Source: Citricoccus muralis (GTDB taxonomy: Bacteria; Actinomycetota; Actinomycetes; Actinomycetales; Micrococcaceae). From it: 64,000 bases of DNA. The translations under genes and the position numbers were made by a program. This document shows, piece by piece, positions 1 through 64,000 of the stretch. The notes under the pieces were generated by a model. That model was not told the DNA's origin, made no database searches, and worked only from the letters and a program-made list of their open reading frames with translations. The first letter of the stretch is position 1. The number at the start of each line of letters is the position of its first letter. The stretch spans positions 1,240,001-1,304,000 of the forward strand of contig NZ_CP121252.1 of the NCBI RefSeq assembly GCF_029637705.1. The letters run 5' to 3'.

Positions 1-329
1 GCGGCCAGACGCCGGTACTCCGCCACCAAGGCCGCACCGCGCTGCTCGCGATTCTCTTGCACCCATCCGGTACCCGGCGCCAGGTTTCCGCCGGCATCCG
101 AGACGATCGGAGTTTGCCCGGGGGAGTGCTCGCCCACCAGGGCCCGAACCACACCGGATGCGAGTCCCCACAACGCCACCAGAAATCCGGCGGCCAGTAG
201 CAATCCCAGTCCCACCACCAGCCACCGAGACCACACGCGACGCGGCTGCGACCTCGTCGAGGCTGGACCCGCGCTGGGGTTCTCCGGTGAATTTGGCGTG
301 CTGGTGCTCACGCCTGTGTATTGTGTCAT
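1..329 (-). CDS. Partial membrane-anchored protein, possibly DUF4439 ferritin-like
   Basis: Reading the minus strand from ATG at 329 gives an open frame that runs off the window's left edge (about 109 residues). The N-terminus is polar and Pro/Ser-rich for about 30 residues. One strongly hydrophobic segment follows (WLVVGLGLLLAAGFLVALW) and then an extracytoplasmic-looking region that ends ...ALVAEYRRLA. It diverges from rimP. In Micrococcaceae the gene divergent from rimP is often a DUF4439 ferritin-like protein. That assignment rests on position only, because the diagnostic domain lies outside the window. The membrane anchor is seen directly. Confidence 0.55.
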   Translation of the reverse strand, partial: MTQYTGVSTSTPNSPENPSAGPASTRSQPRRVWSRWLVVGLGLLLAAGFLVALWGLASGVVRALVGEHSPGQTPIVSDAGGNLAPGTGWVQENREQRGAALVAEYRRLA

Positions 330-397
330 GTTCTGGGCCTGTCCTGAGTACCCTGGTAGCCGAGAGTCATCCGTTTCCCACTCCAGAAGGAGCCGAC

Positions 398-973
398 ATG
401 TCTGCACAGCCTGCACCGAGGAGCCTGCCGGTCTCCGCACGCCCCGAAGACGAGCGCACCGCATTGGAGCGGCTGGTGCTGGGCGCCCTGGACACCACCG
501 GGCTGTGGCTCGAGGAGGTGCGGGTCACCGGTTCGGGACCGTCCCAGGTGCTGACCGTGATCGTCGACCTGCGCGAAGGAACCGAGGGCGTTGACATGGA
601 CACCCTGCAGACCGCCACCGAAGCGGTCTCCCACGCCCTGGATGCGATCGACGACCTGCCCGAGCTGGGCCGCGACGCCTACCAGCTGGAAGTCAGCTCC
701 CCGGGAGTCACCCGCCCGCTGACCAGCCCGCACCACTGGGCTCGCAACGTCGGCCGCGTCGTGGAAGTGACCATTGGCGACGACGACGAGGCCGTCTGGG
801 GGCGCATCATCGCCGCCGATGATGAGGGTATCGACTTCGCCGAAATCCGCCCCGGCGCCAAGAAAGGCATGCCCGCCAAGGAGTCCGCACCGAAACGCCA
901 CTCCTACGCGATACTGTCTAGCGCCGTCGTCCAGGTAGAGTTGACCCACGGCCGGTCGATCACCGGAGCCTGA
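398..973 (+). CDS. rimP: Ribosome maturation factor RimP
   Basis: 191 residues. RimP acts in late maturation of the 30S subunit. The N-terminal half (ERLVLGALDTTGLWLEEVRV...VIVDLREG) and the diagnostic LEVSSPGVTRPLTSPHHW segment match the family, followed by the C-terminal SH3-like part. ATG at 398 is chosen because the AGAAGGAGC-like ribosome site lies just upstream; the frame is open further upstream to 158 but that stretch is not RimP-like. It heads the conserved rimP-nusA-ylxR-infB cluster. The Ala/Pro-rich first 15 residues and short charged C-terminal insert are usual for actinobacteria. Confidence 0.95.
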   Translation: MSAQPAPRSLPVSARPEDERTALERLVLGALDTTGLWLEEVRVTGSGPSQVLTVIVDLREGTEGVDMDTLQTATEAVSHALDAIDDLPELGRDAYQLEVSSPGVTRPLTSPHHWARNVGRVVEVTIGDDDEAVWGRIIAADDEGIDFAEIRPGAKKGMPAKESAPKRHSYAILSSAVVQVELTHGRSITGA

Positions 974-1078
974 TGCTGTCCTGACAGCGAGGTTGGGGCT
1001 GGAAATTCGGCAACGAGATCGACAGCCCACGGCCCAGCACCCACAAGCGAATACAGGGAAAGAAACGGGAGGCACACG

Positions 1079-2056
1079 GTGGACATTGACATCAGCGCGC
1101 TGCGCATGCTGGAGAAAGAGCGGGAAATTCCGCTGGATCAGCTGCTGCCCACCATCGAGCAGGCCATCTATCTGGCCTATCAGAAGTCGCCCGGCGCCTT
1201 GAGCAAGGCCCGCGCCGAGGTCGATCGCAAAACCGGCAAGGTCACCATCTGGGCCGCCGAGATCGATGAAGACGGCACCGAGATCGGCGAATTCGACGAC
1301 ACCCCCTCCGGGTTTGGCCGCGTCGCCGCGTCCACCGCCCGTCAGGTCATCCTGCAGAAGCTGCGCGACGTCGAAGACAACCAGATTCTTGGTGAATTCC
1401 GCGACAAGCAGGACGAGTTGATCTCGGGGGTGATCCAGCAGGGCAAGAACCCGCACATGGTGATGGTCAACCTCGGCTCCGTCGAGGCCGTGCTGCCGCC
1501 CCAGGAGCAGGTGCCCGGCGAGGATTACACCCACGGCCGGCGGCTGCGCTCCTACGTGGTCTCGGTGCAGCGGGGCATGAAGGGCCCCTCCATCACCCTG
1601 TCCCGCTCCCACCCCTACCTGGTGCGCAAGCTCTTTGAACTTGAGGTGCCTGAAATTGCCGACGGTTCCGTCGAGGTGATGGCGCTGGCTCGCGAAGCCG
1701 GACACCGCACCAAGATCGCAGTGCGCGCCACCCAGCCCGGCGTCAACGCCAAGGGCGCTTGCATCGGTGAAATGGGCGCTCGTGTGCGTGCGGTGATGAC
1801 GGAACTGAACGACGAGAAGATCGACATCGTCGATTACTCCGAAGATCCGGCGACCTTCATCGCCAACGCGCTGTCCCCGGCCAAGGTGGCTTCCGTGCCG
1901 CGCGCCGATGAAGCCACGCGCACGGCCCGGGTGATCGTGCCCGACTACCAGCTGTCCCTGGCCATCGGCAAAGAAGGTCAGAATGCACGCCTGGCGGCGA
2001 AGTTGACCGGCTGGCGCATCGATATCGTCGGTGAATCGCAGGCAGAATCCCGCTGA
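1079..2056 (+). CDS. nusA: Transcription termination/antitermination factor NusA
   Basis: 325 residues, typical for the short actinobacterial NusA that lacks the C-terminal acidic repeats of E. coli. It binds RNA polymerase and nascent RNA and controls pausing, termination and rRNA antitermination. The N-terminal RNAP-binding domain (residues 1 to about 110) is followed by an S1 domain (about 125-190) and two KH domains, seen as [19 protein letters not shown] and [18 protein letters not shown]. The start is GTG at 1079 with a GGGAGG site 5-10 nt upstream. The sequence opens [13 protein letters not shown], as in actinobacterial NusA. It is probably co-transcribed with rimP. Confidence 0.96.
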
Positions 2057-2198
2057 GTTAAGTCTTCACGTCACCCCAATGGCATGAGGGGTGTCACGTC
2101 CGTCCCACATCGGCGGGCAGAAAAGGCTAGACTAGTAGGCGGTCCATCACTGTGGCGACGTTCGATGCGCCCGACGATATCTGTGAAGCGGGTGTGGA

Positions 2199-2531
2199 AT
2201 GCGCGATCGTAGTCCGGTGCGCACCTGCATCGGCTGTCGCCAGAGAGAGGACCAGTACCACCTGATTCGAGTGGTGCTCGTCGGTGATGCGGATACCCGA
2301 TCCGTGACCCTCGACGAACACCGTCGCCTGCCGGGCCGAGGGGCCTGGTTGCATCGAGACCCTCGATGTTGGGATCTGGCTGAGTCGCGACGCGGTTTCG
2401 CACGCGCCTTCAAAGGGCCCGTAGACACCACGGACCTCCGCGAGCAGCTGAACCGAGCAGCCGAGCGTCTTGTGAGGCGAGACGAATCAGGACGACAACA
2501 GACAAACCATGAAAGCGGGTCAGAGATCTGA
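2199..2531 (+). CDS. ylxR: YlxR family RNA-binding protein (DUF448)
   Basis: 110 residues. The family signature is clear: RTCIGCRQRE at the N-terminus (the RTCxGCR motif), LPGRGAWLHRDPRCWDLA in the middle and a basic helix (RRGFARAFKG). YlxR proteins are small RNA- or nucleoid-binding proteins encoded between nusA and infB; their exact role is unsettled, with reported effects on RNase P activity and transcription. The stretch between nusA and this gene (2057-2198) shows no other gene. The C-terminal tail of about 20 residues is polar and probably disordered. ATG 2199 is the most likely start. Confidence 0.9.
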   Translation: MRDRSPVRTCIGCRQREDQYHLIRVVLVGDADTRSVTLDEHRRLPGRGAWLHRDPRCWDLAESRRGFARAFKGPVDTTDLREQLNRAAERLVRRDESGRQQTNHESGSEI

Positions 2532-2657
2532 TGGATACCCGGTGAGCACGCGATGAGTGCCCAACGATGAACATCACACCCATCAACGGTCTGACGCCGG
2601 AGGTGTGCGCGAGCTAATTCGTGCATGCGTCACGGTTCGGACCAGAACAGGAGAACC

Positions 2658-5483
2658 GTGGCGAAGCTACGCGTCCACGAAGTTGCTAAGCAGCTTGGTA
2701 TCACCTCGAAGGAGGCGCTGTCGAAGCTCCAAGACATTGGAGAGTTCGTCTCCTCAGCCTCCTCGACCATCGAACCCCCGGTGGTTAAAAAACTGAAGGC
2801 GGCCTACGCCGACGCCCCCGCAAAGGGCGATGCAAAGAAGCCTGCCGCGGGCAAGCCCAGCGCTCCGAAGCCCGCTGGCAAGAAGCCGGCCGCACCCGCT
2901 GCCCAGAAGCCTTCCCCCGCAGCTCCCAAGCCCGGTGCCTCGTCGGCGCCCAGCAAGGATGCTGCCCCGGCCGAGAAGCCCGCTGCGGCTCCACAAGCCA
3001 AGCAGACTCCGGCCGCACCGACTCCGGCCTCGTCCGCACCCGAGAAGCCGGCTGCGTCGAACGCTCCGAAGCCGGGAGCCGCTGCGCCCAAGCCGGGTCC
3101 GGCCGCACCTGCATCGAAGCCCAATGGCCGAGGTGGCGGCGGACGTCCGGGCAACAACCCGTTCACTCCGAAGCACAGTTCCGACGAGCGCTCCGGCGGT
3201 CCCCGTCCCTCGGGTGGCCGCGGTGGTGGACCACGTCCGGGCAATAACCCGTTCGCACCGAAGCAGGGCATGAAGCCCAGCCGCAACGACGGCGATCGTC
3301 CCGCACCGCGCCCCGGCGGTAGCCGCGGCGCGGCCGGGGCGCCTCGTCCTGGTGGCGCGGCGGGACAGGGCGGCGGTCCTCGTCCTAACCCGTCCATGAT
3401 GCCCGGCCAGATCTCTCGGCCCGCACCCGCCGGTGGCGGACGTGGAGCCGGTGGTCGCGGTCGTGGTGGCGGCGCAGCCGGCGGCGGCCCCAGCACCGGT
3501 GGACCCGGTGGCGGCGCACCTCGCGGTGGTCGCGGCGGTCGCGGTGGCACCCAGGGCGCTTTCGGCCGCGGAGGCGGCTCGCGCAAGCAGCGCAAGTCGA
3601 AGCGCGCAAAGCGCCAGGAGCTGGAGCAGCAACAAGCACCAGTGGTAGGCGGCGTCAAGGTCCCCAAGGGCGACGGCGGCACCGTGGTGCGTCTGCGCCG
3701 TGGCTCCTCGCTGGCTGATCTGGCAGACAAGATCAAGGCGGATCCGGCGGCCCTGGTGACCGTGCTCTTCCACCTCGGTGAGATGGCCACAGCGAACCAG
3801 TCGCTCGACGAGGGCACCTTCCAGGTGCTCGGCGAGGAACTGGGCTACAAGATCGAGATCGTCTCGCCCGAGGATGAGGATCGCGAGATCCTGGACTCCT
3901 TCGACATCGACCTCGAAGCCGAAGCTGAAGGCGAGAGCGCCGATGATCTGGCGAAGCGCCCGGCTGTGGTGACCGTCATGGGTCACGTCGACCACGGTAA
4001 GACCCGACTGCTCGACGCTATCCGCTCCACCCACGTCATCGAGGGCGAAGCCGGCGGCATTACCCAGCACATCGGTGCCTACCAGGTCAGCCTGGAGCAC
4101 GAGGGCAAGGAACGTCGCCTGACCTTCATTGACACCCCCGGTCACGAGGCGTTCACCGCCATGCGCGCCCGTGGTGCCAAGGTCACCGATATCGCTGTGC
4201 TCGTGGTTGCTGCCGACGACGGCGTCATGCCGCAGACGGTGGAAGCCCTGAACCACGCCAAGGCGGCCGGTGTGCCGATCGTCGTCGCGGTCAACAAGAT
4301 CGATAAGCCGGAAGCGTCCCCGGACAAGATCCGTGGACAGCTCACCGAATACGGTCTGGTGCCCGAGGAATACGGTGGTGACACCATGTTCGTCGACGTC
4401 TCTGCACGCCAAAACATGCACATCGACGATCTGCTCGAAGCTGTCATGCTCACCGCGGATGCCGCACTGGAGCTGCGCGCCAACCCAGACAAGGACGCGC
4501 GCGGCGTGGCCATCGAGGCCAACCTCGACAAGGGCCGCGGCGCCGTGGCAACCGTGCTCGTGCAGTCCGGTACCCTCCGGGTCGGCGATAACATGGTGGC
4601 GGGCACCGCCCACGGCCGTGTACGTGCCATGTTCGACGAGAACGGCGACACGGTCTCCGAGGCGCTGCCGTCGCGCCCCGTGCAGGTCCTCGGACTCTCC
4701 ACCGTTCCGCGCGCAGGTGACCTGTTCCTGGTGACCGAAGATGACCGCACCGCGCGTCAGATCGCTGAGAAGCGTGAAGCCGCCGAGCGCAACGCCACCC
4801 TGGCGCGTCGTCGCAAGCGGATCACCCTGGAAGAGTTCGACCAGGCCGTGGCCGAGGGCAAGATTGACACGCTGAACCTGATTATCAAGGGCGACGTCTC
4901 CGGTGCCGTGGAGGCCCTGGAAGATTCGCTGATGAAGATCGACATCGGCGAGGACGACGTGCAGCTGCGCGTCATCCACCGTGGCGTGGGTGCCATCACC
5001 CAGAACGACGTCAACTTGGCGACCGTGGACAACGCGATCATCATCGGGTTCAACGTCCGCCCGGCCGAGCGCGTCAACGAGTACGCCGACGAAGAAGGCG
5101 TAGACATGCGCTTCTACTCGGTCATCTACGACGCCATCGACGATATCGAGTCCGCCCTGAAGGGCATGCTCAAGCCGGAATACGAAGAGGTCCAGCTGGG
5201 CACCGCCGAGGTCCGCGAAGTGTTCCGTTCTTCGAAGTGGGGCAGCATCGCCGGTTCGCTCGTCATGTCCGGGATTGTCCGCCGCAACGCCTCTGCACGC
5301 CTGGTGCGAGACGGTGCCGTGGTGGCCAACGATCTCAAGATCGAGTCGCTGCGCCGGTTCAAGGACGACGCCACCGAGGTCCGCGAGGGCTACGAGTGTG
5401 GTATCGGCCTGGGCAAGTTCAACGACATCAAGGACGGCGATATCATCGAAACCTACGAGATGCAGGAGAAGCCGCGCGTCTAA
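2658..5483 (+). CDS. infB: Translation initiation factor IF-2
   Basis: 941 residues. This GTPase brings formyl-Met-tRNA to the 30S subunit and promotes subunit joining. GTG at 2658 is chosen over the upstream in-frame ATG (2625) because CAGGAG lies 5 nt before it and the protein then opens [19 protein letters not shown], the normal IF2_N start. Residues about 50-320 form a long low-complexity linker: first Lys/Pro/Ala-rich, then Gly/Arg-rich with two PGNNPF(T/A)PK repeats. A second IF2_N module follows, then the GTPase domain with G1 GHVDHGKT at residues 442-449, DTPGHEAF (G3) and NKIDKPE (G4). The C-terminal half carries domains II-IV. Such a long linker is usual in actinobacteria. Confidence 0.97.
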
Positions 5484-5501
5484 TGATGCCTGCCCGCACC
5501 A

Positions 5502-5575
5502 CCGCACCGGCGGTGCGGACCCTGTAACGGAGAACGGCCGTGGCCGGCGAGGCTGAGCCTTGTCGGCCACGGCCG
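5502..5575 (+). terminator. Tandem hairpins between infB and rbfA
   Basis: Two inverted repeats lie between the infB stop and rbfA. The first is CCGCAC/GTGCGG (5502-5518). The second is CGGCCGTGGCCG (5535-5546) with its exact complement (5564-5575). There is no T-run, so this may be an attenuator or RNA-processing structure rather than a full terminator. Confidence 0.5.
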
Positions 5576-5622
5576 ATCGTCTCCCCACCCACCTACATTC
5601 AAACCAGAGAGGACGCCAGACC

Positions 5623-6078
5623 ATGGCCGATCCAGCACGCGCGGCCCGCTTGGCCCAGCGCATCAAAGTGCTCATCGCCGAGGCGATGCGCAAAGCAGTC
5701 AAAGACGACCGGGTGGAACCGGTGACCATCACCGAGGTCCGCGTCACCAACGACCTGCAGCACGCCTCCGTGTACTACACCGTGCTCGGCGACGACACGG
5801 TGGTTGAAGAAGCTCGAGAGGGCATGGAAGCCAACCGTGGGATCCTGCGCCGAGAAGTCGGCCGCGGGCTCACCATCCGTCTGGTACCCACCCTCGAGTT
5901 CATTCCCGACACGGTTCCGGAAGCCGCAGCGCATCTCGAAGACGTGCTGCGTGCGGCACGGGAACGGGACGCCGAAATCGCTGCTGCCTCCACCGGAGCC
6001 CGCTACGCCGGGGACGAAGATCCCTACCGCAAGGACGATGAGGAATCCGAATCCGCCGAGGACACCCGGGAGCACTGA
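5623..6078 (+). CDS. rbfA: 30S ribosome-binding factor RbfA
   Basis: 151 residues. RbfA is a KH-fold factor needed for 16S rRNA 5'-end maturation and cold adaptation. Family features seen are DPARAARLAQRIKVLIAEAM at the N-terminus, VTITEVRVTNDLQHASVYYTV, and the C-terminal RLVPTLEFIPD motif. The acidic tail (KDDEESESAEDTREH) is common in actinobacteria. ATG at 5623 is preferred over the upstream in-frame ATG at 5560 because AGAGGA precedes it and homologues begin MADPARAARLA. It follows infB and sits 3 nt before truB, which suggests a shared transcript. Confidence 0.95.
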   Translation: MADPARAARLAQRIKVLIAEAMRKAVKDDRVEPVTITEVRVTNDLQHASVYYTVLGDDTVVEEAREGMEANRGILRREVGRGLTIRLVPTLEFIPDTVPEAAAHLEDVLRAARERDAEIAAASTGARYAGDEDPYRKDDEESESAEDTREH

Positions 6079-6081
6079 CCG

Positions 6082-7044
6082 ATGACTCAGCAGCGTCCGA
6101 ACGGGGCACCGGGGAGCGTAGTATCGGGACTGGCCCTGATCGACAAGCCCGCCGGATGGACGTCTCACGACGTAGTGGGCAAAACCCGCCGTCTCGCCGG
6201 CACTCGCAAGGTTGGCCACGCCGGCACCTTGGACCCGATGGCCACCGGACTGCTGGTCATCGGGTTCAACAAGGCCACCCGGCTGCTCACCGCCATTACC
6301 GGCACGGACAAGACCTATCAAGCCACCATCCGGCTGGGCGCCTCCACCACCACCGATGACGCCGACGGCGAGATCGTCCGCTCACGCCTGGCCAACGCTG
6401 TCACCGAGGAACGGGTGCAGGAACAGATCAGCGAACTCACCGGCGATATCCTGCAGATTCCCTCCTCGGTGTCCGCGATCAAGGTGGACGGTCGCCGTGC
6501 CTATGACCGTGTGCGCGCCGGCGAAGACGTCGAACTGCAAGCCCGCCCGGTGAGGATCGACTCCTTCGAACTCACCGACTACCGCAGAGCCGAAGACGGT
6601 AAAACCGTGGACCTCGACGTCACCGTGAGCTGTTCTTCCGGCACCTATATCCGTGCCCTGGCCCGAGATCTAGGCGAGGCGCTGGACACCGGTGGACACC
6701 TCACCATGCTGCGCCGCACCCGGGTCGGCCCGTTCTACGTTGATGACGCCGTCACGGTGGATCAGCTTGCCGACACCTTCGCCTACATCGAACTCTCCGA
6801 GGCCGCCTCCGGGCTCTTCCCCGTGCGCACCCTCACCGATGACGAAGCTGCTGACCTGCAGTTTGGGCGCCGTATAACTCCCAGCGAGGATGCGGGGACC
6901 GTGGCTGCTCGCACCCGAGACGGCGTCGTGATCGCGCTCATCGAGAACTCCACGTTCCGTGACACCGCGGTGGCCAAGCCCAGCATCGTCTTCGCCGCCG
7001 CAGACGGACCCGGACAACTGCCGGAGAAGGGCACCCCCTCGTGA
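6082..7044 (+). CDS. truB: tRNA pseudouridine(55) synthase TruB
   Basis: 320 residues, the usual length. TruB makes pseudouridine 55 in the T-loop of nearly all tRNAs. The catalytic motif is intact: RKVGHAGTLDPMATGLLVIGFNKATR contains the catalytic Asp in GTLDP. Also present are KTYQATIRLGASTTTDDADGE and SCSSGTYIRALARDLGEAL, both family signatures. The C-terminus has a PUA-like extension as in actinobacterial TruB. ATG is 3 nt after the rbfA stop. The last codons overlap the start of the next gene. Confidence 0.96.
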   Translation: MTQQRPNGAPGSVVSGLALIDKPAGWTSHDVVGKTRRLAGTRKVGHAGTLDPMATGLLVIGFNKATRLLTAITGTDKTYQATIRLGASTTTDDADGEIVRSRLANAVTEERVQEQISELTGDILQIPSSVSAIKVDGRRAYDRVRAGEDVELQARPVRIDSFELTDYRRAEDGKTVDLDVTVSCSSGTYIRALARDLGEALDTGGHLTMLRRTRVGPFYVDDAVTVDQLADTFAYIELSEAASGLFPVRTLTDDEAADLQFGRRITPSEDAGTVAARTRDGVVIALIENSTFRDTAVAKPSIVFAAADGPGQLPEKGTPS

Positions 7045-7403
7045 TCTACGACGCCTGGTTCTGGACGGGGGCGGTTATTTGCATCCTGTCCTTCGTCATC
7101 TGCGTCATCATGACGACCATCCGCACCTTCCCCGACGACGCCTCCATTATCTCGGTCGGTGCGGTCGAACTGTTCCTGGTGGTCTACTCGGTTGCCGCAC
7201 TGGTGCGCTCCATTACGTCCACCCCCATTGCTGGACCATTGTGGGAATTCTGGGGCTACATCCTCACGGCGCTGATGCTGCCGGTGATCGCCTTCGCGTG
7301 GGCCGTCACCGACAAGACCCGATGGTCTAATCTCGTGCTGGGGGCGATCGGCCCCACCGTACTGGTGATGATTCAGAGAATGCAGGTGATCTGGTTTGGG
7401 TGA
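7041..7403 (+). CDS. Small four-helix membrane protein
   Basis: 120 residues with no family I can name. About four hydrophobic segments are visible: residues 6-27, 37-60, 68-88 and 95-113. The GTG start overlaps the truB stop (GTGA), so it is probably translationally coupled to truB. A second small membrane protein follows directly. Homologues in this position between truB and ribF occur in Micrococcaceae; no function is assigned here. Charged residues are few and confined to the loops, which fits an integral membrane protein. Confidence 0.75.
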   Translation: MIYDAWFWTGAVICILSFVICVIMTTIRTFPDDASIISVGAVELFLVVYSVAALVRSITSTPIAGPLWEFWGYILTALMLPVIAFAWAVTDKTRWSNLVLGAIGPTVLVMIQRMQVIWFG

Positions 7404-7413
7404 GAGGCAGAAG

Positions 7414-7887
7414 ATGACGGACGCGACGGCCGAAACGAACCCGGTGGCCCCACCGAAGGGCCGACGAAATTCCGGGCTCGGGCGCGTCATCATCGCCGTG
7501 TACGGTATCTTCGCGCTCTCCGCATCCGTCCGCGCCGGGTACCAGTTGGCCTCCGATTTTTCGGCAGCCCCGGAACCCTATCTGCTCTCGGCCTTCGCCG
7601 CCGTCGTCTACATTGTCGCCACCGTTGCCCTGGCCGTCCCCGGAGTGCGCGCGTGGTGGACCGCACTCGTGGCGGTGCTCATAGAGCTGGTGGGTGTCAT
7701 CGCCATCGGCGCCTATTCATTCGTCGCCCCCGAACACTTCCCGGAGTCCACCGTGTGGAGCCACTTCGGTGAAGGCTACGGCTACGTGCCGATGGTGTTG
7801 CCCATCATTGGTCTGATCTGGTTACTCACTCATCGCCCCGGCGCAGAAACCGGAGCCCACGACACTGCGGTCACCGGACGCGACTGA
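7414..7887 (+). CDS. Membrane protein with four predicted helices
   Basis: 157 residues and unrecognised. A polar N-terminus (MTDATAETNPVAPPKGRRNSG) is followed by hydrophobic segments at roughly residues 25-45, 55-80, 83-108 and 119-140. ATG 7414 is chosen with GAGAGG upstream; the frame could also be read from a TTG at 7396, which overlaps the previous gene. It lies 10 nt after the preceding membrane-protein gene and the two are likely co-expressed. Such proteins are often annotated simply as integral membrane proteins in this neighbourhood. Confidence 0.75.
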   Translation: MTDATAETNPVAPPKGRRNSGLGRVIIAVYGIFALSASVRAGYQLASDFSAAPEPYLLSAFAAVVYIVATVALAVPGVRAWWTALVAVLIELVGVIAIGAYSFVAPEHFPESTVWSHFGEGYGYVPMVLPIIGLIWLLTHRPGAETGAHDTAVTGRD

Positions 7888-7967
7888 GCCCGCCGGGACG
7901 GTACCGTAAAAACCGTGCACATCGTGACGACGGTGCAGCCGAGACAAGAATTCGTGAGAGGAACCGC

Positions 7968-8951
7968 GTGCAGTATTGGCAAGGCCTAGCAGCCGTCCCC
8001 ACCCCACAGCCAGCCTCGGTGGTCACCCTCGGCAATTTTGACGGTGTCCACCGCGGCCATCAGGCGGTGCTCGACCAGGTGGTCGCCACCGCCCGCGCCC
8101 GGGGAGAACAGGCCGTGGCGCTGACCTTCGACCCGCACCCGCGCCTTGTGCACCGGCCCGAAGAACCGCTCGTGCCGATCGTGTCCCTGCCACAGCGCCT
8201 GGACCTGTTGGCCCAACGCAACCTCGACGCCACCGTCGTCGTGCACTACACCCTTGACTTCGCCCAGCAGACCCCCGAAGAATTTGTCCGCAGCGCCCTG
8301 GTGGAGACCCTCAACGCCTCCGTGGTGATCGTCGGCCACGATGTGCGGTTCGGCCGGAACAACTCCGGCGACTTCGCCACCATGCGAGAACTCGGCGCCG
8401 CCCACGGATTCGACGTCATCGCCATCGACGATGTTGGCGACGAACGCCGCTGGTCCTCCACGTGGGTACGCGAAAGCCTCACCCTGGGCCGGGTCGCTGC
8501 CGCTGCCGAGGTGCTCGGACGTCAGCACGCCGTGCACGGAGAAGTGGTACACGGCCACGCCCGCGGCCGCGAACTGGGATTCCCCACCGCGAACCTCTCC
8601 ACCGAAACCCAGGGGCTGATTCCGGCCGATGGCGTGTACGCCGGCTGGCTCATCGACGACGCCGAACGCCGCTGGCCGGCTGCTATTTCGGTGGGGTCCA
8701 ACCCGACCTTTGATGACATCGAGCGAGTCGTCGAAGCCCACGTGATGGACCGGCCCGAAGAAGCTATCAGCGATTTCAACCTCTACGGCCAGCAGGTCAC
8801 CGTCGAGTTTGTGGCCCGCTTGCGCGGCATGGTCGCCTTCGAAGGGATCGAGAAACTGGTGGCCCAGATGGACCGCGATGTGACCATGGCCAGGCTGATC
8901 CTGCGCGGAGATATGCCCGCTGTCGATTCCGACTTCGCCACCACCGGGTGA
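7968..8951 (+). CDS. ribF: Bifunctional riboflavin kinase/FAD synthetase RibF
   Basis: 327 residues. The enzyme phosphorylates riboflavin to FMN and adenylylates FMN to FAD. The N-terminal nucleotidyltransferase domain shows VVTLGNFDGVHRGHQAVL and ALTFDPHPRLVHRPEEP, with VGHDVRFGRNNSG. The C-terminal kinase domain carries HGHARGRELGFPTANLS (the PTAN motif) and AISVGSNPTFD, ending in VEFVARLRGMVAFEGIEKLVAQMDRD. GTG at 7968 has GAGAGG upstream. The stop overlaps the next gene's start. It is located between truB and rpsO as in many actinobacteria. Confidence 0.96.
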   Translation: MQYWQGLAAVPTPQPASVVTLGNFDGVHRGHQAVLDQVVATARARGEQAVALTFDPHPRLVHRPEEPLVPIVSLPQRLDLLAQRNLDATVVVHYTLDFAQQTPEEFVRSALVETLNASVVIVGHDVRFGRNNSGDFATMRELGAAHGFDVIAIDDVGDERRWSSTWVRESLTLGRVAAAAEVLGRQHAVHGEVVHGHARGRELGFPTANLSTETQGLIPADGVYAGWLIDDAERRWPAAISVGSNPTFDDIERVVEAHVMDRPEEAISDFNLYGQQVTVEFVARLRGMVAFEGIEKLVAQMDRDVTMARLILRGDMPAVDSDFATTG

Positions 8952-9760
8952 TGACCCAGCCACCCCCGCCACGACCCCAGCGCCTGCCCCGACTCGACGC
9001 GCACCAGCGTCAGCGACTGGGTGGCGCGTTCGCAGCCGGGGCCTCCGCCGCGGAGATCTACCACTCGGTACGCCCGGGCTACCCGGCAGAAGTCATTGAG
9101 GTGCTCGCGCCCGACACCGGTTCCCGACGCGCCCTCGACGTCGGGGCCGGAACGGGACTGCTCACCGACCAGTTGGTCCAGGCTGGATACGAGGTGACCG
9201 CACTGGAGCCAGCCGCCGAGATGCTCGGGGTGTTGCGACGCCGACACCCTCTCCTCACCACCATCGAAGCCCGTGTCGAGGACCTGCCCGCCCACCGTGA
9301 CGTCGTCGCCGAACACAGTATTGATGTGGTCACCTGCGGTCAGGCCTGGCACTGGATCATCCCGGAACTCGGCACTCAGCGGCTGGCCGAAGTCTTGGCG
9401 CCCGGGGGAGTGCTGGGCATCGTCGAACACCAACTGGACACCTCCGTGCCCTGGGTGCACCGGCTGAGTCGCATCATGCACGCCGGGGACGTGCACCCCG
9501 TGGAGGCCCCGCCGCAGCTGGGCCCCGGGTTCAGCCCACCACAGCGCACCGGTTGGCATTGGGAAGACTCCGTCACCGTGCCGGGCCTGCACGCGCTGAT
9601 GGCCACTCGGTCCTACCACCTGCGGGCCACCGAAACCACGCGCGAGAAGATGCGGGCGAACCTGGATTGGTACCTGCTGGAACACCTGGGCCACGCCACA
9701 GATTCGGTGCTCCAGCTGCCCTACATCACCAGCGCCTGGCGGTCAGACCTGGTAAGCTGA
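8951..9760 (+). CDS. Class I SAM-dependent methyltransferase
   Basis: 269 residues. Motif I is [32 protein letters not shown], with the acidic motif II residue in [17 protein letters not shown] provides motif IV-like features and [13 protein letters not shown] a post-motif. This matches the broad Methyltransf_11 family (small-molecule or lipid methyltransferases). The substrate cannot be told. The gene starts at ATG 8951 overlapping the ribF TGA (TGATG), or at GTG 8948 in the same frame. It is therefore probably translated by coupling to ribF. Confidence 0.8.
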
Positions 9761-9854
9761 ATCCTTGGTGCCCGCTGCAGTCCGCGGTGGCAGGGCACCG
9801 GCGCTCTCCGGAGCGTCATTCATGATCGCGGTACAACTCTCAAAGGAGTTCAGC

Positions 9855-10124
9855 GTGGCACTTGACCCCGCCGTGAAGCAGGAGATCATCAAAGAGCACG
9901 CGACGCATGAGGGCGATACCGGCTCTCCGGAGGTGCAGGTTGCTGTACTGTCCCGTCGTATCTCGGATCTGACCGAGCACCTGAAGGACCACAAGCACGA
10001 CCACCACACCCGTCGCGGCCTGATGGCCCTGGTGGGTCGCCGTCGTCGCATGCTGGGTTACCTGCAGCGTGTCGACATCGAACGCTACCGTGCGCTGATC
10101 GAGCGTCTCGGCCTGCGTCGTTGA
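9855..10124 (+). CDS. rpsO: 30S ribosomal protein S15
   Basis: 89 residues, exactly the usual S15 size. S15 binds helix 22 of 16S rRNA early in 30S assembly. [48 protein letters not shown] and [12 protein letters not shown] are the family signatures. GTG at 9855 is chosen because AAAGGAG lies just upstream and the protein matches from the second residue; the upstream in-frame extension to 9765 is not S15. It is followed by a hairpin and then pnp, the classical rpsO-pnp pair. Confidence 0.97.
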
Positions 10125-10130
10125 GACCTG

Positions 10131-10165
10131 CAGAGGCGGTGGACTCCTAGAGGCCACCGCCTCTG
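10131..10165 (+). terminator. rpsO-pnp intergenic hairpin
   Basis: A perfect 12-bp stem (CAGAGGCGGTGG at 10131-10142 with its complement at 10154-10165) around an 11-nt loop. There is no strong T-run. By analogy with other rpsO-pnp junctions it may be a weak terminator or an RNase-processed regulatory hairpin in the pnp leader. The rest of the leader to 10421 shows no gene. Confidence 0.6.
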
Positions 10166-10421
10166 GTCTGTCCCCCGTGGATAGGCCACAATGGTGAACG
10201 GTGCGCTCCGTTGTCGGAGCGTGCATCGCACCGAGTGCAACACCCGAATAGCAACACCAAGAGAACCTCGCCCGGGCTGCCCGTTCGCCCGTGATCCCGG
10301 TCCTCGACAGTGGCTCTCGCAAGGTGGCGCCCGACCAGGGCGAACCACAGCGTGCGAGAGCTTCGATCGAAGACCGACCACGGCACCGCAGTCTCCCGGG
10401 CGACCACCCGAAAGGAGACCC

Positions 10422-12677
10422 ATGGAGGGTCCAGAAATTAAGTTCGCTGAAGCCATCATCGACAACGGCCCCTACGGCCAGCGCACCGTGCGCTTCGAAA
10501 CCGGTCGTCTGGCACAGCAGGCCGCCGGTGCGGCCATGGTCTACATCGACGAAGAGACCTCGATGCTCTCGGCCACCTCGGTGGGCAAGTCCCCGCGCGA
10601 AGGCTTCGACTTCTTCCCGCTGACCGTTGACGTCGAAGAGCGCATGTACGCCGCCGGCCGCATCCCCGGCTCGTTCTTCCGCCGCGAGGGTCGCCCGACC
10701 ACCGACGCCGTGTTGACCTGCCGCCTGATCGACCGTCCGCTGCGCCCGGCCTTCGCCAAGGGCATCCGCAACGAGGTCCAGGTCGTCGTCACCGTCACCT
10801 CGATCGCCCCCGACGAGATCTACGACACCGTGGCTATCAACGCCGCTTCGATGTCCACCCAGCTCTCCGGCATGCCGTTCTCCGGCCCGGTCGGTGGCGT
10901 GCGCGTGGCGCTGATCGACAACGGTCAGGGCGAACGCCAGTGGGTTGCGTTCCCGAAGCACTCCCAGCTGGAGAACGCCGTGTTCAACATGGCCGTGGCC
11001 GGTCGTGTGGCCGGCGACGACATTGCCGTGATGATGGTCGAAGCTGAGGCCACTCCGAACGCCTGGTCGCTGGTCAAGGAACAGGGCGCCCAGGCTCCCA
11101 CCGAGGAGATTGTCGCCGAGGGTCTGGAAGCGGCCAAGCCATTCATCAAGGCCCTGTGCGAGGCTCAGGCTGATCTGGCCAACCGCGTGAACAAGGCGCC
11201 GGTCGACGTGCCGTTCTTCCTCGACTACGAGGACGACGTCTTCGAGGCCGTTCAGGACTACGCCTCCGAGCGCCTGCGCGAGATCTTCTCCATCGCCGAC
11301 AAGCAGGAGCGCGAAGCCGCCTCGGACGAGTACCACCAGGAGGTCGTGGAAGCACTGGCCGGCGAGGGCACTCAGTTCGAAGATCGTCGCAACGAGGTCG
11401 TCAAGGCTTACGGCTCCGTCACCAAGCAGGTCGTGCGCCAGCGCATCCTCACTGAGCAGGTGCGCATCGACGGCCGCGGTCTGACCGACATCCGCAAGCT
11501 GACCTCCGAGGTTGAGGTGCTGCCGCGCGTGCACGGCTCCGCCATCTTCGAACGGGGCGAGACCCAGATCATGGGTGTCACCACGCTGAACATGCTGAAG
11601 CTGGAGCAGCAGATCGACTCGCTCGCACCAGAGAAGACCAAGCGCTACATCCACCACTACAACTTCCCGCCCTACTCCGTGGGCGAAACCGGCCGCGTCG
11701 GTTCACCGAAGCGTCGCGAAATCGGCCACGGCGCCCTGGCAGAGCGCGCCATCGTGCCCGTGCTGCCCACTCGCGAGGAGTTCCCCTACGCCATCCGTCA
11801 GGTCTCCGAGGCACTGGGCTCCAACGGCTCGACCTCCATGGGCTCCGTCTGCGCTTCGACTCTGTCGCTGCTCAACGCCGGTGTGCCCCTGAAGGCACCG
11901 GTCGCCGGGATCGCCATGGGCCTGGTGTCTGACACCGTCGACGGCGAGACCCGCTACGCCGCCCTGACCGACATCCTGGGCGCCGAAGATGCCTTCGGCG
12001 ACATGGACTTCAAGGTCGCCGGTACCTCGGAATTCGTCACCGCTATCCAGCTCGACACCAAGCTCGATGGCATCCCCGCCTCCGTGCTGGCCGCCGCGCT
12101 GACCCAGGCCCGCGAAGCCCGTCTGCACATCCTGTCCGTGATCACCTCCGTGATCGACGGCCCGGATGAGATGAGCCCGACCGCGCCCCGGATCATCTCC
12201 GTGAAGATCCCGGTCGACAAGATCGGTGAGGTCATCGGCCCCAAGGGCAAGATGATCAACCAGATCCAGGAAGACACGGGCGCCGACATCTCCATCGAGG
12301 ACGACGGCACCGTGCTCATCGGCGCCACCGAGGGCTCCGCGGCCGAGGCCGCCCGCAGTGCGATCAACGCCATCGCCAATCCGCAGGTTCCCGAGGTCGG
12401 CGAGCGCTACCTCGGCACCGTGGTGAAGCTGACCAGCTTCGGCGCCTTCGTGTCGCTGACCCCGGGCAAGGATGGCCTGTTGCACATCTCCGAGCTGCGC
12501 AAGCTCAATGATGGCAAGCGCGTGGACGACGTCGAAGACGTCATCGGTGTGGGCCAGAAGCTGCAGATCGAGATCTCCAAGATCGACGACCGCGGCAAGC
12601 TCTCCCTGGTACCCGTCATCGTCGGTGAAGACATCGACGGCACCGAGGCCGAGGACAACGACGGCGACGACGCCTGA
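10422..12677 (+). CDS. pnp: Polyribonucleotide nucleotidyltransferase (PNPase)
   Basis: 751 residues. PNPase degrades RNA phosphorolytically from the 3' end and is involved in mRNA turnover. ATG 10422 follows AAAGGAG at 6 nt; the upstream in-frame stretch from 10191 is leader. Domains in order are the first RNase PH-like domain (with the [10 protein letters not shown] motif), an all-alpha linker, the second catalytic RNase PH domain ([31 protein letters not shown]), a KH domain ([21 protein letters not shown]) and an S1 domain ([28 protein letters not shown]). The acidic C-terminal tail ([12 protein letters not shown]) is normal for the group. Confidence 0.97.
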
Positions 12678-12707
12678 TACAGATCCTGACCCCTTCAGGT
12701 GAGCCCA

Positions 12708-12760
12708 ACCGCGGCCCCCGCCTCAGCCCTCACCGGCTGAAGCGGGGGCCGCGGTGTTTC
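12708..12760 (+). terminator. Terminator after pnp
   Basis: A long, nearly perfect hairpin. ACCGCGGCCCCCGC plus TCAGCC on the 5' side (from 12708) pairs with GGCTGA plus GCGGGGGCCGCGGT on the 3' side (ending about 12754), followed by GTTTCCC. It is a strong GC stem and a likely intrinsic terminator for pnp. Confidence 0.8.
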
Positions 12761-12809
12761 CCGCGCCGAAACCACACCGATTCCCGCTGACCCCTCGCTC
12801 CTTGCCATA

Positions 12810-14147
12810 ATGGGCACAATGACGACCAAGCAGATCCCCGTAGACTTTACCGGCACCGTTTTTGACGGCGGCAATGGAAACCTCGTGCGCCGCTCCGTGC
12901 TCCCCGGTGGCGTGCGCGTGCTCACCGAAGCGATGCCCACCCAACGCTCCGTCAGCATCGGCTTTTGGATCGCGGTGGGATCACGCGACGAATCCCCGGA
13001 AGGCTACGGGTCCACTCACTTCCTCGAACACCTCCTCTTCAAAGGCACCCCGCGCCGCAGCGCCATGGATATCGCCAGCGCCTTTGACCGGGTGGGCGGG
13101 GAAGCCAATGCGGCCACGGCCAAGGAATCCACCTGCTACCACGCTCGGGTGCTGGATGAGGACCTGCCGATGGCGATCGATGTCATCTCTGATATGGTCA
13201 CCTCCGCTACCCTGGATCCGGAGGAGATGAACCTCGAACGCGGCGTGATCCTCGAAGAACTCGCCATGGACGCCGACGATCCGGGAAACCTTAGCCACGA
13301 GATCCTCGCCGAACGCCTGCTGCACGAGCACCCGCTGGGTCGTCCCATCGGCGGCACCGCAGACACCATCAACGCGGTCACCCGCGACCACGTCTATGAC
13401 CACTACCGACACTGGTACCGCCCCGAGGAGCTCGTCGTCACCGCTGCCGGTGGTCTCGAGCATGACGACGTGGTCAGACTGGTCACCGCTGCACTCGATT
13501 CCGCCGGCTGGTTCGCCACCGCCACCTCTGATGCACCGGCCCCGAGACGCTCCACCCAAGCACAGGAACCGGGGCTGCTGCCCGGGACCATCACGGTGCA
13601 CAAGCCCGTAGAACAGGCATCCGTCATCGTGGGCGGCCGCGGCTTCCACACCCTCGATGACGACCGCTTCGCCCTGTCCGTCATGAACACGGCCTTGGGT
13701 GGGGGAATGAGTTCCCGGCTCTTCCAAGAGGTGCGCGAACGGCGCGGACTGGCCTACGCCACCTACGCTTTTGCTGCTGGTTATTCGGACGCCGGCTACT
13801 TCGGGCTCTACGCCGGATGTCACCCGCGTAACACCGAAACCGTGGCCGAGGTGATGGTGGCCGAGCTGGACGCCATGGCGGCTCAGACGATCTCCGCCGA
13901 CGAACTCGACCGCGCCCACGGCCAGATCTGCGGTTCCCTAGTGTTGGGGCTGGAAGATACCGGATCGCGCATGTCGCGACTGGGACGGGCCGAGTTGGTC
14001 ACGGGGGAGTACACCGACCTCGACGGTGCCCTGGAACGCATCCGCGCCGTTGGCGCCGACGATGTCCAGCGGGTGGCTACCCGGTTGGCCAGCTCCGAGC
14101 GCGCCACAGTGGTGGTCGGGCCCGAGAACGGCCGCGAGCAACGGTAG
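12810..14147 (+). CDS. M16 family zinc metallopeptidase (PepR-like)
   Basis: 445 residues, the standard single-subunit bacterial processing-peptidase-like size. The inverted zinc motif HxxEH is present as HFLEHLLFKG near residue 70, with the third ligand Glu expected in the downstream LEEL/LERGVILEE region. A second M16 domain follows (KPVEQASVIVGGRGFHTLDDDR... and GGGMSSRLFQEVRERRGLAYATYAF, the R/Y motif). It probably degrades small peptides in the cytoplasm. The conserved pnp-M16-dapB order is normal for actinobacteria. The start could be ATG 12810 or 12819. Confidence 0.9.
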   Translation: MGTMTTKQIPVDFTGTVFDGGNGNLVRRSVLPGGVRVLTEAMPTQRSVSIGFWIAVGSRDESPEGYGSTHFLEHLLFKGTPRRSAMDIASAFDRVGGEANAATAKESTCYHARVLDEDLPMAIDVISDMVTSATLDPEEMNLERGVILEELAMDADDPGNLSHEILAERLLHEHPLGRPIGGTADTINAVTRDHVYDHYRHWYRPEELVVTAAGGLEHDDVVRLVTAALDSAGWFATATSDAPAPRRSTQAQEPGLLPGTITVHKPVEQASVIVGGRGFHTLDDDRFALSVMNTALGGGMSSRLFQEVRERRGLAYATYAFAAGYSDAGYFGLYAGCHPRNTETVAEVMVAELDAMAAQTISADELDRAHGQICGSLVLGLEDTGSRMSRLGRAELVTGEYTDLDGALERIRAVGADDVQRVATRLASSERATVVVGPENGREQR

Positions 14148-14156
14148 GGTAGAGCC

Positions 14157-14927
14157 ATGACCTCTCCGGCAGAAACCTCCTCCCTCCGTGTTGCCCTGGT
14201 CGGCGCGACCGGCAAGATGGGCCGCTACGCTGTCAACGCCGTGAACGGCGCCGATGATCTCGAGCTGGTCGCTACGCTGTCCTCGCGCGACAGTCTCGAC
14301 GCCATCGGGGACTCCGGTGCCAGCCATGTGCTCGATCTGACCGTGCCGTCGGTCTCGCCCGAGGTGGTGCGTTATGCCGTGGATCACGGACTGCACGTCG
14401 TCGTCGGCACTTCCGGTTGGAGCGACGAACGCCGCGCCGTGCTGGAAGCTCAGCTGGCCGAGCATCCGGAGGTGGGGGTACTCATCGCGCCAAACTTCTC
14501 CATCGGATCGGTGCTGGCCAGCGAATTCGCCGCGAAGGCCGCACGCTATTTCGACTCCGTCGAAATCATCGAAATGCATCACCCCAACAAGGTGGACGCC
14601 CCCTCCGGCACGGCGGTGCGTACCGCCGGACTGATCGGTGCCGCCCGTGCCGCCGCTCAGCTCCCGGCCAGCCCGGATGCCACCGAACATGACCCGGACG
14701 GGTCCCGTGGGGCGCTGGTGGATGGGGTGCGCGTGCACGCCGTGCGCCTAGCCGGGCTCGAAGCCCACCAAGAGGTGTTGCTTGGTACCCCCGGACAACA
14801 ACTGGTGCTCCGTCACGACGCCTTCGACCGTTCCGCTTATATGCCCGGCGTGTTGCTGGGGCTGCGCACCGTGGCCTCTCGCCCCGGGCTCACTTACGGC
14901 CTCGACGGCTACCTCGACCTGTCCTAA
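14157..14927 (+). CDS. dapB: 4-hydroxy-tetrahydrodipicolinate reductase DapB
   Basis: 256 residues. DapB reduces HTPA to tetrahydrodipicolinate in the lysine/diaminopimelate pathway. The N-terminal Rossmann motif is VALVGATGKMGR; DLTVPSVSPEVVRYAVDHGLHVVVGTSGW and APNFSIGSVL follow. EIIEMHHPNKVDAPSGTA carries the substrate-binding and catalytic HHxxKxDAPSGTA motif intact. The start is ATG 14157, 10 nt after the M16 peptidase stop. It works with dapA (16722) and dapF (29351) in the same window. Confidence 0.95.
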   Translation: MTSPAETSSLRVALVGATGKMGRYAVNAVNGADDLELVATLSSRDSLDAIGDSGASHVLDLTVPSVSPEVVRYAVDHGLHVVVGTSGWSDERRAVLEAQLAEHPEVGVLIAPNFSIGSVLASEFAAKAARYFDSVEIIEMHHPNKVDAPSGTAVRTAGLIGAARAAAQLPASPDATEHDPDGSRGALVDGVRVHAVRLAGLEAHQEVLLGTPGQQLVLRHDAFDRSAYMPGVLLGLRTVASRPGLTYGLDGYLDLS

Positions 14928-14962
14928 ACTCTGCTGGCTAAGCACCTTCGAAGAAAGTCCTG

Positions 14963-15406
14963 ATGCGCGCGAAAATCGGCACCATTCTGCTCTCCATGCT
15001 GCTCCTGCTCTTCGCCGTGCTGGCGCTGTGGTCGGCGATCGGCTTCATCCGCTCCGGATCGGTGATCGCCGCGGTCATCGGGGTGTCCGTCATCATCATC
15101 GTGGGCATCAGCATCTGGCTGATCACCCGCGAGATCCTCTTCGGCCTGCGTTCCGAACGCATGGCCCAGGTGCTGGAATCCGAAGGCGGGCTGCCCGAAG
15201 ACACCCTGCCGCGCTCACCGGGTGGGCGCATCGACCGCGCCGAGGCTGACCGGCAGTTCGAGCTCTACCGCGCCGAGGCTGAAGCCGCCCCCGACGACTG
15301 GCGCAGCTGGTTCCGGCTCAGCCTCGCCTATGACGCCTCCGGCGACCGCCGTCGTGCCCGCAGTGCGATGCGGGAAGCGATTCGGCGTTTCCTCGCCGCC
15401 AGCTAG
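14963..15406 (+). CDS. Membrane-anchored TPR-like small protein
   Basis: 147 residues and no named family. Two hydrophobic segments at about residues 5-28 and 33-55 anchor it; the C-terminal cytoplasmic part (residues about 90-140) has a single TPR-like helical pair (DDWRSWFRLSLAYDASGDRRRARSAMREAIRRF). It lies between dapB and dapA, a position often occupied by a tetratricopeptide-like conserved protein in Micrococcaceae. Its last bases overlap the end of the convergent acyltransferase-like gene. Confidence 0.7.
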   Translation: MRAKIGTILLSMLLLLFAVLALWSAIGFIRSGSVIAAVIGVSVIIIVGISIWLITREILFGLRSERMAQVLESEGGLPEDTLPRSPGGRIDRAEADRQFELYRAEAEAAPDDWRSWFRLSLAYDASGDRRRARSAMREAIRRFLAAS

Positions 15407-16614
15407 CGTCGCGCGGGAGACACGTCGCCCGAGGACAGTTCGTGCAGCACCCACTCGAGCGGACCGCGCCGACGCAGCAAGGCGAAGACCAGCCCGATCA
15501 CCAGTGCGGAGACCAGATAGACGGCGGCCAGTCGTGGCTCCGACCATGTCTCGGTGGCGTCACTCAACAGATGCAGCGCCACCAGGTGTCCCACATACAG
15601 GGTCAGCGGTAGTGCACCGGCGCCGATCAGCGGTAACAGCGGCCAGCGCAGGACTCCGCGGGCCACCGTGGTGGCCAGCAGGCAGAGACCCACGATCGCT
15701 ACCGCCGCCCCGGCGGAACGCACCAGATCCAAAGGCGCGCCCGAATGCGGTGTGGCCGCGGCGAACCAGGACGCCGCTCCCACCGTGTACTCGTCGATCA
15801 TTCCGCTGCCGGTCTGCAGGGCAGCATCGAGTGCTTCAGGCTCCACACCGGTGCGCTCCATCACCTGATCACGTAGCGCCGTCGAACGGAACAACAGCGC
15901 CGACACCCACCAGCTGGCCAGGGCCGCCAGCCCGCCACCTGTGGTCAGCAAGGCCCCGGTGCGTAGCCGGTCCAGACGCAACCGCCCCAGCGCCAGCCCG
16001 AGTAACAGATACCCGGTCCACTGCAGCACCGGGTAGTAACCGGTGAACAGCAGATCCCACATCAACAAGCCCGGCTGGACGAGAAGATCCCCGAAATTCG
16101 GGGTATGCCACAACCGCCAGGTATCCACGTACTCGTTCACGCCCAGCTGCGCTTGCATGAACCGAGCCAACCCCGCCGCGACCAGCGGAGAGACCAGCAA
16201 CCAGGCACTGGCCACCAGGGACAGCTGCCGGGTGCTCAGAGTAATGAACGTCGACGCCGCCAAAAACAAGAGGCCGTAGTGGCAAAGGATCACGGCGATG
16301 GAAGTATCCAGGTGCCCGCAGGCCAGCCCCAGAAGCACCAGAATCAGAGCGCGCATCCATATACTGCGGCGCGCCTGAGCCGGGGCGCGCGACGATGACC
16401 ACAGCGACAGCGAGATTCCGGCCACCACCGCGAACAGGGCGGAGGCCGTCCCGGTGAACAGCCGACCCACCAGCGTAGGCTCCATGGTGATTCCATCCGC
16501 GCTCACTTGGGTCAAGGACATCAGGTGCACGCTGATCATCCCGAGCAGGGCCACCCCGCGCGCAGCATCGATGCCGGTGATCCGGGTGGGGGAGAAGATC
16601 GGGGTCGACCGCAT
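15403..16614 (-). CDS. Multi-pass acyltransferase-like membrane protein (DUF1624/DUF418 type)
   Basis: 403 residues from ATG 16614, which has GGAAGGA upstream; a longer frame to 16638 exists. The opening RITGIDAARGVALLGMISVHL is the signature of the heparan-alpha-glucosaminide N-acetyltransferase-like / DUF418 clan (DxxRGxAxxGMxxxH). About ten hydrophobic segments follow, and the C-terminus is basic. These proteins are thought to transfer acyl groups onto exported glycans or cell-wall sugars. The substrate is unknown. It diverges from dapA and converges on the TPR-like gene. Confidence 0.78.
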   Translation of the reverse strand: MRSTPIFSPTRITGIDAARGVALLGMISVHLMSLTQVSADGITMEPTLVGRLFTGTASALFAVVAGISLSLWSSSRAPAQARRSIWMRALILVLLGLACGHLDTSIAVILCHYGLLFLAASTFITLSTRQLSLVASAWLLVSPLVAAGLARFMQAQLGVNEYVDTWRLWHTPNFGDLLVQPGLLMWDLLFTGYYPVLQWTGYLLLGLALGRLRLDRLRTGALLTTGGGLAALASWWVSALLFRSTALRDQVMERTGVEPEALDAALQTGSGMIDEYTVGAASWFAAATPHSGAPLDLVRSAGAAVAIVGLCLLATTVARGVLRWPLLPLIGAGALPLTLYVGHLVALHLLSDATETWSEPRLAAVYLVSALVIGLVFALLRRRGPLEWVLHELSSGDVSPARR

Positions 16615-16721
16615 CGTCGAAGGTCCTTCCGTCAGCACTCGGATCGGTGGCGTAGAGCACGTCCCGCGCGTCGTCGGGCCCAGGAAGTGCCACCGACCAT
16701 TCTCGCAGGTAGGCTGGTGTT

Positions 16722-17621
16722 ATGACTTCTGCGACTTCATTCCTCTTCGGCACGGTCGTGCCCGCCATGGTCACCCCCTTCAACGACGAAGGTCAGCTGG
16801 ATACGGACAGCGCGCAGAAACTGGCCGAACACCTGGTGAACGAGGGTGCCGACGGCATCGTCGTCACCGGCACCACCGGTGAAATCTCCACGCTCACCGA
16901 CGACGAGAACGTGCGCATGTTCTCCGCGGTGAAGGAAGCCGTAGGGGACCGTGCGACCATCATCGCGGGCACCGGTACTAACGACACCGCCCACTCGATC
17001 GAGCTCTCGCGCCGCGCTGAACAGGCCGGTGCCGACGGACTGTTGCTCGTCACCCCGTACTACAACAAGCCCAACCAGGCCGGCATTCGAGCGCACTTTG
17101 AAACCGTCGCCTCGGCCACCGACCTGCCGATGATGGTGTACGACATCCCCGGCCGCTCCGTGATGCCGATCCACTCCGAGACCATCATCGCCTTGGCCCA
17201 GCATCCCAACATCGTCGCCCTCAAGGACGCCAAGGCTGACTACCAGTCCACCACCCGGGTGCTGGCCGAGACCGACCTGCTGGTGTACTCCGGCGACGAC
17301 GGCCTCACCCTGCCGCTGATGGCCGCCGGTGCCGTGGGCGTGGTCTCGGTGACCGCCCATGTGGCCACCGCCGGTTACCGCCGCCTGGTCGATGCCATGC
17401 ACGCCCAAGACCTGAGCACCGCCCGCGCAGTGCACTTCGAACTGGACCCGATCCAGCGCGCCGTGATGAGCCACGTTCAAGGCGCCGTCGCAGCGAAAAC
17501 CATTCTTCACTGGCAGGGCATCCTGCCGAACTCGGTGGTGCGGCTTCCGCTGACACAGGCCACCGAGGCCGAACAAGCCGTGATCCGCGCCGACCTCCAG
17601 GAGGGCGGCGTCACGGTGTGA
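16722..17621 (+). CDS. dapA: 4-hydroxy-tetrahydrodipicolinate synthase DapA
   Basis: 299 residues. DapA condenses pyruvate with aspartate semialdehyde, the first committed step of lysine/DAP synthesis. Signatures are VVTGTTGEISTLTDDE (GTTGE, with the Thr of the catalytic triad), LLVTPYYNKPNQAGI with the catalytic Tyr, and VALKDAKADY with Schiff-base Lys at residue 168. The start is ATG 16722. The downstream rnj gene begins 28 nt later with CCGAAAGGACC between them, so the pair is probably one operon. Confidence 0.95.
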   Translation: MTSATSFLFGTVVPAMVTPFNDEGQLDTDSAQKLAEHLVNEGADGIVVTGTTGEISTLTDDENVRMFSAVKEAVGDRATIIAGTGTNDTAHSIELSRRAEQAGADGLLLVTPYYNKPNQAGIRAHFETVASATDLPMMVYDIPGRSVMPIHSETIIALAQHPNIVALKDAKADYQSTTRVLAETDLLVYSGDDGLTLPLMAAGAVGVVSVTAHVATAGYRRLVDAMHAQDLSTARAVHFELDPIQRAVMSHVQGAVAAKTILHWQGILPNSVVRLPLTQATEAEQAVIRADLQEGGVTV

Positions 17622-17648
17622 TCTCCTTCCGAAAGGACCACCCGCACC

Positions 17649-19334
17649 ATGACCCTATCTAACACGCTCACCACGCCTCCGGCCCTGCGCGACGGCACCT
17701 GCCGCATCGTTCCGCTGGGCGGTATTGGCGAGGTGGGCCGCAACATGACCACCTTCGAGATCGACGGCAAGATCCTCATCGTCGACTGCGGGGTGCTCTT
17801 TCCCGAAGAGGCTCAGCCGGGCGTTGACCTGATCCTGCCCGATTTCGAGTACATTCGCGACCGTCTCGACGACGTCGTCGGTATCGTGCTCACCCATGGT
17901 CACGAGGACCACATCGGCGCCGTGCCGTACCTGTTGCGCATGAAGCAGGACATCCCGCTGATCGGCTCCACCCTCACCCTGGCCCTGATCGAGGCCAAGC
18001 TGGAGGAGCACCGGATCAAGCCGCTGACGCTGGCGGTCAAGGAAAACGACGTCGAGCGTTTCGGTCCGTTCGAATGCGAATTCGTGGCCGTCAACCACTC
18101 CATCCCCGACGCGCTGGCCGTGGCCATCCGCACCGAGGCCGGGACCATCCTGCACACCGGTGACTTCAAGATGGACCAGCTGCCCCTCGACGGACGCATC
18201 ACCGATCTGCGCCACTTCGCCCGGCTGGGTGAAGAAGGCGTGGACCTGTTCATGACGGACTCGACGAACGCCGAAGTCCCCGGGTTCACCATGACGGAAA
18301 AGAACATCGGCACCACCCTGGAGACCTACTTCACCCGCGCCACCAAGCGGATCATCGTGGCCTCCTTCTCCTCGCACGTCCACCGTGTGCAGCAGGTGCT
18401 CGACGCCGCCGCCCTCAACGGGCGCAAAGTGGCCTTCGTTGGTCGCTCCATGGTGCGCAACATGTCGATCGCGGCCAAGCTCGGCTACCTCAACGTCCCC
18501 GAGGGCATCCTCGTGGACGTCAAGAAAATCGGAAACTACCGCGACGACGAAGTGGTGCTGATGTGCACCGGTTCCCAGGGCGAGCCCATGGCGGCCCTGT
18601 CGCGGATGGCCAACGGCGATCACCAGGTCCAGATCGAAACCGGCGACCTCGTGGTACTAGCCTCCTCGCTGATCCCCGGCAACGAAAACTCGGTGTACCG
18701 GGTGATCAACGGGCTGATGGGCCTGGGCGCCGAAGTCGTCCACAAGGGCAACGCCAACGTGCACGTCTCAGGCCACGCCTCCCAGGGCGAGCTGATGTAC
18801 TGCTACAATATCGTTCGCCCCCGCAACGTGATGCCCGTGCACGGCGAAGTCCGTCACCTCATCGCCAACGGCCGCATTGCCGAAGCCACCGGGGTGCCCT
18901 CCGAGAACGTGCTGCTCACCGCCGACGGCACCGTGGTGGACCTGCGCGATGGCGTGGCCGAAATTGTGGGCGACGTCGAATGCGGCTATGTCTACGTTGA
19001 CGGCTCCTCCATTGGTGCCATCACCGAATCCGATCTCAAGGACCGTCGGGTGCTGGGCGAGGAAGGCTTCATTTCCGTGATCACCGTGATCAACCGCCAG
19101 ACCGGCAAGATCGTCTCCGGTCCCGACATCCACGCCCGCGGTGTGGCCGAGGACGACAAGGTGTTTGACTCGGTGAAACCCAAGATCATCAAGGCCCTGG
19201 AAGAAGCGGCAGCCTCCGGTAAACAGCACACCACCCACCAGCTGCAACAGGTGGTGCGCCGCGCCATCGGCTCCTGGGTTAACCGCAAGCTGCGCCGCCG
19301 CCCGATGATCGTGCCGGTGGTTCTGGAAGCCTGA
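17649..19334 (+). CDS. rnj: Ribonuclease J
   Basis: 561 residues. RNase J is a metallo-beta-lactamase-fold 5'-3' exo/endoribonuclease of mRNA decay and rRNA maturation. The metal site motif is HGHEDHIGAVPYL (HxHxDH), with NHSIPDALAV, HTGDFKMDQLPLDG and SGHASQGEL further on; the beta-CASP region and C-terminal domain are complete. The dapA-rnj order is conserved in actinobacteria. ATG 17649 has a GAAAGGACC site upstream. Confidence 0.95.
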   Translation: MTLSNTLTTPPALRDGTCRIVPLGGIGEVGRNMTTFEIDGKILIVDCGVLFPEEAQPGVDLILPDFEYIRDRLDDVVGIVLTHGHEDHIGAVPYLLRMKQDIPLIGSTLTLALIEAKLEEHRIKPLTLAVKENDVERFGPFECEFVAVNHSIPDALAVAIRTEAGTILHTGDFKMDQLPLDGRITDLRHFARLGEEGVDLFMTDSTNAEVPGFTMTEKNIGTTLETYFTRATKRIIVASFSSHVHRVQQVLDAAALNGRKVAFVGRSMVRNMSIAAKLGYLNVPEGILVDVKKIGNYRDDEVVLMCTGSQGEPMAALSRMANGDHQVQIETGDLVVLASSLIPGNENSVYRVINGLMGLGAEVVHKGNANVHVSGHASQGELMYCYNIVRPRNVMPVHGEVRHLIANGRIAEATGVPSENVLLTADGTVVDLRDGVAEIVGDVECGYVYVDGSSIGAITESDLKDRRVLGEEGFISVITVINRQTGKIVSGPDIHARGVAEDDKVFDSVKPKIIKALEEAAASGKQHTTHQLQQVVRRAIGSWVNRKLRRRPMIVPVVLEA

Positions 19335-19364
19335 ACCGAACCATTGGAATAACGAAAATCCGTT

Positions 19365-19398
19365 GATGAGCCCCTGACTTTCAGGGGCTCATCTTCTT
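19365..19398 (+). terminator. Terminator after rnj
   Basis: A perfect 12-bp stem (GATGAGCCCCTG / CAGGGGCTCATC) with a 5-nt loop, followed by TTCTT. It separates rnj from ectC. Confidence 0.85.
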
Positions 19399-19439
19399 AC
19401 GGTGGACCTGTCTCTGTCGCACTTCGAGAAAGGAACACG

Positions 19440-19814
19440 ATGTTTACACGTACGCGTGAGGAAGCCCAGACCGTGGAATGGGGCGGAGGTACCTCCGATC
19501 GTCTCCTGGTGGATGCTGACCAAATGGGCTTCGCCGTCGCCCACACCGTGGTGCGAGCCGGTAGCTCCTCCAAGCTGCAGTACCGCAACCACCTCGAAGC
19601 CTGCTATTGCATCGGTGGCTCCGGGTCCGTGGTGGAGAAGGACGGCACGGTCCACGACATCACCCCCGGCACCATCTACGTGCTCAACGAACACGATCCA
19701 CACGAACTACGTGGTGGCGAAACCGAGGACATGATCCTGGTGTCCATCTTCAATCCCGCCATCACCGGCGAAGAAAAGCACGAGCTCACTGAGGACGGCT
19801 ATTCCAGCTACTAA
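19440..19814 (+). CDS. ectC: L-ectoine synthase (solitary)
   Basis: 124 residues, close to the roughly 130 usual for EctC, a cupin-fold enzyme that cyclises N-gamma-acetyl-DABA to ectoine. The start MFTRTREEAQTVEW and the cores YRNHLEACYCIGGSG and PGTIYVLNEHDPHEL are clear. The three iron ligands of characterised EctC align to E53, Y80 and H88, so the active site looks intact. GAAAGGAAC precedes ATG 19440. It is flanked by terminators on both sides and there is no ectA, ectB or ectD in the window, so it is an orphan copy. It may cyclise a precursor made from genes elsewhere. Confidence 0.85.
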   Translation: MFTRTREEAQTVEWGGGTSDRLLVDADQMGFAVAHTVVRAGSSSKLQYRNHLEACYCIGGSGSVVEKDGTVHDITPGTIYVLNEHDPHELRGGETEDMILVSIFNPAITGEEKHELTEDGYSSY

Positions 19815-19848
19815 AGTCTCTCGACGAGGCGACTTCGTCACCGGAAAA

Positions 19849-19885
19849 GGGCTCGGAACCGCACGATTCCGAGCCCGGTTCTGTG
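19849..19885 (+). terminator. Terminator after ectC
   Basis: A 10-bp perfect stem (GGGCTCGGAA / TTCCGAGCCC) with an 8-nt loop, followed by GGTTCTGTGTT. It makes ectC a monocistronic unit. Confidence 0.75.
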
Positions 19886-19928
19886 TTGAATCAACGAAAA
19901 ATGGCGGATTCACGGTATTCTTTCGGGT

Positions 19929-22900
19929 ATGGCGACCCGAACTTCCCCCACTCGCTCGCCGTCTTCGACGCGTTCGACCTCGGCCAAGTCCCGCAGCGGC
20001 ACGGCCAAAAAAGGCTCGACGACGACGAAGGCGAAGCAACAGGAGGCCTTCGAATCCTCCGAACCCACCATGGCCTGGCCCCTGCGCGCCCTGCGCGGGA
20101 CCTGGATCGGTTTGGTGACCCCCATCGGTGCCACTGTGCGCAAACTCGGCCCCGACGCGAAAGTCGCACCCGAGGATCGCCGCGACGGCACCGGCTTCGT
20201 GCTACTCGTGTTGGCCATCCTCATCGCCACCGTTGAATGGTGGGGACTGCGCGAAACGCCCGGCTACGGCGAAATCGTCCACGGCATCGCCGCCGGAACC
20301 TTCGGCTGGATGGCCCTGATCGTCCCCGTGTTGATGGTCATGGTGGCAGTGCGCTGCTTCCGCACCCCGCAGGAGCACCGCGCCAACGGCCGTATTATTA
20401 TCGGCTTGCTCATTATTACCGCGGCCGGCTCCGGCCTGGCTCAGCTCACGCACGGAAACCCACCTGTCGCCGGTGACCTCTCCGGCATGCTCGCCTCGGG
20501 CGGAGTGCTCGGTTACTTGGTCACCGACCCGTTGGTCGCGCTGATCACTCCTGGGCCGGTCTGGGTCATCATGAGTGTGCTCCTTTTCTTTGGTCTGCTC
20601 GTGCTCACCGCCACGCCCGTGGGCCGCATCCCCGAGCGACTCGCCGGCCTCTATGCCTGGCTCACCGGTCAGCAACCCCACGCCGAGCGCTCCATCCACG
20701 CCGATACTGCCCCGGAAGCCGAAGGCTCTGACCACGACCAGTCCTACCTCTACGGCGACGACGAGGCCGCAACCAATACCGGGCGCAAAACCAAGAAGAA
20801 GTCGGCCTCGGGCAGCGGCAAGAAGCGGTGGAAGCTCTTCGGTTCCGATGAACCCGACACGGCAGACGGTGAGGCCGAAGACTCCGCGAGCGCCGAGGAA
20901 GCGTACGCCACCCCGGTGATCCACGACCGTGATGAGGCCCGCACTGACGTGGTCGATGTGGACGGCATCTTCGATAGCGAAGCGCCCCCTGAGAATGTGC
21001 CCGCTCGGACGAAAACAGAGCCCACCGTTCCCGCCGGGGTCAAGCGTCCCACCGCCGCCGATCGTGCACTGCAGCAGGCCCGCGCCCAGGCCGGCGTGGG
21101 GGAGAACGCTACCCACGACGCAGCCGACGCCGACGCCATGGACGATCCGAACGCCACCGTCCCACTCAGCACCGTCGCCCCGGTGGCTTCCAACCCGGTG
21201 GCCCAAGTCAGCCCCGACCTGCCGCCGCTGCCCACCCGTTCCGAACAACTCCACCTCGACGGCGACGTCACCTACACGCTGCCGAAGATGGACCTGCTCC
21301 CGCTGGGCCCGCCCGCCAAGGAGCGATCCGAAGCCAACGATCGCGTCGTCGCAGCCCTCACAGAGACCCTGCACCAGTTCAAGGTCGACGCCGACGTCAC
21401 CGGATTCTCCCGTGGACCGACGGTCACCCGCTACGAGATCTCGGTCGCCCCGGGCACCAAGGTCGAGAAGGTCACCAACCTGGAGAAGAACATCTCCTAC
21501 GCCGTGGCCTCCACTGATGTGCGCATTCTCAGTCCCATCCCGGGCAAGTCCGCTATTGGTGTCGAGATCCCAAATACCGACAAAGAAGTGGTCGCGCTCG
21601 GTGACGTGTTGCGTTCTCCCGCCGCGCGCAAGACCGACCACCCCATGGTGATGGGCGTGGGTAAGGACGTCGAGGGCGGCTTCGTCATGGCCAACCTGGC
21701 CAAGATGCCGCACATGCTCGTCGCCGGTGCCACTGGTGCCGGTAAGTCCTCGTTCGTGAACTCCATGATCACCTCCATCCTGATGCGGGCCACTCCTGAT
21801 GAGGTGCGGATGATCATGGTCGACCCCAAGCGCGTGGAACTCACCGCCTACGAAGGCGTGCCCCACCTGGTCACCCCGATCATCACCAGTCCCAAGAAGG
21901 CGGCCGAAGCGCTGCAGTGGGTGGTGAAGGAGATGGACACCCGCTACGACGACCTCGCAGCTTTCGGGTACAAACACGTCGACGACTTCAACAAGGCCAT
22001 CCGCGCCGGCAAGGTCACCCTGCCGCCGGACTCCAAACGCCAGCTGAAGCCCTACCCGTACCTGCTCGTGATCGTCGATGAGCTTGCCGATCTGATGATG
22101 GTCGCCCCGCGCGACGTCGAAGACGCCATCGTGCGTATCACCCAGTTGGCGCGTGCCGCCGGCATCCACTTGGTGCTGGCCACCCAGCGCCCCTCGGTGG
22201 ACGTGGTCACCGGTCTCATCAAGGCCAACGTACCCTCGCGTATGGCCTTTGCGACCTCCTCGGTCACCGACTCGCGCGTGGTTCTCGACCAGCCCGGCGC
22301 CGAGAAGCTGCTCGGCCAGGGCGACGCACTGTTCCTGCCGATGGGCAAGTCCAAGCCGATGCGTGTTCAGGGTGCCTGGGTCAATGAGTCCGAGGTCCAG
22401 GCGATCGTCGAGCATGTGAAGACGCAGATGAGCGCCCAGTACCGTGAGGACGTCGTCCCCGAGAAGGCCGAGAAGGTCATCGACGAGGACATCGGCGATG
22501 ACCTGGAGGTGCTACTGCAGGCAGTGGAACTCGTGGTCACCTCGCAGTTCGGCTCCACCTCGATGCTCCAGCGCAAGCTCCGGGTGGGCTTCGCCAAGGC
22601 CGGGCGCCTGATGGACCTGATGGAATCCCGCGGCGTGGTCGGACCCTCTGAAGGCTCCAAGGCCCGCGACGTGCTCGTTCAGCCGGATGACCTCGGCGAG
22701 GTGCTGGCCACCATCCGTGGCGACAAGCCGGCAGGCGGTGCGCCGGCCAGCGCTGCCGCCGCTGAGCCCTCGATACCCGGAGCGACCGGTGCCGCACTGA
22801 GCGCGAGCGAACAGCGTATGGTCGCCGATTCTGTGCCCTCAGACTCACCAGCCGACGACGCGGACGCCACCGACGATCAGGCCACCCGTGACTGGGGCCA

Positions 22901-23003
22901 GGATCTGGTAGGCCAGCACTACGATCAATACACGCAAGTCGTGGACTACCACGATGACGACGAGGGAGAGTCAGAAGACGCATGGCAGCTGACGGGTCGT
23001 TAG
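19929..23003 (+). CDS. ftsK: DNA translocase FtsK
   Basis: 1024 residues. FtsK is anchored at the septum and pumps chromosome termini during division. After a basic, Ser/Thr-rich start there are about four membrane segments (residues about 75-265), then a long acidic/proline-rich linker (to about 430). The motor follows: alpha/beta domains with Walker A GATGAGKS at residues 600-607 and Walker B LLVIVDELADLM, ATQRPSVDVVTG, then the C-terminal gamma winged-helix domain (TSQFGSTSMLQRKLRVGFAKAGRLMDLME). The start is ATG 19929. Its end overlaps pgsA by 22 nt. Confidence 0.95.
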   Translation: MATRTSPTRSPSSTRSTSAKSRSGTAKKGSTTTKAKQQEAFESSEPTMAWPLRALRGTWIGLVTPIGATVRKLGPDAKVAPEDRRDGTGFVLLVLAILIATVEWWGLRETPGYGEIVHGIAAGTFGWMALIVPVLMVMVAVRCFRTPQEHRANGRIIIGLLIITAAGSGLAQLTHGNPPVAGDLSGMLASGGVLGYLVTDPLVALITPGPVWVIMSVLLFFGLLVLTATPVGRIPERLAGLYAWLTGQQPHAERSIHADTAPEAEGSDHDQSYLYGDDEAATNTGRKTKKKSASGSGKKRWKLFGSDEPDTADGEAEDSASAEEAYATPVIHDRDEARTDVVDVDGIFDSEAPPENVPARTKTEPTVPAGVKRPTAADRALQQARAQAGVGENATHDAADADAMDDPNATVPLSTVAPVASNPVAQVSPDLPPLPTRSEQLHLDGDVTYTLPKMDLLPLGPPAKERSEANDRVVAALTETLHQFKVDADVTGFSRGPTVTRYEISVAPGTKVEKVTNLEKNISYAVASTDVRILSPIPGKSAIGVEIPNTDKEVVALGDVLRSPAARKTDHPMVMGVGKDVEGGFVMANLAKMPHMLVAGATGAGKSSFVNSMITSILMRATPDEVRMIMVDPKRVELTAYEGVPHLVTPIITSPKKAAEALQWVVKEMDTRYDDLAAFGYKHVDDFNKAIRAGKVTLPPDSKRQLKPYPYLLVIVDELADLMMVAPRDVEDAIVRITQLARAAGIHLVLATQRPSVDVVTGLIKANVPSRMAFATSSVTDSRVVLDQPGAEKLLGQGDALFLPMGKSKPMRVQGAWVNESEVQAIVEHVKTQMSAQYREDVVPEKAEKVIDEDIGDDLEVLLQAVELVVTSQFGSTSMLQRKLRVGFAKAGRLMDLMESRGVVGPSEGSKARDVLVQPDDLGEVLATIRGDKPAGGAPASAAAAEPSIPGATGAALSASEQRMVADSVPSDSPADDADATDDQATRDWGQDLVGQHYDQYTQVVDYHDDDEGESEDAWQLTGR

Positions 23004-23629
23004 ATCGAGCGCGGGGCTATCATCCCCTTTGGAACCTGCCCAATGTGCTGACCATGGTGCGGATCCTCATGGTTCCGCTGCTGGTATGGCTGCTCGTGCT
23101 GGGTGGAACCTTCGGCGAGGAGTCTCTGCTCTACCGCTGGCTCGCTTTCGTGGTGTTTGCCGCCGCCATGTACACGGACAAGCTCGACGGCGACATCGCT
23201 CGCAAGAGGGGGCTGGTGACCTCCTTCGGTAAGATCGCCGACCCGATCGCCGATAAGCTCCTCACCGGTGCGGCCTGGATCGTGCTCTCCCTCTTGGGCG
23301 AGATCTGGTGGTGGATCACCATCGTCATCCTGGTGCGCGAATGGGGTATCACCCTGATGCGCTTCATCGTGCTGCGCTACGGGGTCATGCCCGCCTCCGC
23401 CGGCGGAAAACTCAAGACCGTGCTCCAGACCGCGGGCATCGGATTGTTGCTGATGCCGTTGGCCCCGCTGGTGGGATCCTGGTGGCCCTGGGTGGGCTGG
23501 AGCATCATCATCCTGGCGCTCATTGTCACCGTCGCCACCGGCATCGACTACATCGTCAAAGCGATTCAACTACGTAAGACTTCTCTGCTGAACTCGACCG
23601 AAGATGGGACCCGTGACGACCGCAGCTGA
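22982..23629 (+). CDS. pgsA: CDP-diacylglycerol-glycerol-3-phosphate 3-phosphatidyltransferase
   Basis: 215 residues. The CDP-alcohol phosphatidyltransferase motif D(x2)DG(x2)AR(x8)G(x3)D(x3)D is complete in DKLDGDIARKRGLVTSFGKIADPIAD. The protein has about five or six membrane segments and opens NLPNVLTMVRILMVPLLVW, as in PgsA. It makes phosphatidylglycerophosphate, precursor of PG and cardiolipin. The gene starts inside the ftsK 3' end and overlaps the start of cinA, so the three genes are likely translationally coupled. Confidence 0.93.
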   Translation: MAADGSLDRARGYHPLWNLPNVLTMVRILMVPLLVWLLVLGGTFGEESLLYRWLAFVVFAAAMYTDKLDGDIARKRGLVTSFGKIADPIADKLLTGAAWIVLSLLGEIWWWITIVILVREWGITLMRFIVLRYGVMPASAGGKLKTVLQTAGIGLLLMPLAPLVGSWWPWVGWSIIILALIVTVATGIDYIVKAIQLRKTSLLNSTEDGTRDDRS

Positions 23630-24098
23630 CGTCGTCGAGCTGTTGAGCGCTCACAGTCTCACGCTCGCCACCGCCGAATCGCTGACCGCCGGCGCCGTTG
23701 CAGCCCGCGTCGCTGATATCAGTGGAGCCTCCCGGGTGTTGCGCGGGGGAGTGATCGCCTACCAGAACGACATCAAAGCCGACGTACTCGGTGTGAACAC
23801 CGCCCGGTTGGACTCCCACGGTGCCGTGGACGAACAGGTCAGTTTGCAGATGGCCGACGGCGCTCGACGCCGCCTCGGCGCGAACCTTGGTGTGGCCACC
23901 ACGGGCGTGGCCGGCCCGCAACCGCACCAAGGCCAACCGGTCGGCACCGTCTGGATCGCGGTGGCAACGGATGAGGTCCAACGCGCCACCTTGTTCCGTT
24001 TCGAAGGCGACCGCGAAACTATCCGGCAGGCCAGTGTGGATGCCGCACTGCGATTAATCGTCGACGTCGTGCACGGCCCCTCGGGCATAGGCGAATGA
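23604..24098 (+). CDS. cinA: CinA C-terminal domain protein (nicotinamide-nucleotide amidase type)
   Basis: 164 residues. Only the C-terminal CinA/PncC domain is present. Signatures are LATAESLTAGAVAARVADISGASRVLRGGVIAYQNDIK and GVATTGVAGPQPHQGQPVGTVWIAVA. PncC enzymes deamidate NMN to NaMN in pyridine-nucleotide recycling. The start is ATG 23604, or GTG 23613 in the same frame; both lie within the pgsA 3' end. The pgsA-cinA-HTH-recA order is classical for Gram-positive bacteria. Confidence 0.9.
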   Translation: MGPVTTAADVVELLSAHSLTLATAESLTAGAVAARVADISGASRVLRGGVIAYQNDIKADVLGVNTARLDSHGAVDEQVSLQMADGARRRLGANLGVATTGVAGPQPHQGQPVGTVWIAVATDEVQRATLFRFEGDRETIRQASVDAALRLIVDVVHGPSGIGE

Positions 24099-24380
24099 GT
24101 TCTGCGCCACTAGGATAGTGAGAAACGTCCAGAGTTGCTGGACATTAGCTGTGAATCGGGCGCAGTCCTCGCCCTGAGGGAACAAAGAACCCGAGAGGTG
24201 CGTTGTGAACAGCAACGGATCTCGTCCAGTAGTGGACGGAATCCCTTCAGCCCATACATCGTCCCCGCACAGGAGAAGACAGTAGACATGATGAGAGAAC
24301 CGGTGACCATCAATGGCGTGACCCGTTGGTTGGCAGCCGGAGAATCCGAACCCAGCCCGTCCCACGCTAAGGAGCATGCC

Positions 24381-24728
24381 ATGCCTGTACTACGCCAGGA
24401 GATCGGAGATGTGCTCCGCGACGTGCGCCAGCGTCAAGGACGAACCTTGCGGGAAGTTTCCCACAAGGCCCGTGTCTCCCTCGGGTACCTTTCCGAAGTG
24501 GAGCGCGGCCAGAAGGAAGCCTCATCCGAATTGCTTGCCGCAATCTGCGAAGCACTGAGCATCCCGCAGTCAACCATGTTGCGCGAAGTCGCCGACCGCA
24601 TGGCTATGGAGGAGGCGCTGCATTTGCCAGACGTCCCCGACACAGTGCCGGCTGAGATGACGCACCGCTACGCGCAGCTTGCGAAGGAACTGCCCGACGA
24701 TTTCGGTCAGCTGGCTGGTAGCCACTGA
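24381..24728 (+). CDS. XRE-family regulator, ClgR-like
   Basis: 115 residues from ATG 24381, which has AAGGAG at 6 nt. The helix-turn-helix is [37 protein letters not shown], strongly like ClgR, the actinobacterial activator of clp protease and recA-linked stress genes. The frame is open further upstream, so a longer product from ATG 24288 (opening [19 protein letters not shown]) is possible, with AGGAG 12 nt before it. Its place between cinA and recA is the usual clgR position. The region 24099-24380 holds no other gene. Confidence 0.85.
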
Positions 24729-24741
24729 TCCTCCTCGATCC

Positions 24742-24787
24742 AGCGAAGGCCGCAACCGGGACCTCCGGTTGCGGCCTTCGCTGTTGA
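24742..24787 (+). terminator. Terminator after the ClgR-like gene
   Basis: A perfect 18-bp hairpin: 24742-24759 pairs with 24765-24782 around the loop GACCT. GTTG follows, so the T-run is weak but the stem is very strong. Confidence 0.8.
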
Positions 24788-24811
24788 GATCGATACCCTT
24801 GAGGGGTGAAG

Positions 24812-25045
24812 ATGAAACGCTCGGCCTTCTGGACGCTGATGAACGACGAATTCGGTGAAGCCAACGCAGAAGTCATCGCTAGCTCCCTGGTCCTGCCGAC
24901 CCTGCACGAGACCGCGCAAGACGCACTGGCTCGTGGTGTCGACCCGCGCGAAGTGTGGGCCGCCGTCTGCGATCTGCATCAGATTCCAGCAGCACGTCGC
25001 TGGGGTCGAGACATCGCACCGCGCGATACTCCGGGTTGGTCCTAG
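24812..25045 (+). CDS. DUF3046 family protein
   Basis: 77 residues from ATG 24812 (GAGGGG upstream); a GTG at 24806 is an alternative. The sequence opens KRSAFWTLMNDEFGEANAEVIASSLVLPTLHETAQDAL and ends DLHQIPAARRWGRDI, the whole-length signature of DUF3046, an actinobacterial family almost always encoded directly upstream of recA. The function is unknown. Confidence 0.9.
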   Translation: MKRSAFWTLMNDEFGEANAEVIASSLVLPTLHETAQDALARGVDPREVWAAVCDLHQIPAARRWGRDIAPRDTPGWS

Positions 25046-25087
25046 CTCCTATCTCAGAACAGAGATACGACACGCGCGTCGAAATGC

Positions 25088-25103
25088 TAGAAGAGGTGTT
25101 CGA
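25088..25103 (+). promoter_or_regulatory. Candidate LexA (SOS) box upstream of recA
   Basis: TAGAAGAGGTGTTCGA matches the actinobacterial SOS box TCGAAC-N4-GTTCGA at 10 of 12 defined positions, with the right half-site perfect. It lies about 170 nt before recA and after DUF3046, where the recA promoter is expected. Confidence 0.6.
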
Positions 25104-25269
25104 GTTCAGTAAACTCCTACACAGAGCATGAAATACAACGAATCCAAGGTCGTTATCCACGAGACCGGTGCTGGCTGCCTAACGTGTCCGTCGCGGTCCG
25201 TAGACTCGACTTATTCGTGCAGTTCACTGACTGACCGTCCGTAGCGTCGGCCCCAACCAAGGAGAAGAG

Positions 25270-26328
25270 ATGGCAGCAGCCACTGATCGTGAGAAGGCTC
25301 TAGAAGCCGCTCTCGCCCAGATCGACAAGAACTACGGCAAGGGCTCCGTGATGCGCCTGGGCGACGACGCTCGCGCGCCGATCGAGACCATCTCCTCGGG
25401 CTCTGTCGCCATGGACATTGCACTGGGAATTGGCGGGTTCCCCCGCGGGCGCGTCGTGGAGATCTACGGCCCGGAATCCTCGGGTAAGACCACCGTGGCG
25501 CTGCATGCTGTCGCTAACGCTCAGCGGAACGGTGGAATTGCGGCGTTCATCGACGCCGAGCACGCACTCGACCCCGAATACGCCAAGAAGCTGGGCGTCG
25601 ACACGGATGCGCTACTGGTCTCCCAGCCGGACACCGGTGAGCAGGCACTGGAAATCATGGACATGCTCGTTGGCTCAGGCGCACTCGACATCATCGTCAT
25701 CGACTCGGTGGCCGCGCTGGTTCCCCGCGCGGAAATCGAAGGCGAGATGGGTGATAGTCACGTGGGTCTGCAGGCGCGACTGATGTCTCAGGCGTTGCGT
25801 AAGATTACCGGCCGCCTGTCGCAGACTAAGACGACCGCGATCTTCATCAACCAGCTCCGCGAAAAGATCGGTGTATTCTTCGGTTCCCCCGAGACGACCA
25901 CGGGTGGTAAGGCCTTGAAATTCTACGCTTCGGTGCGTGTTGACGTTCGGCGCATCGAAACGCTGAAAGAAGCCGGTAACCCGGTCGGTAACCGTACACG
26001 CGCCAAGATCGTCAAGAACAAGATGGCTCCGCCATTCAAGCAAGCAGAGTTCGACATCCTGTACGGCGAGGGCATCTCCCGCGAGGGTGGGCTGATCGAC
26101 ATGGGTGTCGAGCACGGTATTGTGCGCAAGTCCGGCGCATGGTTCACCTACGACGGTGACCAACTGGGCCAGGGTAAAGAGAACGCGCGTAAGTTCCTCA
26201 AAGACAATCCCGATCTCGCGGTGGAGATAGAGGATCGTATCAAGCAGAAGCTGGGTATCGGGGTCACCGAGGCAGATGCTGACGGGGAGCCGGTTCTCAA
26301 AGCCGTCCCGGGTGACGCAAAGAAATGA
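25270..26328 (+). CDS. recA: Recombinase RecA
   Basis: 352 residues. RecA forms filaments on single-stranded DNA, drives strand exchange and triggers LexA self-cleavage. Walker A is GPESSGKT at residues 67-74; [40 protein letters not shown] (Walker B and L1) and [38 protein letters not shown] (L2 region) are intact. No intein is present. ATG 25270 follows AAGGAGAAG. The recA stop overlaps the recX start by 4 nt. Confidence 0.98.
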
Positions 26329-26897
26329 CCGCGCGAGGACCTGAGGAACCTCTTCTGGAGACGGCGGTCGGCGACGCCGAGCCTGACCCGGAAGAGGTCG
26401 CCAGGTCCATTCTGCTTCGGCAGCTCACCGCGGCTCCGAAATCCCGCCAACAGCTGGCGGAAAAGTTAGCTGCAAAAAACGTCCCAGAACAGGTCGCTAC
26501 TGCTGTGCTCGACAGGTTCGAAGACGTGAACCTCATCAATGATGAGGAGTTCGCCCGCATGTGGGTGCGTTCTCGGCATCAGGGCAAGGGCCTGGCACGT
26601 GGCGCCCTGCGGCGCGAGCTACGGGCCAAAGGAATCGACGGTGATGAAGCGGAACAGGCTCTGGACACCGTGAGCGATGAAGACGAGCGCGAAGCGGCCG
26701 AAAGACTTATCGAGAAGAAGCTTCGGACTCAACGCATTCCGACCGGGTCCGGACCTGAGGAGCGAGCCGAACGGGACAAGATTGTTCGACGTCTCGTCTC
26801 GATGCTGGCCCGTAAGGGATACTCTCCGGGGTTGGGATTCGACGTTGTCAAAGAGCTGATGACTGTCCAGATCGAGAATGATGAGGGCCTAGAATAG
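26325..26897 (+). CDS. recX: Regulatory protein RecX
   Basis: 190 residues. RecX binds and restrains RecA filaments. Helical-repeat features are [58 protein letters not shown] and [24 protein letters not shown] third, C-terminal repeat is also present ([27 protein letters not shown]). The start ATG 26325 overlaps the recA stop (ATGA), so translation is coupled. Confidence 0.93.
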
Positions 26898-26901
26898 TGG
26901 G

Positions 26902-28407
26902 GTGACCACTCTCCAGGACTCGATACAGCCCCTCCGTTCCTACGAAGTCCGGACGTTTGGATGTCAGATGAACGTCCACGATTCCGAACGCATTTCTGGG
27001 CTGCTCGAAGACTCCGGCTATGTCGCGGCCGCGGTGAACCAAGAACCGGACCTGGTGGTGTTCAACACCTGCGCGGTGCGCGAAAACGCTGACAATCGGT
27101 TGTATGGAAACCTGGGCAACCTCCGTCAGGTGAAAGAAAAGCACCCCGGCATGCAGATCGCGGTAGGTGGCTGCCTAGCCCAGAAGGATCAAGACGTTAT
27201 CGTCGAAAAGGCACCCTGGGTGGACGTGGTCTTCGGTACCCACAACATTGGGTCTCTTCCGGTACTGCTGGAGCGGTCACGCCACAATGAGCGGTCCGAA
27301 GTCGAGCTACTGGAGTCTCTTGAAGTCTTCCCCTCGACTCTGCCAACCAAGCGGGATTCAACTTATTCTGGTTGGGTCTCCATTTCTGTTGGTTGCAACA
27401 ACACCTGCACGTTCTGCATCGTTCCCTCGTTGCGTGGTAAGGAAAAAGACCGCCGCCCCGGTGAGATTCTGGCAGAGGTCCAGGCTCTGGTCGACGCCGG
27501 CGCAGTCGAGGTGACGTTACTCGGGCAGAACGTCAACACCTACGGCGTAGAATTCGGCGATCGCGGTGCGTTCGCCAAACTACTGCGTGCGTGCGGCGAC
27601 ATCGAAGGGCTGGAGCGGGTGCGTTTCACCAGCCCGCACCCTGCCTCATTCACCGATGATGTTATTGATGCGATGGCGGAAACGCCGAATGTGATGCCCC
27701 AGCTGCACATGCCCTTGCAATCCGGGTCGGACACGATCTTAAAGTCGATGCGTCGGTCCTACCGCTCCAAGAAGTTCCTTGGCATCTTGGACAAAGTACG
27801 TGAGCGGATTCCTCACGCTGCTGTAACCACCGACATCATCGTGGGATTCCCCGGGGAGACCGAAGAAGATTTTGCTGAGACGCTGCGCGTGGTTGAAGCA
27901 TCTCGATTCTCCTCCGCATTCACCTTCCAATACTCGATCCGCCCGGGCACTCCCGCCGCCACCATGGACCACCAAGTTCCGAAGGATGTGGTGCAAGAGC
28001 GTTTCGAACGCCTCACCGCGCTACAGGACCGTATTAGTGCTGAAGAAAGCGCGACTCGTGTCGGAGTCGAGCAGGAAATCCTGGTCACTAATACTCCCGG
28101 TACCAAGAGTGAGGAAACCGGCCGCCTTTCGGGACGAGCCCCAGACAATCGACTGGTGCACTTCTCCGTGCCCGCAGGAGAGCAGCAGCCGCGCCCTGGG
28201 GACTTCGTGACCGTACCGGTCACCGCTTCCCACCCTTACCACCTGATTGCCGATCCGGAGCCGGGGCAGTACCAACTGCGCCGTTCACGGGCCGGGGATG
28301 CCTGGGACCGTACGCAGGCAGAAAGCTGTGGAACTCCCACGCCGGCTGGTGATAGTTCTGCACCCGGGGTGAACTTGGGGATGCCCACCCTGCGAGTGGG
28401 AGGCTGA
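26902..28407 (+). CDS. miaB: tRNA-2-methylthio-N6-dimethylallyladenosine synthase MiaB
   Basis: 501 residues. This radical-SAM enzyme methylthiolates i6A37 of tRNA. The N-terminal UPF0004 domain has its three cluster cysteines (FGCQMN, NTCAVR, GGCLAQ). The radical SAM motif CxxxCxxC is CNNTCTFC, and the C-terminal TRAM domain includes [21 protein letters not shown]. The start is GTG 26902, 4 nt after recX. The C-terminal tail of about 45 residues after the TRAM domain is polar and low in similarity to anything I recognise. It precedes miaA, whose product makes its substrate. Confidence 0.95.
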
Positions 28408-28408
28408 G

Positions 28409-29341
28409 ATCGACTCCGCCGATGCGGGAAGTGCCCGGAAGCCTATCGTCGTCCTGGTGGGCGCCACCGCTTCCGGGAAGACCCGGCTGAGTCTGGACCT
28501 GGCTGAGCAGCTTCACGGAGAGGTCGTCAACGCGGACTCGATGCAGTTCTACCGGGGCCTGGACATTGGGACAGCCAAAGCCACGCAGGTCGAACGCGAC
28601 TCCGTGCCGCATCACCTCATTGATGTTCTGAACCTGGATGAGGTGGCTTCCGTCGCTCAGTTTCAAACCTGGGCTCGTGACTGCTTCGGACAACTGAGAG
28701 CGCGGGAGCGAACACCCATTCTGACCGGGGGATCCGGTCTCTACGTGCGTGCCGCGATTGATCGGATCAGATTCCCGCCGACGGACCCCACGGTGCGTTC
28801 CCAGCTTGAGCAACGGCTCGAATTCGAGGGTAGCGACACTATTCGCGCCGAATTGGCGCGCGTCGATCCTGAGTCTGCGCAGCGAATCAACGACGACCGC
28901 CGATTGATTCGGGCGCTCGAGGTGTACCTCGTGACGGGTGAACCTTTCACTTCCTTTATGCCCCAGCGGACCTATGCTGAGGAGATTCCACCGGTCGTGC
29001 AGATCGGCTTGAGTATCGACCGAGACACTTTGTACGAACGCATTGGCGCACGGGTGAACACCATGATGGAGGCCGGCTTCCTCGACGAGGTTCGTGCTCT
29101 CAGCGCTCATGGTCTCAACACGGCACCCACGGCATCACGGGCTATCGGTTATCCGCAGATGCAACGTGTACTTAGCGGTGAACTGACCGTCGAAGAAGGT
29201 GTGGAGGAGACGATTGTCGCGACTCGACGTTTCGCCAAACGCCAACTGACGTGGTTCCGTGCCGATCCCCGCGTACACTGGATCGACTATAACGATCCTC
29301 GGCTAGTGAACAAGGCCCTACAATTGATTGCGGGTCGGTAG
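28409..29341 (+). CDS. miaA: tRNA dimethylallyltransferase MiaA (start codon unusual)
   Basis: MiaA adds the dimethylallyl group to A37 of tRNA, the step before MiaB. Signatures are VGATASGKTRLSLDLA (P-loop), VVNADSMQFYRGLDIGTAKAT, PHHLIDVLN and LTGGSGLYVRA. The start is problematic: between the in-frame stop at 28370 and GTG 28457 there is no ATG, GTG or TTG. Starting at GTG 28457 (294 residues) removes the first beta-strand KPIVVLV that precedes the P-loop. A GGGAGG site at 28398-28403 sits just before an ATC codon at 28409, which would give a normal N-terminus (310 residues). I list the longer form; the 3' end at 29341 is certain. Confidence 0.85.
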   Translation: MDSADAGSARKPIVVLVGATASGKTRLSLDLAEQLHGEVVNADSMQFYRGLDIGTAKATQVERDSVPHHLIDVLNLDEVASVAQFQTWARDCFGQLRARERTPILTGGSGLYVRAAIDRIRFPPTDPTVRSQLEQRLEFEGSDTIRAELARVDPESAQRINDDRRLIRALEVYLVTGEPFTSFMPQRTYAEEIPPVVQIGLSIDRDTLYERIGARVNTMMEAGFLDEVRALSAHGLNTAPTASRAIGYPQMQRVLSGELTVEEGVEETIVATRRFAKRQLTWFRADPRVHWIDYNDPRLVNKALQLIAGR

Positions 29342-29350
29342 ACTAAACCC

Positions 29351-30307
29351 ATGTCGCATCCCCTAGCAGAGCCCGAATCGGACCACTTAGCCCCGTCGCT
29401 GCGCCAGCTGAACGGTGTGTCCTTCACGAAAGGACATGGCACCGGGAATGACTTTGTTCTATTGCTCGATTCCGGTGGCGATCTGGAACTGACGCCAGCA
29501 CATGTCAGCGCTCTGTGCGATCGCCACCTGGGCATCGGTGCCGATGGTTTGATTCGAGCCGTGCCCTCCAGCGAACTGCCCGAGGGACGGGAACTTCTCG
29601 GCGCTGCTCCCGAAGCGGTCTGGTTTATGGACTACCGCAACGGCGACGGTTCGATCGCCGAAATGTGCGGTAATGGCGTGCGCGTATTCGTGCATTTTCT
29701 CGCAGAAACCGGGACGATCGATCTTCCCGTCGGCGGCCAAGTTGTGATCGGCACTCGGGCGGGAGTGCGCACGGTACACCGAACCGAGACCGGGTACTCC
29801 ATCTCGATGGGTCCGTGGTCCTTCATCGATCCCGAGATGGCGCTCGAAAGTGCCTCAGACTCGCTGGTCAGGGCTTCCGGCTTGCCCGAGCCACGGCCAG
29901 CTCTGAGTATCTCGATGGGCAACCCACACACGGTGGTGGCTCTTTCCCCGCAAGAGGATCTCGACCAGGTCAATCTGCACGAGAAGCCTCAAGTCGATCC
30001 AGTTCCGCCGAATGGTACCAACGTTGAATTCGTCGTGCCTCAGGAGCCGTTGGTCTCCGACGGTATCGGTCATGTGCGCATGCGCGTTCACGAACGCGGA
30101 GTTGGCGAAACGATGTCCTGCGGCACCGGCGCATGTGCTGCTGCAGCGGCAGTGCGTGTCTGGGCCGGTGCGGAAGGCGCGGACTCGTGGCTGGTAGACG
30201 TCCCAGGTGGGACGGTTCAAGTCGATTTCGTGCGCAATGAAGACGGCGCTGAAGACGTCATTCTCTCCGGGCCCGCGGAGCTAGTTTACAGCGGTACGGT
30301 GAACTGA
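29351..30307 (+). CDS. dapF: Diaminopimelate epimerase DapF
   Basis: 318 residues. DapF interconverts LL- and meso-diaminopimelate for peptidoglycan and lysine. The two catalytic cysteines are in AEMCGNGVRVF (C106) and MSCGTGACAAA (C257), both intact. FTKGHGTGNDFVLLLD and LSISMGNPHTVV are also typical. A 25-residue N-terminal extension precedes the conserved start; an internal start is possible, though ATG 29351 lies 9 nt after miaA. It completes, with dapA and dapB, three pathway genes in the window. Confidence 0.95.
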   Translation: MSHPLAEPESDHLAPSLRQLNGVSFTKGHGTGNDFVLLLDSGGDLELTPAHVSALCDRHLGIGADGLIRAVPSSELPEGRELLGAAPEAVWFMDYRNGDGSIAEMCGNGVRVFVHFLAETGTIDLPVGGQVVIGTRAGVRTVHRTETGYSISMGPWSFIDPEMALESASDSLVRASGLPEPRPALSISMGNPHTVVALSPQEDLDQVNLHEKPQVDPVPPNGTNVEFVVPQEPLVSDGIGHVRMRVHERGVGETMSCGTGACAAAAAVRVWAGAEGADSWLVDVPGGTVQVDFVRNEDGAEDVILSGPAELVYSGTVN

Positions 30308-30322
30308 ACCCAGTACCTCAGC

Positions 30323-30982
30323 TCAGGCGCGCGGGTGGCGAATCACCCGGAGGATGCGGAAGCCTTTGATGGTATCCGCACGCTCTACGGTGAAACGACT
30401 CTCCAGAATATGAGCTTGATCGTTGAGCATGGTCTGGATCCATGGCATCAGCGAGTCTGCCCCGAGATTCTTCTGCACCACCAGCCAAGCTTCGCCGTGG
30501 TCGTTGAGCCTCGGTAGCCACAGCTCCAAGAGCTCGTGCAGTGCCTTCTTGCCAATGCGGATCGGTGGGTTCGACCAGATCAGATCGTAAGAGCGAAGCG
30601 GGTCCACATCCTCGGGGGAGGAAACGTCGATATTGGGTACTCCCAGGGCTTCTGCGTTGTCGCGACACAGCTGTGCGGCGCGCTCGTTGACCTCCACGGC
30701 AGTGACATGAGCGTTCGGGCTCATCATGCCCAGGGTCAGTGCCAGTGGCCCCCATCCACAGCCAATATCCAAGAATTCGCCTTGTTCGGGTGGTGCCGGA
30801 ACCGCGGACAGCAACGCAGCTGTTCCCTTGTCCACACCCTCCGGTGAAAAGATGCCGTTGGCCGTGAGAACTTCAACGCTACGCTCGGCCATTGTCACAG
30901 TGATGGTACGACGTCGTTCCTGGTCAGAGGGGGAGCGGAAGTAATGCCCAGAAGTTTCATTCACCCGACCATCGTAGGACAA
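30323..30982 (-). CDS. RsmC-like class I methyltransferase
   Basis: 219 residues. The sequence has HYFRSPSDQERRRTITVTMAERSVEVLTANGIFSPEGVDKGTAALL, then motif I LDIGCGWGPLALTLGMMSPNAHVTAVEVNERA, and the catalytic-type motif IV SNPPIRIGK (NPP(F/I)), diagnostic of the RsmC/RlmG MTS family that methylates guanine in rRNA. It lacks the RsmC N-terminal domain, as usual in actinobacteria. It converges on dapF with 15 nt between stops. A start inside the N-terminus is possible. Confidence 0.85.
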   Translation of the reverse strand: MSYDGRVNETSGHYFRSPSDQERRRTITVTMAERSVEVLTANGIFSPEGVDKGTAALLSAVPAPPEQGEFLDIGCGWGPLALTLGMMSPNAHVTAVEVNERAAQLCRDNAEALGVPNIDVSSPEDVDPLRSYDLIWSNPPIRIGKKALHELLELWLPRLNDHGEAWLVVQKNLGADSLMPWIQTMLNDQAHILESRFTVERADTIKGFRILRVIRHPRA

Positions 30983-32018
<1,036 letters not shown>

Positions 32019-32067
32019 TAACACAGCCATGATCAGCGCGACCCAAGCCTGAATGGCACATGGTGCG

Positions 32068-32104
32068 ACTTGGGGGCCCATCCTGGTGGATGGGCCCCCC
32101 AAGT
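32068..32104 (+). terminator. Terminator after the Rpf gene
   Basis: A 16-bp stem with one bulged C (ACTTGGGGGCCCATCC at 32068-32083 against 32088-32104) and a 4-nt loop, followed by TGTGTA. It is a strong hairpin. Confidence 0.8.
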
Positions 32105-32120
32105 TGTGTACAGAGTGGGT

Positions 32121-32458
32121 GCTATACTAGTGGGCATGTGGATTACTTACCTTTGAGCCCGATTTCATTCGAGGAGCTCCGGCGTATCTAAGCGCCGTTA
32201 TTCATGCCCAACTTGATTCAGAGCGTCAGGTAGATCCACATCCCACGCGCATTCGGCGCAATGTAAAAGTCTTTGATTCTTGGCTCGGTTCGTTGCCAGG
32301 AGATTCGGCGGGGAAGAACTGTGTTCGGGACAAGGACCGAACCCGGCGGTGAAATCTCGACGACCTGAGTCTTTCCAGACCACCAGGGAGGATTCATGCC
32401 CCGGACACCGCACCCAGAAACCGACTATTCTTTAACGACCCACTTCTCCAAGGAGACC
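32121..32458 (+). promoter_or_regulatory. hflX promoter and structured leader with a small upstream ORF
   Basis: An extended -10 element TGCTATACT ends at 32128. At 32136 a seven-codon ORF (MWITYL, stop at 32154-32156) begins almost at the expected transcript start. Its coding sequence can pair with 32228-32241 (ATGTGGAT with ATCCACAT, then TACCT with AGGTA). Inside that loop is a small CGGCG/CGCCG hairpin, and a further hairpin GTTCGG/CCGAAC spans 32323-32342. No other gene is seen before hflX. The layout fits ribosome-controlled attenuation. Confidence 0.55.
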
Positions 32459-34030
32459 ATGACCCATTCCTCAGCGTCAGGTGAGCAGCCTGACAACAAT
32501 GATCAGCGGCGCGACGACGAAGCCAAGAGCCTCATCGACAGGATTCTCGCCTCGGATGCTGCCCACGCAACCGCGAGCCCATCGGTATCTGGCGACTCAC
32601 TGATTAGTGCCCAAAAATCCCGAGCCCTGGCTCTCGACGCCGGCGAAAGTAGGCACACCGAAGACGACGGCGACCAGCTCGATCTCGCAGCACGCCACGC
32701 TCTGCGCCGCGTGGAGGGACTCTCCACCGAGTTGGAAGACATGTCCGAGGTCGAATACCGGAAGGTTCGACTCGAACGCGTTGTGTTAGCCGGATTGTGG
32801 ACCGAAGGCACCGCTGATGATGCCGAGAACTCACTGCATGAGCTTGCGGCACTGGCCGAGACCGCGGGTTCAACGGTGCTGGATGGAGTTATCCAGCGAC
32901 GACACTCGCCCGACCCTGCCACCTACCTTGGCAAAGGCAAAGCTCAGGAACTGGCCGACGTTGTCAGCGATACCGGCGCAGACACTGTGGTGGTTGATGC
33001 TGAGTTGGCGCCTTCTCAGCGACGAGCCTTGGAAGATGTGGTGCGGGTCAAAGTGATTGACCGTACCGCGTTGATTCTCGATATTTTCGCCCAGCACGCC
33101 CAATCACGCGAGGGCAAGGCACAGGTTGAGCTTGCACAGCTGGAGTACTTGCTTCCGCGGCTGCGTGGTTGGGGTGACTCGATGTCGCGCCAGGCCGGTG
33201 GCCGTGCGGCAGCCGGTGAAGGTATCGGTTCACGCGGTCCTGGCGAGACGAAGATCGAACTCGATCGACGTCGCATCCGTAACCGGATGGCGAAGCTGCG
33301 GCGCGAAATCGCCGCTATGGCGCCTGCGAGGGAAACCAAGCGAGCCAATCGCCGACGCAACAAGGTGCCATCGGTCGCCATCGCGGGATATACGAACGCC
33401 GGTAAATCATCTCTGCTCAATCGGCTCACCCGTGCCGGAGTGCTGGTGGAGAACGCATTGTTCGCCACCCTCGATCCGACGGTGCGCAAAGCGGTAACAC
33501 CGGATGGTCTCGGCTATACCCTGTCCGATACGGTCGGCTTCGTTCGTAACCTTCCAACTCAGCTGGTGGAGGCTTTCCGTTCCACGCTGGAAGAAGTGGG
33601 CGAGGCCGACGTGATCCTCCACGTTGTGGACGTTTCTCATCCAGACCCGGAATCGCAGATTGCTGCCGTTCACGAGGTTCTCAATGAGATCGACGCACGT
33701 CGAATTCCAGAGATCATAGTCCTCAACAAGGCTGATGCCGCGGACCCGATGACCATTGCGCGGGTGCGCCGGGCCCACCGTGACACCGTGTTGGTCTCGG
33801 CACACACAGGGGAAGGGATCGAGGATCTCGAAGCCATGATTGCGGACACGATTCCGCGTCCCACCTTGGAGCTGGATCTCTTGATTCCGTTCACTGATGG
33901 CGACGTGGTCTCGAGGCTGCACGGTTCCGACGTCGAGATCTTGTCTGAGCAATACCAGCCCGAGGGGACTCGTTTGACCGTGTTGGTACGCGAAGAAGAC
34001 AAGGAAGAATTCGCGCAGTATGTCGTCTAG
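32459..34030 (+). CDS. hflX: GTPase HflX
   Basis: 523 residues from ATG 32459 (AAGGAG upstream). An in-frame ATG at 32396 also has a good GGGAGG site and would add 21 residues, so the start is uncertain. HflX splits stalled or hibernating ribosomes. The N-terminal HflX domain includes ATYLGKGKAQELADVV; the region RGPGETKIELDRRRIRNRMAKLRREI leads into the G domain with P-loop AGYTNAGKSS, ATLDPTVRKAV (switch I), DTVGFVRNLP (G3) and NKAD (G4). An acidic, disordered N-terminal extension of about 90 residues is typical of actinobacteria. Its end overlaps the helicase gene. Confidence 0.94.
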   Translation: MTHSSASGEQPDNNDQRRDDEAKSLIDRILASDAAHATASPSVSGDSLISAQKSRALALDAGESRHTEDDGDQLDLAARHALRRVEGLSTELEDMSEVEYRKVRLERVVLAGLWTEGTADDAENSLHELAALAETAGSTVLDGVIQRRHSPDPATYLGKGKAQELADVVSDTGADTVVVDAELAPSQRRALEDVVRVKVIDRTALILDIFAQHAQSREGKAQVELAQLEYLLPRLRGWGDSMSRQAGGRAAAGEGIGSRGPGETKIELDRRRIRNRMAKLRREIAAMAPARETKRANRRRNKVPSVAIAGYTNAGKSSLLNRLTRAGVLVENALFATLDPTVRKAVTPDGLGYTLSDTVGFVRNLPTQLVEAFRSTLEEVGEADVILHVVDVSHPDPESQIAAVHEVLNEIDARRIPEIIVLNKADAADPMTIARVRRAHRDTVLVSAHTGEGIEDLEAMIADTIPRPTLELDLLIPFTDGDVVSRLHGSDVEILSEQYQPEGTRLTVLVREEDKEEFAQYVV

Positions 34031-36104
34031 CACCACCGTGTCTTCTGACTCTGAGCAGCCCGTCGCAACGCTGAGCCCAGCAGAGCGGCGGGCTGCCGCC
34101 TGGCTGGAACAAGCTATTGAACGGACCGGGGGACAACGTCGAGAAGGCCAACGACAAATGGCCTTGGAAGTTGCGCGCTCTCTCGACACCGGAAAGCACC
34201 TGCTCGTGCAAGCCGGAACCGGAACCGGGAAGTCCTTGGCCTACCTGGTTCCGGCTCTGTCCCATGCGGTAGAAGCAGATCTGCCGGTCGTGGTTGCCAC
34301 GGCGACGTTGGCACTGCAATCTCAGATCATTCGTCGAGATGCTCCACGTCTTCTTGAGGCGCTGAAAGAGGAACTCCCACGGCCCATGGACATCGCCCTC
34401 CTCAAGGGGCGGGCAAATTACGTATGCCTGCATAAGCTGAACGGTGGATTCCCTGCCGACGAGCCGGAACCAACGCTTCTTGACGGAGCCGATCACGCAC
34501 CGGCAGCGCCCCGTACCGACCTCGGAAAGCAACTCGTGCGCCTGCGCGAGTGGGCGGAAGATACAGAGACAGGGGATCGGGACGACCTAGACCCTGGGGT
34601 TGACGATAACGCCTGGCGGCAGGTGTCCGTGTCTGCGGTGGAATGTATCGGCGCTCAGCGTTGTCCCTTCGCTGAAGAATGCTTCTCGGAACGAGCCCGT
34701 CAACACGCCGGCGAAGCAGACGTGGTAGTCACGAATCATGCCATGCTCGCCATTGCCGCTTTCGAAGGGTTGCAAGTTCTTCCCGAATTCGAAGCTGTAA
34801 TCGTAGACGAGGCCCATGAATTGGCGGATCGTGTTACGAACGCAGTGACGGGTCAGATTTCCTCTGCATCTGTCCGCGCGGCCGTGACCGCCGGCCGTCG
34901 ACAAGCGTCAGTCGTGCTCGAGGACCTCGGTGCTGCGGCAGATGCTTTGGAAGCTGCCTTCATCTCCGCACCATCGGGTTGGATGCCAATGGGACCCAAC
35001 GAGGTTCAGACACAAGCTCTCGAGTCAGTGCGAGCAGCCGCTCGTGAGGGGTTGAGCCAGCTCAAGACCACGGGGAAAGAATCCACAGATGCCTCGTCGA
35101 CGAGCGATGACTCCTCGGGCCGCCATGTCGTCCGCACCAAGCTACAAGAGGTACTTGAGACAGCCGAACGTGTTCTGGATGCCGGCCAAAACGGAAACAA
35201 CCGTCAGGTCGCATGGGTGTCCCGCCCTGGACGATTTGAGCCTGGCGTGGGGTGGATCGCCGGCGACGAGAATACGTCTCCTACCGTCTACGTGGCTCCT
35301 CTGTCGGTGTCCGGAAGGCTGCGTGAGAACCTTCTGCAAGACACGACGACGATTCTTACGTCGGCAACGTTGACGGTCGGGGACTCATTCGGGCCCATCG
35401 CTGGAGATCTAGGATTCTCGGGGTCCGGTGGACCGGAATGGACGGGCATTGACGTGGGTAGCCCCTTCGAATACGCCAAGCAAGGCATTCTCTACGTGGC
35501 TGAGAAACTGCCTAAACCAAGTCGCCTCACCTCGCCGACGACGTACGACGAACTAGAGGCGTTGTTGCGAGCTTCTCAGGGTGGAGCATTGTGTCTCTTC
35601 TCTTCGCGCCGGGCGGCCGAGGACGCGGCTCATGAGTTGCGTCGGCGGTTGGGGCCAAATCCACAGATTCTCTGCCAGGGCGACTCCACGCTGTCCGCAT
35701 TGATCAAACAATTCGCGGAAGAGGAAGATACCTGCCTTTTCGGCACGATGTCCCTCTGGCAAGGCGTGGACGTCCCCGGACGCTCCTGCCGTCTGGTGGT
35801 GGTGGACAGACTGCCGTTCCCACGTCCTGATGACCCACTGTCCGAGGCTCGTACACGAGACGTTGCGCAGCGCGGGGGCAACGGTTTCATCCAAGTCTCA
35901 GCGACTCATGCTGCGGTCCGACTCGCTCAGGGCGTGGGTCGACTCATCCGGTCGGCTAATGACCGAGGTGTCGTGGCGATCCTTGACTCGCGGCTTCATC
36001 ATGCCCGCTATGGAAAGTATATCCGGTCAGCCCTGCCGGACTTTTGGTACACGACGGAACAGGACACTGTGCTCGGCGCCCTCGGTCGCCTCGCGAAGGT
36101 CTAA
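34020..36104 (+). CDS. DinG/XPD-like ATP-dependent DNA helicase
   Basis: 694 residues. Superfamily 2 helicase motifs: Q-like region RRAAAWLEQAIERTGGQRREGQRQMALEV, motif I QAGTGTGKSLAYLVPAL, motif II VIVDEAHELADRV, motif III-like LTSATLTVGDSF, motif VI VRLAQGVGRLIRSANDRG. Four cysteines between motifs I and II (CLHKLNG, CIGAQRCPFAEEC) match the iron-sulfur cluster of the DinG/XPD family. It is likely a DNA-repair helicase. It starts inside the hflX 3' end and shares a region with lexA, which it converges upon. Confidence 0.9.
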   Translation: MSSSTTVSSDSEQPVATLSPAERRAAAWLEQAIERTGGQRREGQRQMALEVARSLDTGKHLLVQAGTGTGKSLAYLVPALSHAVEADLPVVVATATLALQSQIIRRDAPRLLEALKEELPRPMDIALLKGRANYVCLHKLNGGFPADEPEPTLLDGADHAPAAPRTDLGKQLVRLREWAEDTETGDRDDLDPGVDDNAWRQVSVSAVECIGAQRCPFAEECFSERARQHAGEADVVVTNHAMLAIAAFEGLQVLPEFEAVIVDEAHELADRVTNAVTGQISSASVRAAVTAGRRQASVVLEDLGAAADALEAAFISAPSGWMPMGPNEVQTQALESVRAAAREGLSQLKTTGKESTDASSTSDDSSGRHVVRTKLQEVLETAERVLDAGQNGNNRQVAWVSRPGRFEPGVGWIAGDENTSPTVYVAPLSVSGRLRENLLQDTTTILTSATLTVGDSFGPIAGDLGFSGSGGPEWTGIDVGSPFEYAKQGILYVAEKLPKPSRLTSPTTYDELEALLRASQGGALCLFSSRRAAEDAAHELRRRLGPNPQILCQGDSTLSALIKQFAEEEDTCLFGTMSLWQGVDVPGRSCRLVVVDRLPFPRPDDPLSEARTRDVAQRGGNGFIQVSATHAAVRLAQGVGRLIRSANDRGVVAILDSRLHHARYGKYIRSALPDFWYTTEQDTVLGALGRLAKV

Positions 36105-36128
36105 ATACGGTGAGCGATCATGACGCAA

Positions 36129-36173
36129 CAGGGGCCCAACGACGAAAACGTCGTTGGGCCCCTGTCGTTTTAT
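36129..36173. terminator. Bidirectional terminator between helicase and lexA
   Basis: A perfect 16-bp stem (CAGGGGCCCAACGACG / CGTCGTTGGGCCCCTG) with an AAAA loop, followed by TCGTTTTAT. It serves the convergent helicase and lexA genes. Confidence 0.92.
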
Positions 36174-36197
36174 CGGCGGGCTATATCGCCGATAGCG

Positions 36198-36929
36198 TCA
36201 GATGGATCGAAGGACGGACACAACTTTTCCCATGATGGTGGCGTGGTCGCCCAAGATGGGCTCGTACGCGGTGTTCTGAGGCAGCAACCAGGTATGGCCA
36301 TCGCGCTGGCGGAAAGTCTTCACCGTTGCTTCTTCATCGAGTAAGGCGGCAACGATGTCGCCGTTGGTGGCGCTGTTCTGCTTGCGTACCACGACCCAGT
36401 CGCCATGGCAGATAGCGGCATCCACCATCGAGTCTCCGGTGACTTTGAGCATGAACAGGTCCCCATCACCAGTTAGCAACTTGGGGAGGGCGATGACATC
36501 TTCGATATGCTGATCAGCCAACACTGGCCCTCCGGCGGCAATGCGCCCCACCAAGGGAACCATGACGTTGTGAGAGTCGATTTCGCGGCTAAAGGGAAGC
36601 TGCAACTCATCGGTGTCAATCTCCTGGGCCGAATCTGACTCATTGCCCAGGAGATTTCCGTCTTCATCGCGAAGAATCTCGATGGCCCGGGGGATACGAG
36701 GATCTCGGCGGATGTACCCGTACTCGGTGAGCTTCTTGAGCTGGTACGTCACGGATGAGAGAGACAGCAACTCCGTCCCCTTGCCGATCTCACGCATCGA
36801 CGGTGGATAGCCAGTCTTCGCGATGGCTCGTCGTAGGTAATTGAGCACTTGTCGCTGCCGCTGCGTCAGCTTCTTAACGCTGTATACCGCGAAGTTCTGC
36901 TCGTGACCGTCTGGAGTCGATGAACTCAT
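36198..36929 (-). CDS. lexA: SOS repressor LexA
   Basis: 243 residues from ATG 36929 (GGAGAG upstream; the frame extends to 36986). LexA represses SOS genes until RecA filaments stimulate its self-cleavage. The winged-helix domain contains [56 protein letters not shown]. The cleavage site is the Ala-Gly in [11 protein letters not shown], and the catalytic dyad is Ser in VTGDSMVDA and Lys in [11 protein letters not shown]. An acidic linker of about 35 residues ([21 protein letters not shown]) is a little longer than in E. coli, as is usual in actinobacteria. Confidence 0.96.
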
Positions 36930-37064
36930 GGGGCTCTCCGTTCTTATCGTGTCCATGGCCGCTGATGGACTCTGTTTCGCAGTCAAGACGCCGGGACATC
37001 CGGTGACCGATTCGCAGGGTCAAGGCGATCCGTACTTCAAGGCTACAGCATTCTTCGAACAAGT

Positions 37065-37128
37065 TCAAAGATCTGTACGAGAAATATCTTGCATCCGGTC
37101 GAAAGGCTGTGCTAGAAAAGATGTACGA
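37065..37128. promoter_or_regulatory. Candidate SOS boxes between lexA and the LysM gene
   Basis: Two 16-mers each match TCGAAC-N4-GTTCGA at 9 of 12 positions: TCAAAGATCTGTACGA (37065-37080) and TAGAAAAGATGTACGA (37113-37128). The perfect half-site TCGAAC also occurs at about 37054. They sit in the divergent promoter region of lexA and a YneA-like gene, where LexA control is expected. Each is individually weak. Confidence 0.45.
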
Positions 37129-37190
37129 ACTTAGAACGGTCGATCGAGTCGAAAGAAGTGGGCCGTTCGAAATGAGAGGACAGTGGAATC

Positions 37191-37541
37191 ATGAGCATCG
37201 CTACGCAAAACCAGGGAAGCAGCGGCATTTGCCTGACTCGACGCGGTCGATTTGTTCTACGAACACTTCCCCTCATTATTTTGATGGCCCTGATCGTTGC
37301 AGCGGCCCTGATCGGGGATCTGTTCGGTTCTTCAGCGAACGCGTCGAACTCCGGTCTGCCCTCGGGTGCAATCGAATACACTGTCGGATACGGCGACACC
37401 CTCTGGGGGATCGCGGGACAGGTTGATCTCGATGCACCCCGCGCTGAGATTGTTCAGCGCATCGGTGACCTGAACCAGCTCGCAGGATCGGATATTAATG
37501 TCGGCGATACGCTCTTCGTTCCCGCGTCACCGGGGAACTGA
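37191..37541 (+). CDS. LysM membrane protein, YneA-like
   Basis: 116 residues. A cytoplasmic basic N-terminus, one membrane segment (residues about 27-47, TLPLIILMALIVAAALIGDLF) and an extracytoplasmic LysM domain (YTVGYGDTLWGIAGQVDLDAPRAEIVQRIGDLNQLAGSDINVGDTLFVP). Divergent small LysM proteins next to lexA are the usual form of the SOS-induced division inhibitor YneA/DivS class in Gram-positive bacteria. The inhibitor role is inferred from position and architecture. Confidence 0.85.
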   Translation: MSIATQNQGSSGICLTRRGRFVLRTLPLIILMALIVAAALIGDLFGSSANASNSGLPSGAIEYTVGYGDTLWGIAGQVDLDAPRAEIVQRIGDLNQLAGSDINVGDTLFVPASPGN

Positions 37542-37563
37542 AGGTCAACGTCGGATCTAGACT

Positions 37564-38703
37564 GTGTGCGTGACTCCAAACTCGAACGATTTCAACGCTG
37601 ATGCTCTAGCGGCTCTACCTTTGCGTGAGAACCTGCGTGGCATGACTCCCTATGGGGCACCACAACTAGATGTGCCGGTAATGCTCAACACGAATGAAAA
37701 CACGCATCCGGTTCCAACAGACGTGGTCGAATCGATCGGAGCTGAAGCGCTTCAGGCGGCACGTTCGTTGAATCGCTATCCGGACCGGGAATTCACGGAA
37801 CTCCGTAGACGTTTGGCGGCTTATCTTGGCGAGGGTCTGACTGAGCGGCAGATCTGGGCAGCGAATGGATCTAACGAGATTCTTCAGCAGATTCTGCAGG
37901 CTTTTGGTGGACCAGGCAGAAGTGTTCTGAGTTTTCCACCGACTTACTCGATGTATCCCTTGCTCGCCGAAGGCGTGAGCACCAGATACATCGCCGGAAT
38001 TCGGAATGATGATTACACGCTTACAGCAACATCTGCCTCAGTGCAGGTCGAAGAACACGCGCCTAACATCGTGATCCTGTGCTCTCCCAATAATCCAACC
38101 GGAACGGCATTGGGGCTGGACGTGATCGAGGCCGTTTACGAGGCTTCCGACGCATGCCAGTCCATGGTTGTTGTGGATGAGGCCTACGCCGAGTTCGCAT
38201 TGGAGGGTACGCGTTCCGCACTTACTCTGCTCCCCGGACGTCCCCGATTGATCGTGACGCGTACTATGTCGAAGGCTTTCGCGTTGGCCGGCGCCCGTCT
38301 CGGTTACCTCGCGGCGGCGCCAGAAGTGACTGACGCCATTCGGCTCGTGAGACTTCCGTATCACTTGTCTTCTATGTCTCAAGCGACGGCTAACGCCGCG
38401 TTGGCCCACGTTGACTCGCTGTTGGCAACGGTTGAGGAAATTAAGGTCCAACGTGATCGAATCGTGGATGGGCTTCGGGAGCTGGGATTGCGTCCTGCAG
38501 TTTCCGATTCAAACTTCGTGTTCTTTGGTGGGCTGTCGAACGCCAGCGAAGTCTGGCAAAGGCTACTTGCTTTCGGGGTCTTGGTGCGAGATGTCGGTAT
38601 TGCCAACCACTTGCGTGTGACTGCAGGCACAGCTGAAGAGACCTCGGCGTTTCTTGACGCGATGAGGCGTATTCTCGAGGACGCTCCGGAGCTTGCACAG
38701 TAG
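37564..38703 (+). CDS. hisC: Histidinol-phosphate aminotransferase
   Basis: 379 residues. HisC is a PLP enzyme that converts imidazole-acetol phosphate to histidinol phosphate. [25 protein letters not shown] is the typical start region; [36 protein letters not shown] and VVDEAYAEF follow. The Schiff-base Lys is K237 in [16 protein letters not shown]. The start is GTG 37564 or 37570. It heads a hisC-hisB-hisH-(small membrane protein)-priA cluster; other his genes are not in the window. Confidence 0.94.
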
Positions 38704-38762
38704 ACTTATTGGCGTCGGCTGGACAGTCCCAGTCGGCCTTGAACTCAAGGAGCGCCCTCTTC

Positions 38763-39380
38763 ATGGTTGCTGAACTGATTTCCAGCCGTCGTGCGCGCAT
38801 GCAACGCACAACGTCAGAATCCAACGTATTCGTCGAGTTGGACCTGGATGGAACCGGCACGTCGGACATTTCCACCTCCGTGCCGTTTTTCGATCACATG
38901 TTGACCGCCTTGGCGAAACATTCGCAGATGAACCTGGTGGTGAAAGCATCCGGCGATACGCACATTGACGTCCACCACACCGTCGAGGATGTTGCTATCA
39001 CCTTCGGTGAAGTGCTGAAGGTCGCTTTGGGCGACAAGAAGGGTATCCGTCGGTTCGGTGAAGCCTCAGTGCCATTGGACGAAGCGCTGGCCCGCGCGGT
39101 CGTAGATCTTTCTGGGCGCCCTTACCTGGTGCACGAAGGTGAGCCTGATGGGCAGCAGTACCACCTGATCGGCGGTCACTTCACTGGCTCGATGACGCGT
39201 CACATCTTCGAGTCGATAACCTTCCACGCTTCCATTTGCTTGCACATGGACGTGGTCCGTGGCCGGGACCCGCACCACATTGTCGAGTCTCAGTTCAAAG
39301 CGTTTGCTCGCGCTCTGCGCGTGGCTGCCGAAGACGACCCTCGTGTCACTGATGTGCCGTCGACGAAGGGTGCCCTGTGA
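38763..39380 (+). CDS. hisB: Imidazoleglycerol-phosphate dehydratase
   Basis: 205 residues, the monofunctional dehydratase size. Metal-binding motifs are [22 protein letters not shown] with [11 protein letters not shown], and the second repeat [38 protein letters not shown] 38763 is chosen over the upstream in-frame ATG (38709) because CAAGGAG lies before it; a later ATG (MQRTTSES) is a further option. The stop overlaps hisH. Confidence 0.94.
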
Positions 39381-40024
39381 GCGGCCTCCCTACCGGACCT
39401 TCTGTGGCTGTCCTCGATTACGGCTCTGGCAACGTACGATCGGCTGTACGTGCCTTGGAACGTGCAGGTGCACGCGTCAGCCTCACTGCAGATCCCGACA
39501 CGGTGATGAACGCTGATGGGCTCGTGGTGCCCGGTGTGGGTGCGTTCGGCGCCGTCATGCATTCGCTCAAGAACGTCGGGGCGCTTCGCTGGATCGGGCG
39601 TCGTATTGCCGGTGGTCGCCCCGTGCTGGGAATCTGCGTTGGGCATCAAGTCCTCTTCGAACGCGGTGTCGAACATGGCGTCGAAACCGAGGGCATGGGG
39701 GAGTGGCCAGGCGTGGTGGAGGCACTGCCCGCCCCGGTTTTGCCACATATGGGCTGGAACAGTGTCCGACCGGCGGAGGATTCAGTTCTTTTCCGCGGGC
39801 TCGAAGACGAGCGTTTTTACTTTGTGCACTCCTACGCCGTCCAGAACTGGACGTTCGATCAGACGATTGCTTCGATGGCTCCGCCGAAGGTCACCTGGTC
39901 GCATCATGGTGCCGACTTCGTGGCAGCCGTGGAAAACGGCCCGCTTTCAGCGACCCAGTTCCACCCGGAGAAGTCCGGCGACGCCGGCATGCGGCTGCTA
40001 CAGAACTGGTTGGGTTCTCTCTAA
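39377..40024 (+). CDS. hisH: Imidazole glycerol phosphate synthase subunit HisH
   Basis: 215 residues. This glutamine amidotransferase supplies ammonia to HisF. The nucleophile is Cys in [17 protein letters not shown] (most homologues have GMQ where this has GHQ), with the His-Glu pair in [20 protein letters not shown] is also typical. GTG 39377 overlaps the hisB stop. The hisF partner is not in this window. Confidence 0.94.
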
Positions 40025-40188
40025 TGCCATGGTGGACTGTTGTGCTCATCGGCATTGGTGGACTTATGCTCGGCGGGGCATGGTCAGCGTATCGACAGGA
40101 GCTACCAGCATGGTTCTTCTTCGGGTTAGCCGTCTGCGGGATTCTAGCGATCGTCGCTGGCTTTGCATTGGTTCCAGGCGAAGCCTGA
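40024..40188 (+). CDS. Small two-helix membrane protein in the his operon
   Basis: 54 residues. ATG 40024 overlaps the hisH stop (TAATG). Two hydrophobic segments (VVLIGIGGLMLGGAWSAY and WFFFGLAVCGILAIVAGFALV) are joined by a short polar loop, RQELPA. No histidine-pathway role is known to me. Tight overlap with hisH argues that it is a real translated gene. Confidence 0.65.
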   Translation: MPWWTVVLIGIGGLMLGGAWSAYRQELPAWFFFGLAVCGILAIVAGFALVPGEA

Positions 40189-40250
40189 TGATTCGGCCGC
40201 ACTCTGGGCGGCTTCATGACTTTTCGAGAAAACTGATCAGGAGTATTTAG

Positions 40251-41021
40251 ATGAGCGAAACACCTCGTACCCGGCTGGAGCTTTTGCCTGCGGTAGACGT
40301 ACAGAACGGGCAAGCCGTTCGCCTCGTTCAGGGCGAGGCGGATTCTGCCACCGGTTACGGGGCTCCTCTGGAAGCTGCCCTGTCCTGGCAGAACGCGGGA
40401 GCAGAATGGCTGCATTTGGTCGACTTGGACGCCGCTTTCGGTACTGGCGACAACCGCAAGATTGTCCAAGAGGTCGTCCGTGAGCTGGGCATCAAGGTGG
40501 AACTGTCGGGGGGTATTCGCGACGATGCTTCGTTGGAAAATGCTCTTGAGCTCGGTGCAACTCGAGTGAATCTGGGAACCGCTGCTTTGGAGAATCCGGA
40601 GTGGACCGCGAAGGCGATCGCTCGGTTCGGTGACCAGATCGCGGTCGGTCTCGATGTGCGCGGCGAAACACTCGCAGGTCGAGGCTGGACCACTGAAGGT
40701 GGAAACATCTGGGAAGTGCTCCAGCGCCTTGAGGACGCCGGCTGCGCCCGTTACGTGGTCACAGACGTGACTAAGGACGGTACATTGACTGGACCCAACA
40801 CGGACCTGCTAGCGAAGATCAGCACTTTTACTGACAAGCCTGTGGTCGCATCGGGAGGAATTTCCTCCCTCGAAGACATTCGCGCGCTGACGACGATGGT
40901 GCCGCAGGGCGTGGAAGGCGCCATCGTGGGCAAGGCGCTCTATGCGGGTAAGTTCACCCTGCAGGCGGCCCTGGCTATTGCCGAACAGGTACCTGGCGTC
41001 GGCGGAGGCGCCGAGCAGTGA
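40251..41021 (+). CDS. priA: Bifunctional HisA/TrpF isomerase PriA
   Basis: 256 residues, a beta-alpha barrel. [29 protein letters not shown] is the HisA/PriA start with the catalytic Asp in [53 protein letters not shown] (second Asp, VTD) and [13 protein letters not shown] follow. In actinobacteria this protein serves both histidine and tryptophan synthesis, which I infer from lineage and the PriA-like RGWT segment. It overlaps the next gene by 4 nt. Confidence 0.92.
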
Positions 41022-41923
41022 CATCACGCGAGCTTCCCGGCCACATTCAAGCTGCGATCCAGAAGAACCTGGCGCGCCAGCATCGATCCGAGGATGGTCG
41101 TCCCGCGGACTCTGCCGGGCAAGCTTGGGAAGGTCGTGATCTTTCCGGCACGGGAATCGACGGATCGGCCAATCCGCTTCACGCGTTCGACAAGGATGAC
41201 GGGCTGGCTTCGGCAGCTTGGATTGAGGCGTCCGAACGCTTCATATCCGGCGTAGCGGATGAGGCCGAAGTGGTCGCTGCTTTATCGAATGTTCGGGTGT
41301 TCGCCACCGTGGTTCCGACCCTGGCCGAGGAGTCGACTCACGAGGTCGCCGCTGAGGATGGCGTGCATGTCCACGGGGACAAACAAGCAGATGTCGCTTT
41401 GGTCACATTGCAAGCTGCTGACGGTCGTCGAGCAATGCCGGTATTCACTTCGGTTCCGGCAATGACCGCTTGGCACACTGAAGCACGCCCAGTTGCGACA
41501 TGGATGCCACGCGCGTGCCTGTCAGCCGTGGATGAGGGGTCTGACCTGGTCGTCATCGACCCTGGTCAAGAACTCACCTTTGTCGTTCGTCGCCCGGCGG
41601 TCTGGTCGCTGGCGCAACAGCGAAAATGGGTGCCGTCCTATCAGGATGAGACTTTGGCCGCCGACCTCCATGACATCGTGTCCCTGGTGCCAGGATTGCA
41701 ACGTTTGGCTCTGGCTCCTGGTCGGGGCGTTGCCACACGGCTGAAATCGGGGGGCTTGGTTAACGGCGGAGGAAGCGGGCCGGAGCTCAACATCATCGCA
41801 ACACCTGAAGACGGCACTGATGCGACGGGTCATCGGTTGATGCTTGCGACGCTGCAGCAGTTGCTATCTCAGGTCACGTCGTTGTCAGAACGGGCAGACT
41901 CCGTGGAGATCTCACTCGGGTAA
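41018..41923 (+). CDS. SseB family protein
   Basis: 301 residues. The core resembles SseB N-terminal domains: [19 protein letters not shown]..., then [76 protein letters not shown]. SseB-type proteins next to priA/hisA are common in Micrococcales; the function is unclear. The first 70 residues are polar and variable. GTG 41018 overlaps the priA stop. The protein looks cytosolic. Confidence 0.8.
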
Positions 41924-41952
41924 TACCCGCGTCACCAAGTGAAGCCGGAGAC

Positions 41953-42441
41953 TCACGACTCCGAGAGAAGCTGATCCTGAACACGAGAGAAGACCGTATC
42001 GATGATCTGTGCTTCTTCGTCGCTAATCTTTGCCGTGAAGAACGTTTCGATGTCACGGACGTGCAGAATGGCGGCCTTGCGGAAAGTGCGCCGTCCTTCT
42101 TTGGTGAGTGAGGCGATCCATGATCGAGCGTCGGTATCACTGCGCTCACGGCGGACGAGGCCGCGGTTCTCCAGGATTTTCACCTGATAGGTCAACCGCG
42201 ACGGAGAAAACACCATTGCTTCGGCGAGTTCTCCCATGCGCATGCACCCTGTCTCCGACTCGGTGAGCAACAACATGAGGTTGTAATCGCCCAGATGGAG
42301 ATCGAGTTCAGATTTGAGAGTTGACTCAAGGCGTGTCATCAACCGAGCTGTAGTGACCCAGTAGGTGCGCCACGCCCCTTCTACGGAGCGCACCTGACTG
42401 GGTCGTGACGCCGATTTATCGTCCGGCGAGTAGCTGTTCAA
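41953..42441 (-). CDS. MarR family regulator
   Basis: 162 residues from TTG 42441. The winged helix is clear: LHLGDYNLMLLLTESETGCMRMGELAEAMVFSPSRLTYQVKILENRGLVRRERSDTDARSWIASLTKEGRRTFRKAA. It overlaps the 3' end of the FMN reductase gene and is probably co-transcribed after it. Its likely targets are this redox cluster and perhaps the divergent MFS transporter. The ligand is unknown. Confidence 0.85.
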   Translation of the reverse strand: MNSYSPDDKSASRPSQVRSVEGAWRTYWVTTARLMTRLESTLKSELDLHLGDYNLMLLLTESETGCMRMGELAEAMVFSPSRLTYQVKILENRGLVRRERSDTDARSWIASLTKEGRRTFRKAAILHVRDIETFFTAKISDEEAQIIDTVFSRVQDQLLSES

Positions 42442-43057
42442 ATGGTGTCACCTCAAAGGGAGTCTGCGCATCGGTTGGTTGCTTTTTCGGACGCCGTTGA
42501 GCTGGCGACGACGTCAGCATTTCGCCGAATTGTCGCCCGGCCTCGGTAATCCGCTTGCTCAACACTATCTCACCATCGTCGAACTGCCCGGTGTTGAGAC
42601 CCCAATCGTCAGTGGCCGCGAAAACGGCCAAGGGGGCGATTTGTGCCTTGAGGTAGGTGAACAGCGGACGCATCGCGAAGTCGATCATCAGCGAGTGCCG
42701 CGCTGTTCCACCGGTGGCGCCCAAGAGCACGGGCATCGCCTGCATGGCGTCATCATCGAGCAAGTCGATAAACGCCTTGAAAAGGCCAGCGTAGGATCCC
42801 TTATAGGTGGGGGTCACCGCAATCAGCGCATCGGCCGTCTCAACCTGACGCAGTGCCCGGTCGAGCTTTTCCGAACGGGACGTTGAAACATGTCCCTCGG
42901 CAATGTCGAGCGCCAGTTCGCGCAGTTCGATGCGCCGGATGTTCACCTGTGTGCCGTTGCCCGACAGGGACTCTTCAGTGGCGGACTGGAGGCGGTCAGC
43001 GAGCATGCCGGTGGACGAGGGGTTGCCCGATCCCGCGGAGATCACCGCGATGTTCAT
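42416..43057 (-). CDS. NAD(P)H-dependent FMN reductase (CE1759 type)
   Basis: 213 residues from ATG 43057, which has AAGGAG at 7 nt; an ATG two codons earlier is too close to that site. The flavodoxin-like fold shows NIAVISAGSGNPSSTGMLADRL, ADALIAVTPTYKGSYAGLFKAFIDLLDDDAMQAMPVLLGATGG. The paired CE1758/CE1759 families (monooxygenase plus reductase) typically lie together in actinobacteria. The reductase supplies reduced FMN to the adjacent luciferase-like oxygenase. Confidence 0.88.
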   Translation of the reverse strand: MNIAVISAGSGNPSSTGMLADRLQSATEESLSGNGTQVNIRRIELRELALDIAEGHVSTSRSEKLDRALRQVETADALIAVTPTYKGSYAGLFKAFIDLLDDDAMQAMPVLLGATGGTARHSLMIDFAMRPLFTYLKAQIAPLAVFAATDDWGLNTGQFDDGEIVLSKRITEAGRQFGEMLTSSPAQRRPKKQPTDAQTPFEVTPFEQLLAGR

Positions 43058-43074
43058 TGTCATTCTCCTTCGTT

Positions 43075-44229
43075 CTACTCTGCTGCTTCGCGCTGTGCGC
43101 GTTCAACGCCGGCCGGCGAGTCGGGACGACCGCCGGGGACGGGATCTTCGCCGCGCGCGTGGCGCTGGCGCAGGAATTCGTGAGTGGGCGCCTCGGGCAC
43201 GTCGTCCGGCTTCAACGCCGCGAACTCCTTACGCAACACCGGCAGTACCTCTTCGCCGAAGATGTCGATCTGTTCCAGGACCGTCTTCAACGGCAAGCCT
43301 GCGTGGTCAATGAGGAACATTTGACGCTGGTAATCGCCGACCCAATCGCGGAAGCTCAGAGTGCGCTCGATCACCTGCTGAGGGGAGCCCACGGTCAGCG
43401 GCGTCATCTCGGAGAACTTCTCTAGGGACGGGCCATGGCCGTAGACGGGTGCGTTGTCGAAGTAGGGGCGGAATTCGTTGACGGCGTCCTGGGAGTTTTT
43501 GCGCATGAACGCCTGTCCGCCCAACGCAACGTAGGCCTGGTGTGGCTGTCCATGCCCGTAGTAGGCGTAGCGCTGGCGGTAAAGCTCCACCATCTGGATA
43601 ACGTGTTCCTTGTTCCAGAAAATGTTGTTGTGGAAGAAACCGTCACCGTAGTACGCCGCCTGCTCTGCAATTTCGGGTGACCGGATGGAACCGTGCCACA
43701 CGAATGGCGCAACGTCGTCCAGCGGGCGTGGGGTCGCGGTGAACTGCTGCAGCGGTGTGCGGAATCGGCCCTGCCAATCGACTTCCTTCTCACGCCATAG
43801 CTGGTGCAACAGCGCGTAGTTCTCGACTGCCAACTGAATTCCCTGGCGGATGTCACGGCCAAACCACGGGTAGACCGGACCGGTGTTTCCGCGGCCCATC
43901 GTTAGGTCAATGCGACCGTCCGCCAAGTGCTGCAGGTAGGCGTAGTCCTCGGCCAAGCGCACCGGATCCATCGTGGTGATCAGAGTGGTAGCCGTAGAGA
44001 GTTGAAGAGAAGAGGTTTGGGCGGCCAAATAGGCCAGCAACGTCGGAGGGTTGCCCGGGGCAGCGAAAGGAGGATTGTGGTGCTGGCCCGTGGCGAAGAC
44101 GTCGAATCCGGCGGCTTCTGCGTGCCGAGCAATAGCCACGGTGTCCTTAATGCGCTGATTCTCCGTGGGGACGCTACCGTTCGTCGGATCTGCGGTGACG
44201 TCGCCGATGGTAAACACGCCGAACTGCAT
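43075..44229 (-). CDS. LLM class flavin-dependent oxidoreductase (CE1758 type)
   Basis: 384 residues. The TIM-barrel luciferase-like family is seen in MQFGVFTIGDVTADP, HAEAAGFDVFATGQHHNPPFAAPGNPPTLLAYLAAQT, LATATTL-like LSTATTLITTMDPVRLAEDYAYLQHLADGRIDLTMGRGN and PFVWHGSIRSPEIAEQAAYYGDGFF. ATG 44229 has AAGGAG upstream. It would oxidise an unknown substrate using FMNH2 from the reductase encoded 18 nt downstream. Order on this strand: LLM, reductase, MarR. Confidence 0.9.
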   Translation of the reverse strand: MQFGVFTIGDVTADPTNGSVPTENQRIKDTVAIARHAEAAGFDVFATGQHHNPPFAAPGNPPTLLAYLAAQTSSLQLSTATTLITTMDPVRLAEDYAYLQHLADGRIDLTMGRGNTGPVYPWFGRDIRQGIQLAVENYALLHQLWREKEVDWQGRFRTPLQQFTATPRPLDDVAPFVWHGSIRSPEIAEQAAYYGDGFFHNNIFWNKEHVIQMVELYRQRYAYYGHGQPHQAYVALGGQAFMRKNSQDAVNEFRPYFDNAPVYGHGPSLEKFSEMTPLTVGSPQQVIERTLSFRDWVGDYQRQMFLIDHAGLPLKTVLEQIDIFGEEVLPVLRKEFAALKPDDVPEAPTHEFLRQRHARGEDPVPGGRPDSPAGVERAQREAAE

Positions 44230-44432
44230 GACTTCTCCTTATTTCAAATCTGAACTGTCATGGGATGCAACTGCGTTCACGCCGCGATTATTCCATGGTC
44301 AGTGTGGCGCCGAAATCCATCTAAGATGGAACGCAGCAACGCCATGTCAGGCTCGCATGGCCGTCGTCATCATCGACGGCTACAGCACGTTTCGTTCCGG
44401 TAGGTCCATGACCTGGATTTGTTCGGTCGTAT

Positions 44433-45800
44433 TTGAGGTCACCATGGATTTTCACTCCTACTATTCGCTTGCTTCGGAATCAGCACATCCGGCGACTCTT
44501 GTTGGTCGGCTTGATCGCGAGACTTCCACATTCGGCGCTTGGCGTGGTCTTGACGCTTCACATCGCGGTCACCATGGGGTTGGGGTACGGGCTCGCAGGT
44601 CTCGCTGCGGCCTCATTGACGCTGGGTATCGCGGTAGGCGCGCCGTGGCGAGGCAGACAGGTGGATCGCGTAGGTCTGCGCCGAGCGCTGATTCCCTCGG
44701 TGGTCGCTGAAGCCGTCGTCTGGGCTATTGCGCCGTGGTTGCCTTACCCGGCTCTGCTGGCGGCGGTGTTCATCGGCGGCGTGTTCTCACTACCGATCTT
44801 CTCCATCGTGCGTCAGTCGTTGGGCGTGATGACGCGAGGTCAGGATCGACAGACCGCCTTCGCTCTTGACTCGATCTTCACCGAAATGGTCTTCATGGCC
44901 GGCCCGGCCATGGGAGCGCTGACGGCCACACTATGGTCTTCGGCGTGGGGTCTCGTCATCATTGGTGTCTCCGGGTCAGTAACCGGGGCGTATTTGATGT
45001 GGTTCAATCCACCGACGCGCTCGTCTCAGCGATATGTGCCGTCTCGTCCCGGTGATTTCACCGAAGCCGAGGAACATGAACGTGCAGTGGCCGACGCTGT
45101 GCACTCTGCACCAGCACACGTGGACCTGACTGCAACGGAGCTACCCGCGACGACGGGGTCCATCCCGATCATCAGCGCGCTCACAACACAGGCCGACGCC
45201 GAGGAAGTCACTGTTACTGCCCGTGTGCGCCGTCAGTTCTCTTGGGTTAGCGGATCCGCGCTCGCGGTCTTGCTGGTTTCATTCGCAGCGGGTCTACTGA
45301 TGGTTGCTACAGAAGTGTCGATGGTGGCGCAGCTGGAGTCCGTGGGACAAGCTTCTAAAGTCGGCATCGTGTTCGCGTTTTGGTGTGGTGCGTCCGCAGT
45401 CGGCGGGATTTTCTACGGTGCGCTGCGCAAGAACATTTCACCGATGCTCATGATGGCTCTCTTCGCCGTCTTCACTTTCCCCATGGCGTTTGCAGAAGAC
45501 GTCTGGGTAATGGCGATCATTTCGCTCGGGTCAGGCTTCTTCACGGCTCCGACGCTGGCATCGGCTTCATCCATGCTGTCGCATTTGGTTTCCGAAGAGC
45601 GCCGGGGAGAAGCCATGGGCTTTTACGGATCTGCGATGACCGCCGGCGCGGCGCTCGGCTCGCCGATGGCTGGTATTTTCATCGATGTGGTGAGCCCTCA
45701 CGCGGGCTTCATTTTCGCATCAGCTGTCTCATTGGCGTTTGCCGCTCTTGCCTGGGTCTTTCGGATGCTGCGTCGACGTCGGCATCGCTGGTTAAAGTGA
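44433..45800 (+). CDS. MFS transporter
   Basis: 455 residues from TTG 44433, the only plausible start after the in-frame stop at 44409. About 12 hydrophobic segments in two six-helix bundles are separated by a polar loop of roughly 70 residues (PPTRSSQRYVPSRPGDFTEAEEHERAV...). The motif GAPWRGRQVDRVGLRRALIPS is the MFS motif A (loop 2-3). It is divergent from the flavin oxidoreductase cluster and may be co-regulated by MarR. The substrate is unknown. It is the last core gene before the accessory island. Confidence 0.88.
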   Translation: MRSPWIFTPTIRLLRNQHIRRLLLVGLIARLPHSALGVVLTLHIAVTMGLGYGLAGLAAASLTLGIAVGAPWRGRQVDRVGLRRALIPSVVAEAVVWAIAPWLPYPALLAAVFIGGVFSLPIFSIVRQSLGVMTRGQDRQTAFALDSIFTEMVFMAGPAMGALTATLWSSAWGLVIIGVSGSVTGAYLMWFNPPTRSSQRYVPSRPGDFTEAEEHERAVADAVHSAPAHVDLTATELPATTGSIPIISALTTQADAEEVTVTARVRRQFSWVSGSALAVLLVSFAAGLLMVATEVSMVAQLESVGQASKVGIVFAFWCGASAVGGIFYGALRKNISPMLMMALFAVFTFPMAFAEDVWVMAIISLGSGFFTAPTLASASSMLSHLVSEERRGEAMGFYGSAMTAGAALGSPMAGIFIDVVSPHAGFIFASAVSLAFAALAWVFRMLRRRRHRWLK

Positions 45801-45902
45801 CTCAGGAAATCCAATTTCGTATTATGGACGGTACGTGCCGGTCAAAGTTAGTCCGACGTTGGAACTAAGGGCAAGGGGACCAGATGCAATTAGGATCAAA
45901 TT

Positions 45903-46703
45903 CTAGTCGCCGCTCCCTTCGTCGTCCGTGGGGTACTTGACGGAACCAATGAGCCCCTCAACCGAGATTGCGCTTGGATCTGGCGCGTCTTTTCCTTCGG
46001 CAAACTTATATCGTTCTGCAGATTTATAGGCCAGCCGGACAGCCTGTACAACGAGCACACGTCTGAGTCCGGCAGATACTTGCCCTCTTTCGAATGCTAC
46101 GGATGCAAGCCTTGAGATAGTCTCCGCGCGTCTCGCAATGCGAACGTCGGGATGTCCCCTCTCCTCTTTGGTGGCCTCCGAGATTAGCTTGAATCGATAA
46201 GACTCGGGCAGGTCTATCGGGGTCGAAGCGGGAGGGATTTTTTCATTTAAAATCGCGCCAAATTTACTATTTGAAATCGCTCTTAAGTAAGCTGAGTATT
46301 CGTACGCGTCCAGCTGGCGCGTGGCATCCGAAAAAGAGGTAGCGTCCACGTTCTTGCTGGGAGTGTACTCAAGGTGCCACAGGGGCCAAACCTCCATTTC
46401 GGCGACCTCGAAGACATCTAGTATTCGCATTGCGACAGCATCGGTTCTCTGGTTTGTTAGGTGACGATTTAGCCGTGTTGCTAGACTTTCCTTTGTCTGT
46501 CCCACGTAAATAGGCTCACCGTCATAGTCGTAGAATGCGTATACTCCCCATTTTGCGGAAGTTATCTTGCGACCCTCATTATCCTTTTGACTCTTTGCTT
46601 TGTCGAATAAAGATCTGAATTCTTGAACTATGGCAGCCGGAAGTTCTTTGGACTTTGGCTTGCTCTTCACTTCGTCAACACGTGCACGTCCGCTACTAGC
46701 CAT
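45903..46703 (-). CDS. GIY-YIG nuclease-domain protein, putative restriction partner
   Basis: 266 residues from ATG 46703, overlapping the end of the methyltransferase gene. The GIY-YIG core is KWGVYAFYDYDGEPIYVGQTKESLATRLNRHL (GVY 53-55, YVG 67-69, R77, H81), followed by a helix carrying a candidate metal-binding Glu (E135, LDAYEYSAYLRA) and an Asn (ILNEK). The R-x3-H spacing is like the Eco29kI branch of type II enzymes, but overall similarity to it is not obvious to me. The C-terminal part (about 160-266) is unrecognised. Position after a cytosine methyltransferase suggests the cognate endonuclease. Confidence 0.72.
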   Translation of the reverse strand: MASSGRARVDEVKSKPKSKELPAAIVQEFRSLFDKAKSQKDNEGRKITSAKWGVYAFYDYDGEPIYVGQTKESLATRLNRHLTNQRTDAVAMRILDVFEVAEMEVWPLWHLEYTPSKNVDATSFSDATRQLDAYEYSAYLRAISNSKFGAILNEKIPPASTPIDLPESYRFKLISEATKEERGHPDVRIARRAETISRLASVAFERGQVSAGLRRVLVVQAVRLAYKSAERYKFAEGKDAPDPSAISVEGLIGSVKYPTDDEGSGD

Positions 46704-47958
46704 TGAGCGCCTCGTCAACGGGGGCACCTAACGTAACCAAATCGCCCTTGACCAGTGGCATTAAGTAGTTTTCTGCGAGCCATGCTACGGCGGGGACAGC
46801 AACAGCATCACCGAACCCGAATAGCGCCTGGTTCGTGCGAGCGCTATCTAAGTTGTAGTCTCCTGCACCCATGAGGCGAGCATATTCCAAAGGGGTCATC
46901 CAACGGACTTGTAGCCTCTTGTTTCCAAGTCGAACGACCGCTTGCTTCGACGAACCACCTCGAGCCGTACGTAGGCAGCCGGAAACATCATCAGGGCGGA
47001 CCTCCCAGACGGCAGTGCCCTTGCGGGTCCTTCTATAGGCCGTACGATACTTCACTCCGGACGTGCGCCTGAGGCGCATCACGCGGTCTCGTTGTGTGGG
47101 GGACAGCGACCCGATGAAGGCGGTTGTGCGTGATTCGTCCCACCATCGCTCATCACTGAGGGGCATGTCTTCAATGAGTTCTCCCAGTCCTTCCGTCTTG
47201 GGCTTGGGGGGTGTGGGGAGCGCAGCTCTGTGAGTTCGGAGGCTCTTGTCGCCATATACCCATTGCAGCCAGTCTGGTCGGAGTTCTGAATTGGGATCCG
47301 GATTATCTGTTGGAGGATTCTGTGCGCCAACAAGAAACAGTCTTGGTCGAGACTGGGGTAGGAATCGTCGCGCGTCTAGTGCGAGCACATCAATGGAGTA
47401 TCCAAGTTGATTGAAGGCGCGGATTGCGGCAGTAAGGTCATCACCACCGTGTGATGATGCAAGTCCTGTCACGTTTTCGAGCACAACAACGTCTGGACGA
47501 TTCTTACCGAGATCTGTGAGCAGTTGTATAAAGTGCCAGAAGGTTCCGGATTGTGCTCCCGCGAATCCGGCACGTGCGCCAGCTAGTGAAAGATCGGTAC
47601 ATGGTGACGACGCCCAGGCTAAGGACGCATCTTTGGGGAGTTCGGAAACTTTCGTTCTCGCTATATCACCAAGAGAGAATGTGTGCTCGGGGTCTTCGGC
47701 GAACTGCGCCTCATACATTGCTTTCTTGTCGGCTTCAAAATCATTGGCCCACGCTACCCGGAACCCGGCACTCTCAAGACCCATGCGGGCGAGGCCGATT
47801 CCAGCAAAGAACTCGAGGACCCTTGGCCGCGCAACGTTGATTGATGTCACTTCTCCCATGGGGTCTACCGTATCAAGTGGAAATGTCGCGTTCTTGTCTT
47901 GACTCGCTGCTGATGTGCTAGAAGATCTTGCGTGGACGTCAACCTTTTTGAAAGTCAT
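46696..47958 (-). CDS. C5-cytosine DNA methyltransferase (Dcm-type)
   Basis: 420 residues. Motif I is VLEFFAGIGLARMGLESAGFRVAWANDFEADK; motif IV holds the catalytic C120 in ASSPCTDLSLAGARAG; motif VI is VVVLENVTGLAS; motif VIII is RRFLPQSRPRLFLVG. After a recognition region come motif IX-like and motif X segments (LQVRWMTPLEYARLMGAGDYNL; NQALFGFGDAVAVPAVAWLAENYL). The start may be ATG 47958 or MGEVTS, 33 codons later. It precedes and overlaps the GIY-YIG gene by 8 nt, an operon arrangement for restriction-modification. The target sequence cannot be deduced. Confidence 0.93.
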   Translation of the reverse strand: MTFKKVDVHARSSSTSAASQDKNATFPLDTVDPMGEVTSINVARPRVLEFFAGIGLARMGLESAGFRVAWANDFEADKKAMYEAQFAEDPEHTFSLGDIARTKVSELPKDASLAWASSPCTDLSLAGARAGFAGAQSGTFWHFIQLLTDLGKNRPDVVVLENVTGLASSHGGDDLTAAIRAFNQLGYSIDVLALDARRFLPQSRPRLFLVGAQNPPTDNPDPNSELRPDWLQWVYGDKSLRTHRAALPTPPKPKTEGLGELIEDMPLSDERWWDESRTTAFIGSLSPTQRDRVMRLRRTSGVKYRTAYRRTRKGTAVWEVRPDDVSGCLRTARGGSSKQAVVRLGNKRLQVRWMTPLEYARLMGAGDYNLDSARTNQALFGFGDAVAVPAVAWLAENYLMPLVKGDLVTLGAPVDEALNG

Positions 47959-48432
47959 GAACAGTTCCAGGGCAGTATCGCCTCTGCTTAGTTTCAGACT
48001 GTCGGAGGTCCCTTGAACGCAGCCGTGGAAATGCGTAGATGGTTGTGAATCACCTGGGTGATTGCCAAAGAACGAGGGGCAACCTCCGCCCAGTTGTATT
48101 TGCTTGGTTCTAGGAAGCGGGTAGATCCAGTTCTTGAACCTGGCTATCGGATGCGTAAATCAAGCTCCGACAGGAAGCTCAATTCAACATAGATCCTGCG
48201 TCCCCACTATTAGAGGGGCTCTCTTGGGCTCTCCTCTAATCGGGAACGCCCGACCGTGAATAACATCGTTGAACTCGATAAGCTGGTAATGCCTGACTGA
48301 CAAACGATTGACCGGTAGAGGGCACGCGTCGGCGCCAAACAACCGCAGTGTCCTTGCAGTAAACACGGTGCTAGTATTCGCTGAAACCGGGAATATACGA
48401 GTCAAGATCTTGTGAAACGCTGAAGGAGTCTC
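47959..48432. other. Intergenic region in the defence island
   Basis: About 470 nt between the divergent methyltransferase and HSP90-TIR genes. I see no convincing gene. An inverted repeat ATTAGAGG...CCTCTAAT flanks a GGGCTCTC repeat at 48209-48240. AAGGAG lies just before the HSP90-TIR start (48422-48427). The region likely holds both promoters. Confidence 0.5.
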
Positions 48433-50523
48433 ATGGAAAGCGCTAGCCACGATGCGCCATTTACGTTCAGCTGGCTCGCGCTCAAGTTGTTAGGGAGGGG
48501 CCTCTACTCAAATCCATGGAGCGCACTCTCAGAGCTCGTGGCTAACGGCCTCGACGCAGGGGCGCAGAACGTATACGTCTATGTCGACGCCAGAGACAAG
48601 TCAAAGGCAACCATAGAGGTCGTAGACGACGGAACCGGGATGAGTCGTGCTGACATACTGAACTATGTCAAGGTCGGGTTCAACAAGCGTGAACATGCCA
48701 TGGCGACGGGCGCTTCTAATGCAGGTGAGGTGAAGGGCCGAAAAGGAATAGGGAAGCTTGCAGCACTGTTTCTGTCGCGTCATTTCTACCTGCAAACAAA
48801 GCACAAAGATGATGGAAGTAACTGGGAACTGGATGCGCGCGATGGCAAAGTCAGCGATGAGGAGAATCCCAGTCTCAAGGCCACAGACGATGTGCCATGG
48901 ACAGCCAACGAAGAGTTGTGGAATCAGACGGCAACGGGCACTCGCCTTGTCATGCTCGACGTCGATCTTACTGGATACGGTCCTCAATCTATCAATGCTC
49001 TGGGGTCACGACTGGCTAATCAATTCTTGTTACCGGACAATGCGTCTCCGAGAATCCTGTTGTCAGTGAGATCTTCTGAGACCGAAACCAACTACAATTA
49101 TTCGCCGGTGAAAAAGAACGTAGCTTTCGGTAACTTGGCGGAGATTGCTCAATATTTCACATCCAACGACGTGCAGCCAGATGAGTTAGTTGGAGATCCC
49201 ACCGTGTTGAATGTACCTGCGAAAGAACTCCCCGGTGGTAACTACGAGCATATTCAATCACGTACCACGTTCCCGTTGGATCCTCCAGAAGATGAGTCCT
49301 GGGAAGAGATCGCCAAATTCGTGGACCGGTCTAACCAGACCTACCAGGGCGTCAAATACAGTCTGACTGGATGGATCGGCGTGCATGCCACTATCGACAA
49401 CAAGGGCGCGAAGGCGAATGACAATCGTTTCATTAAGAACAAGTACTACAACCCTGCACAGTTGAGGGTTTATGTGCGAGGAAAACTCGCAAGCGACCGC
49501 TTGCTTTCTCAATTAGGAATTACTGGAACGTACGCGAACTACATTGAGGGAGAGATTTCCTTCGATCTACTCGATGATGATTCCTTGCCAGATATAGCTA
49601 CATCCAACCGGCAGGATTTTGACGAAACAGACGGTCGCGTTACGTTGCTTCGGGCCTTGGTTCGGCCTATCGTGGGGAACCTGATTCAGCGTCGCACTGC
49701 GCTAGCTAAGCAAATTTCAGCTGCAGGTAAAGCTGAAAAAGAACGCCGGGATACTTCCGCGAAACATCAATTCTCGGATCAATTAAGGCGCGATCTGGAT
49801 CATCACTCCGATATCTCGAAAGGTATCCGTGATGAACTGCACATGACCATCACCGGTAAGGTTCAAGGCAACGTACCGGTCAAGCAAAACTTTCGAGTAT
49901 TCATTTCCCACGCGCGAGCAGACAAGGCGTTCGCGAGGTTCATCGACGATCTTCTTCGATCACGGGGTGTGAGAGCCGAGGAGGTATTTTTTACATCTCG
50001 GGCCGGAGCAGTCGACCTAGCCCTTGATGAACGTGCGTTGAGCACCGTGATTAAGGAGAACATCACAGACGCGAACACCCTGATCTTTTACATGACCAGC
50101 CGGCACTTCCTTGATAGCCAGTTCTGCTTGTTCGAAGGCGGCGCGGGGTGGGCGACGCGCGCTGTGAGTGAATACCTCAAGCTCAACATGGACTTCAATT
50201 CGATTCCGAAGTTCTTGACAGACGGAAGGTCGGAACAGTCCGTAATCGGCCCTGACGACAACATCGAGCTGAGGCCTGAACTGCATAACTACCTAGTGAA
50301 GGGGGTCTTGAACCCGATGATCGAGCATTTGAATCGTGGGCGAGAGATCGCAGGTGGGGTGCTAATTGAACCGTTCGAATTGCGGACTGCGCCTTCAGCC
50401 GTGGAGATGAGTCGCGAAGGCAAGACGGCAAAAGACTACTTCGATCAGTCTATTGTGGAGCACTGGGATGTGCTAATTAGTACTGAAATCAAAACGTACT
50501 TAACCGAATACCTGAAACAGTAG
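48433..50523 (+). CDS. GHKL/HSP90-type ATPase fused to a C-terminal TIR domain
   Basis: 696 residues. The N-terminus is a Bergerat-fold ATPase: N-box ELVANGLDAGA (E34, N38), G1 box DDGTGM (D65-M70) and G2 box GRKGIGK (102-108). A middle region without a family I know (about 200-470) includes a charged coiled stretch (QRRTALAKQISAAGKAEKERR). Residues about 486-640 form a TIR domain: FRVFISHARADKAFARFIDDLLRSRGVRAEEVFFTS, with the putative NADase Glu E568 in LDSQFCLFEGGAGWA. ATG 48433 has AAGGAG 5 nt upstream. TIR domains in bacterial defence cleave NAD+ or make signalling nucleotides; the ATPase is probably the sensor or switch. It sits beside a SIR2-like gene. The role in defence is inferred. 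Confidence 0.85.
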   Translation: MESASHDAPFTFSWLALKLLGRGLYSNPWSALSELVANGLDAGAQNVYVYVDARDKSKATIEVVDDGTGMSRADILNYVKVGFNKREHAMATGASNAGEVKGRKGIGKLAALFLSRHFYLQTKHKDDGSNWELDARDGKVSDEENPSLKATDDVPWTANEELWNQTATGTRLVMLDVDLTGYGPQSINALGSRLANQFLLPDNASPRILLSVRSSETETNYNYSPVKKNVAFGNLAEIAQYFTSNDVQPDELVGDPTVLNVPAKELPGGNYEHIQSRTTFPLDPPEDESWEEIAKFVDRSNQTYQGVKYSLTGWIGVHATIDNKGAKANDNRFIKNKYYNPAQLRVYVRGKLASDRLLSQLGITGTYANYIEGEISFDLLDDDSLPDIATSNRQDFDETDGRVTLLRALVRPIVGNLIQRRTALAKQISAAGKAEKERRDTSAKHQFSDQLRRDLDHHSDISKGIRDELHMTITGKVQGNVPVKQNFRVFISHARADKAFARFIDDLLRSRGVRAEEVFFTSRAGAVDLALDERALSTVIKENITDANTLIFYMTSRHFLDSQFCLFEGGAGWATRAVSEYLKLNMDFNSIPKFLTDGRSEQSVIGPDDNIELRPELHNYLVKGVLNPMIEHLNRGREIAGGVLIEPFELRTAPSAVEMSREGKTAKDYFDQSIVEHWDVLISTEIKTYLTEYLKQ

Positions 50524-51074
50524 GCTAAAATGAGGCGGCCAATGCCTGCTCGATTTTCAGGCCCGGATTTTTCGCCACGGACAGTGGTTGAGAATGGGTG
50601 TCGACTATTCGTGAGATCTTGTGCTTCTGGAATCGCCGACTAGAGTTTTCCAATCGCAGGATTAAGGATTCGTGAGCTGCTGTGTGCGCAAAGTGGGATC
50701 GTCGCAGACCCCTCTCCCGAGGAATTCCGCGAGTGGGCTAGATTGAACGACCATGCACTCGGTGATGAGTTAGGCAATATGTTTTTATTCTAGCCGCGGC
50801 ACTCAATAGCAATGAAAACTATAGATGTGAATTTTATTGTTGCACGATATGCGTATGTTCCGTTTACCTGCGAGGCGTACGCAGGTAAACGAGTTGGGCC
50901 GCTGACAACAGGGTGTCCAAGCGAAGTTCTCCTTTGCGGATTTTCCTCGTCGAGAAGACCTCGGCCAGACTGGATTGGCTCGCTCTTTTACGGGAGGGCA
51001 AGCTGGCGCGACATAAAGTTGGATGGTGGGTGCGTTTGAGCCTTTGCAATATTGAGATCGGGTATCATTCCAAC
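50524..51074. other. Gene-poor stretch with an inverted repeat
   Basis: About 550 nt without a convincing complete gene. An in-frame stretch at about 50640-50790 reads ...RIRELLCAQSGIVADPSPEEFREWARLNDHALGDELGNMF, ends in TAG, and lacks a start; it could be the remnant of a gene, or chance. At 50861-50891 lies a perfect 12-bp inverted repeat (CGTTTACCTGCG / CGCAGGTAAACG, 7-nt loop) without a T-run. The region is AT-richer than core DNA. Confidence 0.5.
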
Positions 51075-52130
51075 ATGGGTCAAAATGTTCTACTTTCGCA
51101 TGCGGAAGCTTATAGCTGGGTTGACGATAGTGGTGTAAAGGGAAAACCGCATTTGTTACTTGGGAACGGTTTTAGCGTCGCGTATGACAGGGAGCGTTTC
51201 TCATATAGTGCTCTTGTCGACCATGCTCGGGGTGCGGGGCGATTTAGTGTATTGGCTGATAGGTTCTTCCAAGCGCTGGCGACCTGTGATTTTGAAGTCG
51301 TGATTCAGCAGATGTCCACAGCGGCAATGGCCTTAGAAGTTTTGGACGCAGAGGGGCATGGGCGTGAAATCGAAGACCTGAGATGTGAAGCAGAGTCGCT
51401 TAAGGAACTACTGGCGTTATCGCTTGCATCGTTGCATCCAGAGCGACCTGCTCAAATAGAAGACGACTCGTATTTTCGCGTGAAGCGCTTTATTGAGGGC
51501 CACGCGAAAATTTATACGTCGAACTATGATTTACTTCTGTATTGGACACTCATGCAGAATGATGATGAATCAAGTTTCAAGGTAAGTGACGACGGTTTTC
51601 GGAGTCACGCTGATTCCGCAGAATACGTGGTTTGGAACCATCTGGATCCACATGCCCAGAACATCTTTTACTTGCATGGTGCCTTGCATCTGTATCGAGA
51701 TGTCGACAGTGCCGAACTGCACAAGCTAACTTGGGTACGCACTGATGTCCCGTTGATTGACCAAATACGGGCTCAGCTTCACAATAATCATTTTCCGCTA
51801 ATCGTGGCAGAAGGGACAAGTTCAGAGAAGCTCGCGAAAATTCAGATGAGCGACTACCTATCGAAAGGGTTAAGGTCGTTGGCGAACATCGGTGGGGGGC
51901 TTCTTGTGTTTGGCTTATCGTTCGGTGCGAATGACGATCACATCTCTCAGGCCTTGATCAAGTCCAAAGTGTCGCGTATCGCCGTTTCCTTGTTTGGGGA
52001 TCCGGAGGGGGAGGCGAACCGAAAGACAATTGATGCCGTGAATCGAATTGTGAGAGACCGCAAGGCTCAAAGAGCGAATAGGCCGTTGGAAGTGAAATTC
52101 TTTGATGCTTCTTCCGTTTCATTGTGGTGA
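51075..52130 (+). CDS. SIR2-like DUF4917 protein
   Basis: 351 residues from ATG 51075 (the frame is open back to 50913, but homologous sequence starts later). The family DUF4917 is recognisable: HLLLGNGFSVAYDRERFSYSAL (nucleotide-binding GNGFS, residues 30-34), KIYTSNYDLLLYWTL (TSNYD 148-152), NIFYLHGALHLY (LHG 200-202), LIVAEGTSSEKLAKIQMSDYLSK and LLVFGLSFGANDDHI (280-290). These are the SIR2-type Rossmann landmarks. Bacterial SIR2-like proteins often deplete NAD+ after phage sensing. It follows the HSP90-TIR gene by about 550 nt on the same strand. Whether it is an active NADase is not known. Confidence 0.85.
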   Translation: MGQNVLLSHAEAYSWVDDSGVKGKPHLLLGNGFSVAYDRERFSYSALVDHARGAGRFSVLADRFFQALATCDFEVVIQQMSTAAMALEVLDAEGHGREIEDLRCEAESLKELLALSLASLHPERPAQIEDDSYFRVKRFIEGHAKIYTSNYDLLLYWTLMQNDDESSFKVSDDGFRSHADSAEYVVWNHLDPHAQNIFYLHGALHLYRDVDSAELHKLTWVRTDVPLIDQIRAQLHNNHFPLIVAEGTSSEKLAKIQMSDYLSKGLRSLANIGGGLLVFGLSFGANDDHISQALIKSKVSRIAVSLFGDPEGEANRKTIDAVNRIVRDRKAQRANRPLEVKFFDASSVSLW

Positions 52131-52311
52131 CTTGGAGTTTATTGTCGGTAGTGTGCGGCGCCACTCAACGGCTAGTGAGTTGGTTCATGCCGGACGGTAT
52201 AACGGTTCAGACAGAATCCTCGGCACGAACCAGTCTTGAGCGCTGAATTGGTTGCCGTACCATCACACAGGATGCGCGGCGGCCGGTGGGATGCCGTAGT
52301 CTAGGAAGGCC

Positions 52312-53430
52312 ATGGCTGACATTGACTTTTCACAAGAGATCTCCGAACTCCGCTCAACACTGTCCTCGATTGAGGATGTCTCCGATGTGGAGGGAATTCG
52401 TGCTGAGATCGCCGAGCTGTCCGAACAAGCGGGAGCCCCCAATCTCTGGGACGACCCCGATGCGGCGCAGAAAGTCACCTCGAAGTTGTCCCACCGGCAG
52501 TCTGATCTCGAGCGGATCACCCGCCTTGAATCGCGCATTGACGACCTCGAGGTCATGATCGACTTGGCAGCCGAAGAGAACGAGCCGTCGCTCTTGGACG
52601 ACGCAAAGACCGAGCTGGAATCGATTAAGAAGTCGCTGTCCGAACTCGAGGTCGTGACGTTGCTCAGCGGTGAGTATGACCCGCGTGATGCAGTGATTAC
52701 TATTCGTGCCGGTGCTGGTGGTGTCGATGCCGCGGACTTCGCGGAGATGCTGATGCGCATGTACCTGCGCTGGGCCGAGCAGCGTGGCTGGTCCACGAAG
52801 GTCATGGATACCTCCTACGCCGAAGAGGCTGGACTGAAGTCGGCCACCTTCGAGGTCAATGCTCCTTTCGCCTTCGGCACTCTCTCTGTTGAGGCTGGTA
52901 CTCACCGTCTGGTGCGCATCTCGCCTTTCGATAACCAGGGGCGCCGTCAGACCTCGTTCGCAGCGGTCGAAGTCGTGCCGCTCATCGAATCAGACGACTC
53001 GGTTGAGATTCCCGAATCTGAGCTCAAGGTTGACGTCTTCCGGTCTTCGGGCCCCGGCGGTCAGTCCGTGAACACCACCGACTCGGCCGTGCGCATGACG
53101 CACATTCCTACCGGAATCGTCGTGTCGATGCAGAACGAAAAATCCCAGATCCAGAACCGTGCCGCTGCGTTGCGTGTGATGCAGTCGCGACTCCTCCTGC
53201 TGCGTAAACAAGAAGAAGACGCCAAGAAGAAGGAAATGGCTGGCGACGTGAAGGCATCGTGGGGCGACCAGATGCGCTCCTACGTGCTGAACCCCTACCA
53301 GATGGTCAAGGATCTGCGTACGAACCATGAAGAGGGTAACCCCTCATCAGTTTTCGACGGTGCGATCGACGGCTTCATCGACGCAGGCATTCGCTGGCGT
53401 GCTGAAGGCCGCGGCAACGAAGAGGACTGA
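52312..53430 (+). CDS. prfB: Peptide chain release factor 2
   Basis: 372 residues. RF2 reads UAA and UGA and triggers peptide release. The anticodon-like SPF tripeptide is in [19 protein letters not shown] and the catalytic GGQ in [22 protein letters not shown]. The frame is uninterrupted from ATG 52312, so there is no programmed +1 frameshift of the E. coli type. It marks the right border of the accessory island. The prfB-ftsE-ftsX-smpB neighbourhood is conserved in actinobacteria, here with two extra genes between prfB and ftsE. Confidence 0.96.
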
Positions 53431-53484
53431 TCCAGTGTGACTCCGGTGGTTTCACGAACAGCCGGAGAATGACACACTGGCCTC

Positions 53485-53952
53485 ATGACTGAGAACCGTA
53501 TCGTTTCTGCCGAGAAAAACATCCGAGCTGCGGCGTCGGACATTTTCAAGATTCTCGCGGACCCCGCCCAGCACTCTCGTATCGACGGCAATGGCAACGT
53601 AGACCATGCCGACCAGGGACAGCGGATCACCGCCAGCGGGCAGGTCTTCACTGCGCGACTCACGAACGGTGATGCCCGCGAGAACCTGGTCACCGAGTTT
53701 GATGAGGGCCGGGTGCTCGCGTGGAAGCCGGCGGTACCTGGCTCGGAGCCACGTGGACATTTCTTTCGCTGGGAGCTGGAGCGCGTCGACGACGACACGA
53801 CCCTCGTGCGGCATACCTACGACTGGACCCAGCTGACCGATGAAACCCGTTTTGAAAGGGCGCGTTCATACACTTCCGCGGCCCTGGCCACGTCCATTGA
53901 CGGGCTTGCAGCACTGGCGGAGGACGACGGGGCCGGATCCGAAGAAGGCTGA
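53485..53952 (+). CDS. SRPBCC/START-like domain protein
   Basis: 155 residues. NIRAAASDIFKILADPAQHSRIDGNGNV is the usual start of a polyketide cyclase/dehydrase-like SRPBCC domain, followed by beta-strands (ITASGQVFTARL, GRVLAWKPAVPG, HFFRWELERVDDDTTLVRHTYDW) and a C-terminal helix. Such proteins bind hydrophobic small molecules in a helix-grip cavity. The ligand is unknown. ATG 53485 is used. Confidence 0.82.
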   Translation: MTENRIVSAEKNIRAAASDIFKILADPAQHSRIDGNGNVDHADQGQRITASGQVFTARLTNGDARENLVTEFDEGRVLAWKPAVPGSEPRGHFFRWELERVDDDTTLVRHTYDWTQLTDETRFERARSYTSAALATSIDGLAALAEDDGAGSEEG

Positions 53953-54045
53953 GCACCGTCGATACGACTTATACAGAAGTGTGTCAGGACATTATACTGA
54001 GACTCGTCGTCCAATGTAATTCTGATCACCTTTTGGAGGTTGACC

Positions 54046-55236
54046 GTGCAGCACAACGACCGCGACGCCGTCATCGTCGCCGGCGCCCGCACCCCGTTCA
54101 CGAGGCTTCTCGGCGCGCAGGCCTCCCTGTCCGCCGTCGAGCTGGGCGCCCACGCCATTAACCATGCCGTGCGGCGCTCCGACGTCGACGCGAACGATAT
54201 TGACACCGTGATCATGGGACAGGTCGTGCAGGCAGGATGCGGTCAAAACCCAGCGCGCCAATCGGCGTTGGCAGCGGGCATCGGTTATGACGTTCCGGCC
54301 ATCACGATCAACAAGGTGTGTCTGTCGGGTGCCACCGCCGTCATCGAAGCGACGCGTCGCATTCGTCTGGGCGAGATCGACGTCGCCGTCGTAGGTGGAC
54401 AAGAGTCCATGACCAACGCGCCGCACCTGCTGCCAGATTCTCGGAAGGGGCACAAGTACGGTCCGGTGACTATGGTGGATGCAGTGGCGCATGACGCCCT
54501 GCGGGACACGGTCACGGAGGTCTCCATGGGGGATCTCACCGAGGGCGGAAACGGTGAGCGCAAGATCGGGCGCGCCGACCAGGATCAGATCGCTGCCGGT
54601 TCGCACCAGCGGGCAGCGCAGGCGCAGTCCGATGACATTTTTGCCGACGAGATTGCGCCGATGGAGATTCCGCAGCGCAAGGGCGATCCCGTGGTGGTCG
54701 CGCAGGATGAAGGTGTTCGTCCCGACACCACAGTCGAGTCACTGAGCGGTTTGCGCCCGGCCTTCGCGAAGGACGGAACCATTACCGCGGGTAACTCGTC
54801 GCCACTGTCAGACGGCGCAGCCGCCCTCGTGGTGACATCACGCGACTACGCCAAGCGGAACAACCTGACGATTCTGGCCACGGTGGCCGGATACGGTCAG
54901 GTCGCTGGCCCGGACACCTCGCTGCATTCCCAGCCCTCTCGAGCCATCCAGGAAGCGGTCAAGCGCAATGGCTGGACCGTGGACGAACTGGATTTCATTG
55001 AGATCAACGAGGCCTTCGGCGCGGTCGCGATCCAGTCGCTCAACGACCTGGACTACCCGGTAGAGCAGACGAACATCCATGGCGGGGCAATCGCCCTTGG
55101 GCATCCGGTGGGTGCCTCAGGCGCGCGTCTGGTGCTCCATGCGGCCCTGGAATTGTCCCGACGCGGAGAAGGTAAGTCTGCCATCTCCCTGTGCGGTGGC
55201 GGCGGTCAAGGAGACGCGGTTCTGCTGGAGCGCTAA
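54046..55236 (+). CDS. Acetyl-CoA C-acyltransferase (thiolase)
   Basis: 396 residues from GTG 54046, with GGAGG 6-7 nt upstream. Thiolase signatures are AVIVAGARTPFTRLLG, NKVCLSGATAVIEATRRI with nucleophile C92, EINEAFGAVAIQ, NIHGGAIALGHPVGASGARLV with the catalytic His, and SLCGGGGQGDAVLLE with the second Cys. It condenses or cleaves acyl-CoAs in fatty-acid degradation or acetoacetyl-CoA synthesis; which one is unclear without partner genes. A strong hairpin follows. Confidence 0.92.
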   Translation: MQHNDRDAVIVAGARTPFTRLLGAQASLSAVELGAHAINHAVRRSDVDANDIDTVIMGQVVQAGCGQNPARQSALAAGIGYDVPAITINKVCLSGATAVIEATRRIRLGEIDVAVVGGQESMTNAPHLLPDSRKGHKYGPVTMVDAVAHDALRDTVTEVSMGDLTEGGNGERKIGRADQDQIAAGSHQRAAQAQSDDIFADEIAPMEIPQRKGDPVVVAQDEGVRPDTTVESLSGLRPAFAKDGTITAGNSSPLSDGAAALVVTSRDYAKRNNLTILATVAGYGQVAGPDTSLHSQPSRAIQEAVKRNGWTVDELDFIEINEAFGAVAIQSLNDLDYPVEQTNIHGGAIALGHPVGASGARLVLHAALELSRRGEGKSAISLCGGGGQGDAVLLER

Positions 55237-55270
55237 TCCTGTACCTTCAGGCATACTGGCGAAAATCGTT

Positions 55271-55310
55271 GACGACGGGGCATCACCGCAGACAGTGATG
55301 CCCCGTCGTC
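55271..55310 (+). terminator. Terminator after the thiolase gene
   Basis: A perfect 16-bp stem (GACGACGGGGCATCAC at 55271-55286; complement at 55295-55310) with an 8-nt loop and no long T-run. Confidence 0.8.
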
Positions 55311-55464
55311 GCGGATAAAAGCCCTCGACACGCGCGGAATGAAGGCGGCGAGGTCCCACGTTCGTTACAGAGTCGTGACTATCGTGGAACTACCGGTATG
55401 CTCACTTCCCCGAGTTTGCCCACATGCCGGAGGGTTCTTTGCGAGCCCGGGCAGGTGGACAGGC

Positions 55465-56421
55465 ATGATTCGATTCGAACAGGTCACGAAGGTCTACGAC
55501 CGGACCTCGCGTGCAGCTCTGGACGACGTGACCGTAGAATTTGAGCGCGGCGAGTTCGTCTTTCTCGTCGGCGCATCCGGATCCGGTAAATCCACCTTCA
55601 TCCGTCTGGTGTTGCGTGAAGAGCGCGCCAGCCACGGTGCGGTCTATGTGACCGGCCGCAATGTGGCCCGCCTTCCCAGCTGGCGGGTGCCACGACTTCG
55701 ACGCAGTATCGGCGTCGTCTTCCAGGACTTCCGCTTGCTTCCCAACAAGACTGTGTTTGCCAATGTTGCCTTCGCCATGCAGGTGCTAGGCCGGCGACGG
55801 GCGTTGATCAACCAGGCAGTTCCCGACGTGCTGGAGATGGTGGGACTCGCCGGCAAAGAAAAGCGTATGCCGCACGAGCTCTCCGGCGGTGAGCAGCAGA
55901 GGGTTGCCATCGCACGCGCCGTGGTGAACCGTCCGGCCATTTTGCTGGCCGACGAGCCCACCGGAAACCTGGACCCGGAGACGTCCCGGGGCATCATGGA
56001 CGTCCTGGACCGCATCAATCAGAACGGCACCACGGTGGTGATGGCCACGCACGATGACGACATCGTTAACGCGATGCGCCGTCGCGTGGTCGAGCTGTCC
56101 GACGGTGTGATCGTGCGTGACGAAGCCGAAGGCCAGTATGGCCCGTTTATTGCTCCCGAAACCGACGCGGTGGTGCTCGACGCGCAGTCGGGCGTGACCC
56201 TGTTCGAGACCACTCCGGTGGTCAGTGCACTTCAGGGCGAGCCGGGAGCGGCAACCTTGCTCACCGAGCAACCGCAAGATCAACGACCGGTATCACCGCC
56301 GACAGGGCTTCTCGACCTGCGGCGAAGTGGCGCACTGGGAGGGCGGCGCACCCCGGCGGCTGATACGGCGCCGAGCACGGACCACGGCGCTACGGATCAC
56401 GAAGGGGAGGCAACTCGATGA
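55465..56421 (+). CDS. ftsE: Cell division ATP-binding protein FtsE, with C-terminal extension
   Basis: 318 residues from ATG 55465. FtsE is the ATPase that, with FtsX, activates septal peptidoglycan hydrolases. Walker A is [10 protein letters not shown], the Q-loop is [15 protein letters not shown], the ABC signature [14 protein letters not shown], Walker [14 protein letters not shown], and H-loop ATHD. Typical FtsE is about 230 residues; here about 90 residues follow the ATPase core, Pro/Gly/Thr-rich and probably disordered. The upstream in-frame part to 55339 is not conserved. Its stop overlaps ftsX. Confidence 0.94.
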
Positions 56422-57332
56422 GGCTCGCTTTCATCCTGGGGGAGACGTTCTCCGGAATTCGCCGTAACCTCTCCATGGTGGTTTCGGTCATCCTCGTGAC
56501 CTTCATTTCGCTCTCCTTCGTGGGCACCGCCGGTCTGCTCCAGCTGCAGATCAACCAGATGAAGGGGTACTGGTATGACCGCGTTGAGGTCGCGATCTTC
56601 CTATGTACGGAAACGTCAGGCGCGGCCAGCTGTGCTGCGGGTGCCGTGACCGATGAGCAGCGCACCGCCATTCAAGACCTGCTTGATTCTCCGACGGCTT
56701 CGGCCTACGTCGACTCGTATGAATATGAGTCCCAGGAAATGGCGCTCGATATCTTCCGCGAACAGTTCTCCAACTCGACGATGTCCGACACCGTCACCGC
56801 GGAACAGCTGCCGGAATCTTTCCGAGTGGCGCTCATCAACCCTGAGCAGTACGAAGTCGTCAACGAAATGTTCTCCGGAATGCCCGGCGTGGAAGTGGTT
56901 TCTGATCAGCGGGAGTTGTTGGAGACGCTCTTTACCCTGATGAACATCGCTTCGGTGGTGGCTGTGGCGGTGGCCGTCGTCATGCTGGTCTGTGCCATTC
57001 TGCTCATTGCCACGACCATCCGGCTGTCCGCCTTCTCACGTCGGCGCGAAACCGGAATCATGCGCCTGGTCGGTGCCTCCAAGACCATGATTCAGCTTCC
57101 GTTCCTGGCCGAGGGAGTAATTGCAGCACTGATCGGTGCGGCGATGGCGTCCGTGGCGACCTGGGCGGTGGCTCACTTCTTCGTGGGGGACTGGTTGACC
57201 CAGCAGTATCCCGGCACCGGGTTTATCTCCGGCGTTGATGCCTTGCTGATCATCCCGTTGCTGTTGATCATCGCGGTGGTCCTGGCAGCAGTCTCGTCGA
57301 TGTTAACCTTAAGGCGGTACTTGAGGGTCTAG
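56418..57332 (+). CDS. ftsX: Cell division protein FtsX
   Basis: 304 residues. The topology is FtsX-like: a first membrane helix (about 20-42), an extracellular loop of about 125 residues with two Cys ([14 protein letters not shown]) and the FtsX_ECD, then three C-terminal membrane segments with [34 protein letters not shown], the conserved permease motif. The extracellular domain contacts the hydrolase. ATG 56418 overlaps the ftsE stop. The M23 peptidase gene follows directly. Confidence 0.94.
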
Positions 57333-57389
57333 TCCTTCTGTGCCCATGAGCCCCTACTCTTCCCCCTTTCGCCATGCTAGGAGCAAATG

Positions 57390-58952
57390 ATGCGAGGACG
57401 TCTCCCTCGAGCGGTGATCAGCACTGGACTGATAGCCGTACTGAGTCTCGGCCTGATCGCGCCCGCCAACGGTCAGGACGCCGTCGACGAGCTGGAACGG
57501 CAACTGCAACAGTCCGAACGGCAGCAGTCGCAGCTCTCTGACGCGCTGGGGGAGCTGGACGACCAGAAGTCGGGCCTGCAGTCGAACCAGGGTGACTTGA
57601 ACGCATCCTTGGAAGGGCTGGACGCCGATATCGCCGAGAAGGTTACAGAGCTCAATAATCTCCAGGCGCAGTTACCTGCCGCCCAGCAAGCGGTGACGGA
57701 TGCTGAGGGACGGGTTCAGGCAGCCGCGGCCGAAGTGGCGTCCCTGAACGAGCGCGTCGCGCGTGCCGAGTCTCAGCGTTCCGAAATCCAAGCCGAGATC
57801 GAGGCAGCCGAGCAGCAGATCGCCGAATCGTATGACGAGATCGGACAGATCGCCAGCCAGGCTTACAAACAGGGCGGCGTATCGCAAAACTTGTCGTTCA
57901 TTCTGGGCCTGGACGATTCTTCCTTGCCGGAAGCCATGGGGCTGGCACAACAGGCGCTGCGCATTCAGGACAGCAAGCTCTCCACGGTGTCACAACAGAA
58001 CTCCACCGATCGCAACGCCGAGGCTCGCCTGGCCGCGGTGGAGGAAGAAATCCGCGAACTGAAAGCCGAGGCGGAAGCTGCCCTGGCGCGTGAGGAGCAA
58101 GCTCGAGATGAAGCTGCCGCAGCCAAGCGCGAGCTGGACCAGATGGTCTCCACCACGCAGCAGCTGACCGAGGAACTCGAAGCGGAGCGTCCGCGAATCC
58201 AGGCGCAGATCGACAAGAACCAAGCAGAGCAAGACGCCGTGAACGCGGAGATCGCCGAACGGCAGCGCGAGCTGGTGGCACAGCAGTCGGACCACGCAGA
58301 TCTGCAGGCGGAGCACCAAAAGGCAGTAGAAGAGGCCGAGCGTCGTCGCCGTGAGGCCGAAGAAGCTGAGCGCAAGGCGCGGGAGGCAGAGGCCGCCGCA
58401 GCGCGTGCCGCTGCCAACGAACGCCAGAAGGAAGCGGCACGGCAGGCACGTGCGAATGCCACCAAGGCCAGCGAAGCCTCAGCGGAAGCCGATCGTAAGG
58501 TCACCCAGGCCGCGCAGTCCTCGTCGTCTTCATCCTCGTGGGGTCTCATCCGTCCGCTGAACACCTATCAGACCTCGGGCTTCGGCTGGCGTCCCACTCC
58601 GGCCGGCACCTATGACTACGGTGGCCGCGGGGGGTACGTTCACACCGGAATCGACTACGGCGGCGGTTGTGGCTTGCCGATCCGCGCCGCAGCCTCCGGC
58701 ACCGTGTGGAACGCTGACTGGGCCGTGTGGACCTCCGGGCGCCGTGTGGTCATTTCTCACGGTGTGGTGAACGGCAAGGCTCTGGCCACCAAGTACCACC
58801 ACATGACCCGCTACGTGGTCAGCCCGGGGCAGAAGGTGAACCAGGGCGACATCATCGGCTACACCGGGACCACCGGTAACTCCACTGGTTGCCACCTGCA
58901 CTTCGAGACGATCGTCAACGGTACGGCCGTCAACCCCGCGGGTCTGCTCTAG
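57390..58952 (+). CDS. Secreted coiled-coil M23 peptidase, FtsEX-linked
   Basis: 520 residues from ATG 57390 (AGGAG at 6 nt; ATG 57387 is too close). A signal peptide (about residues 1-28) is followed by a very long coiled coil (about 30-380, rich in E, Q, R and A) and a C-terminal M23 (LytM) domain: RGGYVHTGIDYGGGCGLPIRAAASGTVW, with the zinc motifs HTGID and HLHFET intact. The build resembles EnvC/PcsB-type proteins driven by FtsEX, and the gene order supports that. It should cut septal peptidoglycan. Unlike EnvC, both zinc-binding motifs are intact, so it is likely an active enzyme. Confidence 0.9.
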   Translation: MRGRLPRAVISTGLIAVLSLGLIAPANGQDAVDELERQLQQSERQQSQLSDALGELDDQKSGLQSNQGDLNASLEGLDADIAEKVTELNNLQAQLPAAQQAVTDAEGRVQAAAAEVASLNERVARAESQRSEIQAEIEAAEQQIAESYDEIGQIASQAYKQGGVSQNLSFILGLDDSSLPEAMGLAQQALRIQDSKLSTVSQQNSTDRNAEARLAAVEEEIRELKAEAEAALAREEQARDEAAAAKRELDQMVSTTQQLTEELEAERPRIQAQIDKNQAEQDAVNAEIAERQRELVAQQSDHADLQAEHQKAVEEAERRRREAEEAERKAREAEAAAARAAANERQKEAARQARANATKASEASAEADRKVTQAAQSSSSSSSWGLIRPLNTYQTSGFGWRPTPAGTYDYGGRGGYVHTGIDYGGGCGLPIRAAASGTVWNADWAVWTSGRRVVISHGVVNGKALATKYHHMTRYVVSPGQKVNQGDIIGYTGTTGNSTGCHLHFETIVNGTAVNPAGLL

Positions 58953-59047
58953 TCCACGAGCGTGTGGCGCCGTCACCGCGCCAAGACCTTGACACGGACG
59001 GTAAAATAGATGTTTGCGTCTATTGAGTTTCGAGGAAGGGGCGAGCC

Positions 59048-59563
59048 ATGGCGAAAAAGTCAGCTGGTAAGAAGCCGGCGCGTGACGAGCGCGTGGTCAT
59101 TGCCACCAATCGCAAGGCGCGTCACAACTACACCATAGGTGACACCTACGAAGCAGGGATCTCGTTGAAGGGTACCGAGGTGAAGTCGCTACGTGAAGGC
59201 CATGCCTCACTGGTCGACGGGTTCGCGACCTTCTATCGCGACGAGCTCTACTTGGAGCAGGTCTACATTCCTGAGTACCTGAACGGGTCGTGGACCAACC
59301 ACGCTTCCCGGCGGCGTCGCAAGTTGCTGTTGCACCGACAGGAACTCAATAAGCTCTCACGCCAGATTCAAGAATCCGGTATCACCATTGTGCCGCTGCA
59401 ACTGTACTTTGTGAATGGGCGGGTCAAGGTCGAAATTGCGGTGGCCGAAGGTAAGCGGGACTACGACAAGCGGCAGACGCTGCGCGAGAAGCAGGACTCC
59501 CGCGAGGCGCAACGCGCGATGCGCGTGGCCAACCGGCGTGGCGATTCTGCTTTCCGTCGCTGA
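59048..59563 (+). CDS. smpB: SsrA-binding protein SmpB
   Basis: 171 residues. SmpB binds tmRNA and places it in stalled ribosomes. VIATNRKARHNYTIGDTYEAGISLKGTEVKSLREGHASLVDGFATF and KLLLHRQELNKLSRQIQESGITIVPLQLYFVNGRVKVEIAVAEGKRDYDKRQTLREK are classical. ATG 59048 follows GGAAGGGGCGAGCC. It is followed by an insertion sequence and then ssrA, its functional partner. Confidence 0.96.
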   Translation: MAKKSAGKKPARDERVVIATNRKARHNYTIGDTYEAGISLKGTEVKSLREGHASLVDGFATFYRDELYLEQVYIPEYLNGSWTNHASRRRRKLLLHRQELNKLSRQIQESGITIVPLQLYFVNGRVKVEIAVAEGKRDYDKRQTLREKQDSREAQRAMRVANRRGDSAFRR

Positions 59564-59590
59564 CACTGAGTGCCACCATCTGCCCCGTGG

Positions 59591-61062
59591 TGCCTCATCG
59601 TCAAGTCCCCGGGAAATGATTCCTCGTGCCTCATGGAAAAGTCCCCGCGAAACGGTGTTGTGGTTAGGCGCTACGGGCTCGGCGTTGATCGATCTTGATC
59701 CATTCCGCGTCGGGCATGGCCGCAGCGGCCGCGTATTCCAGTTCGCGTTCTAGCCGTCGGGTGGGTTCTTTCGCGTTCTCGATCAATCGGTGCTGGATCG
59801 AGGTGATCTTACGAGCGATCTCAACGACGTTTAGTGAGGCTTTATACGCGGCGAGCTCGGCTTCTTGGGCCGGGCTAAGCACTCCAGCGGCTAAGAGCCG
59901 GTGATACGGCGATAAGGGCTTGTCGTAGACCCGTTTCCGGCGGCCAACCGCATCAGTGGTGTATCCGATGGGTTTCTTCGTGGGGGTGTAGTAATTCAGC
60001 CGGTCACACACCAATGGCCATAACTGATTCAACAGCTCACGTTGATGAGGGGTGTCGTACCGGTAGTAGAACCCGTACCGGCGCACGAGATGGTTGTTCT
60101 TCGACTCGATCGTGGCTTGATCATTCTTCTGATAAGGCCGTGAACGGGTATAGAAAATCTTCTTCTGAGCGCTCCATCCCAGCACTTCATGGTTGATGAA
60201 CTCGCTACCGTTATCGGAATCGATGCCTGTGACCATGAACGGGACTGCTTCGAGGAACTTCTCGAAAGCAGAGACGATGTGGGTCTGGGAATTATTCCTG
60301 ATCGCGGTGGTGAACACCCACCCGGTGTACATGTCAGTGAAATTCACCGTACGAGCGAACTCGCCCTTCAGGGTAGGCCCGCAATGAGCGACGGTATCGA
60401 CTTCGAAGAATCCTGGTTCAGCTTCGATCTCGTCACCGGCTTTACGCACACTGATCGAGTTTCGTAACAGTGCCCCGGGCTTCGTGGCGGATTTACCTCG
60501 AATCGGGTCTTGATCCCGCAGAGGTTTCAGATGCCGGTCAATGGTCGCGGCTGAAATAGTGAGCAGTTCATCACGGACGTGCTGGCTGTATCGGTCCTGG
60601 CCATAGACGAGATCACCGGTGGCTTCCATAGCGTCTAACCAATCAACCATCGACGCTGCGAGGTATTTGCCGCAGATACCGCCAGCAACAGCCCACACGC
60701 GTTGCAAGATTTTCAGGCAGTCATAGGAATACTTACTGCCCGGGTTCTTCCGTCGATCGATGACCGCAACGGTAGCGGTGGCTCGTCCTGGTGGTTGGCG
60801 AAGACGCCGGCGTAGTTGTTGACGGGCGTGGTCTCGGTTCCAGCCAGTGATTTCCACGACCTTATCGAGGATCCGTGATTTGTCCTTTTTGCTGGCTGCT
60901 TCATACGCTTCGGCGTATTTCTTCGTGATCTCGACTCTGGTCGCCAACGAGACATCCTTATCGGGCATACCCCATCGTTGCCGATACCTGGACCCGGAGG
61001 ATTTGCCGGGGACTTTTTTATGAGGCACGGCCCCTTGCTACGCGGGGACTTTCCATGAGTCT
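59591..61062. mobile_element. Insertion sequence between smpB and ssrA
   Basis: A transposase on the minus strand with characteristic ends. The repeat TGCCTCAT-N4-AAGTCCCCG appears twice at the left end (59591-59613 and 59627-59649). At the right end, in inverted orientation, it appears at 61004-61026 and as a degenerate copy at 61041-61062. Two tandem terminal repeats per end mark the element's borders. I could not see a clear target duplication. Confidence 0.8.
59664..61028 (-). CDS. DDE transposase with integrase core
   Basis: 454 residues. An N-terminal helix-turn-helix region (DKSRILDKVVEITGWNRDHARQQLRRRL) is followed by an rve-type DDE core: FFEVDTVAHCGPTLKGEFARTVNFTD (first D), GIDSDNGSEFINHE (second D), and NDQATIESKNNHLVRRYGFYYRYDT (E). 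A C-terminal region ends with QLLRRLERE-like helices (PTRRLERELEYAAAAAMPDAEW). The frame is intact. The IS family cannot be named securely from sequence alone; the tandem terminal repeats and length suggest the IS1202/ISNCY-like group. The right terminal repeat at 61004-61026 overlaps the first codons. Confidence 0.88.
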   Translation of the reverse strand: MPHKKVPGKSSGSRYRQRWGMPDKDVSLATRVEITKKYAEAYEAASKKDKSRILDKVVEITGWNRDHARQQLRRRLRQPPGRATATVAVIDRRKNPGSKYSYDCLKILQRVWAVAGGICGKYLAASMVDWLDAMEATGDLVYGQDRYSQHVRDELLTISAATIDRHLKPLRDQDPIRGKSATKPGALLRNSISVRKAGDEIEAEPGFFEVDTVAHCGPTLKGEFARTVNFTDMYTGWVFTTAIRNNSQTHIVSAFEKFLEAVPFMVTGIDSDNGSEFINHEVLGWSAQKKIFYTRSRPYQKNDQATIESKNNHLVRRYGFYYRYDTPHQRELLNQLWPLVCDRLNYYTPTKKPIGYTTDAVGRRKRVYDKPLSPYHRLLAAGVLSPAQEAELAAYKASLNVVEIARKITSIQHRLIENAKEPTRRLERELEYAAAAAMPDAEWIKIDQRRARSA

Positions 61063-61147
61063 CGTCGTGCCCTTGGCCTGGGGCGTGCGCGTCTGATAAC
61101 CTAAGATGTCCTGCTCCTAGAGCAGGGGTTGTTTGATAACTCAACAC

Positions 61148-61515
61148 GGGGATGATCGGTTTCGACGATGTGAGTTGCCGCAGGAGAAGCGGGCCGAGAA
61201 TGTAGAGTCATCTCGTAAACGTCCTCTGCAAACTAATAAGTGCCGAATCTAAGCGCACTGACTTCGCTCTCGCTGCCTGATACAGCGAACGAGTCCGTCA
61301 GCCCGGGATTGCTGTCGTCCCGGAACCTGGCGTCGATTAGATAGCCACTGTCTATTGCCCTTGCCGGGGGAAGCAATAGAGACCTAAATCCGGATAGGCC
61401 TGGACTGGCTGCTTGTCTGCATGACAGCCAAGGCCGAAAAACTCCGACGCAGACTGCGCCCGGAGAAGTCCTGCTAAAGCCACATCGGACGGGGGTTCGA
61501 TTCCCCCCATCTCCA
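61148..61515 (+). ncRNA. ssrA: Transfer-messenger RNA (tmRNA)
   Basis: The 5' end GGGGATG pairs with CATCTCC at 61508-61514 to form the acceptor stem, and GGGGGTTCGATTCCCCC makes the T arm; CCA is not encoded. The tag ORF at 61242-61280 reads AESKRTDFALAA and ends TGA, the Micrococcaceae-type degradation tag. A -10-like GATAAC lies 7 nt before the 5' end. It works with SmpB to rescue stalled ribosomes. Its native terminator has been displaced to 62947 by an IS481-type element inserted at the very 3' end. Confidence 0.96.
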
Positions 61516-61518
61516 CGG
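61504..61518 (+). repeat. 15-bp target site duplication, left copy (tmRNA 3' end)
   Basis: CCCCCATCTCCACGG, covering the T-arm/acceptor end of tmRNA, is repeated exactly at 62929-62943. The two copies flank the IS481-family element. Confidence 0.88.
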
Positions 61519-61520
61519 TG

Positions 61521-61570
61521 TAATGTCCTGGGACATCGTGCAAACGATGTCCCAGGACATTAGTGTTTTT
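61521..61570 (+). terminator. IS-borne hairpin with T-run after ssrA
   Basis: A perfect 19-bp stem (61521-61539 with 61544-61562, loop GCAA) followed by GTGTTTTT. It could end ssrA transcription in place of the lost native terminator. It also lies just past the transposase stop on the other strand. Confidence 0.6.
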
Positions 61571-61575
61571 GAGGG

Positions 61576-62757
61576 TCACTTACTCAGGCGTTTGGTGGGT
61601 TTCTGATAGTTCTTTGAGACGTCTATTTCGAAGTATCTGAGGATCTCGCCAGTTTTTCGGTGAATGACGGTGATCTCGCGGTCATCGACCATCATTCGTA
61701 CCGGGATGCCTGAGTAAGTGGCCCCCATTCCTAAGTGACGGAGCTTTCCGTCGTAGCGGATAGTGAGCTTGCCGAACTTGTCCACGGTGTCGTTTCTGAT
61801 TCGGTAGTCCTCTTGAGGTTGTGGCACCGGTGTTGCTTTCGGCAGAGCCGAATAGACGCTGGCCGGAGTTTTTCGCTTGATCGCTCGATGCGGTCTGTCA
61901 TGGTTGTAGATCTGCTGAAACTGAGTGAGTTGTTTGTTGAGTGTTTGTACCGATCTGGCCCTGGGTTGAGCTCGTAGCCACTGCTTGAGGGTCCGGTGGA
62001 AGCGTTCGATCTTTCCCTGCGTTTGCGGGTGGTTCGGGGACCCATTGATCTGCTGAACGTCCCACCGATGCAGGAGCTTTTCGAATTGGTTCTTTGCGGG
62101 GTCTTCGTTGCCAGCGCGTCCTGCGAACCGAGTTGTGAAGACCAAGCCGTTGTCGGTGAGTGATTTCTGAGGGCGTCCGTGTTCTTCGCAAGCAGCGCTG
62201 AATTGCTCGACGACGTTGCGCACTGTCACGCGGCGGTAAGCGCGCAGGCTGATGAGGAATCGTGAGTGATCGTCGATGAAGTCCAGTACCTCGGCGTCTG
62301 TTCCATCGGCGAGTGTCCAATGGGTGAAATCGGCTTGCCACATCTCGTTGGGTAGAACGGCGACAAACCGATTCAATGAGGAATTAGGACGTTTCTGCGG
62401 TTGATCGATCACAGTGTTGGCTTGGCGCAGAATTCGATGCACGGTCGATCGTGACGGCACCAGAATGCCTTCGTTTTCTAAGTAGGCGCGAATGGAATCT
62501 GCGCCAGCGTCTAAGCCAGTGCTGACGAGATCGCTCCGTAGCTGCAGGATACGGTCCCGGGTCTCGGGAGGGGTTTGGTTTGGTGATGTCAGCGGTCGCT
62601 TTGACCGAGATTCGAAAGCGTTGTCTCCTTCTTGGAGGTAGCGGCGGACCAGAGCTTGTACCCATCGTTCAGTCACATTGAAGTGCGCTGCGGTTGCCTT
62701 GGTGGACATGGACCCTTGCGTGACGGCCAGGATGATGGCCTTATTTTTTATTTTCAC
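61576..62757 (-). CDS. IS481-family transposase
   Basis: 393 residues. The N-terminal HTH (KAIILAVTQGSMSTKATAAHFNVTERWVQALVRRY) is followed by an rve core: EMWQADFTHWTLADGTDAEVLDFIDDHSRF (first D), QKSLTDNGLVFTTRF (second D) and NHPQTQGKIERFHRTLKQWL (E), as in IS481. The tail RPHRAIKRKTPASVY is also typical. No frameshift is seen, so the element may be active. Confidence 0.93.
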   Translation of the reverse strand: MKIKNKAIILAVTQGSMSTKATAAHFNVTERWVQALVRRYLQEGDNAFESRSKRPLTSPNQTPPETRDRILQLRSDLVSTGLDAGADSIRAYLENEGILVPSRSTVHRILRQANTVIDQPQKRPNSSLNRFVAVLPNEMWQADFTHWTLADGTDAEVLDFIDDHSRFLISLRAYRRVTVRNVVEQFSAACEEHGRPQKSLTDNGLVFTTRFAGRAGNEDPAKNQFEKLLHRWDVQQINGSPNHPQTQGKIERFHRTLKQWLRAQPRARSVQTLNKQLTQFQQIYNHDRPHRAIKRKTPASVYSALPKATPVPQPQEDYRIRNDTVDKFGKLTIRYDGKLRHLGMGATYSGIPVRMMVDDREITVIHRKTGEILRYFEIDVSKNYQKPTKRLSK

Positions 62758-62928
62758 GCGTTTGAGCTTGAACGATGTCTCAAGACATCTGATGAGGGCC
62801 TGGGTGGCGAACGATGTCTGTGGACATTAGGTGAATGATCTCTACGCGCTTTTCGGTGCCCGGCCTGGTGGTCTTGGAAAGCGAAGGATGTCTCAGGACA
62901 TGGGTGAACGATGTGTTGAGATCACACA

Positions 62929-62943
62929 CCCCCATCTCCACGG
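62929..62943 (+). repeat. 15-bp target site duplication, right copy
   Basis: An exact copy of 61504-61518. It continues directly into the old ssrA terminator. Confidence 0.88.
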
Positions 62944-62946
62944 ACC

Positions 62947-62980
62947 AAGCCCGGAACCCTCGCGTTTCCGGGCTTTTTCC
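62947..62980 (+). terminator. Displaced native ssrA terminator
   Basis: A 10-bp stem (AAGCCCGGAA / TTCCGGGCTT) with a 9-nt loop, followed by TTTTTCC. It lies just after the right copy of the tmRNA 3' end. Confidence 0.85.
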
Positions 62981-63057
62981 TTGTCCGAGCACGAAACGTC
63001 AGTCGGTTCCTGATATGGGTGCTTGACTTTGTACCGGCGTTCTTAGGGGAGAACAAG

Positions 63058-63426
63058 TCACATAGCAGTCGACGTCAGCCAAGCGATAGCGAGATACCCG
63101 AGTGTGGCGGCCGTGAGGCTCGCGCCGTAGTGAAGCAACAGGGTGCTCAGTGTGGTGCGGTAGCGACGTTCGAGGAGGGCCTTGCCCGCGGCCAGCGAGA
63201 CGGTGGAGAACGTCGTCAGTGATCCGGCCAGCCCCGTGGCAAGGAACATAGTTGTCGATTCTGACGCACCTGCACCCCATACTGCAGCGAAGACGGCACC
63301 GGCGATCAATGAGCCGAGAACGTTGACGAGCAGGATACCGTGCGAGGGCAGTAATGTATCGGCCACGTAGCGCAGCGCCGCACCGAGGGCACAGCAACCG
63401 GCGAACATCAAGAGCACCAGAATCAT
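63058..63426 (-). CDS. crcB: Fluoride channel CrcB/Fluc, subunit 1
   Basis: 122 residues from ATG 63426. The family core is GCCALGAALRYVADTLLPSHGILLVNVLGSLIAGAVFA (with the N-V-x-G-S pore segment) and ATGLAGSLTTFSTVSLA (GxxGxxTTFST). Four membrane helices. Fluc channels expel fluoride as dual-topology dimers. It overlaps the second crcB gene by 4 nt, so the two probably form a heterodimer. Confidence 0.92.
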   Translation of the reverse strand: MILVLLMFAGCCALGAALRYVADTLLPSHGILLVNVLGSLIAGAVFAAVWGAGASESTTMFLATGLAGSLTTFSTVSLAAGKALLERRYRTTLSTLLLHYGASLTAATLGYLAIAWLTSTAM

Positions 63427-63887
63427 TTTTCCTTTCCTGTGCGGCCGTCTGCCGAACGGATGCCTGCCGCGGCCAGCAGAGCACCGAGCATGGTGGATCC
63501 GAACAGCACCGCGAGCCCGAGTGCACCGGCCGTAGCGAGGGACGCCCCGGTGGCTGCGGAGGACGTGCTGAGCACGGCGAGGGCGGCGAGCCACGCCGTC
63601 GTGAGTGCCGAGAGCGTGGTGAACGAGCCCAAGACGCCCGTGCTGAGTCCGACGCGTGCCCATTCGGGCCAGGCCGCATGGGACGCGATACCGGAGACCC
63701 AGCCCAGGGCGAACGAGCCCACCAGATTGATCACGGTGAGTGTGAGAAATTCTCCCGACAGCGCCAGCCAGGTGTTCAGGGGCTCCTGTCCGAGGGGGAA
63801 CATTTCCATGGCGGCCAGACGCAGGCCACCGCCGAGCACGCCGCCGAGGGCAACGGCGAACAACGTGCGTGGAGAGACGCGAGCCAT
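63423..63887 (-). CDS. crcB: Fluoride channel CrcB/Fluc, subunit 2
   Basis: 154 residues. GGVLGGGLRLAAMEMFPL, LTVINLVGSFALGWVSG (NLVGSFALG) and STGVLGSFTTLSALTTAWL correspond to the CrcB motifs. The TTFST motif is here TTLSA, a modest deviation that may reflect a specialised heterodimer partner. About four membrane helices; the C-terminal tail is basic (GIRSADGRTGKEK). It is transcribed before the first subunit gene. Confidence 0.88.
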   Translation of the reverse strand: MARVSPRTLFAVALGGVLGGGLRLAAMEMFPLGQEPLNTWLALSGEFLTLTVINLVGSFALGWVSGIASHAAWPEWARVGLSTGVLGSFTTLSALTTAWLAALAVLSTSSAATGASLATAGALGLAVLFGSTMLGALLAAAGIRSADGRTGKEK

Positions 63888-63918
63888 GATCTGGTGGTTA
63901 TTGAGTGCTCTTCGAGAT

Positions 63919-64000
63919 TTATTGGGCGACGTGCTGCCCGCGCAGAGCCGGATTGAGACGCTCCAGCACCTCGGAGTGCAGCAGATCGTTGGTGGCCAGC
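63919..64000 (-). CDS. C-terminal end of an unidentified gene
   Basis: The last 26 codons of a minus-strand frame ending in TAA at 63919-63921: LATNDLLHSEVLERLNPALRGQHVAQ at its C-terminus. The rest lies beyond the window. It is too short to assign. It is transcribed toward the crcB pair, 31 nt upstream of it. Confidence 0.55.
   Translation of the reverse strand, partial: LATNDLLHSEVLERLNPALRGQHVAQ

Follow-up and report, generated by a model that had tools for sequence, protein, structure and literature searches.

A GHKL-S5-TIR protein linked to a C5 DNA methyltransferase in Citricoccus muralis: a possible restriction-like module carrying a TIR domain in place of a nuclease

We suggest that the GHKL-S5-TIR protein (hereafter GHKL-TIR) encoded in the window, a stretch of 64,000 nucleotides from Citricoccus muralis, belongs to a methylation-licensed, restriction-like DNA-sensing module which is probably armed with an NADase and has a TIR domain in place of the nuclease; we give this reading a probability of about 0.5. 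For GHKL-TIR we infer NADase activity, DNA sensing, methylation gating and a role in phage defence. The conserved partner of the protein is a C5 DNA methyltransferase (MTase), which the initial annotation had regarded as background. It lies beside GHKL-TIR in every case found, so that the cell may shut itself down on meeting unmethylated foreign DNA. With a chance that we put slightly short of even, the whole would be a restriction-modification (RM) system whose restriction subunit, instead of cutting unmethylated DNA, responds to it by destroying NAD+ or making an NAD-derived signal, with an effector slot interchangeable between DNA nuclease, HEPN RNase and TIR, and with the methylase of the window serving both a GIY-YIG nuclease and the TIR protein.

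The GHKL-TIR gene starts with an ATG preceded by AAGGAG (features of the locus are given in Table 1). Its product contains the GHKL boxes E34..N38, D65xG67xG69 (DDGTGM, residues 65-70), G102RKGIGK108 and G169T170, nearly all positions of which are invariant in a 38-row alignment, as is R393 of the S5-type region; no DNA-binding or methyl-reading residue was identified. Residues 15-199 match the BbrUII/HgiDII restriction-enzyme model (E=6e-50). Judging from its sequence, the TIR domain is real, though under the Pfam threshold (TIR_2, 3e-5, 24.9 bits against a cut-off of 28). The PADLOC spbK model matches it at 1e-14, and profile comparison with solved SpbK (E=3.7e-10) pairs E568, G570 and W573 with SpbK E192, G194 and W197. 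The protein with three GHKL boxes and a C-terminal TIR domain holding E568, as initially described, is therefore borne out by motifs, Pfam, PADLOC and the SpbK profile.

Table 1. Positions of the features within the window
Feature	Position	Strand	Basis
GIY-YIG restriction nuclease, overlaps and pairs with the MTase	45903..46727	-	Pfam GIY-YIG 8e-7
C5 DNA methyltransferase (named MTase-X family here), divergent from the GHKL-TIR gene	46696..47958	-	Pfam DNA_methylase 2e-41
GHKL-S5-TIR protein, 696 aa, core of the finding	48433..50523	+	Domain searches, full-length homologues, predicted structure
GHKL ATPase domain, residues ~10-180	48460..48972	+	HATPase_c_3 E=2e-22 (Pfam)
S5-type transducer region, residues ~200-430	49030..49722	+	38-row alignment; predicted structure
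TIR domain, residues ~486-640	49888..50352	+	PADLOC spbK; profile match to solved SpbK
Putative catalytic Glu568 codon	50134-50136	+	Aligned to SpbK E192
Gap between GHKL-TIR and DUF4917, 551 nt	50524..51074	.	Promoter/terminator scans
DUF4917 (PADLOC PDC-S21) protein, candidate defence gene	51075..52130	+	Pfam 2.4e-69, PADLOC 1e-102

Structure prediction from 38 rows gave a pLDDT of 68 (45 with three rows). The predicted GHKL-S5 fold, spanning residues 11-430, aligns with MORC3 (Z 20.1), Hsp90 (Z 19.1), DNA-bound MORC2 (Z 17) and MutL (Z 16), and the middle region, which the initial annotation had left to structure prediction, appears to adopt an S5-type fold. The label 'HSP90-type' given there holds at superfamily level; the sequence of the module, however, is nearest to BbrUII-type restriction enzymes, and its best fold match is MORC3. 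The TIR domain was poorly modelled (pLDDT ~30-60 round the active site) and the fold-match lists were filled by GHKL-S5, so that neither bears on the TIR, for which our claims rest on sequence.

The sample of GHKL-TIR genes consists of only three close members, from the window, Glutamicibacter uratoxydans and one Actinomycetaceae metagenome-assembled genome (MAG), and one divergent member; the full-length homologues show 63% (L068) and 46% (L020/L069) identity. An MTase of the same family adjoins all three close genes, lying divergently in the window, co-directionally in L020 and convergently in L068, and the window MTase (whose true start is perhaps nearer 47859) shares 47-52% identity with the other two. 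The divergent gene (L058) sits in a DISARM-type locus that also holds a C5 MTase. Of 395 genomes sampled from the bacterial family, 4 encode a member of the MTase family, and the 2 that encode GHKL-TIR are among them (Fisher 8e-5). The target-recognition region of the window MTase is 47-49% conserved with the MTases partnering the other TIR proteins, compared to 47-55% for the core, and such similar conservation fits a common DNA site. In the MTase tree, the window enzyme groups with GIY-YIG-partnered MTases (87/99), apart from those of L068 and L020, whereas the GHKL tree unites the window with L068 (98/98), indicating that the recent history of the window MTase differs from that of the window GHKL-TIR. 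Searches with the GHKL-TIR protein, with full-length alignments and with TIR alignments found no GHKL-TIR in viral contigs; phage records held none either, with a single GHKL-only match (to phage paraMORC3), and plasmids returned only GHKL-only relatives and one TIR-only match. Because the single genome-contig scan was limited to two peptide patterns, GHKL-TIR genes are under-sampled.

Beyond the GHKL-TIR genes, the nearest relatives are GHKL-S5-nuclease proteins, which pass the BbrUII/HgiDII cut-off (751-830 bits vs 550), compared to a score of 170 bits, below that cut-off, for the whole GHKL-TIR protein. In viral contigs, 76 of their 79 loci (43/45 clusters at 80% identity) have a C5 MTase within 2 kb, as against 1/22 DUF4917 loci. 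Given these relatives and the MTase linkage, GHKL-TIR looks like a restriction enzyme in which TIR has replaced the nuclease; the window MTase, at ~20% identity to the MTases of the GHKL-nuclease loci, is of another family. The RM pair noted initially beside the gene is confirmed by Pfam as a C5 MTase and a GIY-YIG nuclease, overlapping genes that are kept as a pair in the manner of a type II RM system. The pair recurs in L075, L024, L096, L097, L098 and L129, and in G327 it is followed by a GHKL-nuclease protein. Neither of the genomes that carry the close GHKL-TIR homologues encodes the GIY-YIG nuclease anywhere, and GHKL-TIR thus occupies the restriction slot there.

In the mechanism that we propose, the MTase would methylate the host copies of a DNA site, and a GHKL-S5 clamp in dimeric form, as known from BbrUII/HgiDII enzymes, MutL and MORC, would inspect DNA. 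Unmethylated foreign DNA would provoke ATP-driven closure or loading of the clamp, bringing the TIR domains together, and the assembled TIRs may then cleave NAD+ or make an NAD-derived signal, with growth being halted before phage maturation. In the window, the same methyl mark may also shield DNA from the adjoining GIY-YIG nuclease, which would leave one methylase with two restriction arms, GIY-YIG cutting DNA and TIR acting abortively. The initial suggestion of an ATP-gated TIR defence protein that targets NAD+ is supported, with NAD+ targeting regarded as probable.

It is unlikely that GHKL-TIR acts as a backup guard which watches an RM system and triggers NAD+ loss once a phage inhibitor has disabled it, as proposed for PrrC, RloC and paraMORC-HEPN fusions. 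GHKL-HEPN(Ymh) proteins in RM neighbourhoods have been put forward as PrrC/RloC analogues (PMC3710099), and both the intact RM pair in the window and the arrangement in G327 would suit such a role. However, L020 and L068 have the MTase and, genome-wide, no nuclease of that pair, leaving nothing of that kind to guard, and the GHKL proteins most closely related to it fall in the restriction-enzyme class themselves. We consider it quite unlikely that the TIR works on DNA, or serves for nucleotide binding or assembly, with DNA then being restricted directly and without NAD+ loss. This would agree with the proposal of Iyer et al. 2008 for paraMORC4 TIRs (PMC2292703) and with the DNA-nuclease-type domains that most relatives bear in the GHKL effector slot, but the closest solved TIR is that of SpbK, a proven NADase, whose catalytic Glu and neighbouring Gly and Trp are retained.

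Improbable to a similar degree is a stand-alone sensor of a phage protein, with the MTase being a neighbour through defence-island clustering. SpbK, which has the closest TIR, acts in this way (PMC12847820), and the MTase and GHKL-TIR trees disagree in the window; nevertheless, one MTase family is linked to all three close genes in three orientations and C5 MTases occur across the GHKL clade, while DUF4917, equally island-borne, is only rarely accompanied by one. The model of the initial annotation, a single NAD+-targeting system with GHKL-TIR and DUF4917 as its two arms, is highly improbable. The two genes do share a strand and one A+T-richer island, but DUF4917 is lacking throughout the two genomes that hold close GHKL-TIR homologues, on which ground we rejected it as a partner, and GHKL-TIR was found near DUF4917 in 0/25 loci from plasmids and viral contigs. 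The lack of conserved linkage counts against the pair and not against GHKL-TIR as a defence gene.

The architecture, for which the initial annotation could find no named system, had been named paraMORC4 in a computational study of 2008, as a combination of GHKL, S5 and C-terminal TIR in RM neighbourhoods (Iyer, Abhiman and Aravind 2008, PMC2292703). The window protein has the intact GHKL motifs, S5, C-terminal TIR and RM neighbourhood. The Hx[ST]xD motif of the first TIR loop fits L020 (HSSRD) but neither the window (HARAD) nor L068 (HARTD), and we therefore call the protein paraMORC4-like, not a strict member. A nuclease or allosteric/ligand-binding role was suggested for paraMORC4 TIRs (PMC2292703), whereas that of the window appears to have an SpbK-type NADase site. 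Beyond paraMORC4, we add links with the MTase family of the window and with BbrUII-type enzymes. The latter (NF050001; M.HgiDII methylates GTCGAC, PMC5867850) have the same GHKL-S5 module, C5 MTase neighbour and two-gene layout, but carry a C-terminal PD-(D/E)xK nuclease instead of TIR, and their MTase is of another family. VcSduA (paraMORC3; GHKL + DUF4263 nuclease) acts against phage and requires both ATPase and nuclease; as in the module that we propose, a GHKL sensor controls a C-terminal effector, but this Shedu DNA nuclease appears to hit the phage directly and the host survives (PMC12137116). In the paraMORC-Ymh(HEPN) proteins, which also lie in RM neighbourhoods, the GHKL module is joined to an effector predicted to damage the cell (PMC3710099), an HEPN RNase where the window protein has TIR. 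In place of the GHKL-S5 of the window protein, SpbK, which senses a phage portal protein (PMC12847820), has an N-terminal domain that binds the portal, and it lacks an ATPase domain. Thoeris is likewise TIR-based, but the window has no ThsA (SIR2 plus SLOG-type domain), its DUF4917 protein showing sub-threshold SIR2_2 only, and sensor and TIR lie in a single chain.

Restriction-modification is textbook direct DNA cutting, and TIR systems act by abortive infection upon sensing a phage protein or nucleotide signal. If methylation licenses GHKL-TIR as we propose, DNA methylation can be a self-mark that licenses a suicidal NADase, and this would explain the role of the paraMORC proteins with a TIR that were predicted in 2008. 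The GHKL-S5 clamp would then be a reusable sensor of self and non-self DNA with swappable effectors, which would be relevant to eukaryotic MORC relatives.

The DUF4917 gene is best seen as a neighbouring stand-alone candidate for defence, unconserved as a partner. It is intact and, as initially placed, follows on the same strand after about 550 nt: the ORF as mechanically called starts from GTG 50913, but homology favours ATG 51075, which sets the gap at 551 nt, and scans of this gap found no convincing promoter or terminator. The PDC-S21 model matches the protein over its full length (341.7 bits, residues 15-352). While its assignment to DUF4917 stands, the SIR2 likeness claimed for it is weak by sequence (SIR2_2 0.0037, under cut-off), and the protein has no SLOG match. 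Elsewhere, DUF4917 genes occur without GHKL-TIR, beside type I RM or toxin-antitoxin genes on plasmids as well as in many viral contigs. A search for an insertion footprint found no synteny upstream of prfB in relatives and no convincing flanking repeats. The island is AT-richer, as first noted, with a G+C content of 50-54% against 58-63% in its surroundings.

The domains, predicted fold, catalytic residues and linkage of GHKL-TIR are established computationally. Its ORF, with a likely ribosome-binding site of its own (AAGGAG), encodes a GHKL ATPase domain (HATPase_c_3, E=2e-22) and a TIR domain that scores under the Pfam cut-off and is matched by the PADLOC spbK model at 1e-14. Using a three-row profile of this TIR, we retrieved solved SpbK (9phb, E=3.7e-10), with CLFE568GGAGW573 aligned onto CLNE192MGATW197 (SpbK numbering as in PMC12847820). 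In SpbK, E192, which has also been mutated, is among the residues contacting NAD+, and G194R and W197A abolish both NADase activity and defence (PMC12847820). Structure prediction of the middle region, as proposed in the initial annotation, gave a MORC/Hsp90/MutL-like S5-type transducer. In this AlphaFold2 model (38 rows; mean pLDDT 68, about 80-90 across much of GHKL and S5), residues 11-430 align with MORC3 (Z 20.1), Hsp90 (19.1), MORC4 (18.6), DNA-bound MORC2 (17.1) and MutL (16.3).

Proteins combining GHKL, S5 and TIR in RM neighbourhoods were described computationally in 2008 as paraMORC4, for whose TIR a nuclease or ligand-binding role was conjectured (PMC2292703). The Glutamicibacter uratoxydans homologue (L020) carries the paraMORC4 motif Hx[ST]xD, whereas HARAD of the window protein departs from it, and we therefore call the latter paraMORC4-like. 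No experimental study of any GHKL-TIR protein was found in the open-access literature searched, beyond which papers could exist.

Coordinates of features (window positions unless a locus is named)
Feature	Coordinates	Strand	Remark
GHKL-TIR ORF, 696 aa	48433-50523	+	GHKL ATPase, middle region, C-terminal TIR
C5 DNA methyltransferase	46696-47958	opposite to GHKL-TIR	
GIY-YIG nuclease	45903-46727	opposite to GHKL-TIR	overlaps C5 MTase
DUF4917 protein, intact (PADLOC PDC-S21)			551 nt downstream of GHKL-TIR
tmRNA gene	61148-61516		
Integrase-type transposase genes flanking tmRNA	59664-61028 and 61576-62757	opposite to tmRNA	
Second GHKL protein of the genome (L002)	G000:C1:62454-65789		770-aa open frame
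ThsB-type TIR gene, then SLATT protein	L020 7337-8806		
MTase of the window's family (MTase-X), GIY-YIG and GHKL-Shedu nucleases in a row	L024 5401-9827		
DISARM-type locus with divergent GHKL-TIR	L058 435-2321 and L232 10011-11093 (G453:C38)		
GHKL-Shedu restriction enzyme and C5 MTase	L103 3968-5926 and 5967-7118		
GHKL protein with another C-terminal region	L199 4935-6836		

The initial annotation was right to see a defence-type gene here, in a stretch of 50-54% G+C against a 58-63% setting, and wrong to take DUF4917 as its partner. One other full-length GHKL-TIR was recovered among the 395 genomes of the same family that were searched (L020, genome G245, 46% identity); a scan of genome contigs added an Actinomycetaceae MAG locus (L068, 63%). 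Both genomes lack a DUF4917 gene and the GIY-YIG gene of the window's pair. In both, GHKL-TIR directly adjoins a C5 MTase of the window's family (47-52% identity, against about 20% for MTases of other GHKL loci), in arrangements that vary from divergent (window) to co-directional (L020) and convergent (L068). L068 is minimal, GHKL-TIR plus MTase, with no nuclease gene recognised next to the pair. The MTase family occurs in 4/395 sampled genomes and GHKL-TIR in two, both within those four (Fisher 8e-5). The overlooked methylase is the more interesting partner. At least 22 viral contigs carry a DUF4917 gene, as would fit a defence gene that phages carry and that acts on its own. The pair of ThsB-type TIR and SLATT-domain membrane protein near the L020 gene (SLATT_3 + SLATT_1) is Thoeris-like, without ThsA.

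The closest relatives of the window MTase have a GIY-YIG partner and no GHKL-TIR (L129, 79%; L096, 73%; L075), which argues that the MTase/GIY-YIG pair is self-sufficient. In the MTase tree the window MTase groups with these (87/99), while in the GHKL tree the window GHKL-TIR joins L068 (98/98; with L020, 100/100), so that the window GHKL-TIR and its MTase lineage appear to have joined separately from the L068 pair. Conservation between the window and TIR-partner MTases is similar in the target-recognition region (47-49%) and catalytic core (47-55%); this would fit recognition of the same DNA site, so that a single mark would protect against the two arms. In a parallel case, G327, the same MTase/GIY-YIG pair is followed by a GHKL-nuclease protein. 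The L024 row apparently gives a single methylase two nuclease arms.

The nearest relatives lacking a TIR combine GHKL-S5 with a terminal Shedu-like PD-(D/E)xK nuclease. Among those tested, L024, L103 and L094 clear the NCBIfam threshold set for BbrUII/HgiDII restriction enzymes (751-830 bits against 550), a model on which the window protein scores 170, chiefly over its GHKL part. A GHKL-S5 alignment retrieved 80 loci from viral contigs. The GHKL ORF was readable in 79, and a C5 MTase lay no more than 2 kb away in 76 of the 79 (43/45 after clustering full-length GHKL proteins at 80% identity). DUF4917 loci of that collection, taken with 5-kb flanks as a control, gave 1/22. A third effector, Ymh (HEPN) or a similar C-terminus, likewise lies beside C5 MTases (L022, L023, L062, L088). 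With nuclease, Ymh and TIR effectors all in this setting, the set can be read as a single DNA-sensing chassis, its effectors exchangeable and a methylase alongside, the window holding the TIR version.

Viral contigs very often carry GHKL-Shedu restriction enzymes whose C5 MTase lies upstream or is convergent (L152-L231; L103); a pair in phage PhiR44_1, between structural and replication genes, is annotated ParaMORC3 + Dcm. The L199 protein, whose gene a C5 MTase overlaps, is matched along its whole length by the PADLOC type II restriction enzyme model PDLC03485, with no nuclease or TIR match in its C-terminal region. The window's own genome encodes a second GHKL protein directly downstream of another C5 MTase.

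The GHKL-nuclease relative VcSduA protects against phage, for which both of its activities are required (PMC12137116), and SpbK TIRs are activated on being brought together (PMC12847820). We suggest that the GHKL-S5 dimer would read unmethylated DNA, that ATP binding or hydrolysis would drive TIR assembly, and that assembled TIRs would consume NAD+. The main rival is that GHKL-TIR would be a PrrC-like guard of a restriction system, as proposed for paraMORC-HEPN fusions (PMC3710099), a reading that fits the window but fits less well L020 and L068, both without the GIY-YIG nuclease.

The locus of a divergent GHKL-TIR (L058) is of DISARM type: alongside it are DrmA, DrmB, a PLD-like protein, a Vsr endonuclease, an mREase-type gene and a C5 MTase. 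A TIR protein may therefore serve some DISARM loci as an abortive arm. A second A+T-richer stretch of the window holds the tmRNA gene (tag AESKRTDFALAA) between the flanking transposase genes.
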